From Nitrospirota bacterium (GTDB taxonomy: Bacteria > Nitrospirota > Thermodesulfovibrionia > Thermodesulfovibrionales > JdFR-88): a stretch of 64,000 nt of DNA. Below are positions 1 through 64,000 of the stretch, one piece after another. The first letter of the stretch is position 1. The number at the start of each line of letters is the position of its first letter. Where the stretch lies: NCBI GenBank assembly GCA_014874185.1, contig JACWAF010000035.1, positions 248,001 through 312,000 on the forward strand, written 5' to 3'. Made by a program: the position numbers and the translations under genes. Under the pieces are notes generated by a model. The model saw nothing but the letters and a program-made list of their open reading frames with translations. It ran no database searches and was not told where the DNA came from.

Positions 1-1
1 T

Positions 2-40
2 GCGATAAAAAAGGCCGGCTACAAGGTGGTAAAGCCCTAG
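2..40 (+). CDS. C-terminal end of an upstream gene (partial)
   Basis: Only the last 12 codons lie in the window, ending [12 protein letters not shown] and a TAG. The stop shares its last base with the GTG start of aroQ (TAGTG), the tight coupling seen throughout this segment, so this is probably the end of the preceding operon gene. The fragment is too short to assign a function. Confidence 0.4.
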
Positions 41-471
41 TGCCCAAAGTTCAGGTCTTGCACGGCCCGAACCTGAACCTGCTGGGCACGAGGGAGCCGG
101 GCGTATATGGGACAAAGACCCTCGCGGAGATAGACGCCCTCATCCGGGTGGAGGCCGGGAGGCTGGGGCTGGAGGTTGCCATAGCGCAATCCAACAGCGA
201 GGCCGAGATGATCGGCATAATCCAGAAGGCGGATTTCGACCTTCTCATAATAAACCCGGCGGCCTTCACCCACACGAGCGTGGCAATCAGGGACGCAATC
301 GCGGCTGTGGGGAAACCCGCCATCGAGGTGCACCTTTCCAACATCCACAATCGGGAGGATTTCCGCAGACATTCGTATATCGCCCCCGTGGCCACCGGGC
401 AGATAAGCGGTCTCGGATACCAGGGCTATCTCCTGGCCCTGCGGGCCGCAAAGGGAATCCTGGAGAGTTGA
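40..471 (+). CDS. aroQ: Type II 3-dehydroquinate dehydratase
   Basis: Cytosolic shikimate-pathway enzyme that dehydrates 3-dehydroquinate to 3-dehydroshikimate. The 143 residues match the usual length of the small dodecameric type II family. The N-terminal signature HGPNLNLLG is at residues 8-16 and the likely catalytic Tyr at 23. PAAFTHTS is at 73-80, and EVHLSN, with the catalytic-type His at about 98, is at 96-101. The GTG start overlaps the TAG of the previous gene, and the TGA overlaps the TTG of the M24 peptidase, so it is translationally coupled on both sides. Identification is firm from the motifs. Confidence 0.95.
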
Positions 472-1568
472 TAACAGCCACGGAACGCTTTAAAGAGAGG
501 CTCGCCGCCTTGAGGGCCTCCCTGAAGGCAGTGGACGGCCTGTTCATAAGCAGCCTGGTCAATGTCCGCTACCTCACCGGGTTTACAGGCAGCTCCGCCT
601 TCATGCTAATAGGCCGGAAGAGCGCCTTCTTTATTACAGACCCCCGCTACGGGAAAGACGCGATCAAAGACGCCGGGCCCTGCTATGAGCCCGTCGTGAT
701 AGGGAAGGCCAAATTTCCGCCCCTGGTAAAAAAGCTGTCGGAAAAAGCCGGGATAAAAAGGCTCGGGTTTGAAACCTCGGCCTCGTATGCCCTTTACGAG
801 CGCCTGAAAGCGGCGGGGCTGGAGCTTAAGCCCGCTAAGGGCCTGGTGGAACGTATAAGGATGGTAAAAGGCCCTGAAGAGGTGGAGAGCATGAAGGCCG
901 CCATCCGGAGAGCGGAAGAGGCTTTTATAAAGCTAAAGCCTTATATAAAGACCGGGGTCACGGAGACAGCCCTTGCCCGGAGGTTCGAGGAGATGTTGAG
1001 GATGGGGGGCAGGGCGCAGCTCCCGTTTCCGGTTATAGCGGCCTCCGGCCCCAACGCTGCCATCCCCCATGCGAGGCCCACCGGGAGGAAGCTCGCCCCC
1101 GGAGACCTGCTGATACTGGATTGGGGCTCGGAATCCGGCGGGTATTTCTCGGACATGACCCGGACACTCCTCATCCCGGGCGGAGACCATACGGCGGAAA
1201 AGAAAAAAATATATAATATAGTGCTCGATGCGAACAGGGAGGCAATTTCATTTGCCGCGAGCGGCAAGACGGCCTCTCAGATTGACAATTCAGCGAGATA
1301 TGTTATAAAACAGGCAGGCTATGGGGCGTATTTTGCCCACGCGACGGGGCACGGGATAGGGCTTGAGGTGCATGAATTTCCCGGGATTTCAAGGGGTTCC
1401 GCTGTTCCTGTCCGTGACGGCATGGTTTTTACAATAGAGCCGGGCATCTATGTACCCGGCCTTGGAGGCGTGCGGATAGAGGACATGGTCATAATGGAAA
1501 AGGGCCGCGCCCGCCCGCTTACCCGTCTGCCTAAGGACTTGAGAATGAATACTTTGGGAGGTAAATAG
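468..1568 (+). CDS. M24B metallopeptidase (Xaa-Pro aminopeptidase/dipeptidase-like)
   Basis: Predicted cytosolic dimetal peptidase that cleaves Xaa-Pro bonds. An N-terminal creatinase-like domain covers about residues 1-130 ([14 protein letters not shown] near the start). A pita-bread catalytic domain follows. Its metal ligands are recognisable: Asp in [11 protein letters not shown] and FSDMTRT, His in HATGHGIG, and Glu in FTIEPGIY and GGVRIEDM. Its 366 residues fit the family. The TTG start overlaps the aroQ stop, and the stop touches the efp GTG. The aroQ-pepP/Q-efp-accB-accC order is common in bacteria. Whether it acts on dipeptides or longer peptides cannot be told from sequence. Confidence 0.9.
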
Positions 1569-2129
1569 GTGATTTCAACGAGCGATTTCAGGAAGGGCAT
1601 GAAAATAGAATATAAAGGAGAGCCCTGCGAAATCCTGGACTTCCAGCACGTGAAGATGGGGCGCGGAGGCGCCAACGTGCGCACGAAGATGAGGGGTTTG
1701 GTAAGCGGTTCCGTCTGGGAGGAGAACTTCCGCTCCGGGGAAAAATTCGAGCGCCCCGCCATGGAAGAGAAAAATATGCAGTACCTCTACTACCAGGACG
1801 GGCTCTATTATTTCATGGATACCGAGACATACGAGCAGGTGCCCTTCAACGAGGCCCAGCTTGGCGACAAAAAGCTGTTCCTGAAAGAGAACATAACCGC
1901 TTCCGTCCTCTATTACAAGGGAAACCCGATAGGCGTCGAGCTGCCCACATTCGTTGAGCTTCAGGTGGCGGAGACCGAGCCCGGCTTCAAGGGGGACACG
2001 GCCTCCGGGGGCTCAAAGCCCGCCAAGCTCGAAAGCGGTGCCGTGATCAAAGTGCCCCTCCACATAAACCAGGGCGACAAAGTGAAGGTGGATACGAGGA
2101 CCGGCGAGTACATCGAAAGGGTAAAATAG
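1569..2129 (+). CDS. efp: Translation elongation factor P
   Basis: EF-P enters the ribosomal E site and relieves stalling on polyproline stretches. The 186-residue protein has the three-barrel layout: a KOW-like N-terminal domain (1-65), a central domain, and a C-terminal domain with the signature DKVKVDTRTGEYIERVK. The domain I loop tip reads KMGRGGANVRTK, which places Arg at residue 32, where many bacteria have a modified Lys. GTG follows the peptidase stop with no gap, and accB begins directly after the stop. No modification enzyme (EpmA/B/C, EarP, YmfI) is in the window, so the state of Arg32 is unknown. Confidence 0.97.
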   Translation: MISTSDFRKGMKIEYKGEPCEILDFQHVKMGRGGANVRTKMRGLVSGSVWEENFRSGEKFERPAMEEKNMQYLYYQDGLYYFMDTETYEQVPFNEAQLGDKKLFLKENITASVLYYKGNPIGVELPTFVELQVAETEPGFKGDTASGGSKPAKLESGAVIKVPLHINQGDKVKVDTRTGEYIERVK

Positions 2130-2570
2130 ATGGAACTCGACGACATAAAGGCCCTTATAGACCTTTTGAAGGACACGGACGTGACGGAACTTGAGATAGA
2201 GAAGGAAGGCTCAAAGATAAAGATATCAAGGGGGAAGGTGATAACCCATCTGGAACTGCCCAGGCTGGAGCAGCTTGGCCGCGAGCCGCGCAAGGAGCTT
2301 GAGATATCGCCGGAGGCGGAGCGCCTTGTCACCGTAACCGCCCCATTGGTGGGCACGTTCTACCGCTCGCCTTCTCCGGATGCCCCGCCTTTCATAGAGG
2401 GCACCGGGGCAAAGGTGAAAAAGGGCCAGGTGCTGTGCATAATAGAAGCCATGAAACTCATGAACGAGATCGAATCCGAAGCTGACGGAATGATAGTCAA
2501 GGTGCTAGTCGAAAACGGTCAGCCGGTGGAGTATGGTGAACCGCTATTTTTAATCGAGCCCCTCGCGTAG
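2130..2570 (+). CDS. accB: Biotin carboxyl carrier protein of acetyl-CoA carboxylase
   Basis: Carries biotin between the carboxylase and carboxyltransferase halves of acetyl-CoA carboxylase, the first step of fatty acid synthesis. The biotinyl domain occupies about residues 70-146. Its attachment motif EAMKLMNE is at about 107-114, with the modified Lys in the middle. A Pro-poor linker separates it from a short N-terminal helix region ([22 protein letters not shown]) typical of AccB. The ATG follows the efp stop directly, and accC starts 5 bases downstream, forming one transcription unit. The length of 146 residues is normal. Confidence 0.96.
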
Positions 2571-2575
2571 TCCGC

Positions 2576-3925
2576 ATGTTCAAAAAAATCCTGATAGCAA
2601 ACCGCAGTGAGATTGCCGTGCGGGTGATAAGGGCCTGCAAGGAACTGGGCATCCGCACCGTTGCGGTCTACTCCGATATAGACAAGGAAAGCATGCACGT
2701 GAAGATGGCCGACGAATCGGTCTGCATCGGGCCCGCCTCGCCGGAGCAGAGCTACCTTAACCTGCCCGCAATACTCACGGCGGCGGAGCTGACCGACGCG
2801 GTGGCCATCCACCCCGGATATGGCTTCTTGTCTGAGAACACCCAGTTCGCCGAGGCCTGCGCCACAAGCGGGATAGTCTTCATCGGCCCCACGCCTGAGA
2901 ACATGCGCCTGGGGGGGGACAAGGCCAAGGCCCGCCAGATAATGAAGAAGAAGGGCGTCCCCGTGGTGCCCGGAAGCGACGGCCCGGTGGAGAGCGTATC
3001 GGCGGCGGCCAAGGTTGCAAGGAAGATCGGCTATCCGGTGATGCTGAAGGCCTCGATGGGCGGGGGCGGAAGGGGCATGAAGATCGTGAACGCGGAGGGC
3101 GAACTTGAGGAGGCATTCCTTATAGCCCAGCGCGAGGCCCTTACCTCTTTCGGCTCCAGCGAGCTTTATCTGGAAAAATACATCCACGGCATAAGGCACA
3201 TAGAGGTGCAGATACTGGCCGACTCGAAGGGGGAGGTGGCCCACCTTGGCGAGAGGGAGTGCTCCATCCAGAGGCGGCACCAGAAGATAATAGAGGAGTC
3301 CCCGGCCGTAATCCCCGAACGCCTCAGGAAGAAGGTGGGCGATTACGCCGTAAAAGCGGCAAAGGCCATCCGCTACAAGAACATCGGCACCGTGGAGTTC
3401 ATATTAAGCCCCGAAGATGAGATTTACTTCATGGAATTCAACACGCGCATACAGGTGGAGCACCCGATCACCGAGGCCGTTATGGGCGTGGACCTGGTGA
3501 AAGAACAGATACTGGTCTCCGCCGGCCATCCGCTGCGGTTCAAACGCATCTACAAGCCTCGCGGGGCGGCGATAGAGTGCCGGATAAACGCGGAAGACCC
3601 GGAAAAATTCATTCCAAGCCCGGGCAAAATAGAACTTTTTACACTTCCCGGCGGCCCGGGCATCCGGGTGGATACCGCCGCGTATGCCGGCTGGAACGTG
3701 CCCCCGCAGTACGATTCCCTGATAGCGAAGCTCATCGCGCACGGGGCGGACAGGCAGGAGGCCATCACCCGCATGAGACGCGCCCTGGACGAGTTCCAGA
3801 TAGAGGGGATAAAGACCACCATACCCTTCCACAAGAGGGTCCTTGCCGACAAGAACTTCCTTGAAGGGAAAATAGATACGGGCTTCATCGAAAGGCTGAA
3901 CGCCGCCGAACCGGCATTGAAATAA
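2576..3925 (+). CDS. accC: Biotin carboxylase subunit of acetyl-CoA carboxylase
   Basis: ATP-grasp enzyme that carboxylates the biotin on AccB. The N-terminal fold begins FKKILIANRSEIAVRVIRAC. The glycine-rich ATP loop (SMGGGGRGMKIV) is at about residues 160-171. The catalytic EFNTRIQVEHPITE is near residue 285, and the biotin carboxylase C-terminal domain runs to residue 449, which is full length. It starts 5 bases after accB. The carboxyltransferase genes accA and accD are not in the window. The operon is followed by a 200-base gap filled with palindromic repeats. Confidence 0.97.
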   Translation: MFKKILIANRSEIAVRVIRACKELGIRTVAVYSDIDKESMHVKMADESVCIGPASPEQSYLNLPAILTAAELTDAVAIHPGYGFLSENTQFAEACATSGIVFIGPTPENMRLGGDKAKARQIMKKKGVPVVPGSDGPVESVSAAAKVARKIGYPVMLKASMGGGGRGMKIVNAEGELEEAFLIAQREALTSFGSSELYLEKYIHGIRHIEVQILADSKGEVAHLGERECSIQRRHQKIIEESPAVIPERLRKKVGDYAVKAAKAIRYKNIGTVEFILSPEDEIYFMEFNTRIQVEHPITEAVMGVDLVKEQILVSAGHPLRFKRIYKPRGAAIECRINAEDPEKFIPSPGKIELFTLPGGPGIRVDTAAYAGWNVPPQYDSLIAKLIAHGADRQEAITRMRRALDEFQIEGIKTTIPFHKRVLADKNFLEGKIDTGFIERLNAAEPALK

Positions 3926-3970
3926 AATCATTTCCTGTTTGAATGAAGATTTAGAAATTAATGTCCGGTA

Positions 3971-4104
3971 ATCCCCCTCTGTCCCCCTTTAGAAAAGGGG
4001 GATTTTAAATCCCTTTCATGAAGGAGTGGGTTAAGGTCCCCTCCTGGGAGGGGTGCAGGGGTGGGTTGTCCCCCTCTTTTCTAAAGAGGGGTCAGGGGAG
4101 ATTA
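3971..4104. repeat. Cluster of G/C-rich palindromic repeats (family A/B)
   Basis: Three repeat units lie between accC and thiE. The first (3971-4010) has a hairpin TCCCCCTTT/AAAGGGGGA. The second (4035-4067) has TCCCCTCCTGGGAGGGG followed by a G-rich tail. The third (4068-4104) has CCCCTCTTT/AAAGAGGGG followed by TCAGGGGAGATTA. Close relatives of each recur in many gaps of this window. The hairpins could also end transcription, but no T-run follows the first. Confidence 0.85.
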
Positions 4105-4129
4105 CAGATAATGTTCCCGATCCTTTTAA

Positions 4130-4768
4130 ATGGATTTTAAAGTGGACCTCTTCCTGGGCGGGGTCTGCTTCCTGACCGGCCCGCATCCAAAACTCGATAC
4201 CGTAAGCCAGTCTGAACTGGTTTTAAAATCAGGAATAAAATGCATCCAGTTAAGGGAAAAGAACGCCACACGGCGCGAGATCTACCAGACCGCCATACGC
4301 CTAAGGGAATTGACGGCAAAATACAAGGCCCGCTTAATAGTGAACGACCACCCCGATATCGCGCTGGCGGCTGATGCCGACGGCGTACATTTAGGGCAGG
4401 AGGACTTCCCCCTGGAAGACGCAAGGAGGATCATGGGGCGGAAGATCATCGGCATATCCACGCACAGCATGGAAGAGGCGCTTGCCGCCGAGCGGGGCGG
4501 GGCGGATTATATCGGTGTTGGCCCGGTATTCAAGACCAGGACGAAGGATTTGGGGCCGGGGAAAGGGCTCTTCTTTTTAAAGGAAATAAGAGAGAAGATA
4601 AGCATCCCCATTATGGCGATAGGCGGGATTACCCCGGAGGACCTGCCGGATATTTTCGTGGCCGGAGCCAATGCCGTGGCGGTAAGCGGCGCAATACTCG
4701 ATGGGGATGTGTTTGAGAACGCGAAGAGGTTTGCTGAAGGGGTCAGGAAGCAGCCAAAATCCCCCTGA
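4130..4768 (+). CDS. thiE: Thiamine-phosphate synthase
   Basis: Joins the pyrimidine (HMP-PP) and thiazole (THZ-P) halves of thiamine. TIM-barrel signatures are clear: GIKCIQLREKN (about residues 35-45), LIVNDHPDIALAADADGVHLGQED (about 69-92), the phosphate-binding YIGVGPVFKTRTK, and the C-terminal IMAIGGITPED and GANAVAVSGAI. Its 212 residues are full length. No clear Shine-Dalgarno sequence precedes the ATG. The gene stands alone between the repeat cluster and cydAB, with no thiamine riboswitch recognised upstream. A TenI-like paralogue is possible, but the motifs favour ThiE. Confidence 0.92.
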   Translation: MDFKVDLFLGGVCFLTGPHPKLDTVSQSELVLKSGIKCIQLREKNATRREIYQTAIRLRELTAKYKARLIVNDHPDIALAADADGVHLGQEDFPLEDARRIMGRKIIGISTHSMEEALAAERGGADYIGVGPVFKTRTKDLGPGKGLFFLKEIREKISIPIMAIGGITPEDLPDIFVAGANAVAVSGAILDGDVFENAKRFAEGVRKQPKSP

Positions 4769-4841
4769 CGGTCCTCCTTGAAAGGTTTTTTTTAAGAGCT
4801 ATCCTTTAAGCAGAAGGATAATCTTCTGAAAGGAGGGGCTG

Positions 4842-6194
4842 ATGGATGCGGTGGCCCTGAGCAGGCTTCAGTTCGCGGTTACAAGCATGTTTCATTTCAT
4901 CTTCGTCCCGCTCACCCTGGGGCTCTCGATAATGGTTGCCTGGATGGAGTCGCGCCATCTGAGGACGGGTGACGTCTTATATCTCAGGATGGCAAAATTC
5001 TGGGGGAAGCTCTTTCTGATCAACTTCGCCCTGGGGATTGTGACCGGGATCACGATGGAGTTCCAGTTCGGGATGAACTGGGCGGAGTACTCGAAATATG
5101 TTGGCGACGTCTTCGGCGCTCCGCTTGCGATAGAGGCCACGGTCGCCTTCTTCCTGGAGTCCACGTTCATAGGGCTCTGGGTATTCGGCTGGGAGAAGGT
5201 CTCGCCGAAGGTTCACGCCCTTTCCATCTGGCTTGTGGCGATTGCCACCAACCTCTCGGCCCTGTGGATACTTCTTGCCAACGGCTGGATGCAGCACCCG
5301 GTGGGATATGTGCTCCGCAACAACCGGGCGGAGATGGTGGACTTCACTGCCGTGCTCACGAACCCGTATGGGTGGTTGAAATTCCTCCACACGACCCTCT
5401 CCGGCTACGTGGTTGCGGCCTTCTTCGTGATGGGCATATCTGCCTGGCACCTGCTAAGGAAGAGCCGGACAGGCTTTTTCAAGAGGTCCTTCAGGATGGC
5501 GGCCTGGTTCGGGCTTGCAAGCTCGCTTCTGCTGTTCATCGTGGGGGACTTTCACGCGGCGGAGGTCGCGAAGACCCAGCCCGCCAAGTTCGCCGCCATG
5601 GAGTCCGTCTGGCAGACCGAGAAAGGGGCGCCATACAACCTGGTGGTCATTCCGGACGTTGCAAAGGAGCGGAATGCGGTCAAGGCCCTCCGGGTGCCCG
5701 GGATGCTCAGCTTCCTGGCCTATCACGACCCCGATGCCACGATAAAAGGGCTCACGGAATTCCCAAAGGACCTGAGGCCCCCGGTGCTTGCCACGTTCCT
5801 CAGCTTCCGCGCGATGATCATCCTGGGTTTATTTTTTATCGTGCTTTCGTTCGCGGCGGTGATAATATCGAAAAAAGACAGGCTTGAGGCAAGCCCGCGC
5901 TTTTTAAAGCTGATGCTCTTCGCACTTCCCCTGCCCTACATAGCGGGGCAGCTTGGATGGGTGGTGGCCGAGGTGGGCCGCCAGCCCTGGATAGTTTATG
6001 ATGTGCTGAAGACATCCGATGCCGTCTCAAGGACGGTAAGCCCAATGCAGGTCTGGGTATCGCTGATTGGTTTTACACTTATCTACGGGCTTCTGGCCGT
6101 GGTCGATATCTATCTCCTGGCGAAAACGGCCCGCAAAGGCCCCGAGCCGGAACTCTCCGTAGTGGGCGCGGTGCAAACAGGGCAGGAGGTCTAA
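4842..6194 (+). CDS. cydA: Cytochrome bd ubiquinol oxidase subunit I
   Basis: Membrane quinol oxidase subunit that carries haems b558, b595 and d and reduces O2 to water without proton pumping. Its multiple helices include the N-terminal haem-ligand region QFAVTSMFHFIFVPLTLGLS and the signature GWVVAEVGRQPW near residue 375. At 450 residues it is the short Q-loop type (E. coli CydA has 522). An AAAGGAGG-like ribosome site lies 8 bases before the ATG. cydB follows after one base. In an otherwise anaerobe-like gene set, this oxidase suggests oxygen scavenging or microaerobic respiration. No cydX-like small gene is evident after cydB. Confidence 0.95.
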   Translation: MDAVALSRLQFAVTSMFHFIFVPLTLGLSIMVAWMESRHLRTGDVLYLRMAKFWGKLFLINFALGIVTGITMEFQFGMNWAEYSKYVGDVFGAPLAIEATVAFFLESTFIGLWVFGWEKVSPKVHALSIWLVAIATNLSALWILLANGWMQHPVGYVLRNNRAEMVDFTAVLTNPYGWLKFLHTTLSGYVVAAFFVMGISAWHLLRKSRTGFFKRSFRMAAWFGLASSLLLFIVGDFHAAEVAKTQPAKFAAMESVWQTEKGAPYNLVVIPDVAKERNAVKALRVPGMLSFLAYHDPDATIKGLTEFPKDLRPPVLATFLSFRAMIILGLFFIVLSFAAVIISKKDRLEASPRFLKLMLFALPLPYIAGQLGWVVAEVGRQPWIVYDVLKTSDAVSRTVSPMQVWVSLIGFTLIYGLLAVVDIYLLAKTARKGPEPELSVVGAVQTGQEV

Positions 6195-6195
6195 G

Positions 6196-7209
6196 ATGAT
6201 CTTCCAGGTGATATGGTTCATATTATGGGGCGTGCTCTGGGCGGTATTTTTCATGCTGGACGGCTTCGACTTCGGCGCGGGGATGCTGCACGGGTTTATA
6301 GCCAAAAACGAGGCCGAAAAAAGGACCGTCCTCAACATAATAGGGCCGGTCTGGAACGGCAACGAGGTTTGGCTGATTACGGCGGGCGGGGCCACCTTTG
6401 CCGCTTTCCCCACCACCTACGCCCTGATGTTCAGCTATCTGTATACGGCCCTGCTCCTTCTGCTCTTCTCGCTGATCCTGCGAGGGGTGGCTATCGAGTT
6501 CCGGGGCAAAGCCGAAGGGGCGGGCTGGCGTAAAGGGTGGGACGTTGCCTTCTTCCTGGGGAGCTTCCTGCCGGCGCTCCTCCTCGGGGTGGCCTTCGGG
6601 AACATCTTTGCAGGATTGCCCATGGATGCAGAAGGGTATCACGGCAGTCTCCTTACCCTTCTTAATCCTTACGGGCTCCTTACGGGCATCCTCTTCGTGC
6701 TGCTTTTCCTTGTGCACGGGGCGCTGTGGGTTGCGTTAAAGGGCACGGGAGATTTAGAGATGCGCGCGGGAAAGGCGGCAAACGGCATCTGGTACATCCT
6801 GCTTCCGGTTGCGGCGGTCTTCCTGGTCTATACGGCCTTTGCCACAAAGCTGTATGCCAACTACATGAAAGCGCCCGCCCTGCTCGCTCTGCCCGCCATA
6901 GCGGTGTTCTCGCTTCTGGCAGTTAAATTCCTCTCTTTTAAAGGGGCGTATCTGAAGGCGTTCTTCGCCTCGTGCGCAACCATCGTGATGGTCACATTCA
7001 CCGGGGTGGCCGGGCTCTACCCGAACCTCATCCCTTCCAATATAAGCCCGGCGCACAGCCTTACCATATTCAACTCTTCCTCAAGCGTCTACACTCTCAG
7101 GATCATGACGGCCGTGGCCGTGGTCTTCGTGCCTATAGTGATCCTTTACCAGATATGGGTCTATCGCGTATTCAGGCATAAAGAGGCGGCCGGAAAAGAG
7201 ACATATTGA
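6196..7209 (+). CDS. cydB: Cytochrome bd ubiquinol oxidase subunit II
   Basis: Partner of CydA in the bd oxidase. The 337 residues form about eight to nine membrane helices. They begin with the conserved MLDGFDFGAGML (residues 21-32) and carry GPVWNGNEVWLITAGGATFAAFP (about 50-72), both hallmarks of CydB. The ATG lies one base after the cydA stop, so the two are cotranscribed. A perfect stem-loop follows 25 bases downstream and separates this gene from the convergent ferredoxin gene. Confidence 0.95.
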   Translation: MIFQVIWFILWGVLWAVFFMLDGFDFGAGMLHGFIAKNEAEKRTVLNIIGPVWNGNEVWLITAGGATFAAFPTTYALMFSYLYTALLLLLFSLILRGVAIEFRGKAEGAGWRKGWDVAFFLGSFLPALLLGVAFGNIFAGLPMDAEGYHGSLLTLLNPYGLLTGILFVLLFLVHGALWVALKGTGDLEMRAGKAANGIWYILLPVAAVFLVYTAFATKLYANYMKAPALLALPAIAVFSLLAVKFLSFKGAYLKAFFASCATIVMVTFTGVAGLYPNLIPSNISPAHSLTIFNSSSSVYTLRIMTAVAVVFVPIVILYQIWVYRVFRHKEAAGKETY

Positions 7210-7234
7210 TTCCCAAAAATTCTTTTCCAAAAAA

Positions 7235-7256
7235 ATCCCCCTCTGAAGAGGGGGAT
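7235..7256. terminator. Hairpin between convergent cydB and ferredoxin genes
   Basis: A perfect 9-base-pair stem ATCCCCCTC/GAGGGGGAT with a 4-base loop sits between two converging genes. A loose T-rich stretch follows at 7267-7277 on the plus strand, and T-rich DNA lies on the minus side near 7225-7234. It could serve both genes as a terminator. It also resembles the core of the family A repeats found elsewhere in the window. Confidence 0.55.
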
Positions 7257-7298
7257 TTGGTCCGATAATTTCTTTTTTGACCTGGCTTGTCCCCTGGC

Positions 7299-7484
7299 TT
7301 ACATTTCGCTGATGGTTATCGCTCCGGATGGGCAGACGCCCAGACAGCTCTCACAGAACGCGCACTCGCTGCTCTGGTGCGGGTCGCTCTTTCCGTCGGT
7401 CATCTTGAACACGCTGTTGGGGCAGATGTTGACGCACTCCTCGCAGCCCTCGCACTTCTCAACGCTCACAGTTACCATGTACAT
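7299..7484 (-). CDS. 2[4Fe-4S] ferredoxin
   Basis: Small 61-residue electron carrier. Two cluster motifs are visible: CEGCEECVNICP (from residue 11) and CAFCESCLGVCP (from residue 41), each with CxxCxxC plus a distal CP. The protein also has the acidic character of a soluble ferredoxin. A strong ribosome site GGAGGTGA lies about 8 bases before the ATG at 7484. It is the last gene of the minus-strand redox operon, about 40 bases after the helical-repeat gene. It probably passes electrons to or from a partner in that module, but which partner is not evident. Confidence 0.9.
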   Translation of the reverse strand: MYMVTVSVEKCEGCEECVNICPNSVFKMTDGKSDPHQSSECAFCESCLGVCPSGAITISEM

Positions 7485-7526
7485 GGCTCAGAATCACCTC
7501 CTTGAAAAAATTAAAGTGTGGGCAAT

Positions 7527-9230
7527 TTATTTTGGAGGCAACCCGAGCCGTCTTGCGGACTGGAGGGCCGCCCCGTATGCCTTGGTCTCACCTATTTTAT
7601 CAATATCGGCACCCTCTTTTGCAAGTTTTATCATTTGACTGCTCCTGAGCCAGAGGTTTTTTATCCCGCCCGCCATCCGCACGGAAAACCCGAAGGCCCT
7701 TGCCGCTTCGGTCCGGGGACCCTTTTGGGAGAGTCTCCGGGCCAAATCCAGAGCCGCTTCGGAGGAATAGAAGGCATCCATCCGCCCTGTTTTGAAAAAA
7801 TCCTCCAGCCCCGCCCCTCCGCTTGCCGCCATCTCCGCCCCGGCCCTCCGGATAAGATAAGGGCTTCCCGCGGCCCGCGAAAGGTCAAGGGCTTTGGAAC
7901 AGAAGCCCTCAGCCGCCTTCGGGTTTTTTTTAGAGTCGATCTCCGCCGCGCGGAGCCAGGCCTCGGCCTGGCAGAATGCCTCCGGGACGAGCTTGCCGGT
8001 TTCGCCGGGTTTCATTCCGCCTTTTGCGAGCAGGCTTCCAGCCGCCCCGGCGAAGGCCTCCGAGCGGAGTTCTTCATAGCTTATGCAAGGCCCGTATTTC
8101 AGGGCATCCTCCGGGGACTTTTCCCCCAGAAGCATTATGGCCTGCCCGGTTATCTCCGCCCGGTCGAACGGGTCTTTGACATCGGCTGCGGCCGTATTCA
8201 CCACCTGCGATATCAACTGGACGGCGCCGGAAGGGTCATCTTTCAAGATTTTGGCCGCAATTGCCAGTTTTGCTTCGGCCTCTGCGTCCGGGAAGGCACT
8301 GTCTATATCGGCAAGTATCTGCTTTGCGATCTCCGGGTCTGCTTCCGCCGCTGTCCGCACTATGTACGAATAGGCATAGGCCTGGGTAAAATACATGGCC
8401 TCGTCAAACCCGTCCGCAACGGTTACGGCCCTGGCCAGCAGATTCCTGAATGATTCCAAATCGCCCCCGGCCCTGTAATATGCAAGGGCCGCATCGGCCA
8501 TGTCAGCCGTCTTCCGGTACATGAACTCGGCCCTAACGTGGCGCGTTCCGGGAGCAGAGAGGCCCTCGATTCCGGACGGGTCCGCGCTTTCGGCTTCCAT
8601 CAGGGCCCGTTCAAGCAGGGGCAGAGATGAGGCGGCCTCACCGGCGCTCCTCAAGGCCCACGATTTAATCAAAGGGGCCGATATTGAATCCGCTATCCGG
8701 ACGGCCTTCCTGCTGTCCAGTCTCGCGTACTCGGCCGCTATGGCCCGGAGTTCAAGCTCTCTCTGGCGGGCATCCGGAATGCTTTTTGCCTTCTCAAGCG
8801 CTTTATCAAGGAGGTTTCCGGCCGCGTTCTTGTCTTCCTTGACGAGGAGCCCGGCGATGGCCCTCAGGGGCCAAACGGCGGACACGGCCCTCTCAAGCCT
8901 GTTTGCGGCCTCAATGGTTTTTTCTTTTTCCGGGCCTGAAAGGGCCCGGGAGTTGTCTCTAAGGTATTTTATATAAGCTATGCGCTCCGGCGTGTCTATG
9001 CCGCAGGCCGTGCTTATTGCCTTTTTGATGAGAGCGCCGGAGCCGTCCCCGGCCTCTACGGCCAGCCTTGCAAGCTGGAAGGCGCGTGCGGCCTCGCCCT
9101 GGGCCATGGCGGACATCTCCCCGGCCCTTTTCATATCCCTTTCGAATGTGCTTTTGTTCCCTGTCGCCTGTATCTGCGAAGAGGCCAGGAGCAGGGCCAT
9201 GAGGAGGCAGCTTGCAAGCCGCGCCTTCAT
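7527..9230 (-). CDS. Secreted all-helical repeat protein of unknown function
   Basis: 567 residues starting with a Sec-type signal peptide (MKARLASCLLMALLLASSQIQA) and then almost entirely Ala/Leu/Glu-rich helices. Pairs recur in a TPR/HEAT-like rhythm (for example ALEKAKSIPDARQRELELRA and ALMEAESADPSG). It has no CXXCH, no metal motif and no catalytic signature. Its ATG overlaps the stop of the upstream haem protein gene (ATGA), so it belongs to the same operon. A periplasmic scaffold for the cytochromes is a reasonable inference. I do not recognise a named family. Confidence 0.7.
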   Translation of the reverse strand: MKARLASCLLMALLLASSQIQATGNKSTFERDMKRAGEMSAMAQGEAARAFQLARLAVEAGDGSGALIKKAISTACGIDTPERIAYIKYLRDNSRALSGPEKEKTIEAANRLERAVSAVWPLRAIAGLLVKEDKNAAGNLLDKALEKAKSIPDARQRELELRAIAAEYARLDSRKAVRIADSISAPLIKSWALRSAGEAASSLPLLERALMEAESADPSGIEGLSAPGTRHVRAEFMYRKTADMADAALAYYRAGGDLESFRNLLARAVTVADGFDEAMYFTQAYAYSYIVRTAAEADPEIAKQILADIDSAFPDAEAEAKLAIAAKILKDDPSGAVQLISQVVNTAAADVKDPFDRAEITGQAIMLLGEKSPEDALKYGPCISYEELRSEAFAGAAGSLLAKGGMKPGETGKLVPEAFCQAEAWLRAAEIDSKKNPKAAEGFCSKALDLSRAAGSPYLIRRAGAEMAASGGAGLEDFFKTGRMDAFYSSEAALDLARRLSQKGPRTEAARAFGFSVRMAGGIKNLWLRSSQMIKLAKEGADIDKIGETKAYGAALQSARRLGLPPK

Positions 9231-9760
9231 TTTATTTTCTCCCGTTTGCCCCCGGAGCTTATGATCAGAACTACAAGGAATATCCCCAGGGCGGCAAGGC
9301 CGGCCCCCATGGCCTTTTTAATGCCCAGCCCGTCCCTTTCCGCGTTCAGCCCGCGATAGAGCCTGTTCACGTCGGCCCTTATGCCGTCAAGCTCTCCGGT
9401 TATCAGGCCCACCGAGCCGGAATTGCCCAGGTTCTCCTTGATTTCTTCGAGCCGCATGAAATCCGTATCAAGTTCTTTCATTGGTTCGCTTCTGCCGGGA
9501 TTTTTTTCGAATTTTCCGATGGCCTCCCGGGTCTTCACAATGGCGCTCTCGGTAAGGAACATATCAACCTTTATCTTCCGGAGGGCCGGGCAGGCGGCGT
9601 GCTTTTCCTCATAGATGCTCGACCGGTACTGAAGAGGGTTAGGCATAAGGTCTATCTCCCGCTGGGTATGGCAGGAGATGCAGAGGTCTTCCGCACGGGC
9701 GTGCCGGGCACATACGGAGAGCGCCAGAAGCATCAGGAAAAGGGCGGAAGCGTATCTCAT
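9227..9760 (-). CDS. Membrane-anchored monohaem c-type cytochrome-like protein
   Basis: 177 residues. A signal peptide ends near ARA (residue 23) and is followed at once by one haem c motif, CISCHTQRE. A long helical middle contains Cys in HAACPALRK. A C-terminal membrane segment (AGLAALGIFLVVLIIS) is followed by a Lys-rich tail. It is probably a periplasmic haem domain tethered to the inner membrane by its C-terminus. It lies between the dihaem lipoprotein gene and the helical-repeat gene in one operon. CISCH near the N-terminus recalls doxx or NapC-associated small cytochromes, but I do not recognise the family. Confidence 0.75.
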   Translation of the reverse strand: MRYASALFLMLLALSVCARHARAEDLCISCHTQREIDLMPNPLQYRSSIYEEKHAACPALRKIKVDMFLTESAIVKTREAIGKFEKNPGRSEPMKELDTDFMRLEEIKENLGNSGSVGLITGELDGIRADVNRLYRGLNAERDGLGIKKAMGAGLAALGIFLVVLIISSGGKREKIK

Positions 9761-9779
9761 CGGGTCTTCCTTTCCGGGT

Positions 9780-10088
9780 TCAGTCCATTATCGTGCATAC
9801 CTTGGGCACGCCCACGTAGAGATGGCATTTGTTGCAGGACGCTTCCGTATCGTGGCATATGACGCACTCCCTCTTCTCGAAGTCGCCTTTTGCTATGAGG
9901 TCCATGTGATGGGTGCGCCAGTATTCGCGCGGGAAGTGGTATTCAGGGGCGGCAGTCCCCCGTTTCATTTTTATCGCAAGCGGGCCCGTGCCGCCCCTGG
10001 ATTCCAGCTTCGGCTTGTCCACCCGTTCCGCGCATGCCGCAAGGGTTAGCAGACAGACCGGAAGGATGAGCATGGCCCTGAACCTCAA
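9780..10088 (-). CDS. Dihaem c-type cytochrome lipoprotein
   Basis: 102 residues. A lipoprotein signal ends in LTLAAC, with the lipid-bearing Cys at about residue 19. Two haem-binding motifs sit close together near the C-terminus, CVICH and CNKCH, separated by only 6 residues. HHMDL and YHFPREYW upstream offer His residues that could be distal ligands. The protein would be anchored on the periplasmic side of a membrane. It starts 1 base after the stop of the cytochrome b-like gene, so the two are cotranscribed and probably exchange electrons. The family is unnamed as far as I can tell. Confidence 0.8.
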   Translation of the reverse strand: MRFRAMLILPVCLLTLAACAERVDKPKLESRGGTGPLAIKMKRGTAAPEYHFPREYWRTHHMDLIAKGDFEKRECVICHDTEASCNKCHLYVGVPKVCTIMD

Positions 10089-10089
10089 T

Positions 10090-10797
10090 TTAAGTCTCCT
10101 CCTTTTCCAGAATGCCAGGGTTTTGCGGGGCTATTTCCGGGATAGATGAAGGCTTCTTGAACGGGACATCTTCCTGCGTGTTCAGGGCGCGCCGGGCCAT
10201 GGCGAGCGGCACGGCCACAAGCAGGAGGAGGACCATGCTGAAATGGAAGAGGAACACCGGGTCCGCCCTCTCCAGAAGGACCGGCCTCAATGTTATAAGC
10301 CCCAGCACGAAGGCCTTTATATCCACCAGGTCGGGCCTGGCCAGGCTGGTCATTAAAATCCCGGACAAGGAGGCAAGGAGGAACAAAAGGTAGACGATGC
10401 GGCCAGGCGTTTTGCGAGCAAGCCTCACGGCGGCAAGCATTATGAGCGGCACAGGGAGCACGTATCCCGCGATTATGCCCGAATCCTGAAACCCCAGGAT
10501 GACTCCGCGCACCGGATAGAAGAAATACCGCATGTGCCGGAGCACCACCAGAAAGAACGCCCAATGGAAGACCGTCTCGAAAAACCAGAGCAGCTTGCCC
10601 TCATTCTTTAAAGTGCCCCTCGCAAAGAGGACATCGCCCGCGAGATTAACCAGCAGCTTGAACCGCCCCGGGCCGCCCGGCACGGAGGCGGAGATGGCGT
10701 GCGGCACCCTGATGAAAAGATAAAATGTCCCCGCCGCGAGCACGAAGAACGCCAGATAGGAGAAAAAGATGTAAAAGAGGCTCAGGAAACCGGCCAT
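10090..10797 (-). CDS. Respiratory cytochrome b-like membrane protein (NarI/DsrM-like)
   Basis: Integral membrane protein of 235 residues from the ATG at 10797. This start is chosen over an upstream GTG-type extension because AAAGGA precedes it at the right distance and it begins with a clean membrane helix. About five helices are visible. His residues occur in HWAFFLVVLRHMRYFF (about 90-105) and HFSMVLLLL (about 195), the kind of pattern that holds haem b in nitrate-reductase gamma or DsrM-type quinone oxidoreductase subunits. It heads the operon of two haem c proteins, a helical secreted protein and a ferredoxin. A quinone-linked electron entry point is an inference. Confidence 0.7.
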   Translation of the reverse strand: MAGFLSLFYIFFSYLAFFVLAAGTFYLFIRVPHAISASVPGGPGRFKLLVNLAGDVLFARGTLKNEGKLLWFFETVFHWAFFLVVLRHMRYFFYPVRGVILGFQDSGIIAGYVLPVPLIMLAAVRLARKTPGRIVYLLFLLASLSGILMTSLARPDLVDIKAFVLGLITLRPVLLERADPVFLFHFSMVLLLLVAVPLAMARRALNTQEDVPFKKPSSIPEIAPQNPGILEKEET

Positions 10798-10875
10798 GGG
10801 AATTGTCCTTTTAAGGGGATAGTAGGGCTGCTTAAGTGCAAGTTTATCAGCAAACGGTCTGCCGGGCAACAGGAA

Positions 10876-10919
10876 AAATCCCCTCTTAAATTAAGGGGGG
10901 ACAGAGGGGGGTTATCTCC
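10876..10919. repeat. Family A palindromic repeat
   Basis: The hairpin AATCCCCTCTTAA/TTAAGGGGGG is followed by ACAGAGGGGGGTTATCTCC. It matches the unit at 16641-16690 closely. It lies upstream of the cytochrome operon (minus) and the aldolase gene (plus), in a divergent gap. Confidence 0.8.
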
Positions 10920-11028
10920 ATGCAGTAAAAATGTTTCCCTCTTCAAGATGAAGGGGTATAATACTTACTTATACAAGAATTAAAAACTCAGAATCCGGAT
11001 TTAAATTAAATGACTGAGGAGGGAATAA

Positions 11029-12369
11029 ATGAAAGCACTTGCGGAATTCATCGAGACACGGCATGGGGAGCCGGTCGTAAAGAACCAGAGAGAGTTCATC
11101 AACAACCTTGACGATATCGTCTTCGGCGCCGTTATGGAGCCGGACAAGGAGAAGAAGACCGCGCTCCTTACGGCCATAAAAGAGATCGCGAAGAGGGAGG
11201 GAATAATCCCCTCCTCCATCCATGATTTCTATGTGAGAATGGGCAAGGATTACCCTGGTTTCACCGTGCCCGCAATGAATATCCGCGGGCTCACCTATGA
11301 CGTGGCGAAGACGATATTCAGGAAGGCGCAGGCCATGGACGTGGGCGCCATGATATTCGAGATCGCCCGCTCTGAGATAGGCTATACCGGCCAGAGGCCG
11401 TTGGAATACTCCGCAGTAGTCATGGCCGCCGCCCTGAAAACCGGATATAAAGGGCCGGTCTTCATCCAGGGAGACCACTTCCAGCTTACGCTGAAAGGGT
11501 ATAAAAAGGATGCCGCCGGGGAGGTCAATTACATAAAGGGGCTTATAAAAGAGGCGGTCGAGGCCGAGTTCTACAACATAGACATAGACGCCTCCACACT
11601 GGTAGACCTCGACCAGCCCACCGTGAAAGAGCAGCAGAGGCCAAATTTCTCCCGGACGGCGGAACTCTGCGATTATATCAGGCAGATCCAGCCCGGGGAA
11701 GTAGCGGTCTCCGTGGGCGGCGAGATAGGCGAGATAGGGGGAAAAAACAGCACGCCCGACGAGCTTAGGGCATTCCTGGACGGCTTCAACGAGATGAACA
11801 GGGGAAAGGGAGAGGGCCTGAGCAAGCTCAGTGTCCAGACCGGCACATCGCACGGGGGCGTTGTTCTGCCGGACGGCACGCTTGCCAAGGTGAAGATAGA
11901 CTTCGACACCCTTAAAGTGCTCTCTGACATTGCCAGGAAGGAATACGGGCTTTCCGGATGCGTCCAGCACGGGGCGTCCACACTGCCCGAAAGCGCCTTC
12001 GACATGTTCCCCACGACAGGCACATCGGAGGTGCACCTTGCCACCGGATTCCAGAACATAATCTATGACAGCAGGCACCTGCCGGAGAGTTTCCGCCAGC
12101 AGGTCTACGATTTCATAAAGAAAGAATACGCCGGCGAGAAGAAAGAGACCGAGACCGAGGAGCAGTTCATCTACAAGACCCGGAAGAAAGGCTTCGGCCC
12201 GCTGAAGGAGAAGTGGTGGGGGCTGGACGCCGGGGTCCGCGAGAAGATCATGCAGGAGCTGGAGGACAAGTTCGGCCTGCTGTTTGAAAAGCTGAAAGTA
12301 GTCGGCTCCAGAAATCTGGTGGAAAAATCCGTAAAACCCGTCCTGGTGAAGAAGGAAGTGAAGCTCTAA
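11029..12369 (+). CDS. Class II fructose-bisphosphate aldolase family protein
   Basis: Predicted zinc-dependent aldolase that splits or forms fructose 1,6-bisphosphate. The 446 residues are longer than typical FbaA (about 350). FTVPAMNIRGLTYD (near residue 83) resembles the start of the class II barrel. The likely metal site is QGDHFQL (about 148-154). The phosphate loop region reads GTSHGGVV (about 270), and CVQHGAS follows. A good ribosome site GAGGAGGG precedes the ATG. The phosphofructokinase gene starts directly after the stop, supporting a glycolytic or gluconeogenic pair. The substrate could instead be tagatose bisphosphate or another sugar phosphate. Confidence 0.8.
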   Translation: MKALAEFIETRHGEPVVKNQREFINNLDDIVFGAVMEPDKEKKTALLTAIKEIAKREGIIPSSIHDFYVRMGKDYPGFTVPAMNIRGLTYDVAKTIFRKAQAMDVGAMIFEIARSEIGYTGQRPLEYSAVVMAAALKTGYKGPVFIQGDHFQLTLKGYKKDAAGEVNYIKGLIKEAVEAEFYNIDIDASTLVDLDQPTVKEQQRPNFSRTAELCDYIRQIQPGEVAVSVGGEIGEIGGKNSTPDELRAFLDGFNEMNRGKGEGLSKLSVQTGTSHGGVVLPDGTLAKVKIDFDTLKVLSDIARKEYGLSGCVQHGASTLPESAFDMFPTTGTSEVHLATGFQNIIYDSRHLPESFRQQVYDFIKKEYAGEKKETETEEQFIYKTRKKGFGPLKEKWWGLDAGVREKIMQELEDKFGLLFEKLKVVGSRNLVEKSVKPVLVKKEVKL

Positions 12370-13671
12370 TTGACCGGAATTCCCAGGAAGCGGGGCCGCG
12401 CGCCGAGGGGCAGGGAAGTGCTTGCGATACTGGTGGGCGGCGGCCCCGCCCCGGGCATCAACGGGGTGGTAAGCGCGGCCACGATCGAGGCCATAAAGCA
12501 CGGCCGGGAGGTGGTGGGGATAATGGGGGGCATAAACAGCCTCTTCAAGGCCGACCGCTCGTGCGCGGTAAAACTCACCCTTGACGCGGTCTCCTGGATA
12601 GAGGGCACCGGGGGTTCCGTCCTCCTCACCTCGCGCGGGATGCCGCAGAACTTCAGGAAGGCCATGTCAAACCTCATGTCCACACTGCGGTTCCTGAAGG
12701 TGCGGTATCTGCTTACCATAGGCGGCGAAGGAACGCTCTTCGTGGCCAAGGAGATAGAGAAGGCATCGAAGGGCGGCATCGCAGTCATTCATGTGCCCAA
12801 GTCCATAGACAACGACCTGCCGCTTCCAGCCGGCCTGCCCACCTTCGGCTACGAGACGGCGCGGCATTACGGCGTGCAGACGGTGAAAAACCTTAAAGAA
12901 GACGCCAAGACCACCCGGAGATGGTACTTTGTCAAGACGATGGGAAGGCAGACCGGGCACCTGGCGCTTGGCATCGGGAAGGCCGCGGGGGCCTCGGCCA
13001 CGCTCATCCCGGAGGAGTTCCCGCAGAAGGTCTCGTTCAGGAAGGTGGCCGACATCCTCGAAGGCACCATAATAAAACGTCTCGCCATGGGGAAGCCCTA
13101 CGGCGTGGCGGTGCTGGCCGAAGGCATATCGGGAAAATTCGACTACGCAGAACTTGAAAACCGCGAGCATATAGAGCGCGACGAGATGGGCCGGGTGAGC
13201 CTGTCGCGGATAAGTCTTTCAAAGATGATGAGGGAGATGGTGGAAGAGAGCCTTTCCAAAAAAGGCCTCCACGTCTGCATTACGGACAAGGACGTGGGGT
13301 ACGAGCTTCGCGCGGCCCCGCCAATCCCCTTTGACGTGGAATACACCCGCAACCTGGGCTACGGAGCGGTGAAATACCTCATCCACCTTGGTGGTACGGC
13401 GGGAATGGTGATATTCTACTCCGGAAAACTGCGCACAATTCCCTTCGCGGAGCTTATCGAAGAAGAGACCGGGAAGATAAAGGTGCGCTGCGTGGATCCG
13501 GACTCGGAGACATACGTGGTGGCCCGCGATTACATGTTCCGCCTGGAGCGGGAGGACTTTGACGACCCGAAGACACTGCAAAAACTGGCCCGGACGGCCC
13601 GCCTCACTCAGGCGGAATTCAGGAAGAGGTTCGAGTATACCCTGATTAACGAAAAAACCCGCCCCGGCTGA
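12370..13671 (+). CDS. 6-phosphofructokinase family protein
   Basis: Phosphorylates fructose 6-phosphate. The N-terminal loop VGGGPAPGINGVVSAA binds the phosphoryl donor. PKSIDND and MGRQTGHLALG are the classic substrate loops. The donor-type residues are mixed. GGEGT has Gly at the position where PPi enzymes have Asp, and has Glu where Asp is normal. PKSIDND has the Lys typical of PPi and plant-type ATP enzymes. Donor use therefore cannot be decided. The length is 433 residues. The TTG start abuts the aldolase stop, so the two are cotranscribed. Confidence 0.88.
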   Translation: MTGIPRKRGRAPRGREVLAILVGGGPAPGINGVVSAATIEAIKHGREVVGIMGGINSLFKADRSCAVKLTLDAVSWIEGTGGSVLLTSRGMPQNFRKAMSNLMSTLRFLKVRYLLTIGGEGTLFVAKEIEKASKGGIAVIHVPKSIDNDLPLPAGLPTFGYETARHYGVQTVKNLKEDAKTTRRWYFVKTMGRQTGHLALGIGKAAGASATLIPEEFPQKVSFRKVADILEGTIIKRLAMGKPYGVAVLAEGISGKFDYAELENREHIERDEMGRVSLSRISLSKMMREMVEESLSKKGLHVCITDKDVGYELRAAPPIPFDVEYTRNLGYGAVKYLIHLGGTAGMVIFYSGKLRTIPFAELIEEETGKIKVRCVDPDSETYVVARDYMFRLEREDFDDPKTLQKLARTARLTQAEFRKRFEYTLINEKTRPG

Positions 13672-13721
13672 TTCCGTTTTCGCTTTCTTTATTTTTATCG
13701 CATACCGGGCATTTATCCTGT

Positions 13722-13750
13722 TTCCCGCAGCGAATCCATTTTGATATATT
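13722..13750 (+). promoter_or_regulatory. Probable promoter giving a leaderless mRNA for the M16 peptidase
   Basis: TATATT (13745-13750) ends 7 bases before the ATG at 13758, where a -10 box would start transcription at or next to the ATG. No Shine-Dalgarno sequence is present. The -35 candidate TTCCCG (13722-13727), 17 bases upstream, is weak. Several other first genes in this window show the same arrangement. Confidence 0.5.
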
Positions 13751-13757
13751 AAATGTC

Positions 13758-15125
13758 ATGCTGAAACGCCTTCCTTTTGCGGTTGTGTTGATTTTGCTGG
13801 TTGCGGCAAATGCCCGGGCGCAGGGTATGTCCTCCAACATCCGGGAGAAGGACTTTCCCAACGGCCTGAAGGCGATAATCATGGAAGACCACAAGGCCCC
13901 GCTGGTCACTTTTCAGGTCTGGTACCGGGTTGGCTCCAGGGACGAGCAGGCCGGCACGGCCGGGATGAGCCACCTCCTGGAGCACATGATGTTCAAGGGC
14001 ACGAAAAGACTCGGCCCCTCGGAGTTCTCCAAAATCGTCCAGAAGAACGGTGGCATGGACAACGCGTTCACCACAAAGGACTGCACGGTATATTTCGAGG
14101 ATATCTCCTCGGACAGGCTGCCCATCGTGATGCGGATGGAGGCGGACAGGATGCAGAACCTGCGCCTGGACCCGGAGGAGATGCTCTCCGAGCGCGACGT
14201 GGTGATGGAAGAGCGCAGGATGCGCACCGACGACGACCCGCAGAACGCCCTGTACGAGGAAGTGATAGCCACGGCCTTCAAGGCCAGTTCGTACCACTGG
14301 CCGGTGATAGGCTGGATGAACTCGATAAAGAACATCACGCCGGAGATGCTGAGGAGCTATTACAAGTCCTTCTACTCGCCTGATAACGCGGTGGTCATAA
14401 TCGCCGGGGACGTAAAGCCGGATGCGGGCTTTAATCTGGTGCAGAAATATTTCGGGGCGATAAAACCCAGGCCCATGCCGAAGGTGTATGTCGCGGCCGA
14501 GCCGCCCCAGACGGGCGAAAAACGGGTCTATCTGAAGAAAGAGGCCCAGCTCCCCTATCTCCTCACCGCCTATCATGTCCCAAACGCCCTGAGCCCGGAC
14601 AGCTATGCGCTGGAGGGGCTGGCCTCGGTTCTTTCCGGCGGAAAAAGCGCGAGGCTTTACACCTCGCTTGTTTACCGGAAGCAGGTCGCCCTCTCGGCCT
14701 TCGCCGAGTACGACAGACTGAGCAAGGGCCCGTTCGCCTTTTACGCGGGCGGCACGCCCGCCGCGGGGCATACGGCGGAAGAGCTTGAGGCCGGGCTGAA
14801 CAAAGAGATTGAGAAGATAAAAAAAGCGCCCCCGACGGACTTCGAATTGCAAAAAGCAAAGAACCAGATAGAAGCAGAGTATACGATGGGGCAGGACTCG
14901 CTCTTTTATGAGGCCGAGACCGCCGGCATGTACGAGATGCTGGGGGACTGGCGGCTGAAAGACAAGTTCATAGAGAACGTGCGGAAGGTGACGGCGGCCG
15001 ACGTAAGCCGGGTTGCCCGGAAATATCTGACCAAAGACAACAGCACCGTGGGCATACTCGTCCCGTTAAAGGGGAAGACCGAAGAGAAGCCTCCTGTTGC
15101 CCCAGGGGAAGGGCATGTACGCTGA
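13758..15125 (+). CDS. Periplasmic M16 zinc peptidase, active subunit
   Basis: Processing-protease family enzyme with a signal peptide ending near ANARAQG (residue 23). The inverted zinc motif HLLEH (in GMSHLLEHMMFKG, about residues 74-78) and the distal Glu in VVMEERRMRTD (about 153) complete the metal site. A second, non-catalytic M16 domain fills the C-terminal half. Its 455 residues fit the family. The next gene is also M16 but lacks HxxEH, as in known heterodimers of an active and an inactive subunit. No Shine-Dalgarno sequence is seen, and a -10 box lies just before the ATG. Confidence 0.92.
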   Translation: MLKRLPFAVVLILLVAANARAQGMSSNIREKDFPNGLKAIIMEDHKAPLVTFQVWYRVGSRDEQAGTAGMSHLLEHMMFKGTKRLGPSEFSKIVQKNGGMDNAFTTKDCTVYFEDISSDRLPIVMRMEADRMQNLRLDPEEMLSERDVVMEERRMRTDDDPQNALYEEVIATAFKASSYHWPVIGWMNSIKNITPEMLRSYYKSFYSPDNAVVIIAGDVKPDAGFNLVQKYFGAIKPRPMPKVYVAAEPPQTGEKRVYLKKEAQLPYLLTAYHVPNALSPDSYALEGLASVLSGGKSARLYTSLVYRKQVALSAFAEYDRLSKGPFAFYAGGTPAAGHTAEELEAGLNKEIEKIKKAPPTDFELQKAKNQIEAEYTMGQDSLFYEAETAGMYEMLGDWRLKDKFIENVRKVTAADVSRVARKYLTKDNSTVGILVPLKGKTEEKPPVAPGEGHVR

Positions 15126-15154
15126 AAAAAACATGCATATGAAGGATATGGGAA

Positions 15155-16669
15155 TTGGATAAAAATCTTGGCCGGAAAATCTCCCCTCGCCCCTCAACCT
15201 GCACCCCAAAAAGTCTGCGCCTTTTCGGGGACCCCGTTCCAAAGAGGGGTAATTCCTCCCTTTGGCAAAGGGAGGTTAGGTGGGATTTTATAAATCAATG
15301 TTGCAATCGTATTCCCCTTGAGAGAAATCTGGCGGCGGTTTTCATCTCCGTTTTCTTTTTACTTCTCCTTTCTGCAACATCCTTCGCCATGGACGTAAAA
15401 CGGGAGGTCCTTCCAAACGGACTTGTGCTCCTTTATTCTGAAAAGCACAATCTTCCGCTTGTGATGGTGGACCTTACCGTAAAGGCGGGGCCGCTGGACG
15501 AACCGGCTGACAAGGCCGGGCTTGCGTATCTCACATCGGCCCTCCTTACGGAAGGCACAAAAACAATGACCTCCGCCGGGATAAGCAACCAGGTAGACTT
15601 CATCGGCGCGGATCTGGAGGCGTCCACCAGCGACGACTTCACGACCGTGTCGCTCTCCGTACTGAAAAAGGACCTGGACAAGGGTTTCCGGATATTCTCG
15701 GACTGCGTGCTGGACCCGGTATTCGACCCCAGGGAGATCGCGCGGGTGAAGGCGCAGACGAAGGACAGCCTGAAGCAGGCTGAAGACGACCCGGAGTTTG
15801 TGGCCCGGAAGGCGTTCAAAAAGGCCGTTTACGGCCCGTTCCCGTATGGCAGGCTTGTGCAGGGCTCGCCGCAAACACTGGACGCGATAACCAGAAACGA
15901 CCTCGTAAAGTTCCATGACCGGTTCTATGTGCCGGCCAATTCGATCCTCACCGTGGTGGGCGACATCACCCCCGCGGAGCTTAAAGCCCTTCTTAACAAG
16001 TATTTCGGCAACTGGCAGGGGAGGCCCTTTCCCGCGATGGCCAGCCCGCGGGGGCCGCAAGAGCCGAAGCCCCAGGCCTGGTTCATAAACAAGGAGATCA
16101 CCCAGGCCACAATCCTTTATGGGAACCTGGGCATCAGGCGCGACAACCCGGACTTCTACGCCGCAAGCGTTATGAACTACATCCTTGGCGGGGGCGGGTT
16201 CGCCTCACGCCTGATGGCCGATATCAGGGACAAACTGGGGCTTGCCTATGACGTCCACAGCTACTTCACCACGGACAAGCATAAGGGGATATTCGAGATA
16301 GGCGTGCAGACGAAGAACCGCTCGGCCAAGGAGGTGATAGACCTGGTGGACAGGGATATAGAGCAGATCCGTTCCAGGCCCGTAACCGCCCAGGAGCTGA
16401 AGGACGCAAAGGCCTATCTCACCGGCAGCTTCCCCAGGAAACTGGACACGATGCGCAAGATAGCGGACTTCCTCTCCCAGGTGGAATTCTATGACCTCGG
16501 GCCGGACTTCATTGACAAGTATCCAGGGTATATAAACCGGGTAACCGCGGATGACGTACTCCGCGCGGCAAGGAAGTACATAACTCCCGATAAAAGGGTC
16601 CTTGTCGTGGTCGGCAATCAGTCTGAAACCGGTCTGAAGCTAACCCCACTCTATCCCCCCTTAAATTAA
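15155..16669 (+). CDS. M16 peptidase-like protein, inactive partner subunit
   Basis: M16 fold with the zinc motif lost: where HxxEH should stand, the sequence reads AGLAYLTSALLTEGT. It is probably the regulatory half of a heterodimer with the preceding active M16 protein. A signal peptide (NLAAVFISVFFLLLLSATSFA) begins only around residue 57. The stretch before it is translated from palindromic repeats and is unlikely to be genuine. The TTG at 15155 is therefore doubtful. CTG 15329 or ATT 15311 would give a proper secreted form, and ATG 15389 would lose the signal. The last residues (LTPLYPPLN) and the stop also come from a repeat at the 3' end. Confidence 0.85.
   Translation: MDKNLGRKISPRPSTCTPKSLRLFGDPVPKRGNSSLWQREVRWDFINQCCNRIPLERNLAAVFISVFFLLLLSATSFAMDVKREVLPNGLVLLYSEKHNLPLVMVDLTVKAGPLDEPADKAGLAYLTSALLTEGTKTMTSAGISNQVDFIGADLEASTSDDFTTVSLSVLKKDLDKGFRIFSDCVLDPVFDPREIARVKAQTKDSLKQAEDDPEFVARKAFKKAVYGPFPYGRLVQGSPQTLDAITRNDLVKFHDRFYVPANSILTVVGDITPAELKALLNKYFGNWQGRPFPAMASPRGPQEPKPQAWFINKEITQATILYGNLGIRRDNPDFYAASVMNYILGGGGFASRLMADIRDKLGLAYDVHSYFTTDKHKGIFEIGVQTKNRSAKEVIDLVDRDIEQIRSRPVTAQELKDAKAYLTGSFPRKLDTMRKIADFLSQVEFYDLGPDFIDKYPGYINRVTADDVLRAARKYITPDKRVLVVVGNQSETGLKLTPLYPPLN
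15175..15290. repeat. Composite family A palindromic repeat overlapping the 5' end of an M16 gene
   Basis: Arms AATCTCCCCTCGCCCCTCAACC and GAGGTTAGGTGGGATTT are roughly inverted around inner hairpins, including CCCCAAAAAG...CTTTTCGGGG and CCTCCCTTTGGCAAAGGGAGG. The unit sits where the start and ribosome site of the second M16 gene would be expected, and seems to have displaced them. Confidence 0.75.
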
Positions 16670-16690
16670 GGAGGGACAGAGGGGGTTAAG
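16641..16690. repeat. Family A palindromic repeat supplying the stop codon of the M16 gene
   Basis: TAACCCCACTCTATCCCCCCTTAA/TTAAGGAGGGACAGAGGGGGTTA forms a nearly complete palindrome about 50 bases long. The TAA at 16667-16669 that ends the upstream M16 gene lies in its centre, so the repeat has replaced the original 3' end. It probably also acts as a transcript-end hairpin. Confidence 0.8.
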
Positions 16691-16760
16691 GATGATTAAT
16701 GCCCCGTTGCTGTGCTAAAATACTTTCTGCATATTTTCTGCCCTCCGGGGCGGAAGCGAA

Positions 16761-16797
16761 GGTCCCCTCCCTGGAGGGGCGCAGGGGTGGGTTGTTT
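16761..16797. repeat. Family B palindromic repeat upstream of tRNA-Ala
   Basis: GGTCCCCTCCCTGGAGGGG plus the tail CGCAGGGGTGGGTTGTTT. It is nearly identical to 4035-4067 and to the reverse complement of 50949-50990. It ends 4 bases before the tRNA gene, which must then be transcribed through or from just upstream of it. Confidence 0.8.
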
Positions 16798-16801
16798 AAA
16801 A

Positions 16802-16874
16802 GGGCGGCTAGCTCAGCTGGGAGAGCACCACGTTCGCAACGTGGGGGTCGAGGGTTCGAATCCCTTGCCGTCCA
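16802..16874 (+). tRNA. tRNA-Ala (anticodon CGC)
   Basis: The cloverleaf was folded by eye. The acceptor GGGCGGC pairs with GCCGTCC and includes the G3:U70 wobble that marks alanine tRNAs. The anticodon stem is CCACG/CGTGG with loop TTCGCAA, and the T arm is GAGGG-TTCGAAT-CCCTT. The discriminator is A. The 3' CCA is not encoded (CTT follows), so it is added after transcription. It reads GCG codons. Confidence 0.95.
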
Positions 16875-16915
16875 CTTTTTATTCTCTTCCGGCCGCAAGC
16901 TTCAGCAAAAAAGCT

Positions 16916-16944
16916 TTTCCATATGCCCCTTGATTTGCTAAAAT
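16916..16944 (+). promoter_or_regulatory. Probable promoter of the lipoprotein gene (leaderless pattern)
   Basis: TTTCCA (16916-16921), a 17-base spacer and TAAAAT (16939-16944) precede the ATG at 16950 by only 5 bases. Transcription would start at about the ATG, and no ribosome site is visible. Confidence 0.45.
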
Positions 16945-16949
16945 CATCC

Positions 16950-17444
16950 ATGAAGAATTTGCTTCGCCCTCTAATGTCTGTCTTCCTGGCTCTCTTCCTT
17001 GGCTCTTGCGCTGGCAACCAGCTTGTGGCCCAGGACACCGGCTATTCCTCTTTCATCAATAACCTGAAGTATACCGCCATACTCTACGGCGGCTGGCACC
17101 CCAGCTGGCCGCAGTCCATGGTCATCCTTTATGACGAAAGCAGGTATGACGTGGTGCCCAGGCTCAGGGAATCGGCCTACAAAAAAATCCCCCACCTCGG
17201 GCCGAAAGACGCCCTGGACCTGGCCCTCGATTACCTGGGCTATCGAAGAGACCCGGAGAAGCTCCAGGTGCGCGTCATTACCGACCAGGAAGGCAACCTC
17301 GTAGGCTATGATTTCAGGCCCCCGAAGTATTCCGAAGGCGGCAGGACCGAGAATATAGACGCCTTCTATTTCCTTGAAAAGGGCCGCAGGGTGGAAGTGA
17401 AGATAGTCCCTCCCCTGCGCATGCCGGGCCAGGACTTCCTCTAA
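16950..17444 (+). CDS. Small lipoprotein of unknown function
   Basis: 164 residues from the ATG at 16950. This start is preferred over the in-frame ATG nine codons earlier because it begins the signal peptide directly (MKNLLRPLMSVFLALFLGSC). The lipobox LGSC marks lipidation at about residue 20. The mature part is mostly mixed alpha/beta, with Trp-rich GGWHPSWPQSMVILYDE and the C-terminal FYFLEKGRRVEVKIVPPL. It is probably attached to the outer or inner membrane facing the periplasm. I recognise no family. It stands alone, converging on the CBS-domain gene across a gap filled with hairpins. Confidence 0.75.
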   Translation: MKNLLRPLMSVFLALFLGSCAGNQLVAQDTGYSSFINNLKYTAILYGGWHPSWPQSMVILYDESRYDVVPRLRESAYKKIPHLGPKDALDLALDYLGYRRDPEKLQVRVITDQEGNLVGYDFRPPKYSEGGRTENIDAFYFLEKGRRVEVKIVPPLRMPGQDFL

Positions 17445-17472
17445 ACCAAAGAAAAGGACAAAGAAAGAACCT

Positions 17473-17615
17473 ACTTTTCTTTTTTATAAAAAAGAAAAGT
17501 AGCAAAAGAAAAAATTTTTGCATATTTTCCCCGCCACAAAGAGCGGGGAAAGTACAAAAGTTCTCTTTGGCGCCCCACGGTCCACGGGCCTTCTCTTGCA
17601 AGAGAAAGAACGTTC
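17473..17615. repeat. Hairpin-rich repeat block (family C) between convergent genes
   Basis: A 15-base perfect inverted repeat (CTACTTTTCTTTTTT/AAAAAAGAAAAGTAG) opens the block. A short stem (TTCCCCGC/GCGGGGAA) follows, then the shared segment AAAAGTTCTCTTTGG, then the stem TTCTCTTGCAAGAGAA. The last two parts recur in the opposite orientation at 61833-61870. It also fills the only gap between a plus gene and a converging minus gene, so it may stop transcription both ways. Confidence 0.65.
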
Positions 17616-17622
17616 TTGTTTT

Positions 17623-18057
17623 CTAATGGCGGCCGGTTATATAGTCCTTCAGGTGATGTATCTCCGCCCTCAGTGAGCCGATCTGCGTTTGCACTATATC
17701 CCGGATAGAGAGCATGCCTATGATTTTACCGTTCGATGAGACCGGAAGGTGCCTTATCCCTTCCTGCACCATTACGCTCATGGTATCGCAAAGTTCGTCA
17801 TCGGGTTCGGCCACGATCAGGTCTTTTGTCATCGTTTCCCTTACCAGCATCACGTTGAAAGGGTTTCCGTCACTGGCCACGTAAGACCTCACCACGTCCC
17901 TTTCCGTAAAGATGCCCGCCGTCTTCCCGTCCTCGGTCACTATCAGGGCGCTTATCTTGCGGTGGTTCATGGCCCTTATGGCGTCCTCCACGGTGCTGTC
18001 GGCCTCTATCGAGACCACGTCCTTCCCCTTGGTTGCTATAAGTTCCTTAACTGTCAT
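17623..18057 (-). CDS. CBS-domain pair protein
   Basis: 144 residues made of two CBS motifs: residues about 8-60 (VSIEADSTVEDAIRAMNHRKISALIV ... GIFTERDVVR) and about 75-128 (MTKDLIVAEPDDELCDTMSVMVQEGIRHLPV ... GMLSIRDIV). A short helical tail follows. Such free-standing pairs usually bind adenine nucleotides (AMP, ATP, NADH) and regulate partner proteins. AGGAGG precedes the ATG at 18057. No partner is apparent: it is monocistronic, with folK-dapL upstream on the same strand about 70 bases away. Confidence 0.9.
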   Translation of the reverse strand: MTVKELIATKGKDVVSIEADSTVEDAIRAMNHRKISALIVTEDGKTAGIFTERDVVRSYVASDGNPFNVMLVRETMTKDLIVAEPDDELCDTMSVMVQEGIRHLPVSSNGKIIGMLSIRDIVQTQIGSLRAEIHHLKDYITGRH

Positions 18058-18128
18058 GCGCAGCCTCCTGACCGGGTTTCACGCGGTCTGATGAAATTAG
18101 ATTAAGATATTTCAAACCGGGCCCGAAA

Positions 18129-18599
18129 TCAAGCGGGCCCTTTCTCTTCCAGTTCCCGCAGAAGCTGCCGGACCGATTTCTTCAAGACCGGGTGCACGGC
18201 ATCCGGCGCTATCTCCGCGAGCGGTCTCAATACGAACTCCCTCTCGTGCATAAGGGGATGCGGCACATTCAGGTCCGGCTCGCTGATAACCTCATCGCCG
18301 TAAAGGAGCAGGTCAAGGTCTATGACCCTGGGCCCCCATTTCTCTTCCCTCACGCGGCCCATCTCCTTTTCCGTTTCAAGGAGCACGTTCAGAAGCTCTC
18401 GCGCGGGAAGCCCCGTTTCAAGGCAGGCGGCCATGTTCACGAAATCGGGCTGGCCGGTCTTGCCCCAGGGCCTTGTAATATACGCCGCAGAACGGGAAAC
18501 CACCTCGATGCCTTTCCTCTCTAAAAACTCAAGCGCCTTTCGGCAGTTGGTCTCCTTGCCGCCCAGGTTGGAGCCTATGCCGATGCAGGCCCTGGCCAA
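18129..18599 (-). CDS. folK: Hydroxymethyldihydropterin pyrophosphokinase
   Basis: Transfers pyrophosphate from ATP to 6-hydroxymethyl-7,8-dihydropterin in folate synthesis. Family signatures are present: GIGSNLGGKETN at the N-terminus, RPWGKTGQPDFVNM, and WGPRVIDLDLLLYGDEVI with the metal-binding DLDLLLYG. The TTG at 18599 is chosen as start. It lies one base after the dapL stop and gives 156 residues, the normal length. An upstream extension would be antisense-like read-through of dapL. It is coupled to dapL in one operon, an unusual pairing of folate and lysine pathways. Confidence 0.93.
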   Translation of the reverse strand: MARACIGIGSNLGGKETNCRKALEFLERKGIEVVSRSAAYITRPWGKTGQPDFVNMAACLETGLPARELLNVLLETEKEMGRVREEKWGPRVIDLDLLLYGDEVISEPDLNVPHPLMHEREFVLRPLAEIAPDAVHPVLKKSVRQLLRELEEKGPA

Positions 18600-18600
18600 G

Positions 18601-19770
18601 CTAGAGGGCCTTGCCCATCCTCTGCACGGCCTCTTCCATGCGCGGAACATCCACCGTGAGGGCGAACCGGATATACCCCTCCCCCGGTGCGCCGAAACCC
18701 ACCCCGGGAGTGGCGCTTATGCCGGCCTTCTCAAGGAGGAGTTTCGCGAAGGCGCGTGAATCGAGGCCGTCCGGGCATTTGGCCCAAAGGTAAAAAGTGG
18801 CCTCAGGCTTTTTCACCTTGAGCCCCAGGCCGGTAAGCCCGTTATAGAGGGCGTCGCGCCTCTTCTCGTATGTGTTTCTTATTGGGGCCAGCACTTCGTC
18901 TCCGGTGCGAAGCGCGGTGATTCCCGCCTCCTGCACGGCCTGGAAGACGCCGGAGTCCAGGTTCGTCTTTATCCTGCCAAGCCCGGCTATAACGTCTTTG
19001 TGCCCCACGGCGCAGCCAAGCCGCCAGCCCGTCATGTTGTAAGTCTTCGATAGCGAGTGGAACTCTATGCCCGTCTCCTTGGCCCCCGGGGCCTGCATGA
19101 AACTGAGGGGCTTTTTGCCGTTAAAATACACCTCGGAGTATGCCGCATCGTGACAGACGATTATGTTGTGCCTGTCTGCGAAGGAGATGACCTCGTTATA
19201 AAAATCCATGCCCGCAGTGGCCGAAGTGGGGTTGTTCGGGTAATTGATGAACATGAGCTTCGCGCGTTTTAATATATCAGCGGGAATGGATTTAAAATCG
19301 GGTAGATAGTCATTTGCCTCAAGGAGCGGCATCGGGTAGCCCTCCGCCCCGGCAAAGAGCGTCCCAACCGGGTAGACCGGATATCCCGGAGAGCTATAGA
19401 GCACCACGTCCCCTTTCTCCACGAAGGCAAGCGGTATGTGGCCGATGCCCTCCTTGGAGCCGATCAGCGATAGCACTTCCGTCTGCGGGTCCAGCCCGGC
19501 CACGCCGAAACGCCGCTCATACCAGTCCGCCACGGCCTTCCTGAACGAGAACAGCCCCTCGTAAGAGGGATAGCGGTGGTTCTCCGGCCTTTCGGCGGCC
19601 CCCTTGAGGGACTCTATAATGTGCGCGGGCGTGGGCATGTCCGGGTCGCCGATGCTAAGGTCGATAACGTCAACGCCCCTGGCGCGCGCCTCCTGCTTAA
19701 GCCGGTCTATTTCCGCAAAGAGATAGGGCGGAAGCCCCCTGAGCCTGGAAGCAACCTCCACCTTGAGCAT
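18601..19770 (-). CDS. dapL: LL-diaminopimelate aminotransferase
   Basis: PLP enzyme that converts tetrahydrodipicolinate directly to LL-diaminopimelate with glutamate as amino donor, bypassing three steps of the usual lysine/DAP route. Fold-type I features are clear: DLSIGDPDMPTP, INYPNNPTSA (about residues 168-177), HDAAYSEVYF, and the PLP lysine in SLSKTYNMTGWRLG (about residue 233). The 389 residues are full length. GGGAGG precedes the ATG. DAP from this enzyme feeds MurE of the neighbouring dcw cluster. A broader class I aminotransferase is possible, but the motifs match DapL. Confidence 0.9.
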   Translation of the reverse strand: MLKVEVASRLRGLPPYLFAEIDRLKQEARARGVDVIDLSIGDPDMPTPAHIIESLKGAAERPENHRYPSYEGLFSFRKAVADWYERRFGVAGLDPQTEVLSLIGSKEGIGHIPLAFVEKGDVVLYSSPGYPVYPVGTLFAGAEGYPMPLLEANDYLPDFKSIPADILKRAKLMFINYPNNPTSATAGMDFYNEVISFADRHNIIVCHDAAYSEVYFNGKKPLSFMQAPGAKETGIEFHSLSKTYNMTGWRLGCAVGHKDVIAGLGRIKTNLDSGVFQAVQEAGITALRTGDEVLAPIRNTYEKRRDALYNGLTGLGLKVKKPEATFYLWAKCPDGLDSRAFAKLLLEKAGISATPGVGFGAPGEGYIRFALTVDVPRMEEAVQRMGKAL

Positions 19771-19981
19771 TAATCAAGCCTCCCTCAAAGTATGGTAATT
19801 TTGCTAAAGGGATATTATACAACACCTGTCTTTCCACAAAGTCCGCCTCTGAAACGGAACCGGGGGGCTTTCCTCTTAAGAGAGGAATCTTTTAGGCCCA
19901 ATACCATATCTGGTATCCGGAACGGAGATATCCCACAATATCCAACCTCTTTCAAAACTGCGCCAAAACCCTCTTTTTTTC

Positions 19982-20038
19982 TTGACAGAAATATGTCCCT
20001 TTCCCTATCATTTAGTGGTAAAAAGTGGTAGAAGGTGG
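19982..20038 (+). promoter_or_regulatory. dcw cluster promoter with MraZ-type operator
   Basis: TTGACA (19982-19987), 18 bases, then TATCAT (20006-20011) form a good sigma-70-type promoter. Directly downstream are three GTGG repeats at 20015, 20025 and 20035, spaced exactly 10 bases apart. This is the arrangement bound by MraZ in other bacteria, where it represses its own operon. The third repeat also serves as the ribosome site (AGGTGG) of mraZ. The rest of the gap (19771-19980) holds nothing else I can support. Confidence 0.8.
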
Positions 20039-20043
20039 TGGAG

Positions 20044-20496
20044 ATGCCCGGATTTTCTGGCAAGTACTATTACTCCCTGGACGAAAAGGGGCGGATAATG
20101 ATACCGGCCCCGTTCCGGGAGATCATCTTCGCCCGCTACAGCCCGAAGCTGTACGTCGCCAACTCCGCCTTCGATAACTGCCTCAATATATATCCCTTCG
20201 AGGAATGGGTAAGGCTGGAAGAAAAGATAAGGGGGCTTCCGCGCTCGGACAAGGCGGTGAAGTTCTTCATGCGAAAGGTCATAGCCTCGGCCGTGGAGGC
20301 CGAGATTGACAGGCAGGGCAGGGTGCTGATCCCGCTTGCCCACAGGCAGGACGCGGGCCTCAACGGGGAAGCGGCCCTGGTGGGGCAGGTGGAGATGATA
20401 GAGCTATGGGCCAGGGACTCGTGGGACAAGGCCACGGACCTCTCGGGCATTGACCGGGAGGCAATGGAGAGCGCCCTGAGCAAATACGGTATCTAG
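20044..20496 (+). CDS. mraZ: Transcriptional regulator MraZ
   Basis: DNA-binding AbrB-like protein at the head of the division/cell wall cluster. The two SpoVT/AbrB-type repeats are visible, YYSLDEKGRIMIPAPFRE (about residues 9-26) and EIDRQGRVLIPLAHRQDAGL (about 83-102), both with the DxxGR signature. The ATG at 20044 gives 150 residues and has AGGTGG 5 bases upstream. An in-frame GTG three codons earlier lies within the operator and is less likely. It very likely binds the GTGG repeats just upstream and controls its own operon. Confidence 0.95.
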   Translation: MPGFSGKYYYSLDEKGRIMIPAPFREIIFARYSPKLYVANSAFDNCLNIYPFEEWVRLEEKIRGLPRSDKAVKFFMRKVIASAVEAEIDRQGRVLIPLAHRQDAGLNGEAALVGQVEMIELWARDSWDKATDLSGIDREAMESALSKYGI

Positions 20497-20505
20497 GAGT
20501 TGGCC

Positions 20506-21384
20506 GTGCACCTTCCAGTTTTATTGAGGGAGGCGGTCGATTTCCTGGCCCCGGAGAGGGGGAGGGTTTACGTGGATGCCACGGTCGGTTTGGGCGGGCA
20601 CGCAGAAGAAATCCTCAAGAGGATGGGCGGGGGCTCCGTCCTCGTGGGGCTGGACAGGGATGACGAGGCGCTGAAACTGGCAGGGTCCCGCTTCAGCGGG
20701 ATTGGCACGGAACGGGTCATATTGAAAAAGGCGAAATTCTCCCATATGGAAGAGGTCCTGAGAGAGCTGGATATAAAGGGGGCGGACGGGGTGCTCTTTG
20801 ACCTTGGCGTCTCCATGCTCCAGTTGAAGGGCGAAGAGCGCGGGTTCAGCTTCACGGCCGACGAGCCCCTTGACATGCGCATGGACAAGGCCCAGCCCCT
20901 CACGGCCAGGGAGGTTGTGAACACCTGGCCGGAAGAGGAGCTTGCCCGCATCATCTGGGAATACGGAGAAGAACGGTTTTCAAGGAGGATTGCGCGGGGG
21001 ATCGTAAGGGCCAGGGAGCAAAGGCCCATTGAGACTACCCGCGAGCTTGCCGGCATAGCGGCCAGGTTCTATCGCGGCTGGCACAGGATACACCCGGCCA
21101 CAAGGACATTCCAGGCCCTGCGGATTGCGGTGAATAACGAACTTGAAGAGCTGAAGGACGGCCTCGAAGGCGCGAAAAACGTGCTGAATCCGGGGGGAAG
21201 GCTGTGCGTCATCTCTTATCATTCGCTGGAGGACCGGATTGTGAAGCGTTTTTTCAAGGCGGAGGCGGAGGAGGGCTCGATGAGGATCCTGACCAAAAAA
21301 CCGGTCGTGCCGGCAGAGGAAGAGACAGCGGCCAACCCGGCTGCGCGGAGCGCCAAACTGAGGGCGGCGGAACGGGTGCAATGA
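20506..21384 (+). CDS. rsmH: 16S rRNA (cytosine-1402-N4)-methyltransferase
   Basis: SAM-dependent enzyme that methylates the ribosomal P site. It starts HLPVLLREAVDFL. The SAM-binding VDATVGLGGHAEEIL is near residue 26, and GVLFDLGVSMLQL and DEPLDMRMD, with the C-terminal VISYHSLEDRIVKRFF, are diagnostic. GTG 20506 is chosen because AGGAG lies 6 bases upstream; the TTG at 20500 would be too close to that site. The stop overlaps the ftsL ATG (ATGA). It has the usual position after mraZ. Confidence 0.95.
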   Translation: MHLPVLLREAVDFLAPERGRVYVDATVGLGGHAEEILKRMGGGSVLVGLDRDDEALKLAGSRFSGIGTERVILKKAKFSHMEEVLRELDIKGADGVLFDLGVSMLQLKGEERGFSFTADEPLDMRMDKAQPLTAREVVNTWPEEELARIIWEYGEERFSRRIARGIVRAREQRPIETTRELAGIAARFYRGWHRIHPATRTFQALRIAVNNELEELKDGLEGAKNVLNPGGRLCVISYHSLEDRIVKRFFKAEAEEGSMRILTKKPVVPAEEETAANPAARSAKLRAAERVQ

Positions 21385-21710
21385 GAGCTTCCATGCACAA
21401 CAGTGTGTTATCATATATGACCAGGGCTTTGGCGGTGGTAATCCTCGTATCAGGCATCTTCGGCGTGGTCTGGCTGCGTTCAAGCATCCGTTCAGAGGAA
21501 TACGAAATAGGCTCGCTCGAAAGGGAACTCGGGGGTGTGCTCAAGGAGCGCAAATACCTTTTGGCCGAGCGCGCCCAGGTAATATCGATCCAAGCCATGG
21601 AGACGGATGCCGGAGACGGCGCGGGGATGGAATTCCCCGATCGAAAGAAGGTTTTTTACATTAAAAGGGATAGGGGGGATATCCCTTATGAGGCTTCGCT
21701 CAGGAGATAG
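21381..21710 (+). CDS. ftsL: Cell division protein FtsL
   Basis: 109-residue bitopic division protein. A short cytoplasmic start is followed by a membrane helix (ALAVVILVSGIFGVVWL, about residues 16-32). A periplasmic coiled-coil stretch (EEYEIGSLERELGGVLKERKYLLAERAQV) follows. Sequence conservation in this family is low, so the call rests on topology and on its place between rsmH and ftsI. The ATG overlaps the rsmH TGA. The tail DRKKVFYIKRD resembles the end of other FtsL proteins. Confidence 0.85.
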   Translation: MRASMHNSVLSYMTRALAVVILVSGIFGVVWLRSSIRSEEYEIGSLERELGGVLKERKYLLAERAQVISIQAMETDAGDGAGMEFPDRKKVFYIKRDRGDIPYEASLRR

Positions 21711-21764
21711 GCGCGGCCGCATAAGGCCGTTTCCCGAACCAGGCAGTCCGGAAGCATACCGGAC

Positions 21765-23504
21765 ATGACAAGAGCGGTAGTACTTACCACGGTCATAGCT
21801 TTTGGTTTTTTAGCCGTTATCCTGAGGCTTGGAGACCTGATGCTCTGGAACCATGAGCGGCTTTCCCTCAAGGCGGAAAGCCAGTACACGAAGGAAGCGG
21901 AGATCGCCGTAAGAAGGGGCGTGATCTACGACAGGCGGGGCAGGGAGCTTGCCCTGAACCTGGACGTGGACTCGCTCTATTCGGACCCTTCAAAGGTAAA
22001 AGACCCCAGCGGGGCGGCCCGTGAACTCTCAAGCCTTACGGGAATTGACTACCCGGACCTGGTGAAAAAGGTCTCTGAGCCGGGGAGGCATTTCGTCTGG
22101 ATAAAGAGAAAGCTGGGCGAAAGGGAAGCCTGCGCCCTCCGGAAGGTCCTGGACAAGAGCGCCTTCGGCTTCGTTACGGAGCCAAAGAGGTTCTATCCCC
22201 AGGGCGTCCTGGCTTCGCACATCCTGGGGTACGTCGATATGGACAACAAGGCCCGCGCCGGGGTGGAGAGCATGTACGACAGCGTCCTCAGCAACAAAGG
22301 CGGCAAGGTCGCGCTGGAAAAGGACGCCTCGGGAAGGGTGCTTTCACAAGGGGTGCAGCTTGAGTCCAAGGGCGACAACATAGTCCTGACCATAGACGAG
22401 GGCCTCCAGTACATAGCCGAAACGGCCCTTGACGATTGCATGCGCAAGTGGCACGCGGAGGCGGCCACCGTGATCATGATGGATCCCTACACGGGTGATA
22501 TACTGGCCATGGCCAACCGCCCCACCTTCGACCCCAACGCCCCCGGCAAGTCCAGCCCCAATGCCCTCCGCAACAGGGCCATAATGGACCTTTACGAGCC
22601 GGGCTCCGTCTTCAAGATAGTGATGGGGAGCGCCGCGATAGAAGACAACGTCCTCAGGCCCGGAGAGCGCTTCGACTGCACCAGAGGCTATATAATCGTC
22701 GGCGGCAGGCGCTACAGCGACGTCGAGCGCAACGGCTGGCTCACCCTCGGCCAGATAATCCAGAAATCATCGAACGTTGGCACCATCCAGGTGGCAATGA
22801 GGCTTGGCCCGGAGAGGCTTTACGAATACGCCAAAAAATTCGGCTTTGGAGAGAAGACCGGCATAGACCTCCCTTCCGAAGCCAAGGGACGTATTGAAAA
22901 GCCAAAAAATTTCTCCGCTACCACTCTGGCATCTACAGCGATAGGGTATGAGGTCGCCGTGACCCCGATCCAGATATTAAGGGCCTACTCGGCGGTGGCC
23001 AACGGGGGGTTGCTGCCCACGCCGCATATAGTCTCCGAGGTCCGCACGCCCGACGGGACGCTGATAAAGAGGTTCACATACCCGCTGAAAAGGGCGATAA
23101 GCGGGCGGACGGCCGAGAAGATGCGGCAGATATTCGCCGAGGTGACGGAAGAGGGCGGCACCGCCACAAAGGCCGACGTGGACGGCAACCACGTATCTGG
23201 CAAGACCGGGACCGCCAGGCTCTATGACCCGAAGACCCACAGGTACTCGAACGAGTACATGAGCACCTTCGTGGGCTTTGTGCCCTCGGACAGGCCGCGC
23301 ATAGCCATGATAGTGGTCGTGAAAGGCGCCAAGGGCGCAATCTATGGCGGGGTTGTGGCCGGGCCGGTATTCAGCCAGATAGCCGAACAGGCCTTCGCCT
23401 ATATGAATGTGCCCAGGGATGACGCAATCAAGAATAATCTGGTAATGCTGGAGGACGACGGGAGAGATGGAACTGGAAAAGCTCCTGGATGGAATAGAAA
23501 TTAG
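21765..23504 (+). CDS. ftsI: Division-specific peptidoglycan transpeptidase (class B PBP)
   Basis: Cross-links septal peptidoglycan with FtsW. One N-terminal membrane helix (residues 4-25) is followed by a PBP dimer domain beginning RRGVIYDRRGRELA. The transpeptidase domain has all three active-site motifs: SVFK (in EPGSVFKIV, about residue 284), SSN (about 329), and KTG (in HVSGKTGTARL, about 475). The 579 residues are normal. The frame is closed by a stop 57 bases upstream, so the ATG at 21765 is the only reasonable start. Its 3' end overlaps murE by 38 bases. Confidence 0.95.
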   Translation: MTRAVVLTTVIAFGFLAVILRLGDLMLWNHERLSLKAESQYTKEAEIAVRRGVIYDRRGRELALNLDVDSLYSDPSKVKDPSGAARELSSLTGIDYPDLVKKVSEPGRHFVWIKRKLGEREACALRKVLDKSAFGFVTEPKRFYPQGVLASHILGYVDMDNKARAGVESMYDSVLSNKGGKVALEKDASGRVLSQGVQLESKGDNIVLTIDEGLQYIAETALDDCMRKWHAEAATVIMMDPYTGDILAMANRPTFDPNAPGKSSPNALRNRAIMDLYEPGSVFKIVMGSAAIEDNVLRPGERFDCTRGYIIVGGRRYSDVERNGWLTLGQIIQKSSNVGTIQVAMRLGPERLYEYAKKFGFGEKTGIDLPSEAKGRIEKPKNFSATTLASTAIGYEVAVTPIQILRAYSAVANGGLLPTPHIVSEVRTPDGTLIKRFTYPLKRAISGRTAEKMRQIFAEVTEEGGTATKADVDGNHVSGKTGTARLYDPKTHRYSNEYMSTFVGFVPSDRPRIAMIVVVKGAKGAIYGGVVAGPVFSQIAEQAFAYMNVPRDDAIKNNLVMLEDDGRDGTGKAPGWNRN

Positions 23505-24933
23505 GAAGATAATCCACGGGGGCGGCAAATTCGGCGAGATTACGGGGATCTCGTATGATTCGAGGCGGGTAAAACCGGGGGACCTCTTCGCCGCATTGAG
23601 AGGCGCCTCGTCCGACGGCGGGAAATTCATAGACCAGGCGCTCGAAAGGGGCGCTGTCGCCGTAATGGCGGAGGATGTATCCATGGCCGCCGTGGCGCCG
23701 GAGGGGGTCATCCATATAGGCGTTGATAATGCCCGGGACGCCCTGGCGAGGATCTCTTCCAACTTCCACGGCAACCCTTCCGGGAGGCTTGTGGTTACCG
23801 GGATAACGGGCACCAACGGAAAGACCACTGTCAGCTATCTTATGGACGCGGGGCTCAGGGCCGCCGGGAAGAAGACGGGCCTTATCGGGACCATTAAATA
23901 TGTTGTGTGCGGCAGGGAAGAGCCGGCGCCGTTCACCACCCCCGAGGCCCCGGAGTTCCAGGGCCTTCTGGCCCGGATGCTCGATGCCGGGGCGACCCAC
24001 GTGGCGACCGAGATATCTTCCCATGCCCTGGCCCAGAAGAGGGCCGATTTTACGGCCTTCGAGGCCGCGGTCTTCACCAATCTGACCCGCGACCACCTGG
24101 ATTATCACTTGGGCATGGACGGGTATTTCGCGGCGAAAAAAAGGCTCTTTTGCGAGCTGCTCAAGGATACCGGCACGGCCGTGGTGAACACCGACGACCC
24201 CTACGGGCAGAGGCTGGCGCCGGGGATAAAGGCCAATCTGATTACCTATGGAATGAACCCGGAAGCGGACCTATCCGCCTCCGGTATCTTTCATTCGGCG
24301 GACGGGCTCTCTTTCAACATCAATTTCAAGGGGCGGAAACACGGGATAAAATCCCCGCTCATTGGCATGCACAACGTATATAACATCCTTGCCGCATTCG
24401 GGGCTTTAGCGGCGCAGGGCATACCGGAGGAGACGGCCATAAAGGGCATTGAAGGCGTGCCCAATGTGCGGGGCAGGTTCGAAAAAGTGCCCTCGGCCCG
24501 GGATTTCACCGTCGTGGTGGACTACGCGCACACGCCGGACGCGCTTGAAAGGCTTATAAAGGCGGCCCGCGAGGTTACAGGCGGAAGAGTCATCACCGTC
24601 TTTGGATGCGGCGGAAACAGGGACAGGGGCAAGCGCCCGCAGATGGGGCGCATAGCAACCGAGCTGAGCGATTTCACCGTGATCACGTCCGATAACCCCC
24701 GGTGCGAGGACCCGGCTGAGATAATAAACGACATCTTAAAGGGCGTCCGCGGAGAGGACCATGTCACCATCCCCGGCCGCTCGGAGGCGATAAAATACGC
24801 AATCGGTCTGGCCAGGCCGGGCGATATCGTCCTGCTGGCCGGGAAAGGGCACGAGGACTATCAGGATGTCTGCGGCAAAAGAGAGCACTTCAGCGACTTC
24901 GAAGAGGCGGAAAGGGCCATAAAGGGGAAATAG
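23467..24933 (+). CDS. murE: UDP-MurNAc-tripeptide ligase, meso-DAP type
   Basis: ATP-dependent ligase that adds the third amino acid to UDP-MurNAc-L-Ala-D-Glu. The ATP loop GITGTNGKTTVSYL is at about residue 107, and the motif DNPRCEDP near residue 410 matches the DNPR signature of meso-diaminopimelate-adding enzymes. This agrees with a dapL gene 4 kb upstream. The 488 residues are full length. Its start is embedded in ftsI by 38 bases, and its stop shares bases with the murF start. Confidence 0.96.
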   Translation: MELEKLLDGIEIRKIIHGGGKFGEITGISYDSRRVKPGDLFAALRGASSDGGKFIDQALERGAVAVMAEDVSMAAVAPEGVIHIGVDNARDALARISSNFHGNPSGRLVVTGITGTNGKTTVSYLMDAGLRAAGKKTGLIGTIKYVVCGREEPAPFTTPEAPEFQGLLARMLDAGATHVATEISSHALAQKRADFTAFEAAVFTNLTRDHLDYHLGMDGYFAAKKRLFCELLKDTGTAVVNTDDPYGQRLAPGIKANLITYGMNPEADLSASGIFHSADGLSFNINFKGRKHGIKSPLIGMHNVYNILAAFGALAAQGIPEETAIKGIEGVPNVRGRFEKVPSARDFTVVVDYAHTPDALERLIKAAREVTGGRVITVFGCGGNRDRGKRPQMGRIATELSDFTVITSDNPRCEDPAEIINDILKGVRGEDHVTIPGRSEAIKYAIGLARPGDIVLLAGKGHEDYQDVCGKREHFSDFEEAERAIKGK

Positions 24934-26312
24934 TGTTCAGCCTGGAAGACATATTACGGGGGACGGGCGGGAGGCTCCTTTCAAATACGGCGGATTTCAT
25001 CCGCCTTGGGGCAAATGGGGCGGCCCGGTTCGCGGCGTGCTCCATAGACTCAAGGAGCATACGCCCCGCCGAACTGTTCATCCCCCTTAAGGGAGAAAAG
25101 GCGGACGGGCACGACTTCCTCCAGGACGCGCTCTCCAAGGGGGCCGGCGCACTGGTCTCCAGAGGACCCGGTTTCGATTTTGCCGGCAGGACGGTTGTCC
25201 AGGTGGAAGATACCCTCCAGGCGTTGCAGGGCCTTGCCCGTTTCATCAGGGCCAAAAGAGACCTGCCCGTAATCGGCGTGACCGGCTCAAACGGGAAGAC
25301 CACCACCAAGGAGCTTGCCGCGGCCGTGCTCGGGGAGCGCATGAACGTGCTCAAAAGCGAGGGGAACCTGAATAACCAGATAGGGCTGCCGCTGAACCTC
25401 TCGGGACTTGCCTCGTGGCATGAGGCCGCAGTCCTTGAGATGGGCGCCAGCGCGCCCGGAGACATAAGGGAACTCTGCGATATGGCCCTCCCCACGCACG
25501 GGGTCATCACCAACATCGGGCAGAGCCACCTGGAAGGGTTCGGCTCCATAGAGAATGTTTTAAAAACAAAGCTGGAACTGGCCCGCAGCGCGCGCACCGT
25601 GATTTACAACACAGACGACCCGCTCCTTTCGGATGCCATAATGGCAATGGAGGGGAAAGAGGCCGTCCCGTTCGGCATGGAGAAGGGGGCGCGGGTGCGC
25701 GCCAAAGATATGGTCCTGAAGGGCCGCGGTTCGGAGTTCCTGCTTTCCGCGGATGGAAGGGAAGAAAAGGTCTCGCTGAATATCCCCGGCGTCTTCAATA
25801 TCTATAACGCGCTTGCCGCGGCTGCCGCCGGAGTGGCATTCGGCATCGGCCTGGGGGATATAGCACGTGCGCTATCGGGGTTTTCAGGGGTGGCGATGAG
25901 GTGCGAACTGAGAGAGATGAACGGGTATCTCTTCTTAAACGACGTCTACAACGCGAACCCCTCATCGATGCGCGAGGCCCTGAAAGAGCTTGTGAGGCTT
26001 AAAAGGGAAGGGGGCAGGGCGGTGGCCGTGCTGGGGGACATGCTGGAGCTTGGCGGCTATTCCGAGGAGGCGCACCGGTCGCTTGGCGGCTGGATGAGGG
26101 CGGAGCTTGGGATAGACCTGCTCATAACGGCAGGCGATATGATGGGTCTCGCGGGTCGGGAGTTCCGTGACGCGGGCGGAGAGGCCATCATCTGCAGGGA
26201 TTCGGATGAGGCCGGGGCGGCCCTGTTCGCCAATATAAAAAAGGGCGACGCGGCGCTGGTAAAAGGTTCCAGGGGGATGCGGATGGAGAAAGTACTGGGG
26301 AGAGGAAACTAA
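24933..26312 (+). CDS. murF: UDP-MurNAc-tripeptide:D-Ala-D-Ala ligase
   Basis: Adds D-Ala-D-Ala to complete the muramyl pentapeptide. The Mur ligase ATP loop GVTGSNGKTTTKELAA is at about residue 112. EMGASAPGDI and the MurF-type VYNANPSSMREAL (about 335) are clear. Its 459 residues fit. The GTG start overlaps the murE stop (TAGTG), and mraY starts 3 bases after its stop. D-Ala-D-Ala would come from the ddl encoded 8 kb downstream in the same cluster. Confidence 0.96.
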   Translation: MFSLEDILRGTGGRLLSNTADFIRLGANGAARFAACSIDSRSIRPAELFIPLKGEKADGHDFLQDALSKGAGALVSRGPGFDFAGRTVVQVEDTLQALQGLARFIRAKRDLPVIGVTGSNGKTTTKELAAAVLGERMNVLKSEGNLNNQIGLPLNLSGLASWHEAAVLEMGASAPGDIRELCDMALPTHGVITNIGQSHLEGFGSIENVLKTKLELARSARTVIYNTDDPLLSDAIMAMEGKEAVPFGMEKGARVRAKDMVLKGRGSEFLLSADGREEKVSLNIPGVFNIYNALAAAAAGVAFGIGLGDIARALSGFSGVAMRCELREMNGYLFLNDVYNANPSSMREALKELVRLKREGGRAVAVLGDMLELGGYSEEAHRSLGGWMRAELGIDLLITAGDMMGLAGREFRDAGGEAIICRDSDEAGAALFANIKKGDAALVKGSRGMRMEKVLGRGN

Positions 26313-26315
26313 AAA

Positions 26316-27398
26316 ATGCTGTACGCTTTTTTCACTTACCTGGAGAGGTTCTACCCTCATTTTCACCTCTTCAGCTATATAACATTCAGGACGGCCCTGG
26401 CGATCGTGACGGCCGCAATGGTCGTATATTTTCTTATCCCGCCATTTATAAAATGGGCCAGAAAGCTGGGCGGCATCCAGGCGATCAGGGACGACGGGCC
26501 CCGAAACCATTTCTCCAAAAAGGGCACCCCCACCATGGGAGGCGTCGTAATATCCGGGGCGATAATAGTGTCCGTCCTCATGTGGGGCAACCTCCTGAAC
26601 CCGATGATGCTTGTAATGATGGGCTCATTGGCGGGGTTCTCCGCCATCGGCTTCATGGACGATTACCTGAAGGTGACTAAAAAGAATTCCAGGGGGCTGC
26701 GGGCACGGCACAAGTTCGGTCTTCAGATTGCGCTCGCCCTGGCGATAGGCGTCCTCTTTTACATGAACCCGCACGACCCGTACTCGGACATGCTGAGCAT
26801 ACCGTTTTTCAAGAAATGGCTCCTCTATCTTGGCTGGATGTATCTGCCGTTTTCGGTGCTTGTGATTGTGGGTTCGTCAAATGCGGTGAACCTGACTGAC
26901 GGGATAGACGGGCTTGCCATAGGGCTTGTGGCCATTGCCAGTCTGGCAAACGGCGTTCTCATATACATATCGGGCCACAAGGGGCTTGCGGGATACCTGC
27001 ACGTCCTGTATCTGCCCAATGCGGGCGAGCTTGCGGTCTTTTGCGGCGCGATGTTCGGGGCCGCCCTGGGATTTTTGTGGTATAACGCCTATCCGGCGGA
27101 GCTTTTCATGGGCGACGTTGGCTCGCTGGGGCTTGGAGGGGCGCTTGGGACCCTGGCCATCATAACGAAGGAAGAGATAATCCTTGCCGTGGTGGGCGGG
27201 ATATTCGTGGTGGAGACCGTATCGGTCGTCCTGCAGGTGATGTCCTTCAAGCTCACCGGCAAGAGGATATTCAAGATGGCGCCCATACACCACCACTTCG
27301 AGCTGCTGGGCTGGTCCGAGCCGAAGGTGATAGTCAGGTTCTGGATAGTGGGCATAATACTGGCGCTGCTGTCGCTTGCGACATTCAAGGTGAGATAA
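26316..27398 (+). CDS. mraY: Phospho-MurNAc-pentapeptide transferase
   Basis: Ten-helix membrane enzyme that transfers phospho-MurNAc-pentapeptide to undecaprenyl phosphate (lipid I). Conserved catalytic loops are present: GFMDDYLKV (about residues 112-120), NLTDGIDGLAIG (about 193-204), FMGDVGSLGLGGALG (about 264-278) and PIHHHFELLGW (about 325-335). Its 360 residues are standard. It sits 3 bases after murF and 1 base before murD. Confidence 0.97.
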   Translation: MLYAFFTYLERFYPHFHLFSYITFRTALAIVTAAMVVYFLIPPFIKWARKLGGIQAIRDDGPRNHFSKKGTPTMGGVVISGAIIVSVLMWGNLLNPMMLVMMGSLAGFSAIGFMDDYLKVTKKNSRGLRARHKFGLQIALALAIGVLFYMNPHDPYSDMLSIPFFKKWLLYLGWMYLPFSVLVIVGSSNAVNLTDGIDGLAIGLVAIASLANGVLIYISGHKGLAGYLHVLYLPNAGELAVFCGAMFGAALGFLWYNAYPAELFMGDVGSLGLGGALGTLAIITKEEIILAVVGGIFVVETVSVVLQVMSFKLTGKRIFKMAPIHHHFELLGWSEPKVIVRFWIVGIILALLSLATFKVR

Positions 27399-27399
27399 G

Positions 27400-28776
27400 G
27401 TGGATTTCAGAAATAAAAGGGTGCTCATATTCGGACTTAAAAGAAGCGGCAGGGCGGCGGCCATCGCCCTGCACGAGCTCAAGGCCGATGTCTCCATAAC
27501 CGACCGCAAGACGAAGGAAGAACTGAAGGAAGATTTAAAGAGGCTTCCGCGCGGGATAACCCTGCACCTGGGCGGCCACCCCGAGGAGATACTGGTGGGC
27601 AAAGACCTCATAGTGCTCAGCCCCGGCGTGCCCCAGGAACTGCCGATAATAAAAAAGGCTAAAGAGATAGGAATAGAGATCATAGGCGAACTGGAGCTTG
27701 GCTATCTTCTTGCCAAATCCCTCAACCCGGAGGTCCGCTTTCATGCCATAACCGGCACGAACGGAAAATCCACCACCACCGCCCTCCTGGGGCTGATGCT
27801 TAAAAAATCGGGAATAAAATCCTTCATAGCCGGCAACTACGGTTATGCCCTTACGGGCGAGCTGGACAAAACCCGGCGCGCGCAGGCCGTGGTGGTTGAG
27901 GTATCCAGTTTTCAATTGGAGGCGGTACGGGATTTCAAGCCAGCCATATCGGCGATACTGAACCTCGCCCCGGACCACCTGGACAGGTATCCCTCTTATG
28001 AAGACTACGCCCTTGCCAAGGCGCGCATCTTCGAGCGGCAGAACGCCGACGACTTTATCGTCCTGAACGCGGACGACCCTGAGACAATGAAACTTTACAG
28101 GGAAAAATCAAACGGAAAGAAGGGCGCGCCCAAGGCGGTCTTCTTCGGCAGGGGCCGCGAGGTCTTCGGGGTGTACGAGGAAGGCGGCGCGCTTTTCATC
28201 AACCTGCCCGGCATAAGACGCGAGTTCATGAAGGCATCTGAAATAAAGATAAAAGGCGTCCACAACCTTGAGAACTCCCTTGCCGCCTCGCTCATGGCAT
28301 TTCTGGCCGGCGCGCCGCTTGAAAAAATCGCTGATGTCCTCAGGGAATTCCCCGGTCTCGAGCACAGGATGGAACTTGTGAGGACGGTCGATGGCGTCAC
28401 GTTCATAAACGACTCGAAGGGCACGAACCCCCCTGCCACCCTGCGCTCTATAGAGAGCTTCAGTGGCAGTCCCATTGTGCTCATATTGGGGGGAAGGGAC
28501 AAGAACGGGGACTTTGACACCCTGAAGGCCGCAGTGAAAGAGAACGCGCGGGCGGTGGTGCTTCTTGGCGAGGCGAAAGAAAAAATAAGAAAAGCGCTGG
28601 CGGGCGCGACGGAGCTGATAGAGGCGTCCGATTTAAAGGACGCTGTTAAAAAAGCCAAAAACGCGGCGCGGCAGGGCGATTCGGTCCTCTTCTCCCCGGC
28701 ATGCGCCAGTTTCGATATGTTCAGGGACTTTGAGGACAGGGGCAGGAAGTTCAAGGAGGAGGTGGCCGGGATTTGA
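27400..28776 (+). CDS. murD: UDP-MurNAc-L-Ala:D-Glu ligase
   Basis: Adds D-Glu to UDP-MurNAc-L-alanine. The NAD-like N-terminal loop reads IFGLKRSGRAAA. The ATP loop is AITGTNGKSTTTALL (about residue 118), followed by VVEVSSFQLE and FINDSKGTNPPAT (about 333), a MurD signature. The 458 residues are full length. The GTG start at 27400 follows mraY directly, and the TGA overlaps the ftsW TTG. Confidence 0.96.
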   Translation: MDFRNKRVLIFGLKRSGRAAAIALHELKADVSITDRKTKEELKEDLKRLPRGITLHLGGHPEEILVGKDLIVLSPGVPQELPIIKKAKEIGIEIIGELELGYLLAKSLNPEVRFHAITGTNGKSTTTALLGLMLKKSGIKSFIAGNYGYALTGELDKTRRAQAVVVEVSSFQLEAVRDFKPAISAILNLAPDHLDRYPSYEDYALAKARIFERQNADDFIVLNADDPETMKLYREKSNGKKGAPKAVFFGRGREVFGVYEEGGALFINLPGIRREFMKASEIKIKGVHNLENSLAASLMAFLAGAPLEKIADVLREFPGLEHRMELVRTVDGVTFINDSKGTNPPATLRSIESFSGSPIVLILGGRDKNGDFDTLKAAVKENARAVVLLGEAKEKIRKALAGATELIEASDLKDAVKKAKNAARQGDSVLFSPACASFDMFRDFEDRGRKFKEEVAGI

Positions 28777-29957
28777 GCCCGCTGGAGGGTCCACGGAAGC
28801 CGGACAAGCTCCTTATCCTCTATACCGCCCTTCTGGTGGGCTTCGGGATGCTGATGATATATTCCAGCACCAGCGTGGTCACAACCGTGCTGGTAAAAAA
28901 ACAGGCCACCAGCTCGCTGTATTATTTCAAGCGCCATTTCGCAACCCTGGTCCTGTCGCTTGTAATGGCCGCTATCGCCTACAGGATAAAGCCCGATTAC
29001 CTGGGCAAATACTCGCCGGTGCTCCTCGTGGTCTCGCTCTTCCTGCTGATGCTGGTTTTTACCAGGTTGGGCATTACGGCCGGCGGGGCGCGCAGGTGGA
29101 TAAAGCTCTGGCCCTCCACCTTCCAGCCGTCGGAACTTGTCAAGCTCTCGATGGTGATATTCCTCTCATGGTATCTTTCGCGCGACTACTTCAGGGAAGA
29201 CAGTTTTCTGATCTCAATGGCCCCCGTAGGGCTGATGGGCGTGTTCCAGGTGATCTTCCTCAGGCAGCCGGACTTCGGGGCGGCGGCAACCCTGGCCTGC
29301 ATTACAATCGGCCTGCTCTTTCTTGCAAACGTCAGGCTTAAATATTTATCGGCCCTTCTCCTGGTGCTCCTGCCCGTGGCTTACAAGCTGATACAGGAAC
29401 CATACAGGTGGAAGAGGGTGACCTCATTCCTGAATCCCTGGGGAGACGCCCAGGGCAGCGGCTTCCAGCTTGTGCAGTCTTTCATAGCGCTTGGCAGGGG
29501 CGGGCTCACCGGGGTGGGCCTTGGCCGAAGCATGCAGAAGCTCTCCTTCCTTCCGGAGATGCACACGGATTTCATCTTCTCCATCGTGGGGGAGGAGCTT
29601 GGGTTCCTGGCGGCCTCGGGCGTGGTGATTGTGTTCGGGCTCCTTTTCGCGCGCGGCGTGCAGATTGCAAACAGGATGGAGGAGAAGTTCTATTATCTGA
29701 TGGCATATGGGATATCCCTGATGATCTCCCTGCAGGCGCTGGTGAACTTCGCGGTAGTCTCCGGGCTGCTGCCCACAAAGGGGCTTCCGCTTCCGTTTTT
29801 AAGCTACGGCGGCTCCTCGCTCCTTGTAAACCTGATCGCGATAGGCATACTCCTCAGGCTCTCCAGGGGCGAAGCGCCAGTGGAAAAAAAGGACAGGCTC
29901 ACGGAGGCCATCGAGCGCAGGAAGGCCAAACGGGCCGTCTACGGGGGGGGCCTGTGA
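28773..29957 (+). CDS. ftsW: Division peptidoglycan glycosyltransferase FtsW
   Basis: SEDS-family polymerase that works with FtsI at the septum. About ten membrane helices are visible. It has the signature FQPSELVKLSMVIFLSWYLS (about residue 120) and the C-terminal GLLPTKGLPLPFLSYGGSSLLVNL (about 330-353). Its 394 residues fit. The TTG start overlaps the murD stop. Its own stop overlaps a GTG that opens a short murG-like remnant rather than the true murG. Confidence 0.96.
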   Translation: MSPLEGPRKPDKLLILYTALLVGFGMLMIYSSTSVVTTVLVKKQATSSLYYFKRHFATLVLSLVMAAIAYRIKPDYLGKYSPVLLVVSLFLLMLVFTRLGITAGGARRWIKLWPSTFQPSELVKLSMVIFLSWYLSRDYFREDSFLISMAPVGLMGVFQVIFLRQPDFGAAATLACITIGLLFLANVRLKYLSALLLVLLPVAYKLIQEPYRWKRVTSFLNPWGDAQGSGFQLVQSFIALGRGGLTGVGLGRSMQKLSFLPEMHTDFIFSIVGEELGFLAASGVVIVFGLLFARGVQIANRMEEKFYYLMAYGISLMISLQALVNFAVVSGLLPTKGLPLPFLSYGGSSLLVNLIAIGILLRLSRGEAPVEKKDRLTEAIERRKAKRAVYGGGL

Positions 29958-30030
29958 GGGTGATCATAGCGGGCGGAGGGGATTATTTAAAGTTTCCCCG
30001 CCTCCGTCTTTTTGGAATGAGGACGGCAAT
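29954..30030 (+). pseudogene. Remnant second start of murG (first nine codons duplicated)
   Basis: The GTG at 29954 overlaps the ftsW TGA, as a coupled murG start would. The next codons spell MRVIIAGGG, the same nine residues that open murG at 30031. After them the frame runs into unrelated residues (DYLKFPRLRLFGMRTAICA) and stops. The two nine-codon stretches differ at several third and synonymous positions, so this is not a simple recent copy. It looks like the scar of an older murG start left when the gene was replaced or rearranged. Confidence 0.7.
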
Positions 30031-31143
30031 ATGCGCGTAATAATAGCGGGCGGAGGCTCCGGCGGGCACCTGTTTCCAGGCATTGCCCTGGCCGAAGAGC
30101 TTATGCGGAGAAATTCGGCGGAGGTCCTTTTCGTGGGCTCCGAGAAGGGGCTTGAATCCAAAGTGGTCCCGAAAAAAGGATACCGGATAAAATACCTGCC
30201 CGCTGAGGGCATAATGGGCCGGTCCTTCTTCGCGAAGGCGAAGGCCGTCTACAAGCTGCTCCTTTCCCTTTTCAAGTCCAGAAGGCTCATCTCGTCCACA
30301 AGGCCGGACATAGTGGTCGGCACGGGGGGATACGTCTCGGCCGGCCCGGTGCTGATGGCAAGCCTGATGTCCGTACCCACGCTGATAATGGAGCAGAACG
30401 TGGTGCCGGGGGCGGCCAACAAGTTTCTGGGCAGGTTCGCCGACGCGGTGGCCGCCACTTATCTTGAAAGCGTCTCCCAGTTCCCGAAGGAAAAGGCCTA
30501 TTTAACCGGGAACCCCATAAGGGCGGAGATAACCCAGGCGCAGAAGGGCCCGTCATATTCCTTGTTCGGGCTGGACCCGGCGCTGTTCACAATTTTCGTA
30601 TTCGGCGGCTCAAGCGGCGCGCGGAGCATAAACAACGCCCTCATAACCGCACTCAACCATATGATGGATCTAAGGGAAAAAATCCAGTTCCTGCACCAGA
30701 GCGGCGAACGGGATTACCAGAGCGTGCGCGAGGCGTACAGGAAATCCGGATTCAAGGCGATGGTGGCCCCGTTCATCTATCAGATGCCCGAGGCCTATTC
30801 GGTGGCCGACCTTGTGGTCTCGCGCTCCGGCGCGACCACGCTGGCGGAGCTTACCGCGCTTGGCAAGCCCGCCATCATCGTGCCATATCCGCACGCCGGG
30901 GGGCACCAGGACTATAACGCCGAGAAGCTGGCCAGGATTGGGGCGGCGGTATTGATTAAAGACGGCGAACTGGGGGGAGAGGGGCTTGCGATGGAATTGA
31001 GAAAGCTCATGGAGAACGAGGAGAAACGGGTTGAAATGATTATGAAAAGCAGGTCCGTGGGAGAACCGGATGCCGCGCGGAAGGTGGCGGAGCTTGCCTT
31101 GAGCCTTGTCAGGGTAAGGAGGAACGGGGCGGCAGGTGCATAA
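30031..31143 (+). CDS. murG: UDP-GlcNAc:lipid I GlcNAc transferase
   Basis: Peripheral membrane GT-B enzyme that makes lipid II. The N-terminal loop IIAGGGSGGHLFPGIALAEEL is typical. Three further signatures are VVGTGGYVSAGPVL (about residue 94), IMEQNVVPGAANK (about 120), and the UDP-GlcNAc site VVSRSGATTLAEL (about 262). Its 370 residues are normal. Unusually for this cluster it is separated from ftsW by 73 bases holding a duplicated start. No clear ribosome site precedes the ATG, though GGAATGAGGACGG lies just upstream. Its end overlaps murC by 8 bases. Confidence 0.96.
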   Translation: MRVIIAGGGSGGHLFPGIALAEELMRRNSAEVLFVGSEKGLESKVVPKKGYRIKYLPAEGIMGRSFFAKAKAVYKLLLSLFKSRRLISSTRPDIVVGTGGYVSAGPVLMASLMSVPTLIMEQNVVPGAANKFLGRFADAVAATYLESVSQFPKEKAYLTGNPIRAEITQAQKGPSYSLFGLDPALFTIFVFGGSSGARSINNALITALNHMMDLREKIQFLHQSGERDYQSVREAYRKSGFKAMVAPFIYQMPEAYSVADLVVSRSGATTLAELTALGKPAIIVPYPHAGGHQDYNAEKLARIGAAVLIKDGELGGEGLAMELRKLMENEEKRVEMIMKSRSVGEPDAARKVAELALSLVRVRRNGAAGA

Positions 31144-32524
31144 GAGATACCAGAGGGTCCATTTTGTGGGAATAGGGGGCGTGGGGATGAGCGGCATAGC
31201 CGAGGTCCTGCACACGCTTGGATATATAGTGACGGGAAGCGACCTCCGGGCATCGGACACCACAGAGAGGCTGGGGAAAAAGGACATAAAGATAGCCATC
31301 GGCCACAGGGCCGATAACACGCGCGGGGCGCAGGTGGTGGTGATATCCTCCGCCGTGGGCTCCGAGAACCCGGAGGTCATGGAGGCCGTGAAATTGGGCA
31401 TTCCGGTGATCCCCAGGGCGGAGATGCTGGCCGAGCTTGGAAGGCTCAAGTACGGCGTGCTGGTTGCCGGAAGCCACGGGAAGACCACTACCACCTCTCT
31501 TATAGCCACCGTGCTCTCAAAGGGCGGGCTTGACCCCACGGTAGTGATCGGCGGCAGGCTGAACGCCCTCGGCACAAACGCCCGTTTCGGTCAGGGCGAG
31601 TACCTGGTGGCCGAGGCCGACGAGTCCGACGGCTCGTTCCTGAAGCTTGCCCCCACGATAGCCGTGGTCACCAACATAGACCGCGAACACATGGAGTACT
31701 TCAAATCCATGCATGCCTTGAAGGGAGCATTTCTGCAGTTCATGAACAAGGTGCCCTTCTACGGCATGAACGTGGTCTGCATCGAGGACAGGGGGCTCAG
31801 AGAGCTTCTTCCCGATATAAAAAGAAGGGTGGTCACATACGGCTTCTCTGATGAAGCCGACCTCCGGGCGGTCAATCTTAAAAAAGACTTCATGAGCATA
31901 AAATTCGATGTGGTCTCCAAAGGCAAAAAACCCTTCAGGGTAAAACTTCCCGTCCCCGGCGAGCACAACGCCCTCAACTCGCTTGCCGCCATTGCGGCGG
32001 GGCTGGAGCTTGAGATAAAGCCCTCCGATATAAAAGATGCGCTTGAGGGCTTCGGCGGCATAGGCAGAAGGCTGGAGCTTAAGGGCAAACCCGGCGGAGT
32101 CATGGTCTACGACGATTACGGCCACCACCCCACAGAGGTAAGGGCCACCATCCGATCTTTAAAAGACGGCATAGGCGACAGAAAACTCTTTGTCGTCTTC
32201 CAGCCGCACAGGTACACAAGGACCCGCGACCTGATGCGGGAGTTCGCCCTGTCCTTTGGCGACGCGGACAGGGTGGTGCTGCTGGACATCTATCCCGCGG
32301 GCGAGAAGGCCATGGAGGGCGTGACCTCGGCCGCGCTGTTTGAGCTCCTTAAAAAAGAAACGGGAAATAAAACTGAATATCTGGATAAAAACGAGGCGCT
32401 TGAATTTCTCCTCTCCACGGTGAAAAAAGACGACGTGGTGCTCACGCTTGGCGCCGGGGACGTCTGGAGGCTGGGCGAGGAACTGGTAAGGGAACTGGGG
32501 GGTTTTTATGCGCGAAAAGTTTGA
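31136..32524 (+). CDS. murC: UDP-MurNAc:L-Ala ligase
   Basis: First amino-acid ligase of peptidoglycan synthesis. The N-terminal HFVGIGGVGMSGIAEVL is at residues 6-22. The ATP loop GSHGKTTTTSLIA is at about 112, EADESDGSFL at about 160, and YDDYGHHPTE, a MurC signature, at about 324. The 462 residues are full length. The GTG start lies inside murG's last codons, and the end overlaps murB by 17 bases. Confidence 0.96.
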   Translation: MHKRYQRVHFVGIGGVGMSGIAEVLHTLGYIVTGSDLRASDTTERLGKKDIKIAIGHRADNTRGAQVVVISSAVGSENPEVMEAVKLGIPVIPRAEMLAELGRLKYGVLVAGSHGKTTTTSLIATVLSKGGLDPTVVIGGRLNALGTNARFGQGEYLVAEADESDGSFLKLAPTIAVVTNIDREHMEYFKSMHALKGAFLQFMNKVPFYGMNVVCIEDRGLRELLPDIKRRVVTYGFSDEADLRAVNLKKDFMSIKFDVVSKGKKPFRVKLPVPGEHNALNSLAAIAAGLELEIKPSDIKDALEGFGGIGRRLELKGKPGGVMVYDDYGHHPTEVRATIRSLKDGIGDRKLFVVFQPHRYTRTRDLMREFALSFGDADRVVLLDIYPAGEKAMEGVTSAALFELLKKETGNKTEYLDKNEALEFLLSTVKKDDVVLTLGAGDVWRLGEELVRELGGFYARKV

Positions 32525-33446
32525 AAGGGTGTTCCTTAAGGGAAAGGGCCTCCATGCCGGCGATAGCTGGATCAAATTCGACGAGCCCCTCAAGGCGCAT
32601 ACCTCATTGCGGACAGGCGGCAGGGCCGCGGTCTTCGCCCGCCCGGAGGGCCTGGATCCGCTTAAAGAACTCCTCCTCTTCGCGCGGGATGAAGGGGTGC
32701 GGGTGCATCTCCTTGGCGGCGGCACAAACGTGCTTGTAACGGACGGATACCACAGGGCCCTCTTCATCCAGACGGGCGGTTTCAAGGGGATAGAGATTTT
32801 AAATGAGTCCGGCGGGGCCCGTGTAAAGGCGTCTTGCGGTGAGGCCCTGAAGGGGCTTCTCTCATATTGCCAGAAGGCCGGGCTCTCCGGGCTGGAAGGG
32901 CTTTCAGGGATCCCCGGCAGCGTGGGCGGGGCGGTCCTGGGCAACTCCGGCTCGTTCGGCATGGAGATAAAAGACAGTCTCGCAAGCGCGGACGTGCTTG
33001 GCCCGGATGGAGAGATGAAGACCTTGACCAGGGACCAAATGGGTTTCCGCTACAGGGGCACGGCGCTTGGGGAGGACGAGGCCGTGGTCTCAGCGGAATT
33101 TTTACTCAGGCGCGATGAGCCGGAAGCCATAAAAGAAAAGATGAATGATTTTTTTGAAATAAAGAAAAAAAGCCAGCCCATTTCGGAGCACTCGGCGGGG
33201 TGCGTGTTTAAAAACCCGGAAGGGGCCTCCGCTGGAAGGCTCATCGAAGAGGCCGGGCTTAAGGGGACCAAAACAGGAGGCGTGATGATTAGCCCCGTGC
33301 ACGCCAACTTCTTCGTGAATACCGGCGGGGGGACGGCGGCGGACTTCCTCGCGCTTATGGATATGGCCAGGGAAAAAGTCTTGAAACAGACGGGCATCCC
33401 TCTTGAGCCCGAGATAAGGATAGTAAAAGATGAGTCTTACGGATAA
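32508..33446 (+). CDS. murB: UDP-N-acetylenolpyruvoylglucosamine reductase
   Basis: FAD enzyme that reduces UDP-GlcNAc-enolpyruvate to UDP-MurNAc. The FAD-binding LLGGGTNVLVTD is at about residue 67. LEGLSGIPGSVGGAVLGNSGSFG is at about 127-149, and SAGCVFKNPEGASAGRLIEEAGLKG, with the usual active-site region, is at about 228-252. Its 312 residues fit a type II enzyme. It overlaps both neighbours. murA is not in the window. Confidence 0.95.
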   Translation: MREKFERVFLKGKGLHAGDSWIKFDEPLKAHTSLRTGGRAAVFARPEGLDPLKELLLFARDEGVRVHLLGGGTNVLVTDGYHRALFIQTGGFKGIEILNESGGARVKASCGEALKGLLSYCQKAGLSGLEGLSGIPGSVGGAVLGNSGSFGMEIKDSLASADVLGPDGEMKTLTRDQMGFRYRGTALGEDEAVVSAEFLLRRDEPEAIKEKMNDFFEIKKKSQPISEHSAGCVFKNPEGASAGRLIEEAGLKGTKTGGVMISPVHANFFVNTGGGTAADFLALMDMAREKVLKQTGIPLEPEIRIVKDESYG

Positions 33447-34338
33447 GAGAATAGGCGTCCTCATGGGCGGTGTTTCTTCGGAAAGGGAGGTCTCGCTAAA
33501 AACCGGTGAGGCCATATTCAATGCCCTGGTTAGGCGCGGCTATAACGCGGTGCGGATAGACGCCGGGCGTGACCTGCCCGAAACTCTCAGAAAAGAAAGA
33601 ATCGAGGCCGCCTTCATAGCCCTGCACGGCGGATGGGGCGAGGACGGAGGGGTGCAGGGGCTTCTGGAAGTGATGGAAATACCTTATACCGGCTCCGGCG
33701 TGCTGGCCAGCGCTCTCTCCATGGACAAGGAGGCCTCGAAGAAGGTCTTCGCGGCAAGCGGGCTCATGATAGCCGAGCACGTGGTCGCAAGGCGTGGCGA
33801 ACGCCCCCCGATAAATTTTCCGCCGCCATGGGTGGTAAAGCCCGCAACGGAGGGCTCCAGCATCGGGGTCTCCATGGTAGACGGCGAAGCGGAACTTGAC
33901 AAGGCCCTGAAAGGGGCGTTAAGGCTCAGCGGCCGGGCCATTGTGGAAAGACGGATATTCGGCAAGGAGATACAGGTTGGCATCCTTAATGGGAGGGTGC
34001 TTGGGAGCGTGGAGGTGCGCCCCTCGCTCGATTTCTACAGCTACGAGGCCAAGTACACGGCCGGGAAGACCGAATACATACTGCCCCCCGAGATAAGAAA
34101 CGACGAGCTTGGCGCCTGCCATCAGGCGGGCCTTGGCGCGCACCTGGCCCTGGGCTGCCGCGGGGCCGCAAGGGTGGATTTGATACTGGATGCTTCCGGC
34201 ATCCCGTACGTGCTGGAAGTGAACACGATTCCGGGGATGACCGAGACCAGCCTCCTGCCGAAGATCGCGCGCCTTGCGGGGCTCGAATTCCCGGACCTGG
34301 TAGAGGAGATATTGAAAGAGGCCCTGTCCGGCAAATGA
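33430..34338 (+). CDS. ddl: D-alanine--D-alanine ligase
   Basis: ATP-grasp ligase that supplies D-Ala-D-Ala to MurF. The N-terminal VLMGGVSSEREVSL is at about residue 10 and ALHGGWGEDGGVQGLLE at about 61. The C-terminal signature YVLEVNTIPGMTETSLLPK is at about 260. The 302 residues are in the normal DdlB range. The ATG overlaps murB by 17 bases, and the TGA overlaps the ftsQ ATG. Confidence 0.95.
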   Translation: MSLTDKRIGVLMGGVSSEREVSLKTGEAIFNALVRRGYNAVRIDAGRDLPETLRKERIEAAFIALHGGWGEDGGVQGLLEVMEIPYTGSGVLASALSMDKEASKKVFAASGLMIAEHVVARRGERPPINFPPPWVVKPATEGSSIGVSMVDGEAELDKALKGALRLSGRAIVERRIFGKEIQVGILNGRVLGSVEVRPSLDFYSYEAKYTAGKTEYILPPEIRNDELGACHQAGLGAHLALGCRGAARVDLILDASGIPYVLEVNTIPGMTETSLLPKIARLAGLEFPDLVEEILKEALSGK

Positions 34339-35078
34339 GAAGGAAAAAAGCGAAAGCGGGGGAGAGGCGGTTTCGCAAACTGAGGGTTTTCATCTACGCC
34401 CTGCCGGTGCTCCTTTTCATAACGGGATTTGCTTACCTCAGCTATGCGAGGGACGTGGTCCCGGTAAAAGAGCTGCTCTATTACGGAAACAGGAACCTCT
34501 CCGCCGGGGACCTCTCCTCCCTCATGCAGGTGAAAAAGGGGGAGAACATCTTCGCCCTCTCTTCAAGGAAGCTTGCGGAAGACCTCCTCTCCTCGCCATG
34601 GGTCAAAAAGGCCGCCGTGCGGCGCGAGATACTCGCGGGCAGGCTCCTTGCCAGGGTGGAAGAGAGAGAGCCCTTCGTCCTCATAAAAAAAGACGGGGCC
34701 CTCTGGATAGCGGACGCCGACGGCAGGCTCCTTCAGAAGATAGAAGGCAATACCGTGCCCGTCCTGCCCGTGATAGAGGCGGACACCATTAATCACAAGG
34801 ATACCCTCGACGAGGCCATGGCCTTAAGCAGGCTCCTCCGGACTAAGGGGTACTTTCAAAAGCCCGTAACCGTGTACGCGGCCGGAAGGCCGGATGAGCT
34901 GTCCATGGTAGTGGGCGGGGTGCTCATAAAGGTGGGCTCGGGCAATTACGAAGAGAAGCTTGAAAAACTCAGGGAATTGGAAGGCGAGATCGCGAAACGC
35001 GGGATCCCGGCCGACATCATAGACCTGAGGTTCGCAAACAGGGTCATCGTGAGCCCGGTGAAAGAGGTGGCCCAATGA
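34335..35078 (+). CDS. ftsQ: Cell division protein FtsQ
   Basis: Bitopic division protein linking FtsL/FtsB to the divisome. A basic cytoplasmic start (RRKKAKAGERRFRKLR) precedes a membrane helix (about residues 20-38). A POTRA domain follows (VPVKELLYYGNRNLSAGDLSSLMQVKKGENIFALS), and then the beta domain with VEEREPFVLIKKDG. Length 247. The family is poorly conserved, but fold order and position between ddl and ftsA make the call secure. The ATG overlaps ddl, and the TGA overlaps the ftsA start. Confidence 0.92.
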   Translation: MRRKKAKAGERRFRKLRVFIYALPVLLFITGFAYLSYARDVVPVKELLYYGNRNLSAGDLSSLMQVKKGENIFALSSRKLAEDLLSSPWVKKAAVRREILAGRLLARVEEREPFVLIKKDGALWIADADGRLLQKIEGNTVPVLPVIEADTINHKDTLDEAMALSRLLRTKGYFQKPVTVYAAGRPDELSMVVGGVLIKVGSGNYEEKLEKLRELEGEIAKRGIPADIIDLRFANRVIVSPVKEVAQ

Positions 35079-36349
35079 GCGCGGCGAGGCACCTGGCGGC
35101 CCTGGACATCGGCACGGCCAAGGTCTGCGCCGCCGTGGCCCGCGTGGACCAGAAAGGGGCCGAGGTCCTGGCCTGCGGGGTTGCGCCCGCGGCGGGGTTC
35201 AGGAGGGGCGCCGTGGTGGACATTGACGAGGCGGCCGCCTCGATAAGGGCCGCCGTCAAGGAAGCGGAAACCGGCTCCGGCGTGGAGATAAGAGGCGTCT
35301 ACCTCGGCATGGCGGGCACTCACATCAAGGTGGAGGAGAGCTACGGGGCAACCGCGATAAAAGGAAAGGAAGTGCGCCCGCGGGACATCGAGCGGGTGAT
35401 AGAGACCGCATCGGCCCTTTACGTCCCGCTGGACAGGGAGGTGCTGCACGTCATCCCGTCGGAGTTCGTCATGGACGGGCAGGACGGGATTTCGAGGCCC
35501 CTGGGGATGAGCGGCGTGCGGCTTGAAGTGAAGGTGCGGGTTGTAAGCGCCTCTGCCACGATACTTGAGAACCTTGAGAAGGCCGTCTCCAGGGCGGGCC
35601 TCCGGGCGTCTGAAATTGTCTTTCAGCCCTTTGCGACCGCATTGGCGGTCTTGAAGGAGGAGGAGGCCGAAAGCGGCGTGCTCCTCATAGACTACGGCGG
35701 GGCCTCGACGGATACGGCCATTTACAAGGCGGGCACGCTAAGGCATTCCTCCGTCATCCCGGTCGGGTCGCAGCACATTACAAGCGACATCTCCGTCGGG
35801 CTCAGGATAACCCAGAAGGAAGCCGAAAGGCTGAAAAGGAGGTGCGGCCTTGACGGGTTTCAGGCAAACGACCCGCTTGACGCGCTAAGCATGAGCGGAA
35901 AGCCGGTCCGGGTGCAGCGCACAGGGCTTGAAGGTATTATAAGGCCGCGGGCGGAGGAGCTGTTCGAGCTTATAAAAGCGGACATTTCTTCCGCCGTGCT
36001 CAAATACAGGCCGCTCTGCGCCGTGCTCACCGGCGGAGGCGGCCTACTGAAGGGCCTGTCCGATATGGCCGAGATGTGGCTTGGGCTTCCGGTCAGGGTG
36101 GGTGCGCCGGAGAAGATAAAAAGTCCGCTCTTCAAGGAAATGGCGTCTGACCCGCAGTATGCTGCGGCTGCCGGCCTTCTTTTATACGGGCTCCGCGCGG
36201 AAGGCGCGGAGCCCGCCCCCGGCCTGTCCTCTTTTGCGGATGCCTTCGAGGCGATAAGAGACGGGATCTTCTCGCGGGGGCTTATGGCGGCCGGAAAGGT
36301 CCTCACGAAAAAAGCCAGGAACATAGGAAATTTATTGCATAGAGGTTAA
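35075..36349 (+). CDS. ftsA: Cell division protein FtsA
   Basis: Actin-like ATPase that tethers FtsZ to the membrane. Nucleotide-binding elements are visible: [14 protein letters not shown] (residues 9-22), the 1C-domain region [31 protein letters not shown] (about 203-220) and [12 protein letters not shown] (about 310). The last residues ([13 protein letters not shown]) could form the amphipathic membrane-targeting helix. Its 424 residues are typical. It overlaps ftsQ, and the ftsZ reading frame opens directly after its stop. Confidence 0.95.
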
Positions 36350-36367
36350 TTGAAAGGAGGGTTTGCG

Positions 36368-37534
36368 ATGTTTTTCGAGCTTGAGGAAGTGAAGGGGGAG
36401 ATGGCGAAGATCAAGGTTATAGGAGTGGGTGGGGCGGGCGGAAATATGATAAACAACATGGTCGCCGGGAGCCTGAAGCACGTGGAGTTCATAGCCTTCA
36501 ACACGGACCAGCAGGCGCTTGGGATCTCCCTTGCCCACAGGAAGATACAGCTTGGCGAGAACATGACGCGCGGCCTTGGGGCGGGCTCGAAACCGCAGAT
36601 AGGAAAGAGCGCCGCCGAGGAGAGCCGCGAGATCATAGCCGACGCCCTGGCTGGCGCGGACATGGTCTTCGTCACCGCCGGGATGGGCGGCGGCACTGGC
36701 ACCGGGGCCTCGCCGGTGATCGCCCAGGTGGCCAGGGAGCTTGGCGCCCTCACCGTGGCCATTGTGACAAAGCCGTTCTTCTACGAGGGCACCACCAGGA
36801 GGCATAACGCCGAAAACGGCCTCAAAGAGCTTGAAAAAAACGTGGACAGCCTGATAGTGATACCCAACGACAGGATAAGCTATGTGGTGGACAAGGGCAC
36901 GTCGATACTGCAGTCCTTCGCCAAGGCCAACGAGGTGCTGCTGAACGCGGTGCAGGGCATATCGGACCTCATAGTGATCCCCGGCCTCATAAACCTGGAC
37001 TTCGCCGACGTGAGGACGATCATGCAGGAGGCGGGCCAGGCGGTGATGGGGACGGGCACCGCCCCGGACGCCAGGGAGGCCACGAAAAAGGCCATCTCCA
37101 ATCCGCTCCTCGAGAACTCTTCCATCGAAGGGGCAAAGGGCATACTGGTGAACATAACCGGCGGCTTCGAACTGCCCCTGAAGGACGTGGAGGAGGCCAC
37201 CTGTCTGGTACACGAGGCGGCCCACCCCGAAGCCATGATCATCTTCGGCGCAGTGATAGACCCCGAACTGAAGAACGAGTGCAGGGTTACGGTGATAGCG
37301 ACCGGGTTCTCTCCCAAAAAGGAGAAACTGGACATCCCCGTGAAAAAATGGGCCCCGGCCTCAAAGGAGCAGCCCGCGCCGAGGCCGGCGCCGGTAAGGG
37401 AGAATATAGTCCTGAAAGGCTCCCAGAGGATACTCTCGAAGAGCCTGCAGGGCCATTCGGAAAGGCAGGACGCCTTCGATGACCCGTTCGATATACCGGC
37501 TTTTTTAAGGAAAGAAACGCTTAAGAATTTATAG
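36368..37534 (+). CDS. ftsZ: Cell division GTPase FtsZ
   Basis: Tubulin-like GTPase that forms the Z ring. The T4 loop [11 protein letters not shown] is at about residue 107. Other landmarks are [14 protein letters not shown] near the start and [15 protein letters not shown] (about 207). The C-terminal peptide DIPAFLRKE that binds FtsA is intact. The ATG at 36368 is chosen because AAAGGAGGG lies 8 bases upstream; an in-frame TTG at 36350 lies before that site. This gives 388 residues. It is the last gene of the cluster, followed by a strong hairpin. Confidence 0.97.
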
Positions 37535-37561
37535 GTGTTGTATTACCCTCCAACCTGAACA

Positions 37562-37588
37562 GGGGCCCCCTTCCCCCAAGGGGGCCCC
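37562..37588 (+). terminator. Strong hairpin after ftsZ
   Basis: An 11-base-pair perfect stem (GGGGCCCCCTT/AAGGGGGCCCC) with a loop of five C lies 27 bases after the ftsZ stop. No T-run follows, so Rho-independent action is uncertain. It may protect the dcw mRNA 3' end. The rest of the gap up to 37723 shows nothing else beyond the ribosome site GAGAGGAGAAG before the next gene. Confidence 0.5.
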
Positions 37589-37723
37589 GCCCTCCTGCAG
37601 CCATATTTTGGAAATTGACAACCCGGTTTTTGTGTGAGATATTTAAGCCATTGAAGAGCGGGGTCCGGGCAGGTCCGGGCGAAATTTCGGCAAAACTAAA
37701 AATCCCAGGGGCGAGAGGAGAAG

Positions 37724-38020
37724 ATGGGCAAGAAACTTTACATCGGGAACCTTTCCTACAAGCTGGATGAAGCGGAAGTCGAGAATCTTTTCTCCAAGGT
37801 GGGCAAAGTGGAATCCGTGCGGATAATAAAGGACCCCGCGACCGGAAGGTCGAAGGGTTTCGGTTTCGTGGAGATGGGGTCCGATGAAGAGGCCGAAAAG
37901 GCCATCACACAGCTGAACGGCTCCACCCTGATGGACCGCACCCTTATAGTGAGCGAGGCCAAGCCCAGAGAGGCGGGGGCCAGGCGCGAGCGGAGCGGTT
38001 CCGGGTCCAGCTGGAGATAG
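37724..38020 (+). CDS. RRM-type RNA-binding protein
   Basis: 98-residue single RRM domain. The RNP2 motif LYIGNLS is at residues 5-11 and RNP1 KGFGFVEM at about 45-52. A short Arg/Gly/Ser-rich tail (REAGARRERSGSGSSWR) follows, as in the cold-induced Rbp proteins of cyanobacteria and other bacteria. GAGAGGAGAAG lies just before the ATG. It probably binds single-stranded RNA in the cytosol. The gene is monocistronic and converges on the histidine kinase gene, with 8 bases between the stops. Confidence 0.93.
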   Translation: MGKKLYIGNLSYKLDEAEVENLFSKVGKVESVRIIKDPATGRSKGFGFVEMGSDEEAEKAITQLNGSTLMDRTLIVSEAKPREAGARRERSGSGSSWR

Positions 38021-38028
38021 CGGACAGC

Positions 38029-39816
38029 TCAAGACTTGTCGCGGGCCGTCTCGCCGTTTTTGAGGGAAGCTTCCGCCGCAAGGGGGATGAGTACCTTGAA
38101 TACCGAGCCCTTGCCAGGTTCGCTCTGGGCGATTATGTTTCCACGGTGCTTCTGCACTATGCCGTATACCATCGAGAGGCCAAGGCCCGTCCCCTTGCCC
38201 ACCCCCTTGGTCGTGAAGAAGGGCTCGAAAATTTTCCGGATTATCTCCTTCTCCATTCCAGTCCCGGTATCCGAGACGCTTATGAGGGCATAGCCGCCGG
38301 GGGCCGGCAGCCCATGCGCGGCGGCCGCTTTATTGTCCATTTCCACCCGCTCGGCCTCGATCCTCAATGTCCCGCCGCCGGGCATCGCGTCCAGCGCGTT
38401 CGCGCAGAGGTTTATAAGCACCTGCTCCATCTGGGCCTTGTCCGCCAGCACGTTCAACTCCTCGGCCGGGGTGCTGATCTCCAGCCTGATGTTTTCTATC
38501 GAGATGTCCGAGAACAGGCCATCCATCTTTCTGATTATCCCGTTCAGGCCGGTATGCTCCAGGTGCACGATCTGCTTTCTGCTATAGGCCAGAAGCCCCT
38601 GGGTAAGCCGGGCCGCCCTCTCCGCGGACGCCCGGATTATATCCGCATACTTCCGCACCCTTTCGCCTTTGGGCAGCTCCGATTGAAGGAACTCGCCATA
38701 GCCGATAATGGTGGTCAGGATATTATTGAATTCGTGGGCCACGCCGCCGGTCAGGGTGCCCAGTGCCTCCATCTTCTGCGCGTGCCGGAGATGCTCTTCC
38801 AGCTTTTTCTGTTCAGTGACATCGCGCGTGATGGCCAGGATAATATCTCTTTTGCCGCGCGGGTCATGGAAGGGGGCGGCATGGCTTTCAAGCCATCTGC
38901 GTTTGCCGGTCGCGGTGATTATCTCGAACTCCATCACGCCTTTTTCCCCGGAGATTATCTTTTTAAAGAATTGTTTAAGGGGTTCGTGGTACTCCTCTGT
39001 TACGCTGTCCAGCATGTTTTTGCCGATCAGGTCCGAAGGGTCCTCCACCTCCACCATGGCCAGCCCCGCGGGGTTCATGTCCAGGATGGTGCCGTCCTGG
39101 TCTATTGTCTTCACGCACTCGGGCTCGTTGGTTATTATTGAGCGCAGATAGGACTCGCTAAAGGCCAGCTTCTGTTCGGCCGCCTTCCTTACGTTTACTT
39201 CCTTTTCAAGCTCTTCGTTTGCCTTTGTAAGCTCGGCTGTCCGCCCGGCCACTTTCTCCTCAAGCGTGTCCTTCGCCCGGTTAAGCTTCTTCATCATGGC
39301 CTCTACGGGCGCTATGGCGGCCTTCCTGATCCAGAGCCATAGGAGAAGGCCAAACAGCGCGGCCACGATGAGTGAATAGGCCAGGAAGTGCAACGCGAGC
39401 CGGCGGATATTTGAATAGACCGAGTCGAGGTCTTCCGAGATGGTGATTTTTAACGCCTGCCCGCCCGGAATGCTTACGGATTCGGATAGCGTATAGGGGT
39501 GCCCGGAAGCCTCCTTGCCGCGCGCGTAGTTTACAAGGAGCTTCCCGCCGGATGTCTCCGCCTTCATCTCCACTATGAGGGGGTCTCTGATGACCCAGTC
39601 GTTCAGGAACTGAGCGGCCATCCGGTAATCGCCCCTTTCGAGCGCATCCTTTATCAGGGTGCCTATCACCTTCAGTTCCTCCATCGCGTGCCCGGCCGCC
39701 CCTTCCAGCATCATCTCACGCTGCCTTAAGAGCATAAGCCCGTCAACAACGCCAAGGAAGATTCCTATCACCAGTGTAAGCGACAGCACCGCCCTCAAAT
39801 GCCTTGCGCGCTTCAT
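38029..39816 (-). CDS. PAS-domain sensor histidine kinase
   Basis: 595-residue membrane sensor kinase. Membrane helices at about residues 9-28 and 148-168 flank a periplasmic sensor domain of about 120 residues. A coiled-coil linker (EEKVAGRTAELTKANEELEKEV) follows, and a PAS domain (about 225-345) ends in AITRDVTEQKKLEEHL. The H-box is MEALGTLTGGVAHEFNNIL (phosphorylated His about 362). N (NLCANALDAM), G1 (DTGTGM), F (FEPFFTTK) and G2 (GKGTGLGLSMV) boxes complete the kinase. There is no receiver domain and no response regulator gene nearby, so it is an orphan. GGAGGG lies before the ATG. Confidence 0.93.
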   Translation of the reverse strand: MKRARHLRAVLSLTLVIGIFLGVVDGLMLLRQREMMLEGAAGHAMEELKVIGTLIKDALERGDYRMAAQFLNDWVIRDPLIVEMKAETSGGKLLVNYARGKEASGHPYTLSESVSIPGGQALKITISEDLDSVYSNIRRLALHFLAYSLIVAALFGLLLWLWIRKAAIAPVEAMMKKLNRAKDTLEEKVAGRTAELTKANEELEKEVNVRKAAEQKLAFSESYLRSIITNEPECVKTIDQDGTILDMNPAGLAMVEVEDPSDLIGKNMLDSVTEEYHEPLKQFFKKIISGEKGVMEFEIITATGKRRWLESHAAPFHDPRGKRDIILAITRDVTEQKKLEEHLRHAQKMEALGTLTGGVAHEFNNILTTIIGYGEFLQSELPKGERVRKYADIIRASAERAARLTQGLLAYSRKQIVHLEHTGLNGIIRKMDGLFSDISIENIRLEISTPAEELNVLADKAQMEQVLINLCANALDAMPGGGTLRIEAERVEMDNKAAAAHGLPAPGGYALISVSDTGTGMEKEIIRKIFEPFFTTKGVGKGTGLGLSMVYGIVQKHRGNIIAQSEPGKGSVFKVLIPLAAEASLKNGETARDKS

Positions 39817-40002
39817 GCCTCGGCCCTCCGGGGGGCATTCAGGGGATGGACCTTTTTAAGGCGGGCAATGAAAGGGGTTGATAGGCGATAGGCCGCTGCC
39901 ATGCCTAGCGGCCTCCTGCTCCGGCTTTGCTTTGAAGTCTCCATCGCGGGTTCAGTTATTATAACTTTTTTGTCCGCGGATTTTTAAACGCTGCGGAAGG
40001 GT

Positions 40003-40008
40003 TATAAT
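40003..40008 (+). promoter_or_regulatory. -10 box immediately before the DUF3786 gene
   Basis: A perfect TATAAT ends 7 bases before the ATG at 40016, and there is no ribosome site. Transcription would start at about the A of the ATG. No convincing -35 is seen at 17-18 bases. The rest of the 39817-40002 gap holds only short imperfect repeats. Confidence 0.5.
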
Positions 40009-40015
40009 AAATCCG

Positions 40016-40612
40016 ATGTATTCGCCAGGAGAAAAGGCCGCCTGGGGGCGCCTCAAGCCGCTTGATCCCGTTCCGGTGCGGAAGAACGCAGGAGTGCGTT
40101 TTGAGGACGGGTTGTATAAAGTGCGCTCCTTTGGAATGGAGCTTGCCGTAAGCCCGGAAACCGAAACGATAACCGGCCAATCGGAAGAGCTTTGCGCCCT
40201 TCTTAAGAAAGTCGGCTATTTCTACAACCACGTGGTCCTCTGGCATCTGGCGGACTCGCGCGGCATCCCGGCCACCGGCAAACTGGTAAGGCCCGCCGGG
40301 CTGAAGGGCGGCGGGATGTTCTTCAGGGGAAGCCATCAACTGCCATTGGAAAGCCTTGCGGCCAGGTACAAGGGCGATAAGGAAGGTTTTCTGGCCAGGG
40401 CCGGGGTCTTTGCGGGGGAGTCTGCTGAATACGCGGACGCATCGGCCCGGCTCATGCCCGTGGAGGGGCTGCCCGTTTATCTTCTTCTATGGCTGGAGGA
40501 CGAGGAGTTCCCGGCCAGGGCGGACATCCTTCTGGATTCGGCATGGGAGATGGCGGCCCCGCTGGACATAATCTGGTGCGCGGCCATGCTCACCATACTG
40601 GCAATGCTCTAA
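40016..40612 (+). CDS. DUF3786 family protein
   Basis: 198-residue soluble protein. It matches the DUF3786 pattern, with KNAGVRFEDGLYKVRSFGMELAV near the start and the diagnostic C-terminal LPVYLLLWLEDEEFPARADILLDSAW followed by PLDIIWCAAMLTI. The family is known mainly from anaerobes with corrinoid/CODH metabolism and has no proven function. It is followed without a gap by a radical SAM gene whose GTG overlaps its TAA region, so the two are cotranscribed. It appears to have a leaderless promoter. Confidence 0.8.
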   Translation: MYSPGEKAAWGRLKPLDPVPVRKNAGVRFEDGLYKVRSFGMELAVSPETETITGQSEELCALLKKVGYFYNHVVLWHLADSRGIPATGKLVRPAGLKGGGMFFRGSHQLPLESLAARYKGDKEGFLARAGVFAGESAEYADASARLMPVEGLPVYLLLWLEDEEFPARADILLDSAWEMAAPLDIIWCAAMLTILAML

Positions 40613-42250
40613 GTGGCAAGCAAAAAACTTCTGAACAGGGCCGACGCCCTCCTCCATAAGGAAAAGGGAACCATCTGCAAGCACCCGGGCGGAAACCTGA
40701 ATATCTGCCTCGTCTACCCGAACACCTATTACGTGGGGATGAGCAACCTGGGGTTTCAGGGCGTCTACTCGATGCTGAACTCCATGCCCGGCGTCCTCTG
40801 CGAGAGGGCCTTTCTGCCCGGCCCAGAAGACATTGCCGAATACGAAAGGACCGGCACCGGGCTGTTCGCCCTGGAATCGAAGAGGCCGCTCAGGGACTTC
40901 GATATGATAGCCTTCTCCTGTTCGTTCGAGAACGATTACCCGAATATCCTCCAGGTGCTGAAGCTCGCGAACATCCCTTTTTTAAGCTCCGAGAGGACTC
41001 ATGGCGAGCCGCTTCTGGCCCTTGGCGGCGTGATTGCATTTTCCAACCCCGAACCCATTGCGGATTTCTTCGATATCGTCTTCATCGGCGAGGCCGAGGG
41101 GCTTCTGCCCCCTTTCATAGAGCGCGCGCTTAGGGCCAAAGGGAAGGGCGAACTGCTTGAAGACCTGCTTGGCGTGGAAGGGGTTTATTTACCCCGGAAT
41201 TACCGGATCGAGTATCTGCCAGATGGCAGGATCGCGAAGCGGGTGGCCCTCCACGGCGCGCCGGAACGGGTGAGGAGGATGTACGCGGCAAGCTGGCGGG
41301 AATTCAGGATGCGGCAGGAGATCATAACCCCCGAGACCGAATTTTCCAATATGCGCCTGATCGAGCTGATGAGGGGTTGTCCCTGGAACTGCGCCTTCTG
41401 TCTCACTGGTCAGGTCTATAACCCCCCAAGGAGAAAGCCGCCGGAGGTGATAAGAAAAGAACTGGCGGAGGCGGCAGCCGAAGGCACCAGGCTTGGACTG
41501 ATAGGGCCTTCGATATCCGACTACCCCGGAATAGGCGAACTCCTTGGGAGCGAGGACGTGGAATTCTCCATAACCAGCCTCCGGGCCGGGGAGAGGAGCG
41601 TAAAACTGCTGCCCGCATTGAGCAAAAAGCACAGAAGCCTGTCTATAGCCGCGGAGGCCGGCACGGACAGGCTTAGGAAACTGATCAATAAAAAAATAAC
41701 GGAAGAGGACATACTCTCCACAAGCCGTGAGATACTGGAGCGCGGCATAAACCTGCGCCTCTATTTCATGACGGGTCTGCCGTGGGAGACCGATGAGGAC
41801 GCGCTGGCCATACCGGCCCTGGTAAAAAAAATCAGGAGTTCCTGCCCCAGGGGAAGAATAACCCTTACCGTGAGCACATTCGTACCCAAGCCCTTTACAC
41901 CCTTCGAATGGCACCCGATGGAAAAACCCGGGGTGGTAAAGAACAGGCTAAAGCTTATAAAGAATTCCCTGAAGGACGAGAAGGGCGTATCGGTGTTCCA
42001 CGACGTCCCTAAATACGCGTACATGCAGGGGGTCTTCGCCATGGGTGACAGGCGGCTCTCGGGCGCTCTGTCGAGGATGGCCTCCGGGGCTGATTACAGG
42101 TCTGCGCTTAAGGAGAGCGGTCTTGACGAGGGTTTTTACATCTTCAGGAAGAGGGGGCCTGAGGACATCCTTCCATGGGATTTCATAGAGGCCGGCATCA
42201 GCGGGGCCGCCCTCTGGGAGAGCTATCGAGGATTGCAATCCCTTGAATGA
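40613..42250 (+). CDS. Radical SAM protein of the TIGR03960 type
   Basis: 545 residues. An N-terminal B12-binding-like region (NICLVYPNTYYVGMSNLGFQG) is followed by a radical SAM barrel with the cluster motif CPWNCAFC (in RGCPWNCAFCLTG, about residue 260). GLIGPSISDYPGI and the later SIAAEAGTDRLRKLINK and FMTGLPWETDED are typical of this family. A TIGR03936-like partner often follows it in other genomes but is absent here. The GTG start abuts the DUF3786 stop. The substrate is unknown; tRNA or cofactor modification has been suggested for relatives. Confidence 0.85.
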   Translation: MASKKLLNRADALLHKEKGTICKHPGGNLNICLVYPNTYYVGMSNLGFQGVYSMLNSMPGVLCERAFLPGPEDIAEYERTGTGLFALESKRPLRDFDMIAFSCSFENDYPNILQVLKLANIPFLSSERTHGEPLLALGGVIAFSNPEPIADFFDIVFIGEAEGLLPPFIERALRAKGKGELLEDLLGVEGVYLPRNYRIEYLPDGRIAKRVALHGAPERVRRMYAASWREFRMRQEIITPETEFSNMRLIELMRGCPWNCAFCLTGQVYNPPRRKPPEVIRKELAEAAAEGTRLGLIGPSISDYPGIGELLGSEDVEFSITSLRAGERSVKLLPALSKKHRSLSIAAEAGTDRLRKLINKKITEEDILSTSREILERGINLRLYFMTGLPWETDEDALAIPALVKKIRSSCPRGRITLTVSTFVPKPFTPFEWHPMEKPGVVKNRLKLIKNSLKDEKGVSVFHDVPKYAYMQGVFAMGDRRLSGALSRMASGADYRSALKESGLDEGFYIFRKRGPEDILPWDFIEAGISGAALWESYRGLQSLE

Positions 42251-42311
42251 TATTTTTATTCAATCTTTTCAAGGTTTCTGTTAAAATTGCTGGGAATTGA
42301 TCAGGAGAGCG

Positions 42312-42758
42312 ATGAAGGAGGATTCAGCCCGGGATCTGGTTGAGAAAGGGGTCAGGCTCTTCAATACCGGCAACAACCTGGCCGCGCTTTCCACCTTCGA
42401 GAGGGCCCATGCCCTGGACAGCACGGACCCTGTCTGCCAGTCCTATATCGCCCTGCTGATCGCGACCGAGCGCGGACAGTTCCAGAAAGGGATCAAGGCC
42501 ATTCAGGACCTCGTTGAACGGAATCCGGCTGTCCCGGAAGTCTATCTCAACCTAGGCAGGCTCTACCTCAAGTCCGGCAGTAAGGGCCAGGCCATAGAGA
42601 CCGTGCGGAAAGGGCTTGGGATAAGCCCTATCCCGGATGGGATGAAATTTCTTGATGCGCTTGGCACCCGCAAAAGGCCGGTAATCCCTTTCATGGCCCG
42701 CGGCAACCCCTTGAACAGGTTTCTTGGAAAGCTGTTCAGCAAACTGGGCCTTAGGTAA
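42312..42758 (+). CDS. TPR-repeat protein
   Basis: 148 residues from the ATG at 42312, which has AGGAG 5 bases upstream; an in-frame TTG at 42297 is less likely. Three TPR-like helix pairs are visible: ARDLVEKGVRLFNTGNNLAALSTFERAHALDSTD, then QKGIKAIQDLVERNPAVPEVYLNLGRLYLKSG, then QAIETVRKGLGISPIPDG. A Pro-rich/basic tail (ARGNPLNRFLGKLFSKLGLR) ends the protein. It has no signal peptide, so it is probably a cytosolic protein-protein adaptor. It follows the radical SAM gene by about 60 bases. Confidence 0.8.
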   Translation: MKEDSARDLVEKGVRLFNTGNNLAALSTFERAHALDSTDPVCQSYIALLIATERGQFQKGIKAIQDLVERNPAVPEVYLNLGRLYLKSGSKGQAIETVRKGLGISPIPDGMKFLDALGTRKRPVIPFMARGNPLNRFLGKLFSKLGLR

Positions 42759-42808
42759 CTACCGGCTTATCAGGCATAAGCCCTTAGCATTCAAGGCCCC
42801 CCGCTCTG

Positions 42809-42838
42809 TTGCAAAAACCCGCCAATGCCTGCTTTAAT
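42809..42838 (+). promoter_or_regulatory. Probable mtnA promoter (very short or no leader)
   Basis: TTGCAA (42809-42814), 18 bases, then TTTAAT (42833-42838) end 10 bases before the ATG at 42849. An overlapping TAGTAT (42838-42843) would end 5 bases before it. No ribosome site is present, again pointing to a leaderless or near-leaderless message. Confidence 0.45.
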
Positions 42839-42848
42839 AGTATGAATC

Positions 42849-43913
42849 ATGTTAAGGGCCATCGAGCATAGGGGCGGGAAAGTCCTCATTCTGGACCAGT
42901 CAAAACTGCCCCACCATATTGAAGACGTGGAATGTTCAGACTGGCGGCAGGTGGCCGATTGCATAAAAACCCTTAAGATCCGGGGGGCGCCGGCCATAGG
43001 GATTGCCGCCGCCATGGGTGCGGCCCTTGGCGCGGACTCGATCAAGGCAGGAGATTTCGAGGAATTCATCAGGAAGCTGGAGCCGGTGCTCTCTGGCCTC
43101 CTTTCCACCCGGCCCACGGCCGTAAACCTCAAATGGGCGCTTGAAAGGGCCAAAGGCCGTGCCTTTGCCGAGCGCGAACACCCGGTAGCGGATATCAAAG
43201 AGGCCCTCTGGCGCGAAGCCGAAGAGATACACGCCGAAGACATCGCGGCCAATAAGGCCATCGGCCGCTGGGGCGCGCAGTTCATAAAAGACGGGGACAC
43301 CATCCTCACCCATTGCAATGCCGGTGCGCTGGCAACCGGGGGATACGGCACGGCGACGGCCCCGATATTCGTAGCCCATGAAGAAGGCAGGAAGATAAAT
43401 GTTATTGTGGATGAGACCAGGCCCGTCCTCCAGGGGGCAAGGCTCACCGCCCTGGAGATGAAAGAGGCGGGCATCCCGGCCACCCTGATTACGGACAACT
43501 CCGCGGGCGCCCTCATGAGAAAGGGCGAGATAGACCTCGCCATAGTGGGCACTGACCGCACGGCAAGAAACGGCGACGTGGCCAACAAGATAGGCACCTA
43601 TTCGGTGGCGGTCCTGGCGCGCGAAAACGGCGTGCCCTTCTACGTGGCCGCCCCGATGAGCAGCATAGACTTCGCCATGCCCTCTGGAGATATGATACCT
43701 GTCGAGGAGCGCTCCGAGGACGAGGTCTTCCATATAGGCGGCGTGCGGATCGCCCCGCACGGGATAAAGGCCCGCAACATGGCCTTCGATATAACCCCCG
43801 CCAGATATGTGACCGCGATAATCACCGAGCTTGGCGCATTCAGGCCGAAGGACATAAAAAAGCTGAACGGCCCCGCTTTGGCGGAGTTGAACCTGGAGGA
43901 GATAAGGCTTTGA
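42849..43913 (+). CDS. mtnA: Methylthioribose-1-phosphate isomerase
   Basis: Converts 5-methylthioribose 1-phosphate to methylthioribulose 1-phosphate in methionine salvage. Family motifs are present: KIRGAPAIGIAAAMG (about residues 41-55), ILTHCNAGALATGG with the catalytic Cys (about 154-167), and VGTDRTARNGDVANKIGTY with the catalytic Asp (about 236-254). The 354 residues fit. Its stop overlaps the TTG of the polyprenyl synthase gene. No other salvage genes are nearby, so it may instead handle a 5-deoxyribose or ribose phosphate by-product, as proposed for some orphan copies. Confidence 0.92.
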   Translation: MLRAIEHRGGKVLILDQSKLPHHIEDVECSDWRQVADCIKTLKIRGAPAIGIAAAMGAALGADSIKAGDFEEFIRKLEPVLSGLLSTRPTAVNLKWALERAKGRAFAEREHPVADIKEALWREAEEIHAEDIAANKAIGRWGAQFIKDGDTILTHCNAGALATGGYGTATAPIFVAHEEGRKINVIVDETRPVLQGARLTALEMKEAGIPATLITDNSAGALMRKGEIDLAIVGTDRTARNGDVANKIGTYSVAVLARENGVPFYVAAPMSSIDFAMPSGDMIPVEERSEDEVFHIGGVRIAPHGIKARNMAFDITPARYVTAIITELGAFRPKDIKKLNGPALAELNLEEIRL

Positions 43914-44902
43914 TCCTGAAGCAGCTCCCTCTGGATATAAAAAAGATATTCGACGCCTACGATAAAGACCTCATCAAGGTTGAAGAGAACCTGAAAACCC
44001 TCTTCGAAAGCAACATTTACCTCATCCCCCTGATCGGGAAATACCTGATAGAAAGCGGCGGCAAGAGGATGCGGCCCCTGTTTCTGCTGGTCTCCGCAAG
44101 GCTCGCGAATTACAATGGCGAAGCCCATATCCCGCTTGCCAGCGTTATAGAGTCCATCCATACGGCCTCGCTCCTGCACGACGACATTGTTGACGGGGCG
44201 GACCTGAGGAGGGGCAGGCCCACCGCGCACAGCCTGTGGGGAAACCAGGTGGTGATACTGGTGGGGGATTTTCTCTATTCGAACGCCCTTAAAAAGACCG
44301 TGGCTAACGGCGGCATACAGATAGTGGAGGCGGTCGCCAACGCGGTGAACGCGATGACCGAGGGGGAGCTTTTGCAGCTTGCCAAATCCGGCGACGTGAG
44401 CATCACGGAAGAAGAGTACCTGAAGATAATATCCGCCAAGACCGGCGTTCTGATATCGGCGGCCTGCCGGGTGGGGGGCCTTCTTGGAGGGCTTGCCCCG
44501 CGCGAGGTGGAGGCGATGGCCAGGTTCGGCTACAAGGCGGGGATCACGTTCCAGATGGCCGACGACCTGCTGGACTACATGGCCGATTCAGGCGGCTTCG
44601 GCAAAGAGCTTGGCAAGGACCTCGAAGAGGGCAAGATCACCCTGCCGCTGATCTATCTTTTAAGAGATGCAAGAAACGGCGAGCGGGAAGAGATACAGGA
44701 GATAGTGGAGAAAGGGCCGTCCGAGGAAGGGCTTGGCAGGGTGCTGGACCTTTTCACGAAACACGACGTCCTCCGGAAGGCGTTCGACCGCGCCCGCGCC
44801 CTGAGCGAGGAGGCCAAGGCCGAGCTTGCAGCATTCCCGGACTCCCAGGAGAAGCAGGAGCTTTTGGCGCTTGCCGACTATGCGCTCCAGAGAGGCCACT
44901 AG
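43910..44902 (+). CDS. Polyprenyl diphosphate synthase (octaprenyl-like)
   Basis: Trans-prenyltransferase that extends isoprenoid chains, probably for a quinone side chain. The first Asp-rich motif is in LLHDDIVDGADLRRGRPT (about residue 80) and the second in FQMADDLLDYMAD (about residue 212). GGKRMRPLFLL near residue 48 binds the diphosphate. At 330 residues it resembles IspB/HepT. The TTG start overlaps the mtnA TGA, and the AMMECR1 gene begins directly after its stop. Product chain length cannot be read reliably from sequence. Confidence 0.92.
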   Translation: MILKQLPLDIKKIFDAYDKDLIKVEENLKTLFESNIYLIPLIGKYLIESGGKRMRPLFLLVSARLANYNGEAHIPLASVIESIHTASLLHDDIVDGADLRRGRPTAHSLWGNQVVILVGDFLYSNALKKTVANGGIQIVEAVANAVNAMTEGELLQLAKSGDVSITEEEYLKIISAKTGVLISAACRVGGLLGGLAPREVEAMARFGYKAGITFQMADDLLDYMADSGGFGKELGKDLEEGKITLPLIYLLRDARNGEREEIQEIVEKGPSEEGLGRVLDLFTKHDVLRKAFDRARALSEEAKAELAAFPDSQEKQELLALADYALQRGH

Positions 44903-45412
44903 GTGCACCCCCTCGCGGCCCTGGTGAAAAGGGCCATTGAGACTTATATAAAAACGGGCAAGGTCATCGAGGCGCCCGCGGAGCTTTCAGAGGAGATGAC
45001 GTGGTCGGCCGGCGTCTTCGTCTGCCTTAAAACCGGGGGCCAGCTCAGGGGCTGCATCGGCACCATAGAGCCCGCCGCGGGCTGCGTGGCCGAAGAGGCG
45101 ATCAGGAACGCGATAGCCTCCGCAACCGAAGACCCCAGGTTCTTTCCCCTCGGAGAGCACGAACTCAAGGATATCGACGTCTCCGTTGACGTGCTATGCC
45201 CGGCGGAGAAGGTATCTTCCATATCGGAGCTTGACCCCAAAAGATACGGTGTAATCGTTAAAAAAGGACCCAGAAGAGGTCTCCTCCTGCCAGATATAGA
45301 GGGAGTGGACAGCCCCCAGGAACAGGTCCGCATAGCCAAGACCAAGGCCGGTCTGGATCCAGCCGACCCTGATGTGGAACTCTTCCGCTTCAAGGTGCAG
45401 AGGTTCGAATGA
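44903..45412 (+). CDS. AMMECR1-domain protein
   Basis: 169 residues covering one AMMECR1 domain. The signature LRGCIGTIEP is at about residues 48-57, and ATEDPRFFPLGEHELKDIDVSVDVL and VIVKKGPRRGLLLPDIEG are also typical. In many anaerobes this domain is part of the AmmeMemoRadiSam set (with Memo and a radical SAM protein), of unknown chemistry. Memo is absent here, though a radical SAM gene lies 2.7 kb upstream. The GTG start follows the prenyl synthase stop, and its TGA overlaps the next ATG. Confidence 0.88.
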   Translation: MHPLAALVKRAIETYIKTGKVIEAPAELSEEMTWSAGVFVCLKTGGQLRGCIGTIEPAAGCVAEEAIRNAIASATEDPRFFPLGEHELKDIDVSVDVLCPAEKVSSISELDPKRYGVIVKKGPRRGLLLPDIEGVDSPQEQVRIAKTKAGLDPADPDVELFRFKVQRFE

Positions 45413-46866
45413 GCGAACTCCCGCTCCAGGGAAGTCTCTCGGATATCAGGCTGCCCCGGCTCCTCATGTCCCTGAACAGGGAGCGCGTTGAAGGCACCCT
45501 CTCCGTGGCCTGCGAGGACATCACAAAGAAAATACACTTCAAAAAAGGCGAGGCGATATTCGCCTCATCCAATTTCGAGGACGACCGCCTGGGGGAGATG
45601 CTGGTCAAGGCGGGCAAGATTACAATAGAACAGTACGACCGCACGGTGGCCCTTCTCAAAACGAGCGGGAAAAGGCAGGGGGCCATACTGGTGGAGTTAG
45701 GCTATATAACCCCGAAAGAGCTCTTCTGGGGGGTGAAGTACCAGGTGAGGGAGATAATCTACAGCATTTTTCATTTCGACCGCGGCGAGTTCGGATTCCA
45801 GCCGGGCCAGACTTTGCAGGACGAGGTGATAACTCTCAAGATGAGCATAGGGGCCCTTATCTATGAGGGCATGCGGCGGATAGACAACTGGACCCGGATA
45901 AGAAAAGAGCTGCCGCCCACCGAGACGGTAATGAAACTGAGCGATGACCCCCTGAGTCTCTTCCAGGAAGTGGAACTCACTCCACAGGACAGGAAGATAC
46001 TCTCGCTCATAGACGGCAAGAGGACGATAAAGCAGGTCATAGAGGACTCCTGGCTGAATAATTTCGAGGCCATGAAGACGGTCTACGTCCTCTGGTCCAT
46101 AGGCATCATAACCGAAAAGAAGATAGACGGGGCCGCAATCCCGCTTGAGGAGATATTCAAGCCGGTGGCAAACAGCGAAGAGATACTGAAAAAGCGCGTC
46201 AACGATTTCCATGCCCGTCTGTCCCGAATGGACCGCTACGGCCTTCTTGAATTGCCGCGTTCGGCCACCCTGGAGGATGCCCGGACCAATTATTACCGCC
46301 TTGCCAAGGAATACCACCCGGACAGGTTCTTCGATTCCGACGACCAGGCATTAAAAGACAAGCTTTCGGTCATTTTTGACGCCATAACAGACGCGTATAA
46401 TTCCTTCAAAAAGGACGCCCTGAGGGCGGAAGAGGCCGTCTTCGACGGGGCTGCCGAAACAAATCCCCGGCAGGGTGTTTCACAGTCCGATTCACCCGTC
46501 TTCGCCCCGCCAGGGGAGAGGGCCGCCGAAGAGCTTAAAAAGGGACTCGATGCCATAAAAAGATCCGAGCTGCCAAAGGCGATCGCCTGCTTCAAAAACG
46601 CCGTGGCCCTTGACCCCGAAAAAGCCGCGTATTGGAATTACCTCGCCTTCGCCTATTCAAAGACCGTCCAGGGTTTCCGGGATGCCGAGAAATCGCTGAT
46701 GGAGGCCATCAGGCTTGAGCCCGCCAACAGCGATTATTACGCAAACCTCGGCCTTATCTACCTGAGGGGGAAAGCCCCGGACAAGGCCAAGAGGCAGTTC
46801 GAAAAGGCCCTCATGCTGGACCCCGGAAATGTAAAAGCAAGACAGGGCTTAAAGCATATTAACTGA
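45409..46866 (+). CDS. PATAN (DUF4388)-J domain-TPR protein
   Basis: 485-residue multidomain cytosolic protein. A PATAN/DUF4388 domain (residues about 3-160, starting LQGSLSDIRLPRLLMSLNRERVEGTLSV) is followed by a helical linker. A J-like domain (about 265-340, YRLAKEYHPDRFF with the HPD tripeptide) follows. Then at least three TPR units occur from about residue 365 (LDAIKRSELPKAIACFKNAVALDPEKAAYWNYLAFAY). Combining DUF4388 with J and TPR suggests an adaptor that recruits Hsp70 to a signalling or gliding-type complex; this is an inference. It overlaps the AMMECR1 gene by 4 bases and is the last gene of its operon. Confidence 0.85.
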   Translation: MSELPLQGSLSDIRLPRLLMSLNRERVEGTLSVACEDITKKIHFKKGEAIFASSNFEDDRLGEMLVKAGKITIEQYDRTVALLKTSGKRQGAILVELGYITPKELFWGVKYQVREIIYSIFHFDRGEFGFQPGQTLQDEVITLKMSIGALIYEGMRRIDNWTRIRKELPPTETVMKLSDDPLSLFQEVELTPQDRKILSLIDGKRTIKQVIEDSWLNNFEAMKTVYVLWSIGIITEKKIDGAAIPLEEIFKPVANSEEILKKRVNDFHARLSRMDRYGLLELPRSATLEDARTNYYRLAKEYHPDRFFDSDDQALKDKLSVIFDAITDAYNSFKKDALRAEEAVFDGAAETNPRQGVSQSDSPVFAPPGERAAEELKKGLDAIKRSELPKAIACFKNAVALDPEKAAYWNYLAFAYSKTVQGFRDAEKSLMEAIRLEPANSDYYANLGLIYLRGKAPDKAKRQFEKALMLDPGNVKARQGLKHIN

Positions 46867-46875
46867 AAAAACCGT

Positions 46876-46906
46876 TGCGCCCCAAAAGCCTTCGGCTTTT
46901 CGGGGC
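46876..46906 (+). terminator. Hairpin downstream of the PATAN-J-TPR gene
   Basis: GCGCCCCAAAAGCC-TTC-GGCTTTTCGGGGC folds into a long stem with one bulge. It lies about 10 bases after the stop and has no T-run. A similar CCCCAAAAAG...CTTTTCGGGG stem occurs within the repeat at 15175-15290, so this may be part of a repeat that cut into the uvrC remnant next to it. Confidence 0.5.
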
Positions 46907-47031
46907 TTCTGCGGCATTTCGGGAGTTTGGATGCCCTCAGGCAGGCAAGCGAGGAGGAACTGGCGAGGGTAAAAGGGATAGACCCCAAACTGGCCAGGAA
47001 GATAAAGGAGTTTTTGAAGGGGGAGGTTTAA
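46906..47031 (+). pseudogene. C-terminal remnant of uvrC
   Basis: The frame ending at the TAA 47029-47031 reads LLRHFGSLDALRQASEEEL, then ARVKGIDPKLARKIKEFLKGEV. This is the helix-hairpin-helix tail of the excinuclease subunit UvrC (usual pattern LLRHFGS..IR.AS.EEL..V.GI...LA..I). Nothing UvrC-like precedes it; the hairpin at 46876-46906 marks the break. It has no start codon with a ribosome site. About 40 of some 600 residues remain. The rest of the gap to 47161 shows no gene. Confidence 0.75.
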
Positions 47032-47161
47032 CTCCGTTTGCTTTTTAAAATTCGGGTTCAGAAAATAGGTTATCTTCCATTTAAGGCATCATGGGCTTGA
47101 CCACAAGTTCGCTGTCACTAAAAAAAGCGGGTCTTCGCGTAGAAGTGTGGGGTTTTTTCAT

Positions 47162-47198
47162 GTCCCCCTCTTTGGCAAAGAGGGGTTAGGGGAGATTT
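47162..47198. repeat. Family A palindromic repeat, 3' border of a DUF559 gene
   Basis: TCCCCCTCTTTGGCAAAGAGGGG followed by TTAGGGGAGATTT. It lies 5 bases beyond the stop of the minus-strand DUF559 gene. Its tail arm (TTAGGGGAG) faces the gene, and is the inverse of the arm at the other border. Confidence 0.85.
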
Positions 47199-47203
47199 CT
47201 TAA

Positions 47204-47551
47204 TCATAATTCACTCCAAATTTTTCCTAAGACTACATTAAGATTACACAGCACCTCTTTGTCTGACAACCTGAGAACGGTTATTCCAGTTTTCAACATA
47301 TAATCATCTCTTTTTTTGTCCTGTATTACCCCTTCGGCGCAATAATGCTGCCCGCTGTCAATCTCAATAACCAGTTTTGATTTTGGACAATAAAAATCAG
47401 CAATGTAGTTGCCTATGGTCTTCTGCCTGTAAAATTGATACCCTTTCAATTGCTTGCCCCTGAGTTTTGACCATAACAATTTCCCAGCATCTATCATGTT
47501 GCTTCTTAAATTTCCCGACAGATGTTTCAGGCTTTTGTTACACAGAAGCAT
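47204..47551 (-). CDS. DUF559 (Vsr-like) endonuclease-domain protein
   Basis: 115 residues from the ATG at 47551. This start is preferred because the upstream in-frame ATG lies at the edge of a repeat. It matches DUF559, a PD-(D/E)XK fold related to very-short-patch repair nucleases. NMIDAGKLLWSKLRGKQLKGYQFYRQKTIGNYIADFYCP leads into KLVIEIDSGQHY, with Asp in ADFYC and Glu/Asp/Gln-His in VIEIDSGQHY as the likely catalytic and metal residues. VLRLSDKEVLCNLNVVLGKI closes the domain. Inverted palindromic repeats border both ends, as for the second DUF559 copy at 56967. It is AT-richer than its neighbours, which suggests acquisition. Confidence 0.85.
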   Translation of the reverse strand: MLLCNKSLKHLSGNLRSNMIDAGKLLWSKLRGKQLKGYQFYRQKTIGNYIADFYCPKSKLVIEIDSGQHYCAEGVIQDKKRDDYMLKTGITVLRLSDKEVLCNLNVVLGKIWSEL

Positions 47552-47577
47552 TGTCTTTCCAGGAGTTTTTTCATTCA

Positions 47578-47614
47578 AATCCCCCCTCACCCCCCTTTTC
47601 TAAAGGGGGGAACA
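47578..47614. repeat. Family A palindromic repeat, 5' border of a DUF559 gene
   Basis: AATCCCCCCTCACCCCCCTTTTCTAAAGGGGGG. On the gene's strand it reads hairpin, then GTGAGGGGGGATT, directly before the coding start. The second DUF559 copy has the same order (hairpin, GTGAGGGG) at 56930-56966. Confidence 0.85.
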
Positions 47615-47641
47615 CCAAAAATATACCCTTTTCACGATTTT

Positions 47642-47785
47642 TTACCCACACTTTTCCACGAAGAGCCCTGAAATGTATATACCTATTGCACCAGGACCAG
47701 GATTTCCCTTGGATGCCCCATCACAATACACTTTAATAGGCTCTTTCGTGCTCTTATTAATGGTAGTTTTTGCAACTAAAGCCAT
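47642..47785 (-). pseudogene. N-terminal remnant of an RNase HI gene
   Basis: The frame from the ATG at 47785 (GGAG 12 bases upstream) reads MALVAKTTINKSTKEPIKVY, then CDGASKGNPGPGAIGIYI. That is the hallmark DGASxGNPGP strand of the RNase HI/RVT_3 family with its first catalytic Asp. After 47 residues it stops, and a palindromic repeat follows, so the remaining two thirds are lost. Directly upstream on the same strand, a short frame (WLCGICAGCGVEMKKK) looks like the end of a zinc-ribbon protein, perhaps the old operon partner. Confidence 0.7.
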
Positions 47786-47858
47786 CTATTTATCAACTCC
47801 TTTTTTTTTCATCTCCACGCCGCAGCCGGCGCAGATTCCGCATAGCCATTTTAGCTTT

Positions 47859-47968
47859 CACCCTCCCCCAGCCCCTCCCTCAAGGGAGGGGAATTTAAAG
47901 AGTTTGGGGCACGGCCTCTCTCCGGTCCCCTCGCCACCTTGGGGGAGAGGGTTAGGGTGAGGGGTATT
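47859..47968. repeat. Two family A palindromic repeat units after nrdJ
   Basis: The first unit is CACCCTCCCCCAGCCCCTCCCTCAAGGGAGGGGAATTT. A short spacer follows, then CTCTCTCCGGTCCCCTCGCCACCTTGGGGGAGAGGGTTAGGGTGAGGGG. The outer arms CACCCTCCCCC and GAGAGGGTTAGGGTGAGGGG are inverted, so the pair can fold into one large structure. It lies 5 bases after the nrdJ stop and may end that transcript. Confidence 0.8.
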
Positions 47969-47972
47969 GTCT

Positions 47973-50243
47973 TTACCCGCATTTGGTGAACCCGCAGCTG
48001 TGGCAGACGGCGCAGCCGCCCTCGTGCTCGACGGTGCCGCCGCATTCGGGGCAGGCCCCGATGAGCACTTTTTCCGTGTAGCCTTTTTTCTTGCCATTGC
48101 CGTTTCCGTTTCCGTTCGTGCCTTTCATGTGATAAGACTCCAGGGCTTTTCCGATGGCGTCCGAGCAGGAGAGTATGCGCCCGCCGTCTGCCCAGGCCGG
48201 CTCGTGGCAGGAGATGCCTTTGAGGTGGCTGACGATCTCCTCGGGTTCTATATTGGAGCGCAGGGCAAGGGAGATGAGCCTTCCCAGGGCCTCGGACTGG
48301 CTTGCGGCGCAGCCCCCGGCCTTGCCCATTGAGGTGAACAGCTCGAAGAGCTGGCCCTTCTCGTCCTCGTTTATGGTCACGTAGAGATACCCGCAGCCCG
48401 TGCTCATGCGGCGGGTTAGCCCTTTCAGGGCCTCGGGCCTCTTCTTGGGGGTTATCTTTATTTTGATGTCCTCTTTGCCTGGTGCGGCTTTCTGGTCCTT
48501 GGCGCCTTTGGTTAGCACCTGGTCCTCGCGCGAGCCGTCCCTGTAGACGGTGACCCCTTTGCAGCCAAGCCGGTAGGCCATGAGATAGACGTCTTCCACG
48601 TCCTTGCGGGTGGCCTGGTGCGGGAAGTTCACCGTCTTTGAGACCGCGTTGTCCACGTATTTCTGGAAGGCGGCCTGCATGCGGATGTGCTCTTCGGGGG
48701 TGATGTCGTGCGCGGTGACGAATATGGCCTTCACGTCCTCTGGTATCTCGTCGAAGCCGTGCAGGCTGCCCGCCTCCGCAATGCGCTCCATGAGGTCGCG
48801 GCTCCAGAAGCCGCGCTCTTTGGCTATGCGCTCGAAGTGCGGGTTCACCTCTATGAGCTTCGTCCCCTCCATGACGGTGCGCACGTAGCAGACGGCAAAC
48901 AGGGGCTCTATACCCGACGAGCACCCGGCTATTATCGAGAGCGTTCCGGTGGGGGCGATGGTGGTGACGGTAGCATTCCTGACCTCCATCTTCGGAGCCT
49001 GCCCCGTACTTGATACGGGGTCATAGACGCTGCCCTTGTAGTTGGGGAAGACGCCGCGCTCCGCGGCGAGGGCGATGGATGCCTCTTTGCCTTCCTTCTG
49101 AATGAATCCCATCACCTCTTCGGCAAGCCTGAACGCATTGGAAGAGTTATACGGAAGCCCAAGCTGTATGAGCATATCGGCCCAGCCCATCACGCCAAGG
49201 CCTATCTTGCGGTTGGCGCGCGTCATCCGGGCGATCTCGTCCAGCGGGTACTTGTTCTGGTCTATCACATTATCCAGGAAGCGGACGGCCGCATGGGTGG
49301 CCTCACGGAGTTTCTGCCAGTTCACGGAGCCTTCCTTCACCATCCGGGAGAGGTTTATAGAGCCCAGGTTGCAGGACTCGTAAGGGAGAAGCGGCTGTTC
49401 GCCGCATGGGTTGGTGCTTTCGATCGGGCCCTTGTGAGGGGTGGGGTTTGCCGCGTTCACGCGGTCTATGAAGACAACCCCAGGCTCGCCGTTCCCCCAT
49501 GCGTGGTCTATTATCAAGTCGAAGACCTCGCGGGCCGGGAGCTTCTGGGCCACTTTACGGGTGCGGGGGTTCAGGAGTTCGTACTCGCCGCCGTTTTCCA
49601 GGGCGGTCATGAAATCGTCCGTGATGGAGACGGAGATGTTGAAGTTGTTGAACTTCTTCTCCTGGCACTTGCACTTGATGAAGCTGAGGATATCCGGGTG
49701 ATGGATGGAGAGCATGCCCATATTGGCGCCCCGGCGCGTGCCGCCCTGCTTCACGGCCTCAGTGGCGGTATCAAAGACGGTCATAAAGGAAATCGGGCCG
49801 GAGGAGACGCCCTTGGTGGAGCCGACCACATCTCCGTTTGGCCGGAGGCGCGAGAAGCTGAACCCGGTGCCGCCGCCGGACTTGTGGATGATGGCCGCGT
49901 TTTTGACGGCATCGAAGATGGACTCCATAGAGTCCTCCACGGGCAGCACGAAGCAGGCCGAGAGCTGGCCCAGCTTGCGCCCGGCGTTCATCAGGGTGGG
50001 GCTGTTCGGGAGGAACTCCAGCCCGGTCATCATCCTGAAGAACTCGTCCTCAAGGAGAGCGATTTCCGCATCAGTCTTGCCGTAAGCCTTCTCCGCCGCC
50101 GCTATCGTCTTTGCCACCCTCCTGAAGAGCCCCTCGGGGGTCTCGGTGGCCGCGCCCTCTTCGTTCCTCTGGAGATAGCGTTTCTCCAGCACCTTGATCG
50201 CATTGGGTGTAAGCGCCCCGACTCCCGCAGCTGATGATTTCAT
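47973..50243 (-). CDS. nrdJ: Adenosylcobalamin-dependent (class II) ribonucleotide reductase
   Basis: Reduces ribonucleotides to deoxyribonucleotides with B12, with or without oxygen. Landmarks of the 756-residue protein are FLPNSPTLMNAGRKLGQLSACFVLPVEDS (about 75-103), GGGTGFSFSRLRP (about 118-130), the active-site region NPCGEQPLLPYESCNLGSINLS (about 281-302) and PTGTLSIIAGCSSGIEPLF (about 425-443). The C-terminal zinc ribbon has paired cysteines (CPECGG and CHSCGFTKCG). GAGAGG precedes the ATG. A long structured leader and an NrdR-type promoter lie upstream. No nrdA or nrdD is seen in the window. Confidence 0.97.
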   Translation of the reverse strand: MKSSAAGVGALTPNAIKVLEKRYLQRNEEGAATETPEGLFRRVAKTIAAAEKAYGKTDAEIALLEDEFFRMMTGLEFLPNSPTLMNAGRKLGQLSACFVLPVEDSMESIFDAVKNAAIIHKSGGGTGFSFSRLRPNGDVVGSTKGVSSGPISFMTVFDTATEAVKQGGTRRGANMGMLSIHHPDILSFIKCKCQEKKFNNFNISVSITDDFMTALENGGEYELLNPRTRKVAQKLPAREVFDLIIDHAWGNGEPGVVFIDRVNAANPTPHKGPIESTNPCGEQPLLPYESCNLGSINLSRMVKEGSVNWQKLREATHAAVRFLDNVIDQNKYPLDEIARMTRANRKIGLGVMGWADMLIQLGLPYNSSNAFRLAEEVMGFIQKEGKEASIALAAERGVFPNYKGSVYDPVSSTGQAPKMEVRNATVTTIAPTGTLSIIAGCSSGIEPLFAVCYVRTVMEGTKLIEVNPHFERIAKERGFWSRDLMERIAEAGSLHGFDEIPEDVKAIFVTAHDITPEEHIRMQAAFQKYVDNAVSKTVNFPHQATRKDVEDVYLMAYRLGCKGVTVYRDGSREDQVLTKGAKDQKAAPGKEDIKIKITPKKRPEALKGLTRRMSTGCGYLYVTINEDEKGQLFELFTSMGKAGGCAASQSEALGRLISLALRSNIEPEEIVSHLKGISCHEPAWADGGRILSCSDAIGKALESYHMKGTNGNGNGNGKKKGYTEKVLIGACPECGGTVEHEGGCAVCHSCGFTKCG

Positions 50244-50280
50244 AAGTTTTCCTCTCTAAAAATATTTATTAAAAGATTTT

Positions 50281-50514
50281 TCATTTAAGCGCTAAAAAGG
50301 GGTGCTTCCACCGAATATGTACTCGCAATCTCTTAACTTCTTCGGAAAATGAATCAGGAATCCACATTTTTGACAATCCCCGTTCACTAAAAAACCTCTC
50401 CGCTTTAAAAGCTAATTCCTTAAAAGGAAAAGGATTCCCCGCCCAGCCAAAAAACTGTCTTGAAAGAGAAAAAAGTCCCCCGCGGCTGTAAGGACCAATG
50501 GTAAGACCATTCAT
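50281..50514 (-). CDS. Small hypothetical protein in the nrdJ leader
   Basis: A 77-residue frame between the putative nrdJ promoter and nrdJ, ending 37 bases before the nrdJ start. It is rich in aromatic and basic residues (RQFFGWAGNPFPF, MWIPDSFSEEVKRLRVHIRWKHPF), has no known motif and has no clear ribosome site before its ATG. It could be a leader peptide, a genuine small protein or chance. I do not recognise it. Confidence 0.3.
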   Translation of the reverse strand: MNGLTIGPYSRGGLFSLSRQFFGWAGNPFPFKELAFKAERFFSERGLSKMWIPDSFSEEVKRLRVHIRWKHPFLALK

Positions 50515-50810
50515 GATCGAATACCGCGCTCGATGCCTCGGCGGGGCAAATAATGCCCTCGACCTTTAGAACCGACTCTCCACTGGCGGGGACTCCCTTT
50601 CCCCGCCCGCCTCGCCCTCGCCGGGCTTGCCATCAACTTCCCCAAGGTAAACTCTGCTCCGGGACACGCAGGATGATCAGCCGCTTCCACGCGGCCCTTT
50701 CCACCCACTCTCGCCCCGCATAATGACTTATAAGCCATTATGTTTTGACACGAAGCGGGCCACTTTCGCCCCGCCGCCCACCCGCCCATATTGTGTTTAT
50801 AACGAGCGAT
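50515..50810 (-). ncRNA. GC-rich structured 5' leader of nrdJ (unidentified RNA element)
   Basis: Read on the nrdJ strand, this 300-base stretch holds several stable stems: CATAATGGCTT/AAGTCATTATG, GCCGC/GCGGC, GGCGGGGA/TCCCCGCC, GGGCA/TGCCC and AATGG/CCATT. It follows a good promoter and precedes a B12-dependent enzyme, so a riboswitch is attractive. I could not find the cobalamin riboswitch core (GCCACTG box). It is also not recognisable as tmRNA, SRP RNA or RNase P RNA. Its frames encode only Arg/Gly-rich nonsense. Confidence 0.4.
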
Positions 50811-50845
50811 AAGGAATTAAAACACAAGATATTGTGGCCCGTCAA
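50781..50845 (-). promoter_or_regulatory. nrdJ promoter with NrdR-type boxes
   Basis: On the minus strand, TTGACG (50845-50840), 17-18 bases, then TTTAAT (50821-50816) form a promoter. Within the spacer lies ACACAAGATATTGTGG (50822-50837 on plus), matching 14 of 16 positions of the NrdR box. Downstream of the -10, at 50788-50796, a second half-box ATATTGTGT lies 41 bases from the first. A repressor here would block polymerase, consistent with NrdR control of ribonucleotide reductase. Confidence 0.65.
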
Positions 50846-50948
50846 GAAGAAAAATGCATTTTTTTTAAGTGGATGATTTTAAAGATAAATTGTCGTGAAT
50901 TATCTGTTTGCGGATTGTCAGGAAAAATTCGGCCTTTAAGAGGGCGGG

Positions 50949-50990
50949 ATGACCCACCCCTCGATTCCCTCCCAGGAGGGGACTTTTAAA
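50949..50990. repeat. Family B palindromic repeat
   Basis: GATGACCCACCCCTCGATTCCCTCCCAGGAGGGGACTTTTAAAAC. Its reverse complement matches 4035-4067 and 16761-16797. It lies just beyond the acs terminator. The stretch between it and the nrdJ promoter (50846-50948) has no gene. Confidence 0.8.
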
Positions 50991-50992
50991 AC

Positions 50993-51027
50993 AAAAAAAT
51001 GCTGCTGTCCTTGGGGAGACAGCAGCA
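50993..51027 (-). terminator. Rho-independent terminator of acs
   Basis: A 10-base-pair perfect stem TGCTGCTGTC/GACAGCAGCA with an 8-base loop is followed on the minus strand by seven T. It lies about 120 bases after the acs stop. This is the clearest intrinsic terminator in the window. Confidence 0.85.
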
Positions 51028-51148
51028 AGCTTGGGGAGGTAACGAGGCGCTTAAGTTAATAATTACCATAGCACTTACCCTTTGTCAAGTAAAATTCTTA
51101 ACCAATTTGTTATTCTTAACTTTAGAAATAATGAAATTATCTTCACAT

Positions 51149-53101
51149 TTATTTGGCAATTTTTTTCAATAATTCGGTCCGGCCCTCGATTATCTTGTCC
51201 ACCACTTCCGGGTCTGCAAGGGTGCTCACGTCCCCGATGGCCTCGGGCTGGCCCTCGACCACCTTCCTTAATATCCGGCGCATTATCTTGCCGCTTCTGG
51301 TCTTTGGAAGCCCCTCCACGAACTGGATGAAATCCGGGCTTGCGATTGGCCCTATGTCCCGCCTTACCCGCTCGAACAGCTCCCCGCGCATCTCGCCGGT
51401 GCCGGTGTAACCGTTTTTGAGGAGGACGAATGCGTAGATACCCTGGCCTTTTATATCATGGGGGAAGCCCACCACGGCGGCCTCGGCCACGGCCGGGTGG
51501 GCCACCAGGGCGCTTTCCACCTCGGCCGTGCCCAGCCTGTGCCCGGAGACGTTTATCACGTCGTCGATCCTGCCCAGGAGGTGATAGTCCCCGTCCTCAT
51601 CCAGCTTGGCCCCATCCCCGGTGAAATAACAGCACCTGTACTGGCCGAAGTAGATGCGCTGATAGCGTACCGGGTCTCCCCAGATGGTGCGGGCAAGGCC
51701 CGGCCATGCCCGCTTTATTACCAGCGCGCCTTCCTCGCCCAACCGGGCCTCCTTGCCATCCGCCTTCAAGACGGCGGGCTCCACGCCGAAGAAGGGCCGG
51801 CCGGCCGCACCCGGCTTCATGGGGACCGCCCCTGGAAGGGATGAGATCATTATCCCGCCTGTCTCGGTCTGCCACCAGGTGTCCACTACCGGGCAGCGCC
51901 CCTTGCCTATGTTCTTCCAGTACCATAGCCATGCCTCGGGGTTGATGGGCTCGCCCACCGTGCCAAGGAGGCTGAGGGTGGAAAGATCATACTTCTCCGT
52001 CCATTTCGTCCCTTCGCGCATCAGTGCCCGGATCACGGTGGGGGCGGTGTAGAAGATGGTGACCTTGTGTTTTTCGATTATCTGCCAGTAACGGTCCGGC
52101 TCCGGCCAGGTGGGCACCCCCTCGAACATCAGCGCCGTGGCCCCGCAGGCCAGCGGCCCGTAAACTATATACGTATGCCCGGTTATCCAGCCGATGTCCG
52201 CCGTGCACCAGAAGACGTCCTCCTCGTGGTAATCGAAGACGTACTTGAACGTATTTGCGGCAAATACCATGAATCCGCCCGTGGTGTGCAATAACCCCTT
52301 TGGCGCGCCCGTGCTGCCGCTTGTATAAAGCAGAAACAGCGGGTCTTCGGCATCCATCGCCTCCGGCTCGCAGAACTCTGAAATTTCAGGACTGGCGAGC
52401 GCTTCATCCAGATAGAAATCTCTTCCGGGCTTCAGGGCTATTTCCTTTCCCGTCCTTTTTACTATGATGCAGCGCTCTATGGAGGGGCAGGCCCCGAGGG
52501 CATCGTCCACGTTGGCCTTCAAGGGGATGAGCTTCCCGGCCCTGTAAGACCCGTCGGATGTGACGAGGAGCTTTGCCCCGCAGTCGTTTATCCTGTCCCG
52601 CAACGAGACCGCGCTGAACCCCCCGAAGACAATGCTGTGCACCGCGCCGATGCGGGCGCAGGCCAGCATCCCTATGGCAAGCTCCGGCACCATGGGCATA
52701 TAGAATGAGACCCGGTCCCCCTTCTTTATCCCATGCAATTTCAGGAGGTTGGCGAACCGGCAGACCTCTTTTTTAAGCTCGCGGTAGGTAAAGGTGCGGG
52801 TCTCGCCCGTTTCGGATTCCCAGATGAGGGCGGTTTTTTCTCCGCGAACCGTATCGCTGTGCCTGTCTATGCAGTTATAGGAGGCGTTCAGCTTCCCGCC
52901 AAGAAACCACCTGACTTCGCCTTTTTCAAAATCCTGCTCCAGGACCCTGTCCCAGCCGGCAAACCAGCTTATCTCCTGGGCCATCCGGGCCCAGAAGCCT
53001 TCCGGGTCTTCCAGGGATTCCCTGTACATGGCCTCGTACTCTGCGGGGCTTTTTACGTATGCTTTCCTTCTAAAGCCTTCAGGCGGCGGAAAGGATTCCA
53101 T
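51149..53101 (-). CDS. acs: Acetyl-CoA synthetase
   Basis: AMP-forming enzyme that activates acetate. Adenylation-domain motifs are present: FLLYTSGSTGAPKGLLHTTGG (about residues 254-274), YNCIDRHSDT near the start, WWQTETGG (about 410-417), the hinge region GRIDDVINVSGHRLGTAEVES (about 516-536), and the regulatory acetylation-type loop PKTRSGKIMRRILRK (about 605-619). Its 650 residues are full length. It is monocistronic and followed by a strong terminator. It diverges from the ABC ATPase gene. Confidence 0.96.
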   Translation of the reverse strand: MESFPPPEGFRRKAYVKSPAEYEAMYRESLEDPEGFWARMAQEISWFAGWDRVLEQDFEKGEVRWFLGGKLNASYNCIDRHSDTVRGEKTALIWESETGETRTFTYRELKKEVCRFANLLKLHGIKKGDRVSFYMPMVPELAIGMLACARIGAVHSIVFGGFSAVSLRDRINDCGAKLLVTSDGSYRAGKLIPLKANVDDALGACPSIERCIIVKRTGKEIALKPGRDFYLDEALASPEISEFCEPEAMDAEDPLFLLYTSGSTGAPKGLLHTTGGFMVFAANTFKYVFDYHEEDVFWCTADIGWITGHTYIVYGPLACGATALMFEGVPTWPEPDRYWQIIEKHKVTIFYTAPTVIRALMREGTKWTEKYDLSTLSLLGTVGEPINPEAWLWYWKNIGKGRCPVVDTWWQTETGGIMISSLPGAVPMKPGAAGRPFFGVEPAVLKADGKEARLGEEGALVIKRAWPGLARTIWGDPVRYQRIYFGQYRCCYFTGDGAKLDEDGDYHLLGRIDDVINVSGHRLGTAEVESALVAHPAVAEAAVVGFPHDIKGQGIYAFVLLKNGYTGTGEMRGELFERVRRDIGPIASPDFIQFVEGLPKTRSGKIMRRILRKVVEGQPEAIGDVSTLADPEVVDKIIEGRTELLKKIAK

Positions 53102-53171
53102 ATATAGGCCCTCCTCGTGGAAATTCTATCAAATCCGCGGGGAAAGGGAATTGGGATTGAAGTGCCTTTGC

Positions 53172-53190
53172 ATGGGGGCTGCGCCCCCAT
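53172..53190. repeat. Short perfect hairpin between acs and the ABC ATPase gene
   Basis: ATGGGGGC-TGC-GCCCCCAT is followed by AGCCCCCCCTGG. It lies in the divergent gap upstream of both genes, too far from either start for attenuation to be evident. Confidence 0.5.
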
Positions 53191-53256
53191 AGCCCCCCCT
53201 GGAAAAGGATTTCTTCCTGGCAGCAGTTTTTAATCGCCGCAATTCCGATTCATCAT

Positions 53257-53286
53257 TTGCCAACTCTTTCCGCGAAAATTTAAAAT
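53257..53286 (+). promoter_or_regulatory. Promoter of the ABC ATPase gene (leaderless pattern)
   Basis: TTGCCA (53257-53262), 18 bases, then TAAAAT (53281-53286) end 6 bases before the ATG at 53293. There is no ribosome site. The mRNA would begin at about the start codon. Confidence 0.55.
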
Positions 53287-53292
53287 AAGCGG

Positions 53293-54063
53293 ATGGTCAT
53301 CGAACTGAAAGCCGCCTCCTGCATTGTGGAAGACAGGCAGATCCTCCGCGAGATAAACTGGACGGCAAATCCGGGCGAGCACTGGGCCATTGTGGGACTG
53401 AACGGCTCAGGTAAAACCACTCTTCTGAACCTCATAAACGGCTACGCCCCGCTTTCATCGGGGGAGATGCGGGTACTTGGAAGGCTCTATGGCGCTTATG
53501 ACTGGCGCAGGCTCCGCAAGAGCATCGGTTTCATAAGCTCCTCCCTGCAGGAAAAATTCTACAGCGGGGAGACCGCCGGGGAAATAGTGCTGAGCGGAAT
53601 ATTCAGCACCATAGGGCTGTATGATGAGCCGCGGAAGAAGGACCTGGCCAGGGCATACGCGGTCCTGGAAGGGTTTAAATGCGCACATCTGGCCGGGCAG
53701 AGATACGCCTCGCTCTCGCAGGGGGAGAAGCAGAAGGTGCTGATAGCGCGCGCCCTCGTCAGCAGCCCAAAACTCCTCATAATGGATGAGCCCTGCGGCG
53801 GCCTGGACATCTTTGCAAGAGAGGAGTTTTTATCCGGCATTCACGCCTTGGGGACAAATTCATCTCCCGCCCTCGTCTATGTAACCCACCACATAGAGGA
53901 GATATTGCCAATCTTCACGCACGTGCTGCTGTTAAAGGCGGGGAATATCCATTCCGCCGGCGAGACCGGGAGCATCCTCACCGCGAAAAACCTTTCATCT
54001 TTTTTTGGGATGCCCGTTGGTTTGCGATGGCGCAGGGGCCGCGCCTGGCTGGAAATAAAATAG
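53293..54063 (+). CDS. Stand-alone ABC ATPase
   Basis: 256 residues with a complete ATPase domain: Walker A GLNGSGKTTLL (about residues 36-46), Q-loop region ISSSLQEKF, signature LSQGEKQKV (about 138-146), Walker B LLIMDEPCGGLD (about 157-168) and switch His in VTHHIEE (about 197). The usual LSGGQ is read as LSQGE, as in ModF/YlmA-type proteins. No permease or binding-protein gene adjoins it, and mutS2 follows about 100 bases later with its own promoter. The substrate or function is unknown. Confidence 0.88.
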   Translation: MVIELKAASCIVEDRQILREINWTANPGEHWAIVGLNGSGKTTLLNLINGYAPLSSGEMRVLGRLYGAYDWRRLRKSIGFISSSLQEKFYSGETAGEIVLSGIFSTIGLYDEPRKKDLARAYAVLEGFKCAHLAGQRYASLSQGEKQKVLIARALVSSPKLLIMDEPCGGLDIFAREEFLSGIHALGTNSSPALVYVTHHIEEILPIFTHVLLLKAGNIHSAGETGSILTAKNLSSFFGMPVGLRWRRGRAWLEIK

Positions 54064-54130
54064 TCTTTAGGTCTTCCGGAATATCGGGCTTAAAAGCCAA
54101 GGAGCCATTTCTTCTGATGACTGCCCCGAT

Positions 54131-54159
54131 TTGTTTTTTATCTCCGGCGAATTTAGAAT
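54131..54159 (+). promoter_or_regulatory. Promoter of mutS2 (leaderless pattern)
   Basis: TTGTTT (54131-54136), 17 bases, then TAGAAT (54154-54159) end 7 bases before the ATG at 54167. No ribosome site is present. Confidence 0.55.
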
Positions 54160-54166
54160 AAAACTG

Positions 54167-56539
54167 ATGAGATTTGAAGCGGAATCTTCAATAGGCCGGG
54201 AAACCCTCCGCATACTTGAATTCGGAAAGATAATAGAGATCGTCTCCGGCTTTGCCCACGGCCAGCCCACGCACGGGCTGATTCGGGAGATACGGCCCTT
54301 TCACGAGGAAGGCGATATCCGCCAGAGGTTCAGCCTGGTCTCTGAGATCACGAGGCTCTCGGACGAGGGCAGGCCGCTGGCCCTAGCGGGCTTTGGCGAC
54401 ATCGCCCTCCATCTGGCCAAGGCGCGCCCGGAAGAGGCCATTCTGGAGCCCGCCGAACTTCGGGCCTTCCTGCCAGTGCTGGATATTATTTCAGCTATAG
54501 CGCGGCAGCTTGAGGACAGCCCAGACCTGCCCGCCCTGACGGGGCTTGCGGGCGGCCTCACGGGGTTCCCGGAGATACTGAAAAAAATAGAGCGCTCGAT
54601 AGACCCGGAGGGCTATATACTTGACGGCGCCTCGCCGGAGCTGGCGGAGACCAGGGCGCGCTTGCGAGGGCTTGAGTCCCGCGTCAGAAAACGCCTGGAA
54701 GAGATCGTGCGCGACCAGAAAATCTCCCCGTTCGTGCAGGACGAGTTCATAACCCAGCGTTCGGGGAGATGGGTGCTCCCAATCCGGATGGATTCCAAAG
54801 GGCAGGTGCCGGGCGTGGTGCATGACGTCTCCCGGAGCGGCGAGACCGCCTTCGTGGAGCCGCTTGAGATAATAGGCCTCTCAAACGAGCTTGAGAACAG
54901 GCGCGCCGAGGAGAAGGCGGAGGAGATACGCATACTCCGCTACATAAGCAGGCTGGTCCGCCTTGAAGCGGATAAGATAGAGGCGCAGTATGGGACGATT
55001 ATAAAGCTCGACCTCGCTAACAGCATAGCCCTCTTCGCCCGCAAGCTTGAGGCCGGGATACCAGAGATAAACACGGATGGCGTCCTGAAGATAGAGGGCG
55101 GCAGGCACCCGCTGCTTCTATATCTTAAAGACGAACTTGGCATCAAGGATATCGTCCCGCTGGACCTGGCGCTGGGCGGGGCGGACACCGTTCTGGTCAT
55201 AACCGGCCCCAACGCGGGCGGAAAGACCATAGCCATAAAGACGGCAGGTCTGCTCCTTCTGATGGCCCTCTCCGGCATACCTGTGCCCGCCTCGCCCTCA
55301 TCATCATTCCCGCTTGTAAAGGGCGTGCTGGTAGACATCGGTGACGAGCAGTCCATAGAGGCAAGCCTCTCAACATTCGCCGCGCATGCATCGAATCTCG
55401 CCCGGATACTGGCCGATGCCGGGCCGGACATGGTGGTATTGCTGGATGAGCTAGGCACCGGGACAGACCCCTCTCAAGGGGCCGCCATCTCCTGCGCGGT
55501 ATTGAAAGAGCTGCGCGAGAAGGGCGCGCTGGCCCTGGCCACCACACATTTGATAGATATAGTCACCTTCGTGCACAAGAGCGAGGGGATGCTGAACGCC
55601 TCGATGGAGTTCGACAGGAAGAGTTTTACACCCCTTTACAGGTTAAAATTTGGCGAGCCTGGGGAGAGCTATTCACTGGAGATCGCCCGCAGATACGGCA
55701 TGCCGGAGCGCGTGCTGGAGTTCGCCCGAGGGATGCTGGGGTCTTCCAAAATAGAGTTCCAGGAGCTTGTGCGGGACCTCAAGGAGACCCGCCTGGAATA
55801 CGAAAAGGGCCTCGAGCTTGTGGAAAGGGAAAAGAAAGAGGTCGAGGCCAGGCTGAAGGAGATAGCCCAGCGGCTATCCGGCGCGGAACGGGAGCGGAAA
55901 GGGGCCATCCGGCAGGCCCTTGAAGAGGCCCGCGATATCGTGGCCGGGGCAAAAAGAGAAGTGAATGCGCTGCTGGATGAAGCCAAACGCGAGAAGAAGG
56001 CGCGAGAGGCCGCGCAAAGACTCCAGGAGGCCCAGGCCGCGCTCGAAGGCAGACTGAAAAGGTTCAGGGAGGCCCCCGCCCTCTCTATGGAAGAGATCGC
56101 GGAGGGCGATATCGTGCACCTGATCTCATTTAATCGTGACGCGAAGGTACTGGGGATAGATATAAAGACCGGCCGTGTGAGGGTGCAGGCCGGAAGCATC
56201 AGCTTCGAGGCCCCAATAGAAGACATTTCGTTGCCAACGGGGAAGGCGCTGCCTAAGGGCTTCATCTCTATAAAAAGGGAGAGTCCGGAAGGGGCTGTGC
56301 CGCTGAAGATAAACCTTGTGGGCACCAGGGTGGACGAGGCATTGGAAAAAATAGAACCCTGGTTGAACGATGCCGCCCTTGCCGGGCTGCGGGAGGTCAC
56401 GGTCATCCACGGCATAGGCACCGGGGCGCTGATGAAGGCCATCCGCGAGTATTTAAAAGACCACCCGCTTGTAAACGCCTTCCGCCCCGGCGACCGCCAA
56501 GAAGGCGGCGCGGGCGTTACGGTGATAAAGCTGAAGTAG
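54167..56539 (+). CDS. mutS2: Endonuclease MutS2
   Basis: MutS-like ATPase with a C-terminal Smr nuclease domain, linked to suppression of recombination or rescue of collided ribosomes. From the ATG at 54167 it has 790 residues; an earlier in-frame TTG coincides with the -35 element. The core starts RILEFGKIIEIV. Walker A is GPNAGGKTIAIKTAG (about 344-358), and Walker B lies in VVLLDELGTGTDPSQG (about 422-437). A long coiled coil (about 540-650) follows. The Smr domain ends with VTVIHGIGTGALMKAIREYL. Mismatch-repair MutS and MutL are not in the window. Confidence 0.95.
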   Translation: MRFEAESSIGRETLRILEFGKIIEIVSGFAHGQPTHGLIREIRPFHEEGDIRQRFSLVSEITRLSDEGRPLALAGFGDIALHLAKARPEEAILEPAELRAFLPVLDIISAIARQLEDSPDLPALTGLAGGLTGFPEILKKIERSIDPEGYILDGASPELAETRARLRGLESRVRKRLEEIVRDQKISPFVQDEFITQRSGRWVLPIRMDSKGQVPGVVHDVSRSGETAFVEPLEIIGLSNELENRRAEEKAEEIRILRYISRLVRLEADKIEAQYGTIIKLDLANSIALFARKLEAGIPEINTDGVLKIEGGRHPLLLYLKDELGIKDIVPLDLALGGADTVLVITGPNAGGKTIAIKTAGLLLLMALSGIPVPASPSSSFPLVKGVLVDIGDEQSIEASLSTFAAHASNLARILADAGPDMVVLLDELGTGTDPSQGAAISCAVLKELREKGALALATTHLIDIVTFVHKSEGMLNASMEFDRKSFTPLYRLKFGEPGESYSLEIARRYGMPERVLEFARGMLGSSKIEFQELVRDLKETRLEYEKGLELVEREKKEVEARLKEIAQRLSGAERERKGAIRQALEEARDIVAGAKREVNALLDEAKREKKAREAAQRLQEAQAALEGRLKRFREAPALSMEEIAEGDIVHLISFNRDAKVLGIDIKTGRVRVQAGSISFEAPIEDISLPTGKALPKGFISIKRESPEGAVPLKINLVGTRVDEALEKIEPWLNDAALAGLREVTVIHGIGTGALMKAIREYLKDHPLVNAFRPGDRQEGGAGVTVIKLK

Positions 56540-56580
56540 AACACGTGACCATTTTGGACCTGGTTTTGGGTATTCAGGCC

Positions 56581-56603
56581 GGTTCAAGTTTGCAACTTGA
56601 ACC
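56581..56603. repeat. Perfect palindrome
   Basis: GGTTCAAGTT-TGC-AACTTGAACC has a 10-base-pair perfect stem and lies 30 bases before the inverted-repeat element. Its ends resemble that element's termini (GGTTCAGGTTGCAAACC), so it may be a collapsed copy. Confidence 0.6.
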
Positions 56604-56633
56604 CATAGTTGGTTTTCAGATCACCAATCCTAT

Positions 56634-56802
56634 GGTTCAGGTTGCAAACCATATCTGTCCAATAAATTTTTTGGACAGCATTTCAATTAAGGGAAAAAGT
56701 TTTTTTCGTGGGAGTCACCCGCCCACGGGTGACTCGATCCGCTTTGGAACAGAAAGGTCCTTTTCAGATTATCTTGGACAGCAGTGGTTGCAAACCTGAA
56801 CC
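56634..56802. mobile_element. MITE-like element with 29-base terminal inverted repeats
   Basis: The left end GGTTCAGGTTGCAAACC...CTGTCCAA and the right end TTGGACAG...GGTTGCAAACCTGAACC are inverted copies of about 29 bases with few mismatches, enclosing about 110 bases. Inside are the stems CTGTCCAA/TTGGACAG and GAGTCACCC/GGGTGACTC. There is no coding capacity. About 70 bases of the left half recur in reverse orientation at 61881-61950. Clear target-site duplications were not seen. Confidence 0.65.
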
Positions 56803-56829
56803 AGCAGAAAAGAAATCTTTTTTTAATCT

Positions 56830-56861
56830 GTCATCCCGAACTTGATTCGGGATCTGTCTTT
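56830..56861 (+). repeat. 32-base repeat (family D), left copy
   Basis: It contains the stem TCCCGAA/TTCGGGA within GTCATCCCGAACTTGATTC. It recurs at 57389-57420 in reverse orientation with 30 of 32 bases identical. The two copies bracket the DUF559 pseudogene and its own family A borders. Confidence 0.8.
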
Positions 56862-56929
56862 GATTTTCTCCGCGACTTCTTGTCAAGGTGGGCGGAAAAG
56901 ATTTAGATTACCTCTGCGTGCGGGATTTA

Positions 56930-56966
56930 TTCCCTCTCTTAAGATAAGAGGGGGTGAGGGGTGGTT
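56930..56966. repeat. Family A palindromic repeat, 5' border of the DUF559 pseudogene
   Basis: TTCCCTCTCTTAAGATAAGAGGG followed by GGTGAGGGGTGGTT, ending exactly at the ATG. It has the same order and orientation relative to the gene as at the other DUF559 copy. Confidence 0.85.
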
Positions 56967-57354
56967 ATGAATTTGAGGAATGATCCGGCGTTGAAGCAAA
57001 GGCGCCGGGAATTGCGACGTAATCAAACCGATGCGGAAAAATCCTTCTGGGCTAATGTGCGGAATAAGCAATTCTTTGGATTGAAATTTTTCCGTCAATA
57101 CAGCATCGGCCCATATATTTTGGATTTTTACTGCCCTGCCCTCAAGCTTGCTGTAGAATTGGATGGCGGACAGCATCTGCAATGCGAAAACCAGGAATAC
57201 GATGCGCCCGCTCCGAGTATCTGAAAGCTCTTGATATAGAGGTGATGCGGTTTTGGAATAATGAGGTGTTGCTTAATATAGGCGGAATTTTAGCCAGGCT
57301 GGAGGCGAAGGTAACCCCTCCTGACCTCCCCTTTCATAAAGGGGAGGGATTTTA
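56967..57354 (+). pseudogene. Frameshifted DUF559 (Vsr-like) endonuclease gene
   Basis: The first part reads MNLRNDPALKQRRRELRRNQ through FWANVRNKQFFGLKFFRQYS to DFYCPALKLAVELDGGQH, with the DUF559 catalytic residues kept. At about 57205 the frame breaks (a one-base loss in GATGCGCCCGC), and the first frame stops soon after. The other frame continues as RSEYLKALDIEVMRFWNNEVLLNIGGILARLEAK and runs on into the 3' palindromic repeat. A sequencing error could produce the same picture. It is a homologue of the gene at 47204, but diverged rather than a copy of it. Confidence 0.8.
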
Positions 57355-57357
57355 AAA
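57312..57357. repeat. Family A palindromic repeat, 3' border of the DUF559 pseudogene
   Basis: TAACCCCTCCTGACCTCCCCTTTCATAAAGGGGAGGGATTTTAAAA. The short arm CCCCTCCTGAC faces the gene and the hairpin lies outside, the mirror image of the 5' border. It supplies the stop codon of the shifted frame. Confidence 0.85.
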
Positions 57358-57388
57358 CCAAAACGGAACAAAAAAAAATAAAACCTGT

Positions 57389-57420
57389 AAAGACAGATGC
57401 CGAATCAAGTTCGGCATGAC
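57389..57420 (-). repeat. 32-base repeat (family D), right copy
   Basis: Reverse complement of the left copy at 56830-56861, differing at two paired positions that keep the stem intact (CCGAA/TTCGG). No obvious target-site duplication lies outside the pair. Confidence 0.8.
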
Positions 57421-57488
57421 GGTTAAAAAAAACTTCAAGGTAATTAAAAGAATATGGAATATTTTATAAGGTAAATTAATCTATCTTC

Positions 57489-58136
57489 TCACCCCTCTTC
57501 ACTCAACTTCCCATCCTTAAGCATCAAAATCACATCCCCAAGTTTCTCCGCCTGGGTGCGGTCGTGCGTGGAGAGGATTATGCCCGTCCTGCCGCGCATG
57601 GAGAGTAGCGCCTCCTCGATGATCTCCCGGTTCTCCGGGTCAAGACTGGCCGTGGGCTCGTCAAGAAAGAACACCTCCGGCCTTATGGCTATGGCCCTTG
57701 CCAGGGCAAGCCGCTGGGACTCCCCGCTAGAAAGCGTAAGCGCCCTCTGGTCCGCCTTGTGCTCCAGCCCCACGGAGGCCAGCGCCTCCACGGCAAGCCG
57801 CTTCGCCTCCGCGCGGCCAACCCCCCGCAGCCTCAACCCGTATGCGGCATTGGCCAGGACTGTCGTATTGAAGAGCCCAGACTCCGGCAGGAGGAGCGTT
57901 ATACGCCTTCTGAGGTTCATATCATCGAGGATGTCAACCGGGCCGTTTTCGTAAATGACCCGCCCGTGGTCCGGCTTTTCAAGGAGGGCCAGCAGGCGGA
58001 AGAGGGTGGATTTCCCAGCCCCGTTCGGGCCCATCAGGGCGTAAACCCTGTCCGGCATGAACTGGTAATTTATTCCGCCAAGCACCGGCCTCGCATAGGA
58101 TTTGCGCAGGTCTTCTATTCTCAGTGAGAGGCTCAC
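57489..58136 (-). CDS. ABC transporter ATPase, tungstate/molybdate type
   Basis: 215-residue ATPase: Walker A GPNGAGKSTLFRLL (about residues 36-49), signature LSSGESQRLALARA (about 134-147), Walker B VFFLDEPTASLD (about 154-165) and His in LSTHDRTQA. It resembles TupC/WtpC-type ATPases, based on its size and partner permease. Its start overlaps the permease stop. No periplasmic binding-protein gene (tupA) is in this operon, so the substrate (tungstate, molybdate or another oxyanion) is an inference. Confidence 0.85.
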   Translation of the reverse strand: MSLSLRIEDLRKSYARPVLGGINYQFMPDRVYALMGPNGAGKSTLFRLLALLEKPDHGRVIYENGPVDILDDMNLRRRITLLLPESGLFNTTVLANAAYGLRLRGVGRAEAKRLAVEALASVGLEHKADQRALTLSSGESQRLALARAIAIRPEVFFLDEPTASLDPENREIIEEALLSMRGRTGIILSTHDRTQAEKLGDVILMLKDGKLSEEG

Positions 58137-58837
58137 TGATATTTTCCCTTCCTCTGGAAGAAGTACATGGAGAAGTTCATTACCAGGCTTATAGCAAGCA
58201 GCAGGATGCCCAGTGCTATGGCAAGCTCGAAGTCCCCCTTGTCCGTCTCAAGCGCTATGGCCGTGGTCATCGTCCGCGTGTAGCCCTTTATGTTGCCGCC
58301 CACTATTATCACCGCGCCCACCTCGGCCATCACCCTTCCAAACCCCGCCATCAGCCCCGCGATTATCCCGTAGCGCGCCTCGTAAATCACGGTGCGCACC
58401 CGCTGAAACGGAGACGCCCCCAACGACCTCGCGGCAAGGATGACCTCCGGGCGCACCGCGACCATGGCGGAATGGCTGAGCGCGGCCACCAGGGGCAGGG
58501 CCAGAAGGAACTGCGCAAGGGCCATAATGGACGGGGTATAGAGGAGTCCCAATACCCCAAAAGGGCCGCTCCGGGAGAGCAACAGGTAAAGGGCCAGACC
58601 GGCCACCACCGGGGGCATACCCATGAATGTGTTCAACAGATGAACGGTGACCGTCCTCAGATGGGCAAACCTGGTTGAGAAGGCAAGGAACGCGGCAAGA
58701 GGCAGGCCGGCTATTGCGGCCGCGATAAGCCCGCCGCCGGAGACCAGCATCGAAAGGACCACGACGCCGATGAGTTCCCGGCTTGGGTGCAGAAGAAGCG
58801 AGAGGGCATCCTTAAGGACAAGGATTATGTAGTGCAT
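58133..58837 (-). CDS. ABC transporter permease, tungstate (TupB) type
   Basis: 234 residues with five to six membrane helices. The cytoplasmic EAA-type loop is LGASPFQRVRTVIYEARYGIIAGLMAGFGRVMAEVGAVIIVGG (about residues 137-179). The GRVMAEVGA and GNIKGYTRTMTTAI stretches match TupB. The first helices (LIGVVVLSMLVSGGGLIAAAIAGLPLAAFLAF) are also typical. It starts 9 bases after the truB stop and overlaps the ATPase gene, forming truB-permease-ATPase in one run. The absence of the binding protein is odd. Confidence 0.87.
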   Translation of the reverse strand: MHYIILVLKDALSLLLHPSRELIGVVVLSMLVSGGGLIAAAIAGLPLAAFLAFSTRFAHLRTVTVHLLNTFMGMPPVVAGLALYLLLSRSGPFGVLGLLYTPSIMALAQFLLALPLVAALSHSAMVAVRPEVILAARSLGASPFQRVRTVIYEARYGIIAGLMAGFGRVMAEVGAVIIVGGNIKGYTRTMTTAIALETDKGDFELAIALGILLLAISLVMNFSMYFFQRKGKYQ

Positions 58838-58846
58838 ATGACGGAT

Positions 58847-59698
58847 CTATAAATGCAGGCCCCTTTCTATCTTCACCACCCCTTTGAAGGCGTTTCCTAT
58901 GGCAAAGAGCTTACCGTGCGGGTCTTTAAGACGCACAAAGCCGGAGACGGGCTTCAGCGTGCTGAAGGCCGCGCCGTTTTTGGCCTTATTATATGTAAAG
59001 ACGTCCAGCGTTATCTCCTCCAGAAAGCCAAGCGCCCGGTCTATATCCAGTATCGAGGACTGTTTTTCAGGCAGTTCTTCGGGCTTGGCCGCGTCCTCCA
59101 GCCGGAAGCCGCCCACCCTGGTGCGCGAAAGCTCCACTATATGCGCATAACAGCCCGCCTTCCGTCCGATGTCGTCCACCAGTGTGCGCACGTATGTCCC
59201 CTTGGAGCAGCTAATCAGTATCTTTGCGAATGGCGGCGAGAACTCAAAGAGTTCGAGTTCGTATATCTCCACCTCCCGCTCCTTGCGCTCCACCTCTATC
59301 CCCTTCCTTGCCAGTTCGTAGAGGGGCTTGCCCCTTAACTTGATGGCCGAGTACATCGGGGGTATCTGTTTTATCTTCCCCTTGAAGCCCTCAAGGACGC
59401 GCCTGAAGCCGTCTTCGGTTATGGTGACCGGGTTTCTTGCTATTACAATCCCCTCGGAATCGAAGGTCTCCGTGCGCTCGCCGAGCTTCATTTTAGTGAG
59501 GTATTGCTTTGGCAGGTCTGAGAGGAAGCGGGCTATCTTGGTGGCCTCGCCCACGCAGACCGGAAGGAGGCCGGTGGCGATAGGGTCCAGCGTGCCTGTG
59601 TGCCCGGCCTTCTTCACCTTGAGCCGCCTCTTTATCAGGGTCACCGTCTCCTGGGACGTAAGCCCCTGGGGCTTGTCTATCAGTATCACTGCGTCCAT
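58847..59698 (-). CDS. truB: tRNA pseudouridine-55 synthase
   Basis: Makes pseudouridine 55 in the T-loop of tRNAs. It starts DAVILIDKPQGLTSQETV. The catalytic motif AGHTGTLDPIATGLLPVCVG, with the essential Asp, is at about residues 32-51. QIPPMYSAIKLRGKPLYELARKG is at about 112, and a PUA-like C-terminal part begins near residue 230. The 283 residues fit. The ATG at 59698 faces away from the CGGC gene across 52 bases. A TATAAG 7 bases before the ATG again suggests a short or absent leader. Confidence 0.95.
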   Translation of the reverse strand: MDAVILIDKPQGLTSQETVTLIKRRLKVKKAGHTGTLDPIATGLLPVCVGEATKIARFLSDLPKQYLTKMKLGERTETFDSEGIVIARNPVTITEDGFRRVLEGFKGKIKQIPPMYSAIKLRGKPLYELARKGIEVERKEREVEIYELELFEFSPPFAKILISCSKGTYVRTLVDDIGRKAGCYAHIVELSRTRVGGFRLEDAAKPEELPEKQSSILDIDRALGFLEEITLDVFTYNKAKNGAAFSTLKPVSGFVRLKDPHGKLFAIGNAFKGVVKIERGLHL

Positions 59699-59739
59699 TT
59701 TGAGCCTTATATTTTACACGAAAGCGCCTCCCGCCGCGC

Positions 59740-59745
59740 TATAAT
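59740..59745 (+). promoter_or_regulatory. -10 box immediately before the CGGC-protein gene
   Basis: A perfect TATAAT ends 5 bases before the ATG at 59751. No ribosome site is seen and no convincing -35 lies at normal distance (TTTACA is 21 bases away). It faces the truB -10 candidate on the other strand within a 52-base divergent gap. Confidence 0.45.
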
Positions 59746-59750
59746 TGGAC

Positions 59751-60185
59751 ATGGCTAGGATCGGCATACTGACCTGCTCTAATGCCACTCAGGAGCTTGG
59801 CTGCGCCTCCGTTTCCTGTCTCGGGGACCTGAGAAAGAGAAAGGGCGCGTTCGAGCTTTATCCGGCCGCCGAGCCCCTTGAGCTGATCGGCATAATAAAC
59901 TGCCCCGGATGCCCTACTTTGGCCGGCCCGGAGAAATTCGTAAAAAGGGTCCGCGCCCTAACCGAATTCCGCATAGACGTAATCCATTTCAGCTTCTGTA
60001 TAAAGGCCCTCTGCCCTTTTAAAGAGGAATATAAAAAGGCCCTGGAAACCCATTTCCCGGATATCAAGATCGTAATGGGCACGCACCGGGAGCATATGCC
60101 CGAGGACGAGTTCAGGAGGCGGGTTGCCGCGCTCTTCGGGCAGGAGAAAAAGGGCATGACAGACCTCATCCTCGGAAAAGACTGA
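59751..60185 (+). CDS. CGGC-domain protein (putative metal-binding)
   Basis: 144 residues from the ATG at 59751. Conserved Cys are spread as in the CGGC family: CSNATQELGCASVSCLGDL (from residue 8), GIINCPGCPTLAGPEKF (about 47-63), then HFSFCIKALCPFKEEY (about 81-96), and GTHREHM near the end. These could hold a metal or cluster. The family is common in anaerobes and has no proven function. Its TGA overlaps the ATG of the uracil-DNA glycosylase gene, so the two are cotranscribed. Confidence 0.85.
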   Translation: MARIGILTCSNATQELGCASVSCLGDLRKRKGAFELYPAAEPLELIGIINCPGCPTLAGPEKFVKRVRALTEFRIDVIHFSFCIKALCPFKEEYKKALETHFPDIKIVMGTHREHMPEDEFRRRVAALFGQEKKGMTDLILGKD

Positions 60186-60823
60186 TGCGCCCCGCCTTCG
60201 CCCGTTTGTGGCGGGTTTTCGAGAAAGAGCTTTTCCCCGTCCCCTCTACCCCCGGCCTTTTCAATCAATACCTGGACGACAACCCGGAGCTTGACCTGCC
60301 CGAGGGGCACCTGACAAGAAGAGAAAACCTGAAAAGTTATCTTGACGCGTTTCCCGCGCCGCCCCGGATACTGCTTGTGGGCGAGGCCGCTGGGCCCTGG
60401 GGGTGCAGGTTTTCAGGGATACCGTTCACAAGCGAGCGCCAGCTCCTTGCGCCCGGTTTCCCGGTGAAGGGCCAAAGAAGCGGCAGGCGCGAGCGGCCAT
60501 ATTCCGAGGCCTCCGGCACCGTGCTTTGGGGAGTGCTCGCCCCGCAATTCCCGCGGTTTTTCATCTGGAATGCCGTGCCCATTCACCCGCACAGGCCGGA
60601 TAACCCGCTTACTATCAGACGCCCTAACCGGGAAGAGGTAAAAACATTCGGGGGGATTCTGCGCAAGGCGGTCTCGGTTTTGGGGCCTGAAAAGGTCCTG
60701 GCCCTTGGCAAGGTGGCGGAAAGTTCGCTTGGGCTTTTGGAGATAGAGTGCGCTTACGTGCGGCACCCCGCGCAGAGCGGGGCGGCGGAATTCCGGCGGG
60801 CGGTAGAGGGGTTTTTCAGGTAG
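60185..60823 (+). CDS. Uracil-DNA glycosylase family protein
   Basis: 212 residues. UDG-superfamily motifs are visible. Motif A is RILLVGEAAGPWGCRFSGIPFTSE (about residues 59-82). FFIWNAVPIHPHRP (about 123-136) contains the Asn/His-type pocket. The C-terminal motif B region is VRHPAQSGAAEFRRAV (about 192-207). It probably removes uracil from DNA. The subfamily is not one of the iron-sulphur families, since no Cys set is visible. Its ATG overlaps the upstream stop. Confidence 0.82.
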   Translation: MRPAFARLWRVFEKELFPVPSTPGLFNQYLDDNPELDLPEGHLTRRENLKSYLDAFPAPPRILLVGEAAGPWGCRFSGIPFTSERQLLAPGFPVKGQRSGRRERPYSEASGTVLWGVLAPQFPRFFIWNAVPIHPHRPDNPLTIRRPNREEVKTFGGILRKAVSVLGPEKVLALGKVAESSLGLLEIECAYVRHPAQSGAAEFRRAVEGFFR

Positions 60824-60868
60824 GGTTTGGTTGAAAACCCCCGGTTGCTTATGGTATTTTAAAGGTCA

Positions 60869-60954
60869 GCCGAAGTGGTGGAACCTGGTAGACACGCACG
60901 TTTGAGGGGCGTGTGGGGAAACCCGTGCGGGTTCAAATCCCGCCTTCGGCACCA
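60869..60954 (+). tRNA. tRNA-Leu (anticodon GAG)
   Basis: A class II tRNA with a long variable arm. The acceptor GCCGAAG pairs with CTTCGGC. The anticodon stem is CACGT/GCGTG with loop TTGAGGG. The variable stem is GGGG/CCC-like, the T arm is GCGGG-TTCAAAT-CCCGC, and the 3' ACCA is encoded. It reads CTC/CTT codons. A strip of decayed foreign or lost genes begins directly downstream, typical of tRNA-associated integration. Confidence 0.95.
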
Positions 60955-61085
60955 TTATTTTCTTTTTAAAAATCAAGTACTTAGTTTGTCAAAACTGCTT
61001 AAAATACCGTCAACAGCCCCCAACAATGGTTTGGTTTCAATTTGGCATTGGTTTCTGACCTGCAAACCAGACTAGCTAGGCATCG

Positions 61086-61182
61086 GTCTTCATCGATTTC
61101 ATTAAACGGCTTCTGCATGGTGCTGACCGAATGGTTTTTCTAATTATTGACGGGCATCCCTCTCACAAGGCCCGAAGGTTGC
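61086..61182 (+). pseudogene. IS630-type transposase fragment
   Basis: One frame reads VFIDFIKRLLHGADRMVFLI and continues IDGHPSHKARRL. This is the DDE-transposase segment of the IS630/Tc1-like family (FIxFLKRLL...VFLIxDGHPxHK), with one catalytic Asp. There is a stop just upstream in frame and unrelated sequence after about 30 residues, so only a small piece remains. The bases between tRNA-Leu and this piece (60955-61085) hold nothing recognisable. Confidence 0.65.
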
Positions 61183-61198
61183 CACAGAGAGGCAGAAG

Positions 61199-61340
61199 CC
61201 GCAGTGCGGCTTCGGGAGTCTGATCTTTGCTGCAGGCACTGCATGCAAGGTCCCTGCTGGATAGGCCTCTTTGGCGAAGGACCACAGTATAGGGTTTTGC
61301 ATGGCAGATACAGGCAACAATGCGGTGCGGGAGATAGGGC
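61199..61340 (+). pseudogene. Remnant of anaerobic CO dehydrogenase gene (cooS-like)
   Basis: Pieces in three successive frames match the cluster-binding N-terminus of CooS. PQCGFGSL comes first, then DLCCRHCMQGPCWIGLFGEGPQ after one shift, then GFCMADT after another. The usual order is PQCGFGELGVCCRHCMQGPCRI..FGEGPQ.GVCGAD. At least two frameshifts are present, and the remaining 550 or so residues are missing. It is directly followed by a nifI2 remnant. Confidence 0.7.
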
Positions 61341-61514
61341 GGGATACGCATGCTGACCATGGTAGTGCCGGATGAAGCCGTGCCGAAGATCATCGAATCC
61401 ATAATCAGGGTGAACCAGAGCGGAAGGCGTGGAGACGGGAAGATATTCGTTTCACCTATGGAAGGCGCATCAAGGATAAGGACCGGCGAGAGCGGCGGAG
61501 AAGCCATCTCCTGA
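61338..61514 (+). pseudogene. C-terminal half of a NifI2-type PII protein
   Basis: The frame reads [20 protein letters not shown], then [20 protein letters not shown], then [17 protein letters not shown]. This is the second half of a PII regulator. The VPDE, RVNQxG, GDGKIFV and RIRTGE segments match NifI2, which controls nitrogenase. The first half with the T-loop is gone, and an in-frame stop lies at 61335. The ATG at 61350 could start a 54-residue peptide but has no ribosome site. Confidence 0.75.
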
Positions 61515-61539
61515 AAAAATATTTTTGGAGGACTTTGAA

Positions 61540-61821
61540 ATGGCCCGGATTTACGGATATACACGGGGCGGGGACCCCTGGACACCAAAATTCATTCAGT
61601 CCATAGATATGGAAAAATGCATCGGCTGCGGCCGGTGCTACAAGATCTGCGGGCGTGATGTATTGATGCCGATAGAAAAGCCCTTCGAAGGGGAGGACGA
61701 ATACGGGGACGATCTGGGGAACAAGGTCATGTCCGTTGCAAACCCCGGCAATTGCATCGGCTGCGAGGCGTGCGCAAGGATCTGCCCTAAAAAATGTCAC
61801 CTGCACGTGGAAGCGGCTTAA
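61540..61821 (+). CDS. fdxB: nif-associated ferredoxin FdxB (ferredoxin III type)
   Basis: 93-residue 2[4Fe-4S] ferredoxin. It has the nif-type N-terminus YGYTRGGDPWTPKFIQSID, a first cluster motif CIGCGRCYKICGRDVL, an acidic insertion (EGEDEYGDDLG), and a second motif CIGCEACARICPKKCHLHV. The ATG at 61540 is preceded by GGAGG at 8 bases. It appears intact and translatable, although its genomic neighbours are all fragments. Known relatives donate electrons to nitrogenase or its assembly. No nifHDK is in the window. Confidence 0.88.
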   Translation: MARIYGYTRGGDPWTPKFIQSIDMEKCIGCGRCYKICGRDVLMPIEKPFEGEDEYGDDLGNKVMSVANPGNCIGCEACARICPKKCHLHVEAA

Positions 61822-61832
61822 GGCAAAGGAGT

Positions 61833-61870
61833 CTTCTTTCTCTTGTAAGAGAAAGAAGCAAAGAGAACTT
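61833..61870. repeat. Family C hairpin repeat
   Basis: A 12-base-pair perfect stem CTTCTTTCTCTT/AAGAGAAAGAAG is followed by CAAAGAGAACTTTT. The reverse complement matches the end part of the block at 17473-17615. It lies 12 bases after fdxB and may act as its transcript end. Confidence 0.65.
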
Positions 61871-61880
61871 TTATTTTCGC

Positions 61881-61950
61881 TTTTTCTCTTAATTGAAACG
61901 CTGTCCAAAAAATTTATCTTGGGACAAGTGTGGTTACAAGCCTGAACCCG
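61881..61950. repeat. Partial copy of the inverted-repeat element at 56634-56802
   Basis: TTAATTGAAACGCTGTCC, AAATTTAT and GGTTACAAGCCTGAACC are in the same order as the reverse complement of 56634-56700. The right half of the element is missing. The remaining gap to hisG (61951-62116) has no gene. Confidence 0.55.
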
Positions 61951-62116
61951 CAGAGACGGGATTTATCTTTGGAAGAAAATGGAATCCTTCGACAAAGCCC
62001 CAAATAATACATTTCAAATCCAGATGGCAAATCAGAAAATCTTCTCCCCTTAAATGAGAGATTCTTAAAGTTTCACATCAGAGGGGGAAAATCTCAGCGC
62101 GGAAAGGGAAGCCTAA

Positions 62117-63004
62117 TCAGTCCGGGATGACTTTATTTAACTGGTACTCCACAATCCCGGTTGCGCCGGCGCGCTTCAGTTGGGGGATGAGGTCGCGCAC
62201 CTTGCGCTCGTCTATTATCACGTCTATGTCGTACCACCCCTCCTCGGTAAGCTGCGAGATGGTGGGCGAGTGCAGGGCGGGCAGGCACTTGATCACCTGG
62301 TCCAGGGTCTTTGCGGGCACGTTCATCTTGAGGCCCACCTTCTCCTCGGCGGCAAGCGCCCCCTTAAGAAGGAGCACGATGTTTTCCATCTTCTGCCTCT
62401 TCCAGGCGTCCTTCCAGGACTTCTTGTTGCTGACGAACCGCGTGCTTGATTCCATAAGGGTCTCCACTATGCGCAGGTTGTTGGCCCTGAGCGAGTTGCC
62501 CGTCTCCGTAAGCTCAACTATGGCGTCTGCCAGCTGCGGGGGCTTCACCTCGGTTGCCCCCCAGGAAAACTCTATCTCGGCATCGGTGATGCCGTGCTTT
62601 TTCAGGTAGCGCTTCGTGAAGTTCACAAGTTCGGTGGAGATGCGCTTCCCCTTCAGGTCCGCCACCTTTTTTATGCCGGAGTCGTTGGGGACGGCCACCA
62701 CCCATCTTACCGGGCGCAGGCCCTCTTTGGCGTATATAAGCTCCGCCACCTGGTGCACGTCTGCGTTCTGCTCCAGGATCCAGTCCAGCCCGGTGAGGCC
62801 GCAGTCCAGTATGCCCTTCTCCACGTACCCGGCCATCTCCTGGGCGCGGATGAGCATGGCCTCTATCTCGGGGTCGTCGAAGGACGGGTAGTACGAGCGC
62901 GAGCTGACGGATATGTGATAGCCCGCCTTCCTGAAGAGCTTCAGCGTGGACTCCTGCAGGCTTCCCTTGGGGAGGCCGATTTTGAGCTTGTTCTGTTTTG
63001 ACAT
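62117..63004 (-). CDS. hisG: ATP phosphoribosyltransferase, long form
   Basis: First enzyme of histidine synthesis. The 295 residues are the long form, with a C-terminal regulatory domain (about 215-295, ending [18 protein letters not shown]) that normally binds histidine and makes HisZ unnecessary. The N-terminal part starts [32 protein letters not shown] is at about residue 69, and [18 protein letters not shown] (about 123-140) precedes the PRPP region. No other his genes are nearby. No Shine-Dalgarno sequence is seen before the ATG. Confidence 0.95.
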
Positions 63005-63151
63005 GGTTTAAATAAAATATCATACTGAAACCGGTAATTTCAATTTCACCCGGTTTGAATCTTTTCCATTTGCGGGGTATAATATTCACTCTGTCCGGCG
63101 GATGTTGCTCCGGCAAGTCTTTTCCAATACAATTTAGAAGGAGGTGATTGG

Positions 63152-63244
63152 GTGGGCAGTGTAGTAAAGTGGCGGAAGAAGAAGATGTCCAAGCACAAGC
63201 ACAAAAAGCTCAGTAAAAAGACCAAATTCTCGAGGAGGAAATAA
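63152..63244 (+). CDS. Tiny basic protein of the AURKAIP1/COX24 (mS38-like) type
   Basis: A 30-residue, very basic protein: MGSVVKWRKKKMSKHKHKKL, then SKKTKFSRRK. It fits the short bacterial AURKAIP1/COX24-domain proteins related to mitochondrial ribosomal protein mS38. The GTG start is supported by an excellent ribosome site (AAGGAGGTGA, 5 bases upstream). The next gene starts 2 bases after its stop. A ribosome association is known for related proteins and is inferred here. Confidence 0.8.
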   Translation: MGSVVKWRKKKMSKHKHKKLSKKTKFSRRK

Positions 63245-63246
63245 AA

Positions 63247-63462
63247 ATGCCTTTAAAAGACGAAATGGTCCTTTCGGACCGTATAAATCTCCTCGAACAA
63301 GAATTAAAGACGCTGGCAGAAAAGGCGAGCAATTATAAAAGAGTCTCGGAAGAGCTTGAGGAATTACGGCTTGACATGAAGGCCCTTAAGCTCTTTTTGA
63401 CCCGCCATTACCCCGAGATCAAGAGCGAAGTCCCCGAAATAAGAAAGAAACTGGGCCGTTAA
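63247..63462 (+). CDS. Small coiled-coil protein of unknown function
   Basis: 71 residues, almost all one charged helix with heptad character (DRINLLEQELKTLAEKASNYKRVSEELEELRLDMKALKLFL), then a short tail (PEIKSEVPEIRKKLGR). The codons of the upstream tiny protein's end supply a GAGGAGG ribosome site. It is cotranscribed with the AURKAIP1-type gene. I do not recognise a family. Confidence 0.65.
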   Translation: MPLKDEMVLSDRINLLEQELKTLAEKASNYKRVSEELEELRLDMKALKLFLTRHYPEIKSEVPEIRKKLGR

Positions 63463-63465
63463 GGG

Positions 63466-64000
63466 CTAATCGAAGCTGCCGGCCATTATCCCTATGAACG
63501 GCATGGTGCGCGCGTAGCCGGCAAAAAGGACCTTTTTCACGATGCCGCCGTTGTGTTTGGTGCCGCTCGCGTGGATGAGGTAGACGCTGCTGCCCTCTCT
63601 TTTTATTATCCCCAGGTGGCCGATGACCTCTCCCACAATCCTCTTTTCGGGGTCCTTTACGAAGTAGATGATCGTGCCGCTTTGAAGTCTCGGCAGAATG
63701 CCGCCTATCTCTTCTTTAGGGATAATGTTTACGAAGGGCACGCCCCGCGCGCCCCTTATCCGCACTGTGGGGCCAAGTGCGGCGGTTATGTCCCTGCCCC
63801 ATTTGCCGCTCCGCAGCATGTCCAGGGCATATTGGAAGCGGTCATCGTAATTGAGCACCGTGCCGTCAGGGGCCAGTCTGCCTTCTGTTTTGAAGCGGAG
63901 GTGCAGGGCCTCCCTTACCGCCCCCTCAGGCGTGTTTGAGAGCGCCAGCTCCACGGAGCGGAAGACCTGGTACATGCAGTCCACGTGGTCATCGGCCACG
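63466..64000 (-). CDS. DUF1460-like NlpC/P60-type hydrolase (5' end outside window)
   Basis: The visible 177 residues show a likely catalytic Cys in DHVDCMYQVFRSVELALS near the start and a His in GHLGIIKREGSSVYLIHASGT near the end. That spacing fits DUF1460/NlpC-P60-like amidases acting on peptidoglycan peptides. FVNIIPKEEIGGILPRLQSGTIIYFV lies between them. The frame is open to the window edge, so the true start and any signal peptide lie beyond it. It converges on the coiled-coil gene with 3 bases between the stops. Confidence 0.6.
   Translation of the reverse strand, partial: VADDHVDCMYQVFRSVELALSNTPEGAVREALHLRFKTEGRLAPDGTVLNYDDRFQYALDMLRSGKWGRDITAALGPTVRIRGARGVPFVNIIPKEEIGGILPRLQSGTIIYFVKDPEKRIVGEVIGHLGIIKREGSSVYLIHASGTKHNGGIVKKVLFAGYARTMPFIGIMAGSFD

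Follow-up and report, generated by a model that had tools for sequence, protein, structure and literature searches.

RAYT transposases are flanked by inverted REP sequences, which they spread, and boxC/triplex repeats, familiar from Escherichia coli since the 1990s, occur in abundance across hundreds of genomes. For these boxC/PIT/TM motifs, triplex folding of the E. coli sequence has been demonstrated in vitro, and presence/absence variation and strong instability have been described, with an unclear mechanism (PMC4666352). Holder et al. 2015 never found transposase or integrase remnants near the E. coli sites, and the published accounts tie no gene to the repeats (PMC4666352). A link between the DUF559 protein YcjD and Vsr dates from 2005 (PMC1189080), and the Caulobacter DUF559 protein VsrA causes SOS-inducing DNA damage once the cytosine methylase or methylation is lost; a mismatch-repair role has been proposed for it (PMC12907096), which counts against a mobilising function. 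In this literature DUF559 proteins were already predicted or argued to be Vsr-like, but they were read as repair enzymes, with genomic repeats left out of account.

The window analysed here is a stretch of 64,000 nucleotides from a Nitrospirota genome. Its two DUF559 genes and the repeat units discussed below are as follows (positions within the window).

3969..4104 (3969-4003, minus strand; 4067-4104, plus strand): lone unit pair, tails outward (nhmmer; unit finder)
10879..10914, plus strand: solitary unit (nhmmer; unit finder)
15253..15288, plus strand: solitary unit of type b, CCTCCCTTT..AAAGGGAGG-TTAGGTGGGATTT (nhmmer; unit finder)
16641..16685, no strand assigned: solitary palindromic unit, readable on both strands (nhmmer; unit finder)
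47160..47198, plus strand: 3' border unit of copy 1, hairpin and TTAGGGGAGATTT tail toward the gene (nhmmer 3e-9; triplex-unit finder)
47204..47551, minus strand: DUF559 (Vsr-like) nuclease gene, copy 1 (Pfam PF04480, E 2e-28; residue conservation, 80 related loci)
47577..47614, minus strand: 5' border unit of copy 1, hairpin and TGAGGGGGGATTT tail toward the gene (nhmmer 4e-10; triplex-unit finder)
47860..47965, no single strand: two more G/C-rich units just past copy 1, one of triplex type (47860-47891, minus strand) and a boxC-like GGGAGAGGGTTAGGGTGAGGGG (~47943-47965, plus strand) (sequence; unit finder)
56928..56967, plus strand: 5' border unit of copy 2, tail inward (nhmmer 1e-5)
56967..57304, plus strand: DUF559 copy 2, frameshifted, with matches at 56991-57218 and, in another frame, 57206-57304
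57312..57350, minus strand: 3' border unit of copy 2, tail inward (nhmmer 3e-7)

The border sequences of copy 1 are ATGTCCCCCTCTTTGGCAAAGAGGGGTTAGGGGAGATTT (47160-47198, plus strand) and TGTTCCCCCCTTTAGAAAAGGGGGGTGAGGGGGGATTT (47577-47614, minus strand), and both take the form of a hairpin followed by TTA/TGA and a G-rich tail that faces the gene. The initial annotation had described an inverted hairpin repeat at each end of the gene at 47204-47551, the same layout at a second DUF559 locus at 56967, and about ten lone repeats. The inverted borders were recovered at both loci, though the second gene is frameshifted, and the estimate was right: among 15 units in the window, four are DUF559 borders and 11 lie elsewhere, a few of them weak. 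The 15 units compare with 0-1 per window in 20 Markov-simulated windows, and the rule by which the unit finder called them (pyrimidine arm, loop, purine arm, short gap, mirror-image purine arm) is blind to DUF559. Outside the units of copy 2 lies a second, unrelated inverted palindrome pair of the GTCATCCCGAACTTGATTCGGGATCTG type (56838-56862 and 57392-57423), which resembles CGTC-tagged REPs; to our knowledge, the latter have been reported without a transposase. A further palindromic family, of the GGTTCAGGTTTGCAACCTGAACC type, was seen near DUF559 loci of this genome, at 56560-56800 in the window and upstream of another locus (L004).

The PF04480 profile match of copy 1 scored 98.6 bits, against a curated cut-off of 20.6. 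An AlphaFold2 model of the DUF559 protein has a mean pLDDT of 90; among solved structures it comes closest to 3hrl, a DUF559 protein from Neisseria, and to the homing endonuclease I-Bth0305I, with AbaSI/PvuRts1I more distant and TnsA weakly similar. The modelled protein is predicted to have the Vsr/EDxHD homing-endonuclease fold. Alignment columns E22, D51, E62, H68 and D77, the likely catalytic residues, are invariant in the 80 loci. Copy 1 lacks the first glutamate (E23G, the loss of an otherwise invariant residue) and carries T20I and G66S, and is probably inactive; given this loss and the frameshift in copy 2, both copies in the window are probably dead. DNA nicking or cutting by this enzyme class is well grounded, given the structural relatives, the link to Vsr (PMC1189080) and the damage caused by VsrA (PMC12907096).

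The detailed unit census covered about 417 kb of the genome, with pattern counts over the whole of it; one unit pattern has 104 exact matches genome-wide and the reversed pattern has 0. Five true DUF559 loci are present in the assembly (L001-L005), and all five have units on both sides. Lone units in this genome are mostly paired with their tails outward, the opposite of the inward orientation at DUF559 genes. In two loci, L001 and L005, the gene stands between two direct copies of the whole unit pair (partly decayed at L005), a layout also found in Sinorhizobium (L156) and in a candidate-phylum genome (G024, L167/L178). The L001 copy, on another contig, is intact and keeps all conserved residues; tandem ~66-bp units with a type-a hairpin flank it up to the contig end (G000:C31:15018-17200). 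No unit was found near the RAYT-like gene of this genome, and no Rfam family matches the repeats. The stretch C30:208352-208553 was considered as an internally deleted form of copy 2 and rejected, its ends matching and its interior being an unrelated palindrome.

The flanking repeats that the initial annotation had proposed to look for in relatives are present. Among 80 DUF559 loci fetched as best alignment matches, and thus not a random PF04480 sample, inverted repeats at both ends (score of at least 15 between the two 150-bp flanks of the gene) were found for 47 of 79 testable DUF559 genes, versus 4 of 667 neighbour ORFs (Fisher 3e-48) and 0.2% of random placements. These loci span Proteobacteria, Nitrospirota, Desulfobacterota, Chloroflexota, Bacteroidota, Cyanobacteria, Bacillota, Planctomycetota, Patescibacteria and others. 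The unit finder placed an inward-facing unit within 300 bp of 61 of the 80 genes, and on both sides of 39. Triplex-type units are about 36 times denser next to DUF559 than in the remainder of the loci (3.1/kb in the flanks versus 0.087/kb in the other 948 kb). The unit nearest to DUF559 points inward in 95 cases and outward in 18 (p 8e-14), and unit pairs that do not span a DUF559 gene comprise 36 divergent, 11 convergent and 11 tandem pairs. Two figures count against a mobilising role: ~40% of the sampled DUF559 genes have no clear border inverted repeat, and 19 of 80 have no inward unit within 300 bp.

DUF559 occurs in 43 of 72,556 plasmid records and 2 of 50,697 phage records, and its rarity in both collections led us to reject it as plasmid or phage cargo. 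DUF559 reading frames (L009, L192-L221) often extend into the border repeat, giving protein tails such as PTPTLPRKRERE and TPALSQRARG, so that some annotated protein ends may be encoded by the repeat. Two loci, L011 (G004:C50) and L016 (G003:C65), share identical 1831-bp stretches on contigs that are each 12,110 bp long; for these reasons they probably represent one contig shared between two assemblies by mis-binning.

The covariation between nuclease clade and repeat sequence that had been anticipated is also present. Nuclease identity and repeat similarity correlate with a Spearman rho of 0.51 overall and 0.49 for between-phylum pairs, and 0 of 2000 permutations came near. Hairpin and tail covary as well: over 107 borders, stem arm and tail match as mirror images at 0.81, versus 0.68±0.01 when tails are swapped between loci (purine arm and mirroring tail are, for example, AAAGAGGGG and GGGGAGATT, AAAGGGAGG and GGAGGGATT, or GGGAGAGGG and GGGTGAGGG). 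Since a tail mirrors its own purine arm far better than swapped tails do, the third strand is constrained jointly with the hairpin, as an intrastrand triplex demands. The units have a pyrimidine arm, a purine arm and a second purine arm mirroring the first, and end in TTA/TGA/TCA and a G-rich tail; the GTAG (or CGTC) foot tag is absent. Judged by these sequence features, the repeats belong to the known boxC/PIT/TM intrastrand-triplex family.

Two exact unit patterns were counted in 148 genomes of the window's phylum, with Y1_Tnp (the RAYT superfamily) as control family. The 62 genomes with DUF559 hold 1877 of the 1982 units and the 86 genomes without it hold 105 (MWU 1e-12), although the genomes are interrelated and the copy-number p-values are not free of shared ancestry. 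Genomes with and without DUF559 have 24.2 versus 1.0 units in the absence of Y1_Tnp, and 31.7 versus 1.4 in its presence. Within DUF559-positive genomes, Y1_Tnp had no effect (31.7 versus 24.2, p 0.31), and this conditional test rejects RAYTs as the explanation of the repeats. Exceptions are G032 and G057, which have at least 20 units and no DUF559 match. A dedicated partnership of nuclease and repeat is strongly supported.

In E. coli, the DUF559 protein YcjD is present in 3365 of 5426 genomes, and boxC units lie downstream of ycjD; a strain that lacks ycjD at this place lacks the units there too. Two observations count against a mobilising role. The boxC units at ycjD are on the 3' side only, and ~38% of E. 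coli genomes have no ycjD, yet a 50-base boxC query matches 5100 of 5426. Strains vary at pstB-pstA, where a 92-bp stretch that contains boxC is either present or absent; it is flanked by an 8-bp direct repeat, AACCGTGT, of which a third copy, 7 bp long, follows the tail; the site is filled in 12 of 29 evenly sampled rows having the pst locus. As clean empty sites, yihR-yihS and zntA-tusA were rejected, the former because it is not clean and the latter because the difference is an ordinary REP/PU element. The two strains compared at zntA-tusA (L223 versus L227) both retain a boxC unit, next to which only one of them has the REP/PU stretch.

Empty and filled sites, whose comparison had been proposed in the initial annotation, thus exist in E. 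coli, and they exist also at the pheS-pheT junction of Bradyrhizobium. There, a unit-DUF559-unit insert of a first clade occupies the junction in 11 of 30 species, a second DUF559 clade, whose repeats have a sequence of their own, sits at the identical junction in 5, a lone unit is present in 1 and other genes in 3; in the remaining 10 the junction is empty, the genes overlapping by GTGA with neither a scar nor a unit. The states are scattered on the flanking-gene tree, in which the first clade changes state at least 8 times across well-supported branches. Part of this scatter could stem from exchange via homologous flanks, so that pheS-pheT shows turnover and not necessarily transposition. 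A target duplication was rejected here, only a 3-4 base overlap (RTGA) being found, which codon constraint can explain. The junction (L192-L221) is a hot spot of single-gene inserts, with two DUF559 clades and unrelated genes placed at the stop/start overlap. One locus (L196) has a single unit where relatives have unit-gene-unit(s), and a gene-less unit pair (L094) is absent from the orthologous place in two relatives.

In G003, a genome of the window's family, we found a 554-bp DUF559 element with ends GGCTCT...AGAGCC and many shorter internal-deletion copies of it (167-437 bp), with exact 8-bp target duplications at 5 of 9 examined copies. Copies longer than 554 bp were not found in G003, and the longest complete one encodes only DUF559. 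Terminal inverted repeats with 8-bp duplications would fit a putative DDE transposase as well. A search for the IS1595 family found no IS1595 transposase in three genomes including G003, and the element was rejected as an IS1595 passenger. A MITE-like family was recorded at L019-L050 of this genome, with ends GGCTCTTCAGGGTTT and AACCCGGTAGAGCC and 8-bp duplications; its transposase was not found. Clear target duplications were seen in G003 and at a single E. coli site but not at pheS-pheT, which counts against a mobilising role.

It is likely that DUF559 is the dedicated nuclease of boxC/PIT/TM triplex units, working in a RAYT/REP-like way with an unrelated enzyme and repeat. The basic element is [hairpin-tail] gene [tail-hairpin], that is, a gene for a stand-alone Vsr/EDxHD-type endonuclease of ~115 residues between two inverted units. 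Each unit consists of a pyrimidine-purine hairpin, 2-3 bases and a purine tail in mirror image to the purine arm, an arrangement that would let one strand form an intramolecular triplex. The nuclease would recognise the folded unit, either extruded or single-stranded in replication, and nick beside it; host repair and replication would then copy the unit, or unit-gene-unit, to other places. Lone units and pairs would be non-autonomous products, with internal deletion and recombination between direct copies as other possible origins. What the data show is that gene and repeat are associated, that nuclease and repeat as well as hairpin and tail covary, that repeat number goes with nuclease presence, that orthologous sites vary in occupancy, and that gene-less derivatives share the ends of the full element; from this we infer mobilisation of the repeats by the nuclease as the simplest reading.

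It might be supposed instead that a RAYT, another transposase or replication slippage spreads the repeats and that DUF559 rides along by recombination. Recombination at the repeats is real, as illustrated by the single unit left at L196 and the genes enclosed by directly repeated whole unit pairs in G000 (the present genome), Sinorhizobium and G024, and 8-bp duplications accompany the DDE-like ends of the G003 copies. Yet only DUF559 tracks the repeats, with Y1_Tnp without effect in DUF559-positive genomes; the RAYT-like gene of G000 has no nearby unit, and G003 has no IS1595 transposase while its longest complete element encodes DUF559 alone. Sequence covariation with the repeats across phyla is likewise not expected of a passenger, and we consider this explanation unlikely.

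Less probable still is homing, in which a free-standing enzyme akin to I-Bth0305I cuts empty alleles and repair copies the gene in, the units being a recognition site or by-product. DUF559 resembles I-Bth0305I in fold and sequence, and such a process would fit the two nuclease clades at one pheS-pheT junction and the scarless empty alleles of relatives; homing would not be expected to give multiple copies at unrelated sites of one genome (7-13 matches) or gene-less repeats by the hundred, and the empty junction contains no unit. That the host keeps DUF559 as a structure-specific or mismatch-repair nuclease for triplex/hairpin DNA or deaminated cytosines, with the adjacent units regulating or terminating transcription, seems very improbable. 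The damage caused by Caulobacter VsrA upon loss of cytosine methylation (PMC12907096) and the instability of E. coli triplex loci (PMC4666352) speak for it, but similar-sized neighbour genes lack such borders, and a selfish element, rather than a housekeeping gene, is suggested by the patchy distribution, the internal deletions and the multi-copy families in decay.

The RAYT-like role that the initial annotation proposed for a Vsr-like DUF559 nuclease is supported as regards layout. Both systems have one nuclease gene between inverted short palindromes, gene-less single and paired palindromes dispersed in the host genome, and a repeat type that tracks the enzyme clade. In contrast to RAYTs, DUF559 is of the PD-(D/E)XK/Vsr-fold and not an HUH/Y1 (IS200-type) transposase, its units have no GTAG (or CGTC) tag, and its palindromes bear a mirror-repeat tail through which a triplex can form. 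The likeness to I-Bth0305I (PDB 3r3p) and Vsr lies in the fold and, from sequence, in the likely active-site arrangement, but those are intron-encoded or mismatch-repair enzymes, and bordering palindromes have been described for neither. Terminal inverted repeats with an 8-bp duplication, as in G003, recall a DDE insertion sequence, although the only such family searched, IS1595, provided no transposase.

The statement that no such system had been described holds in part: the repeats are the known boxC/PIT/TM motifs (PMC4666352), which in E. coli adjoin ycjD, but a literature search, covering neither bioRxiv nor subscription journals, found no paper linking DUF559/YcjD with palindromic repeats. 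Nor did it find a described mobile system with a lone Vsr-type nuclease and triplex-forming ends. No component is homologous to known palindrome-plus-nuclease systems, and for these two reasons we rate the nuclease-repeat system as new in kind; on a stricter view it could be a new variant of the REPtron layout. A further step, a new class of transposable element in which a lone EDxHD/Vsr-type nuclease, with known transposase chemistry absent, mobilises triplex-folded units in trans, including E. coli YcjD/boxC and extending to most bacterial phyla, is a tentative proposal, plausible and on balance somewhat doubtful.

No gene had previously been tied to the spread of boxC/triplex repeats, and DUF559 supplies a candidate which, judging from its genomic associations, may be regarded as the best one for the enzyme that spreads them. 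The nuclease is present in most E. coli genomes, making the question of repeat spread directly testable, and a widespread protein of unknown function gains a likely role. The system would stand beside RAYT/REP as a second and unrelated case of the palindrome-plus-nuclease layout.
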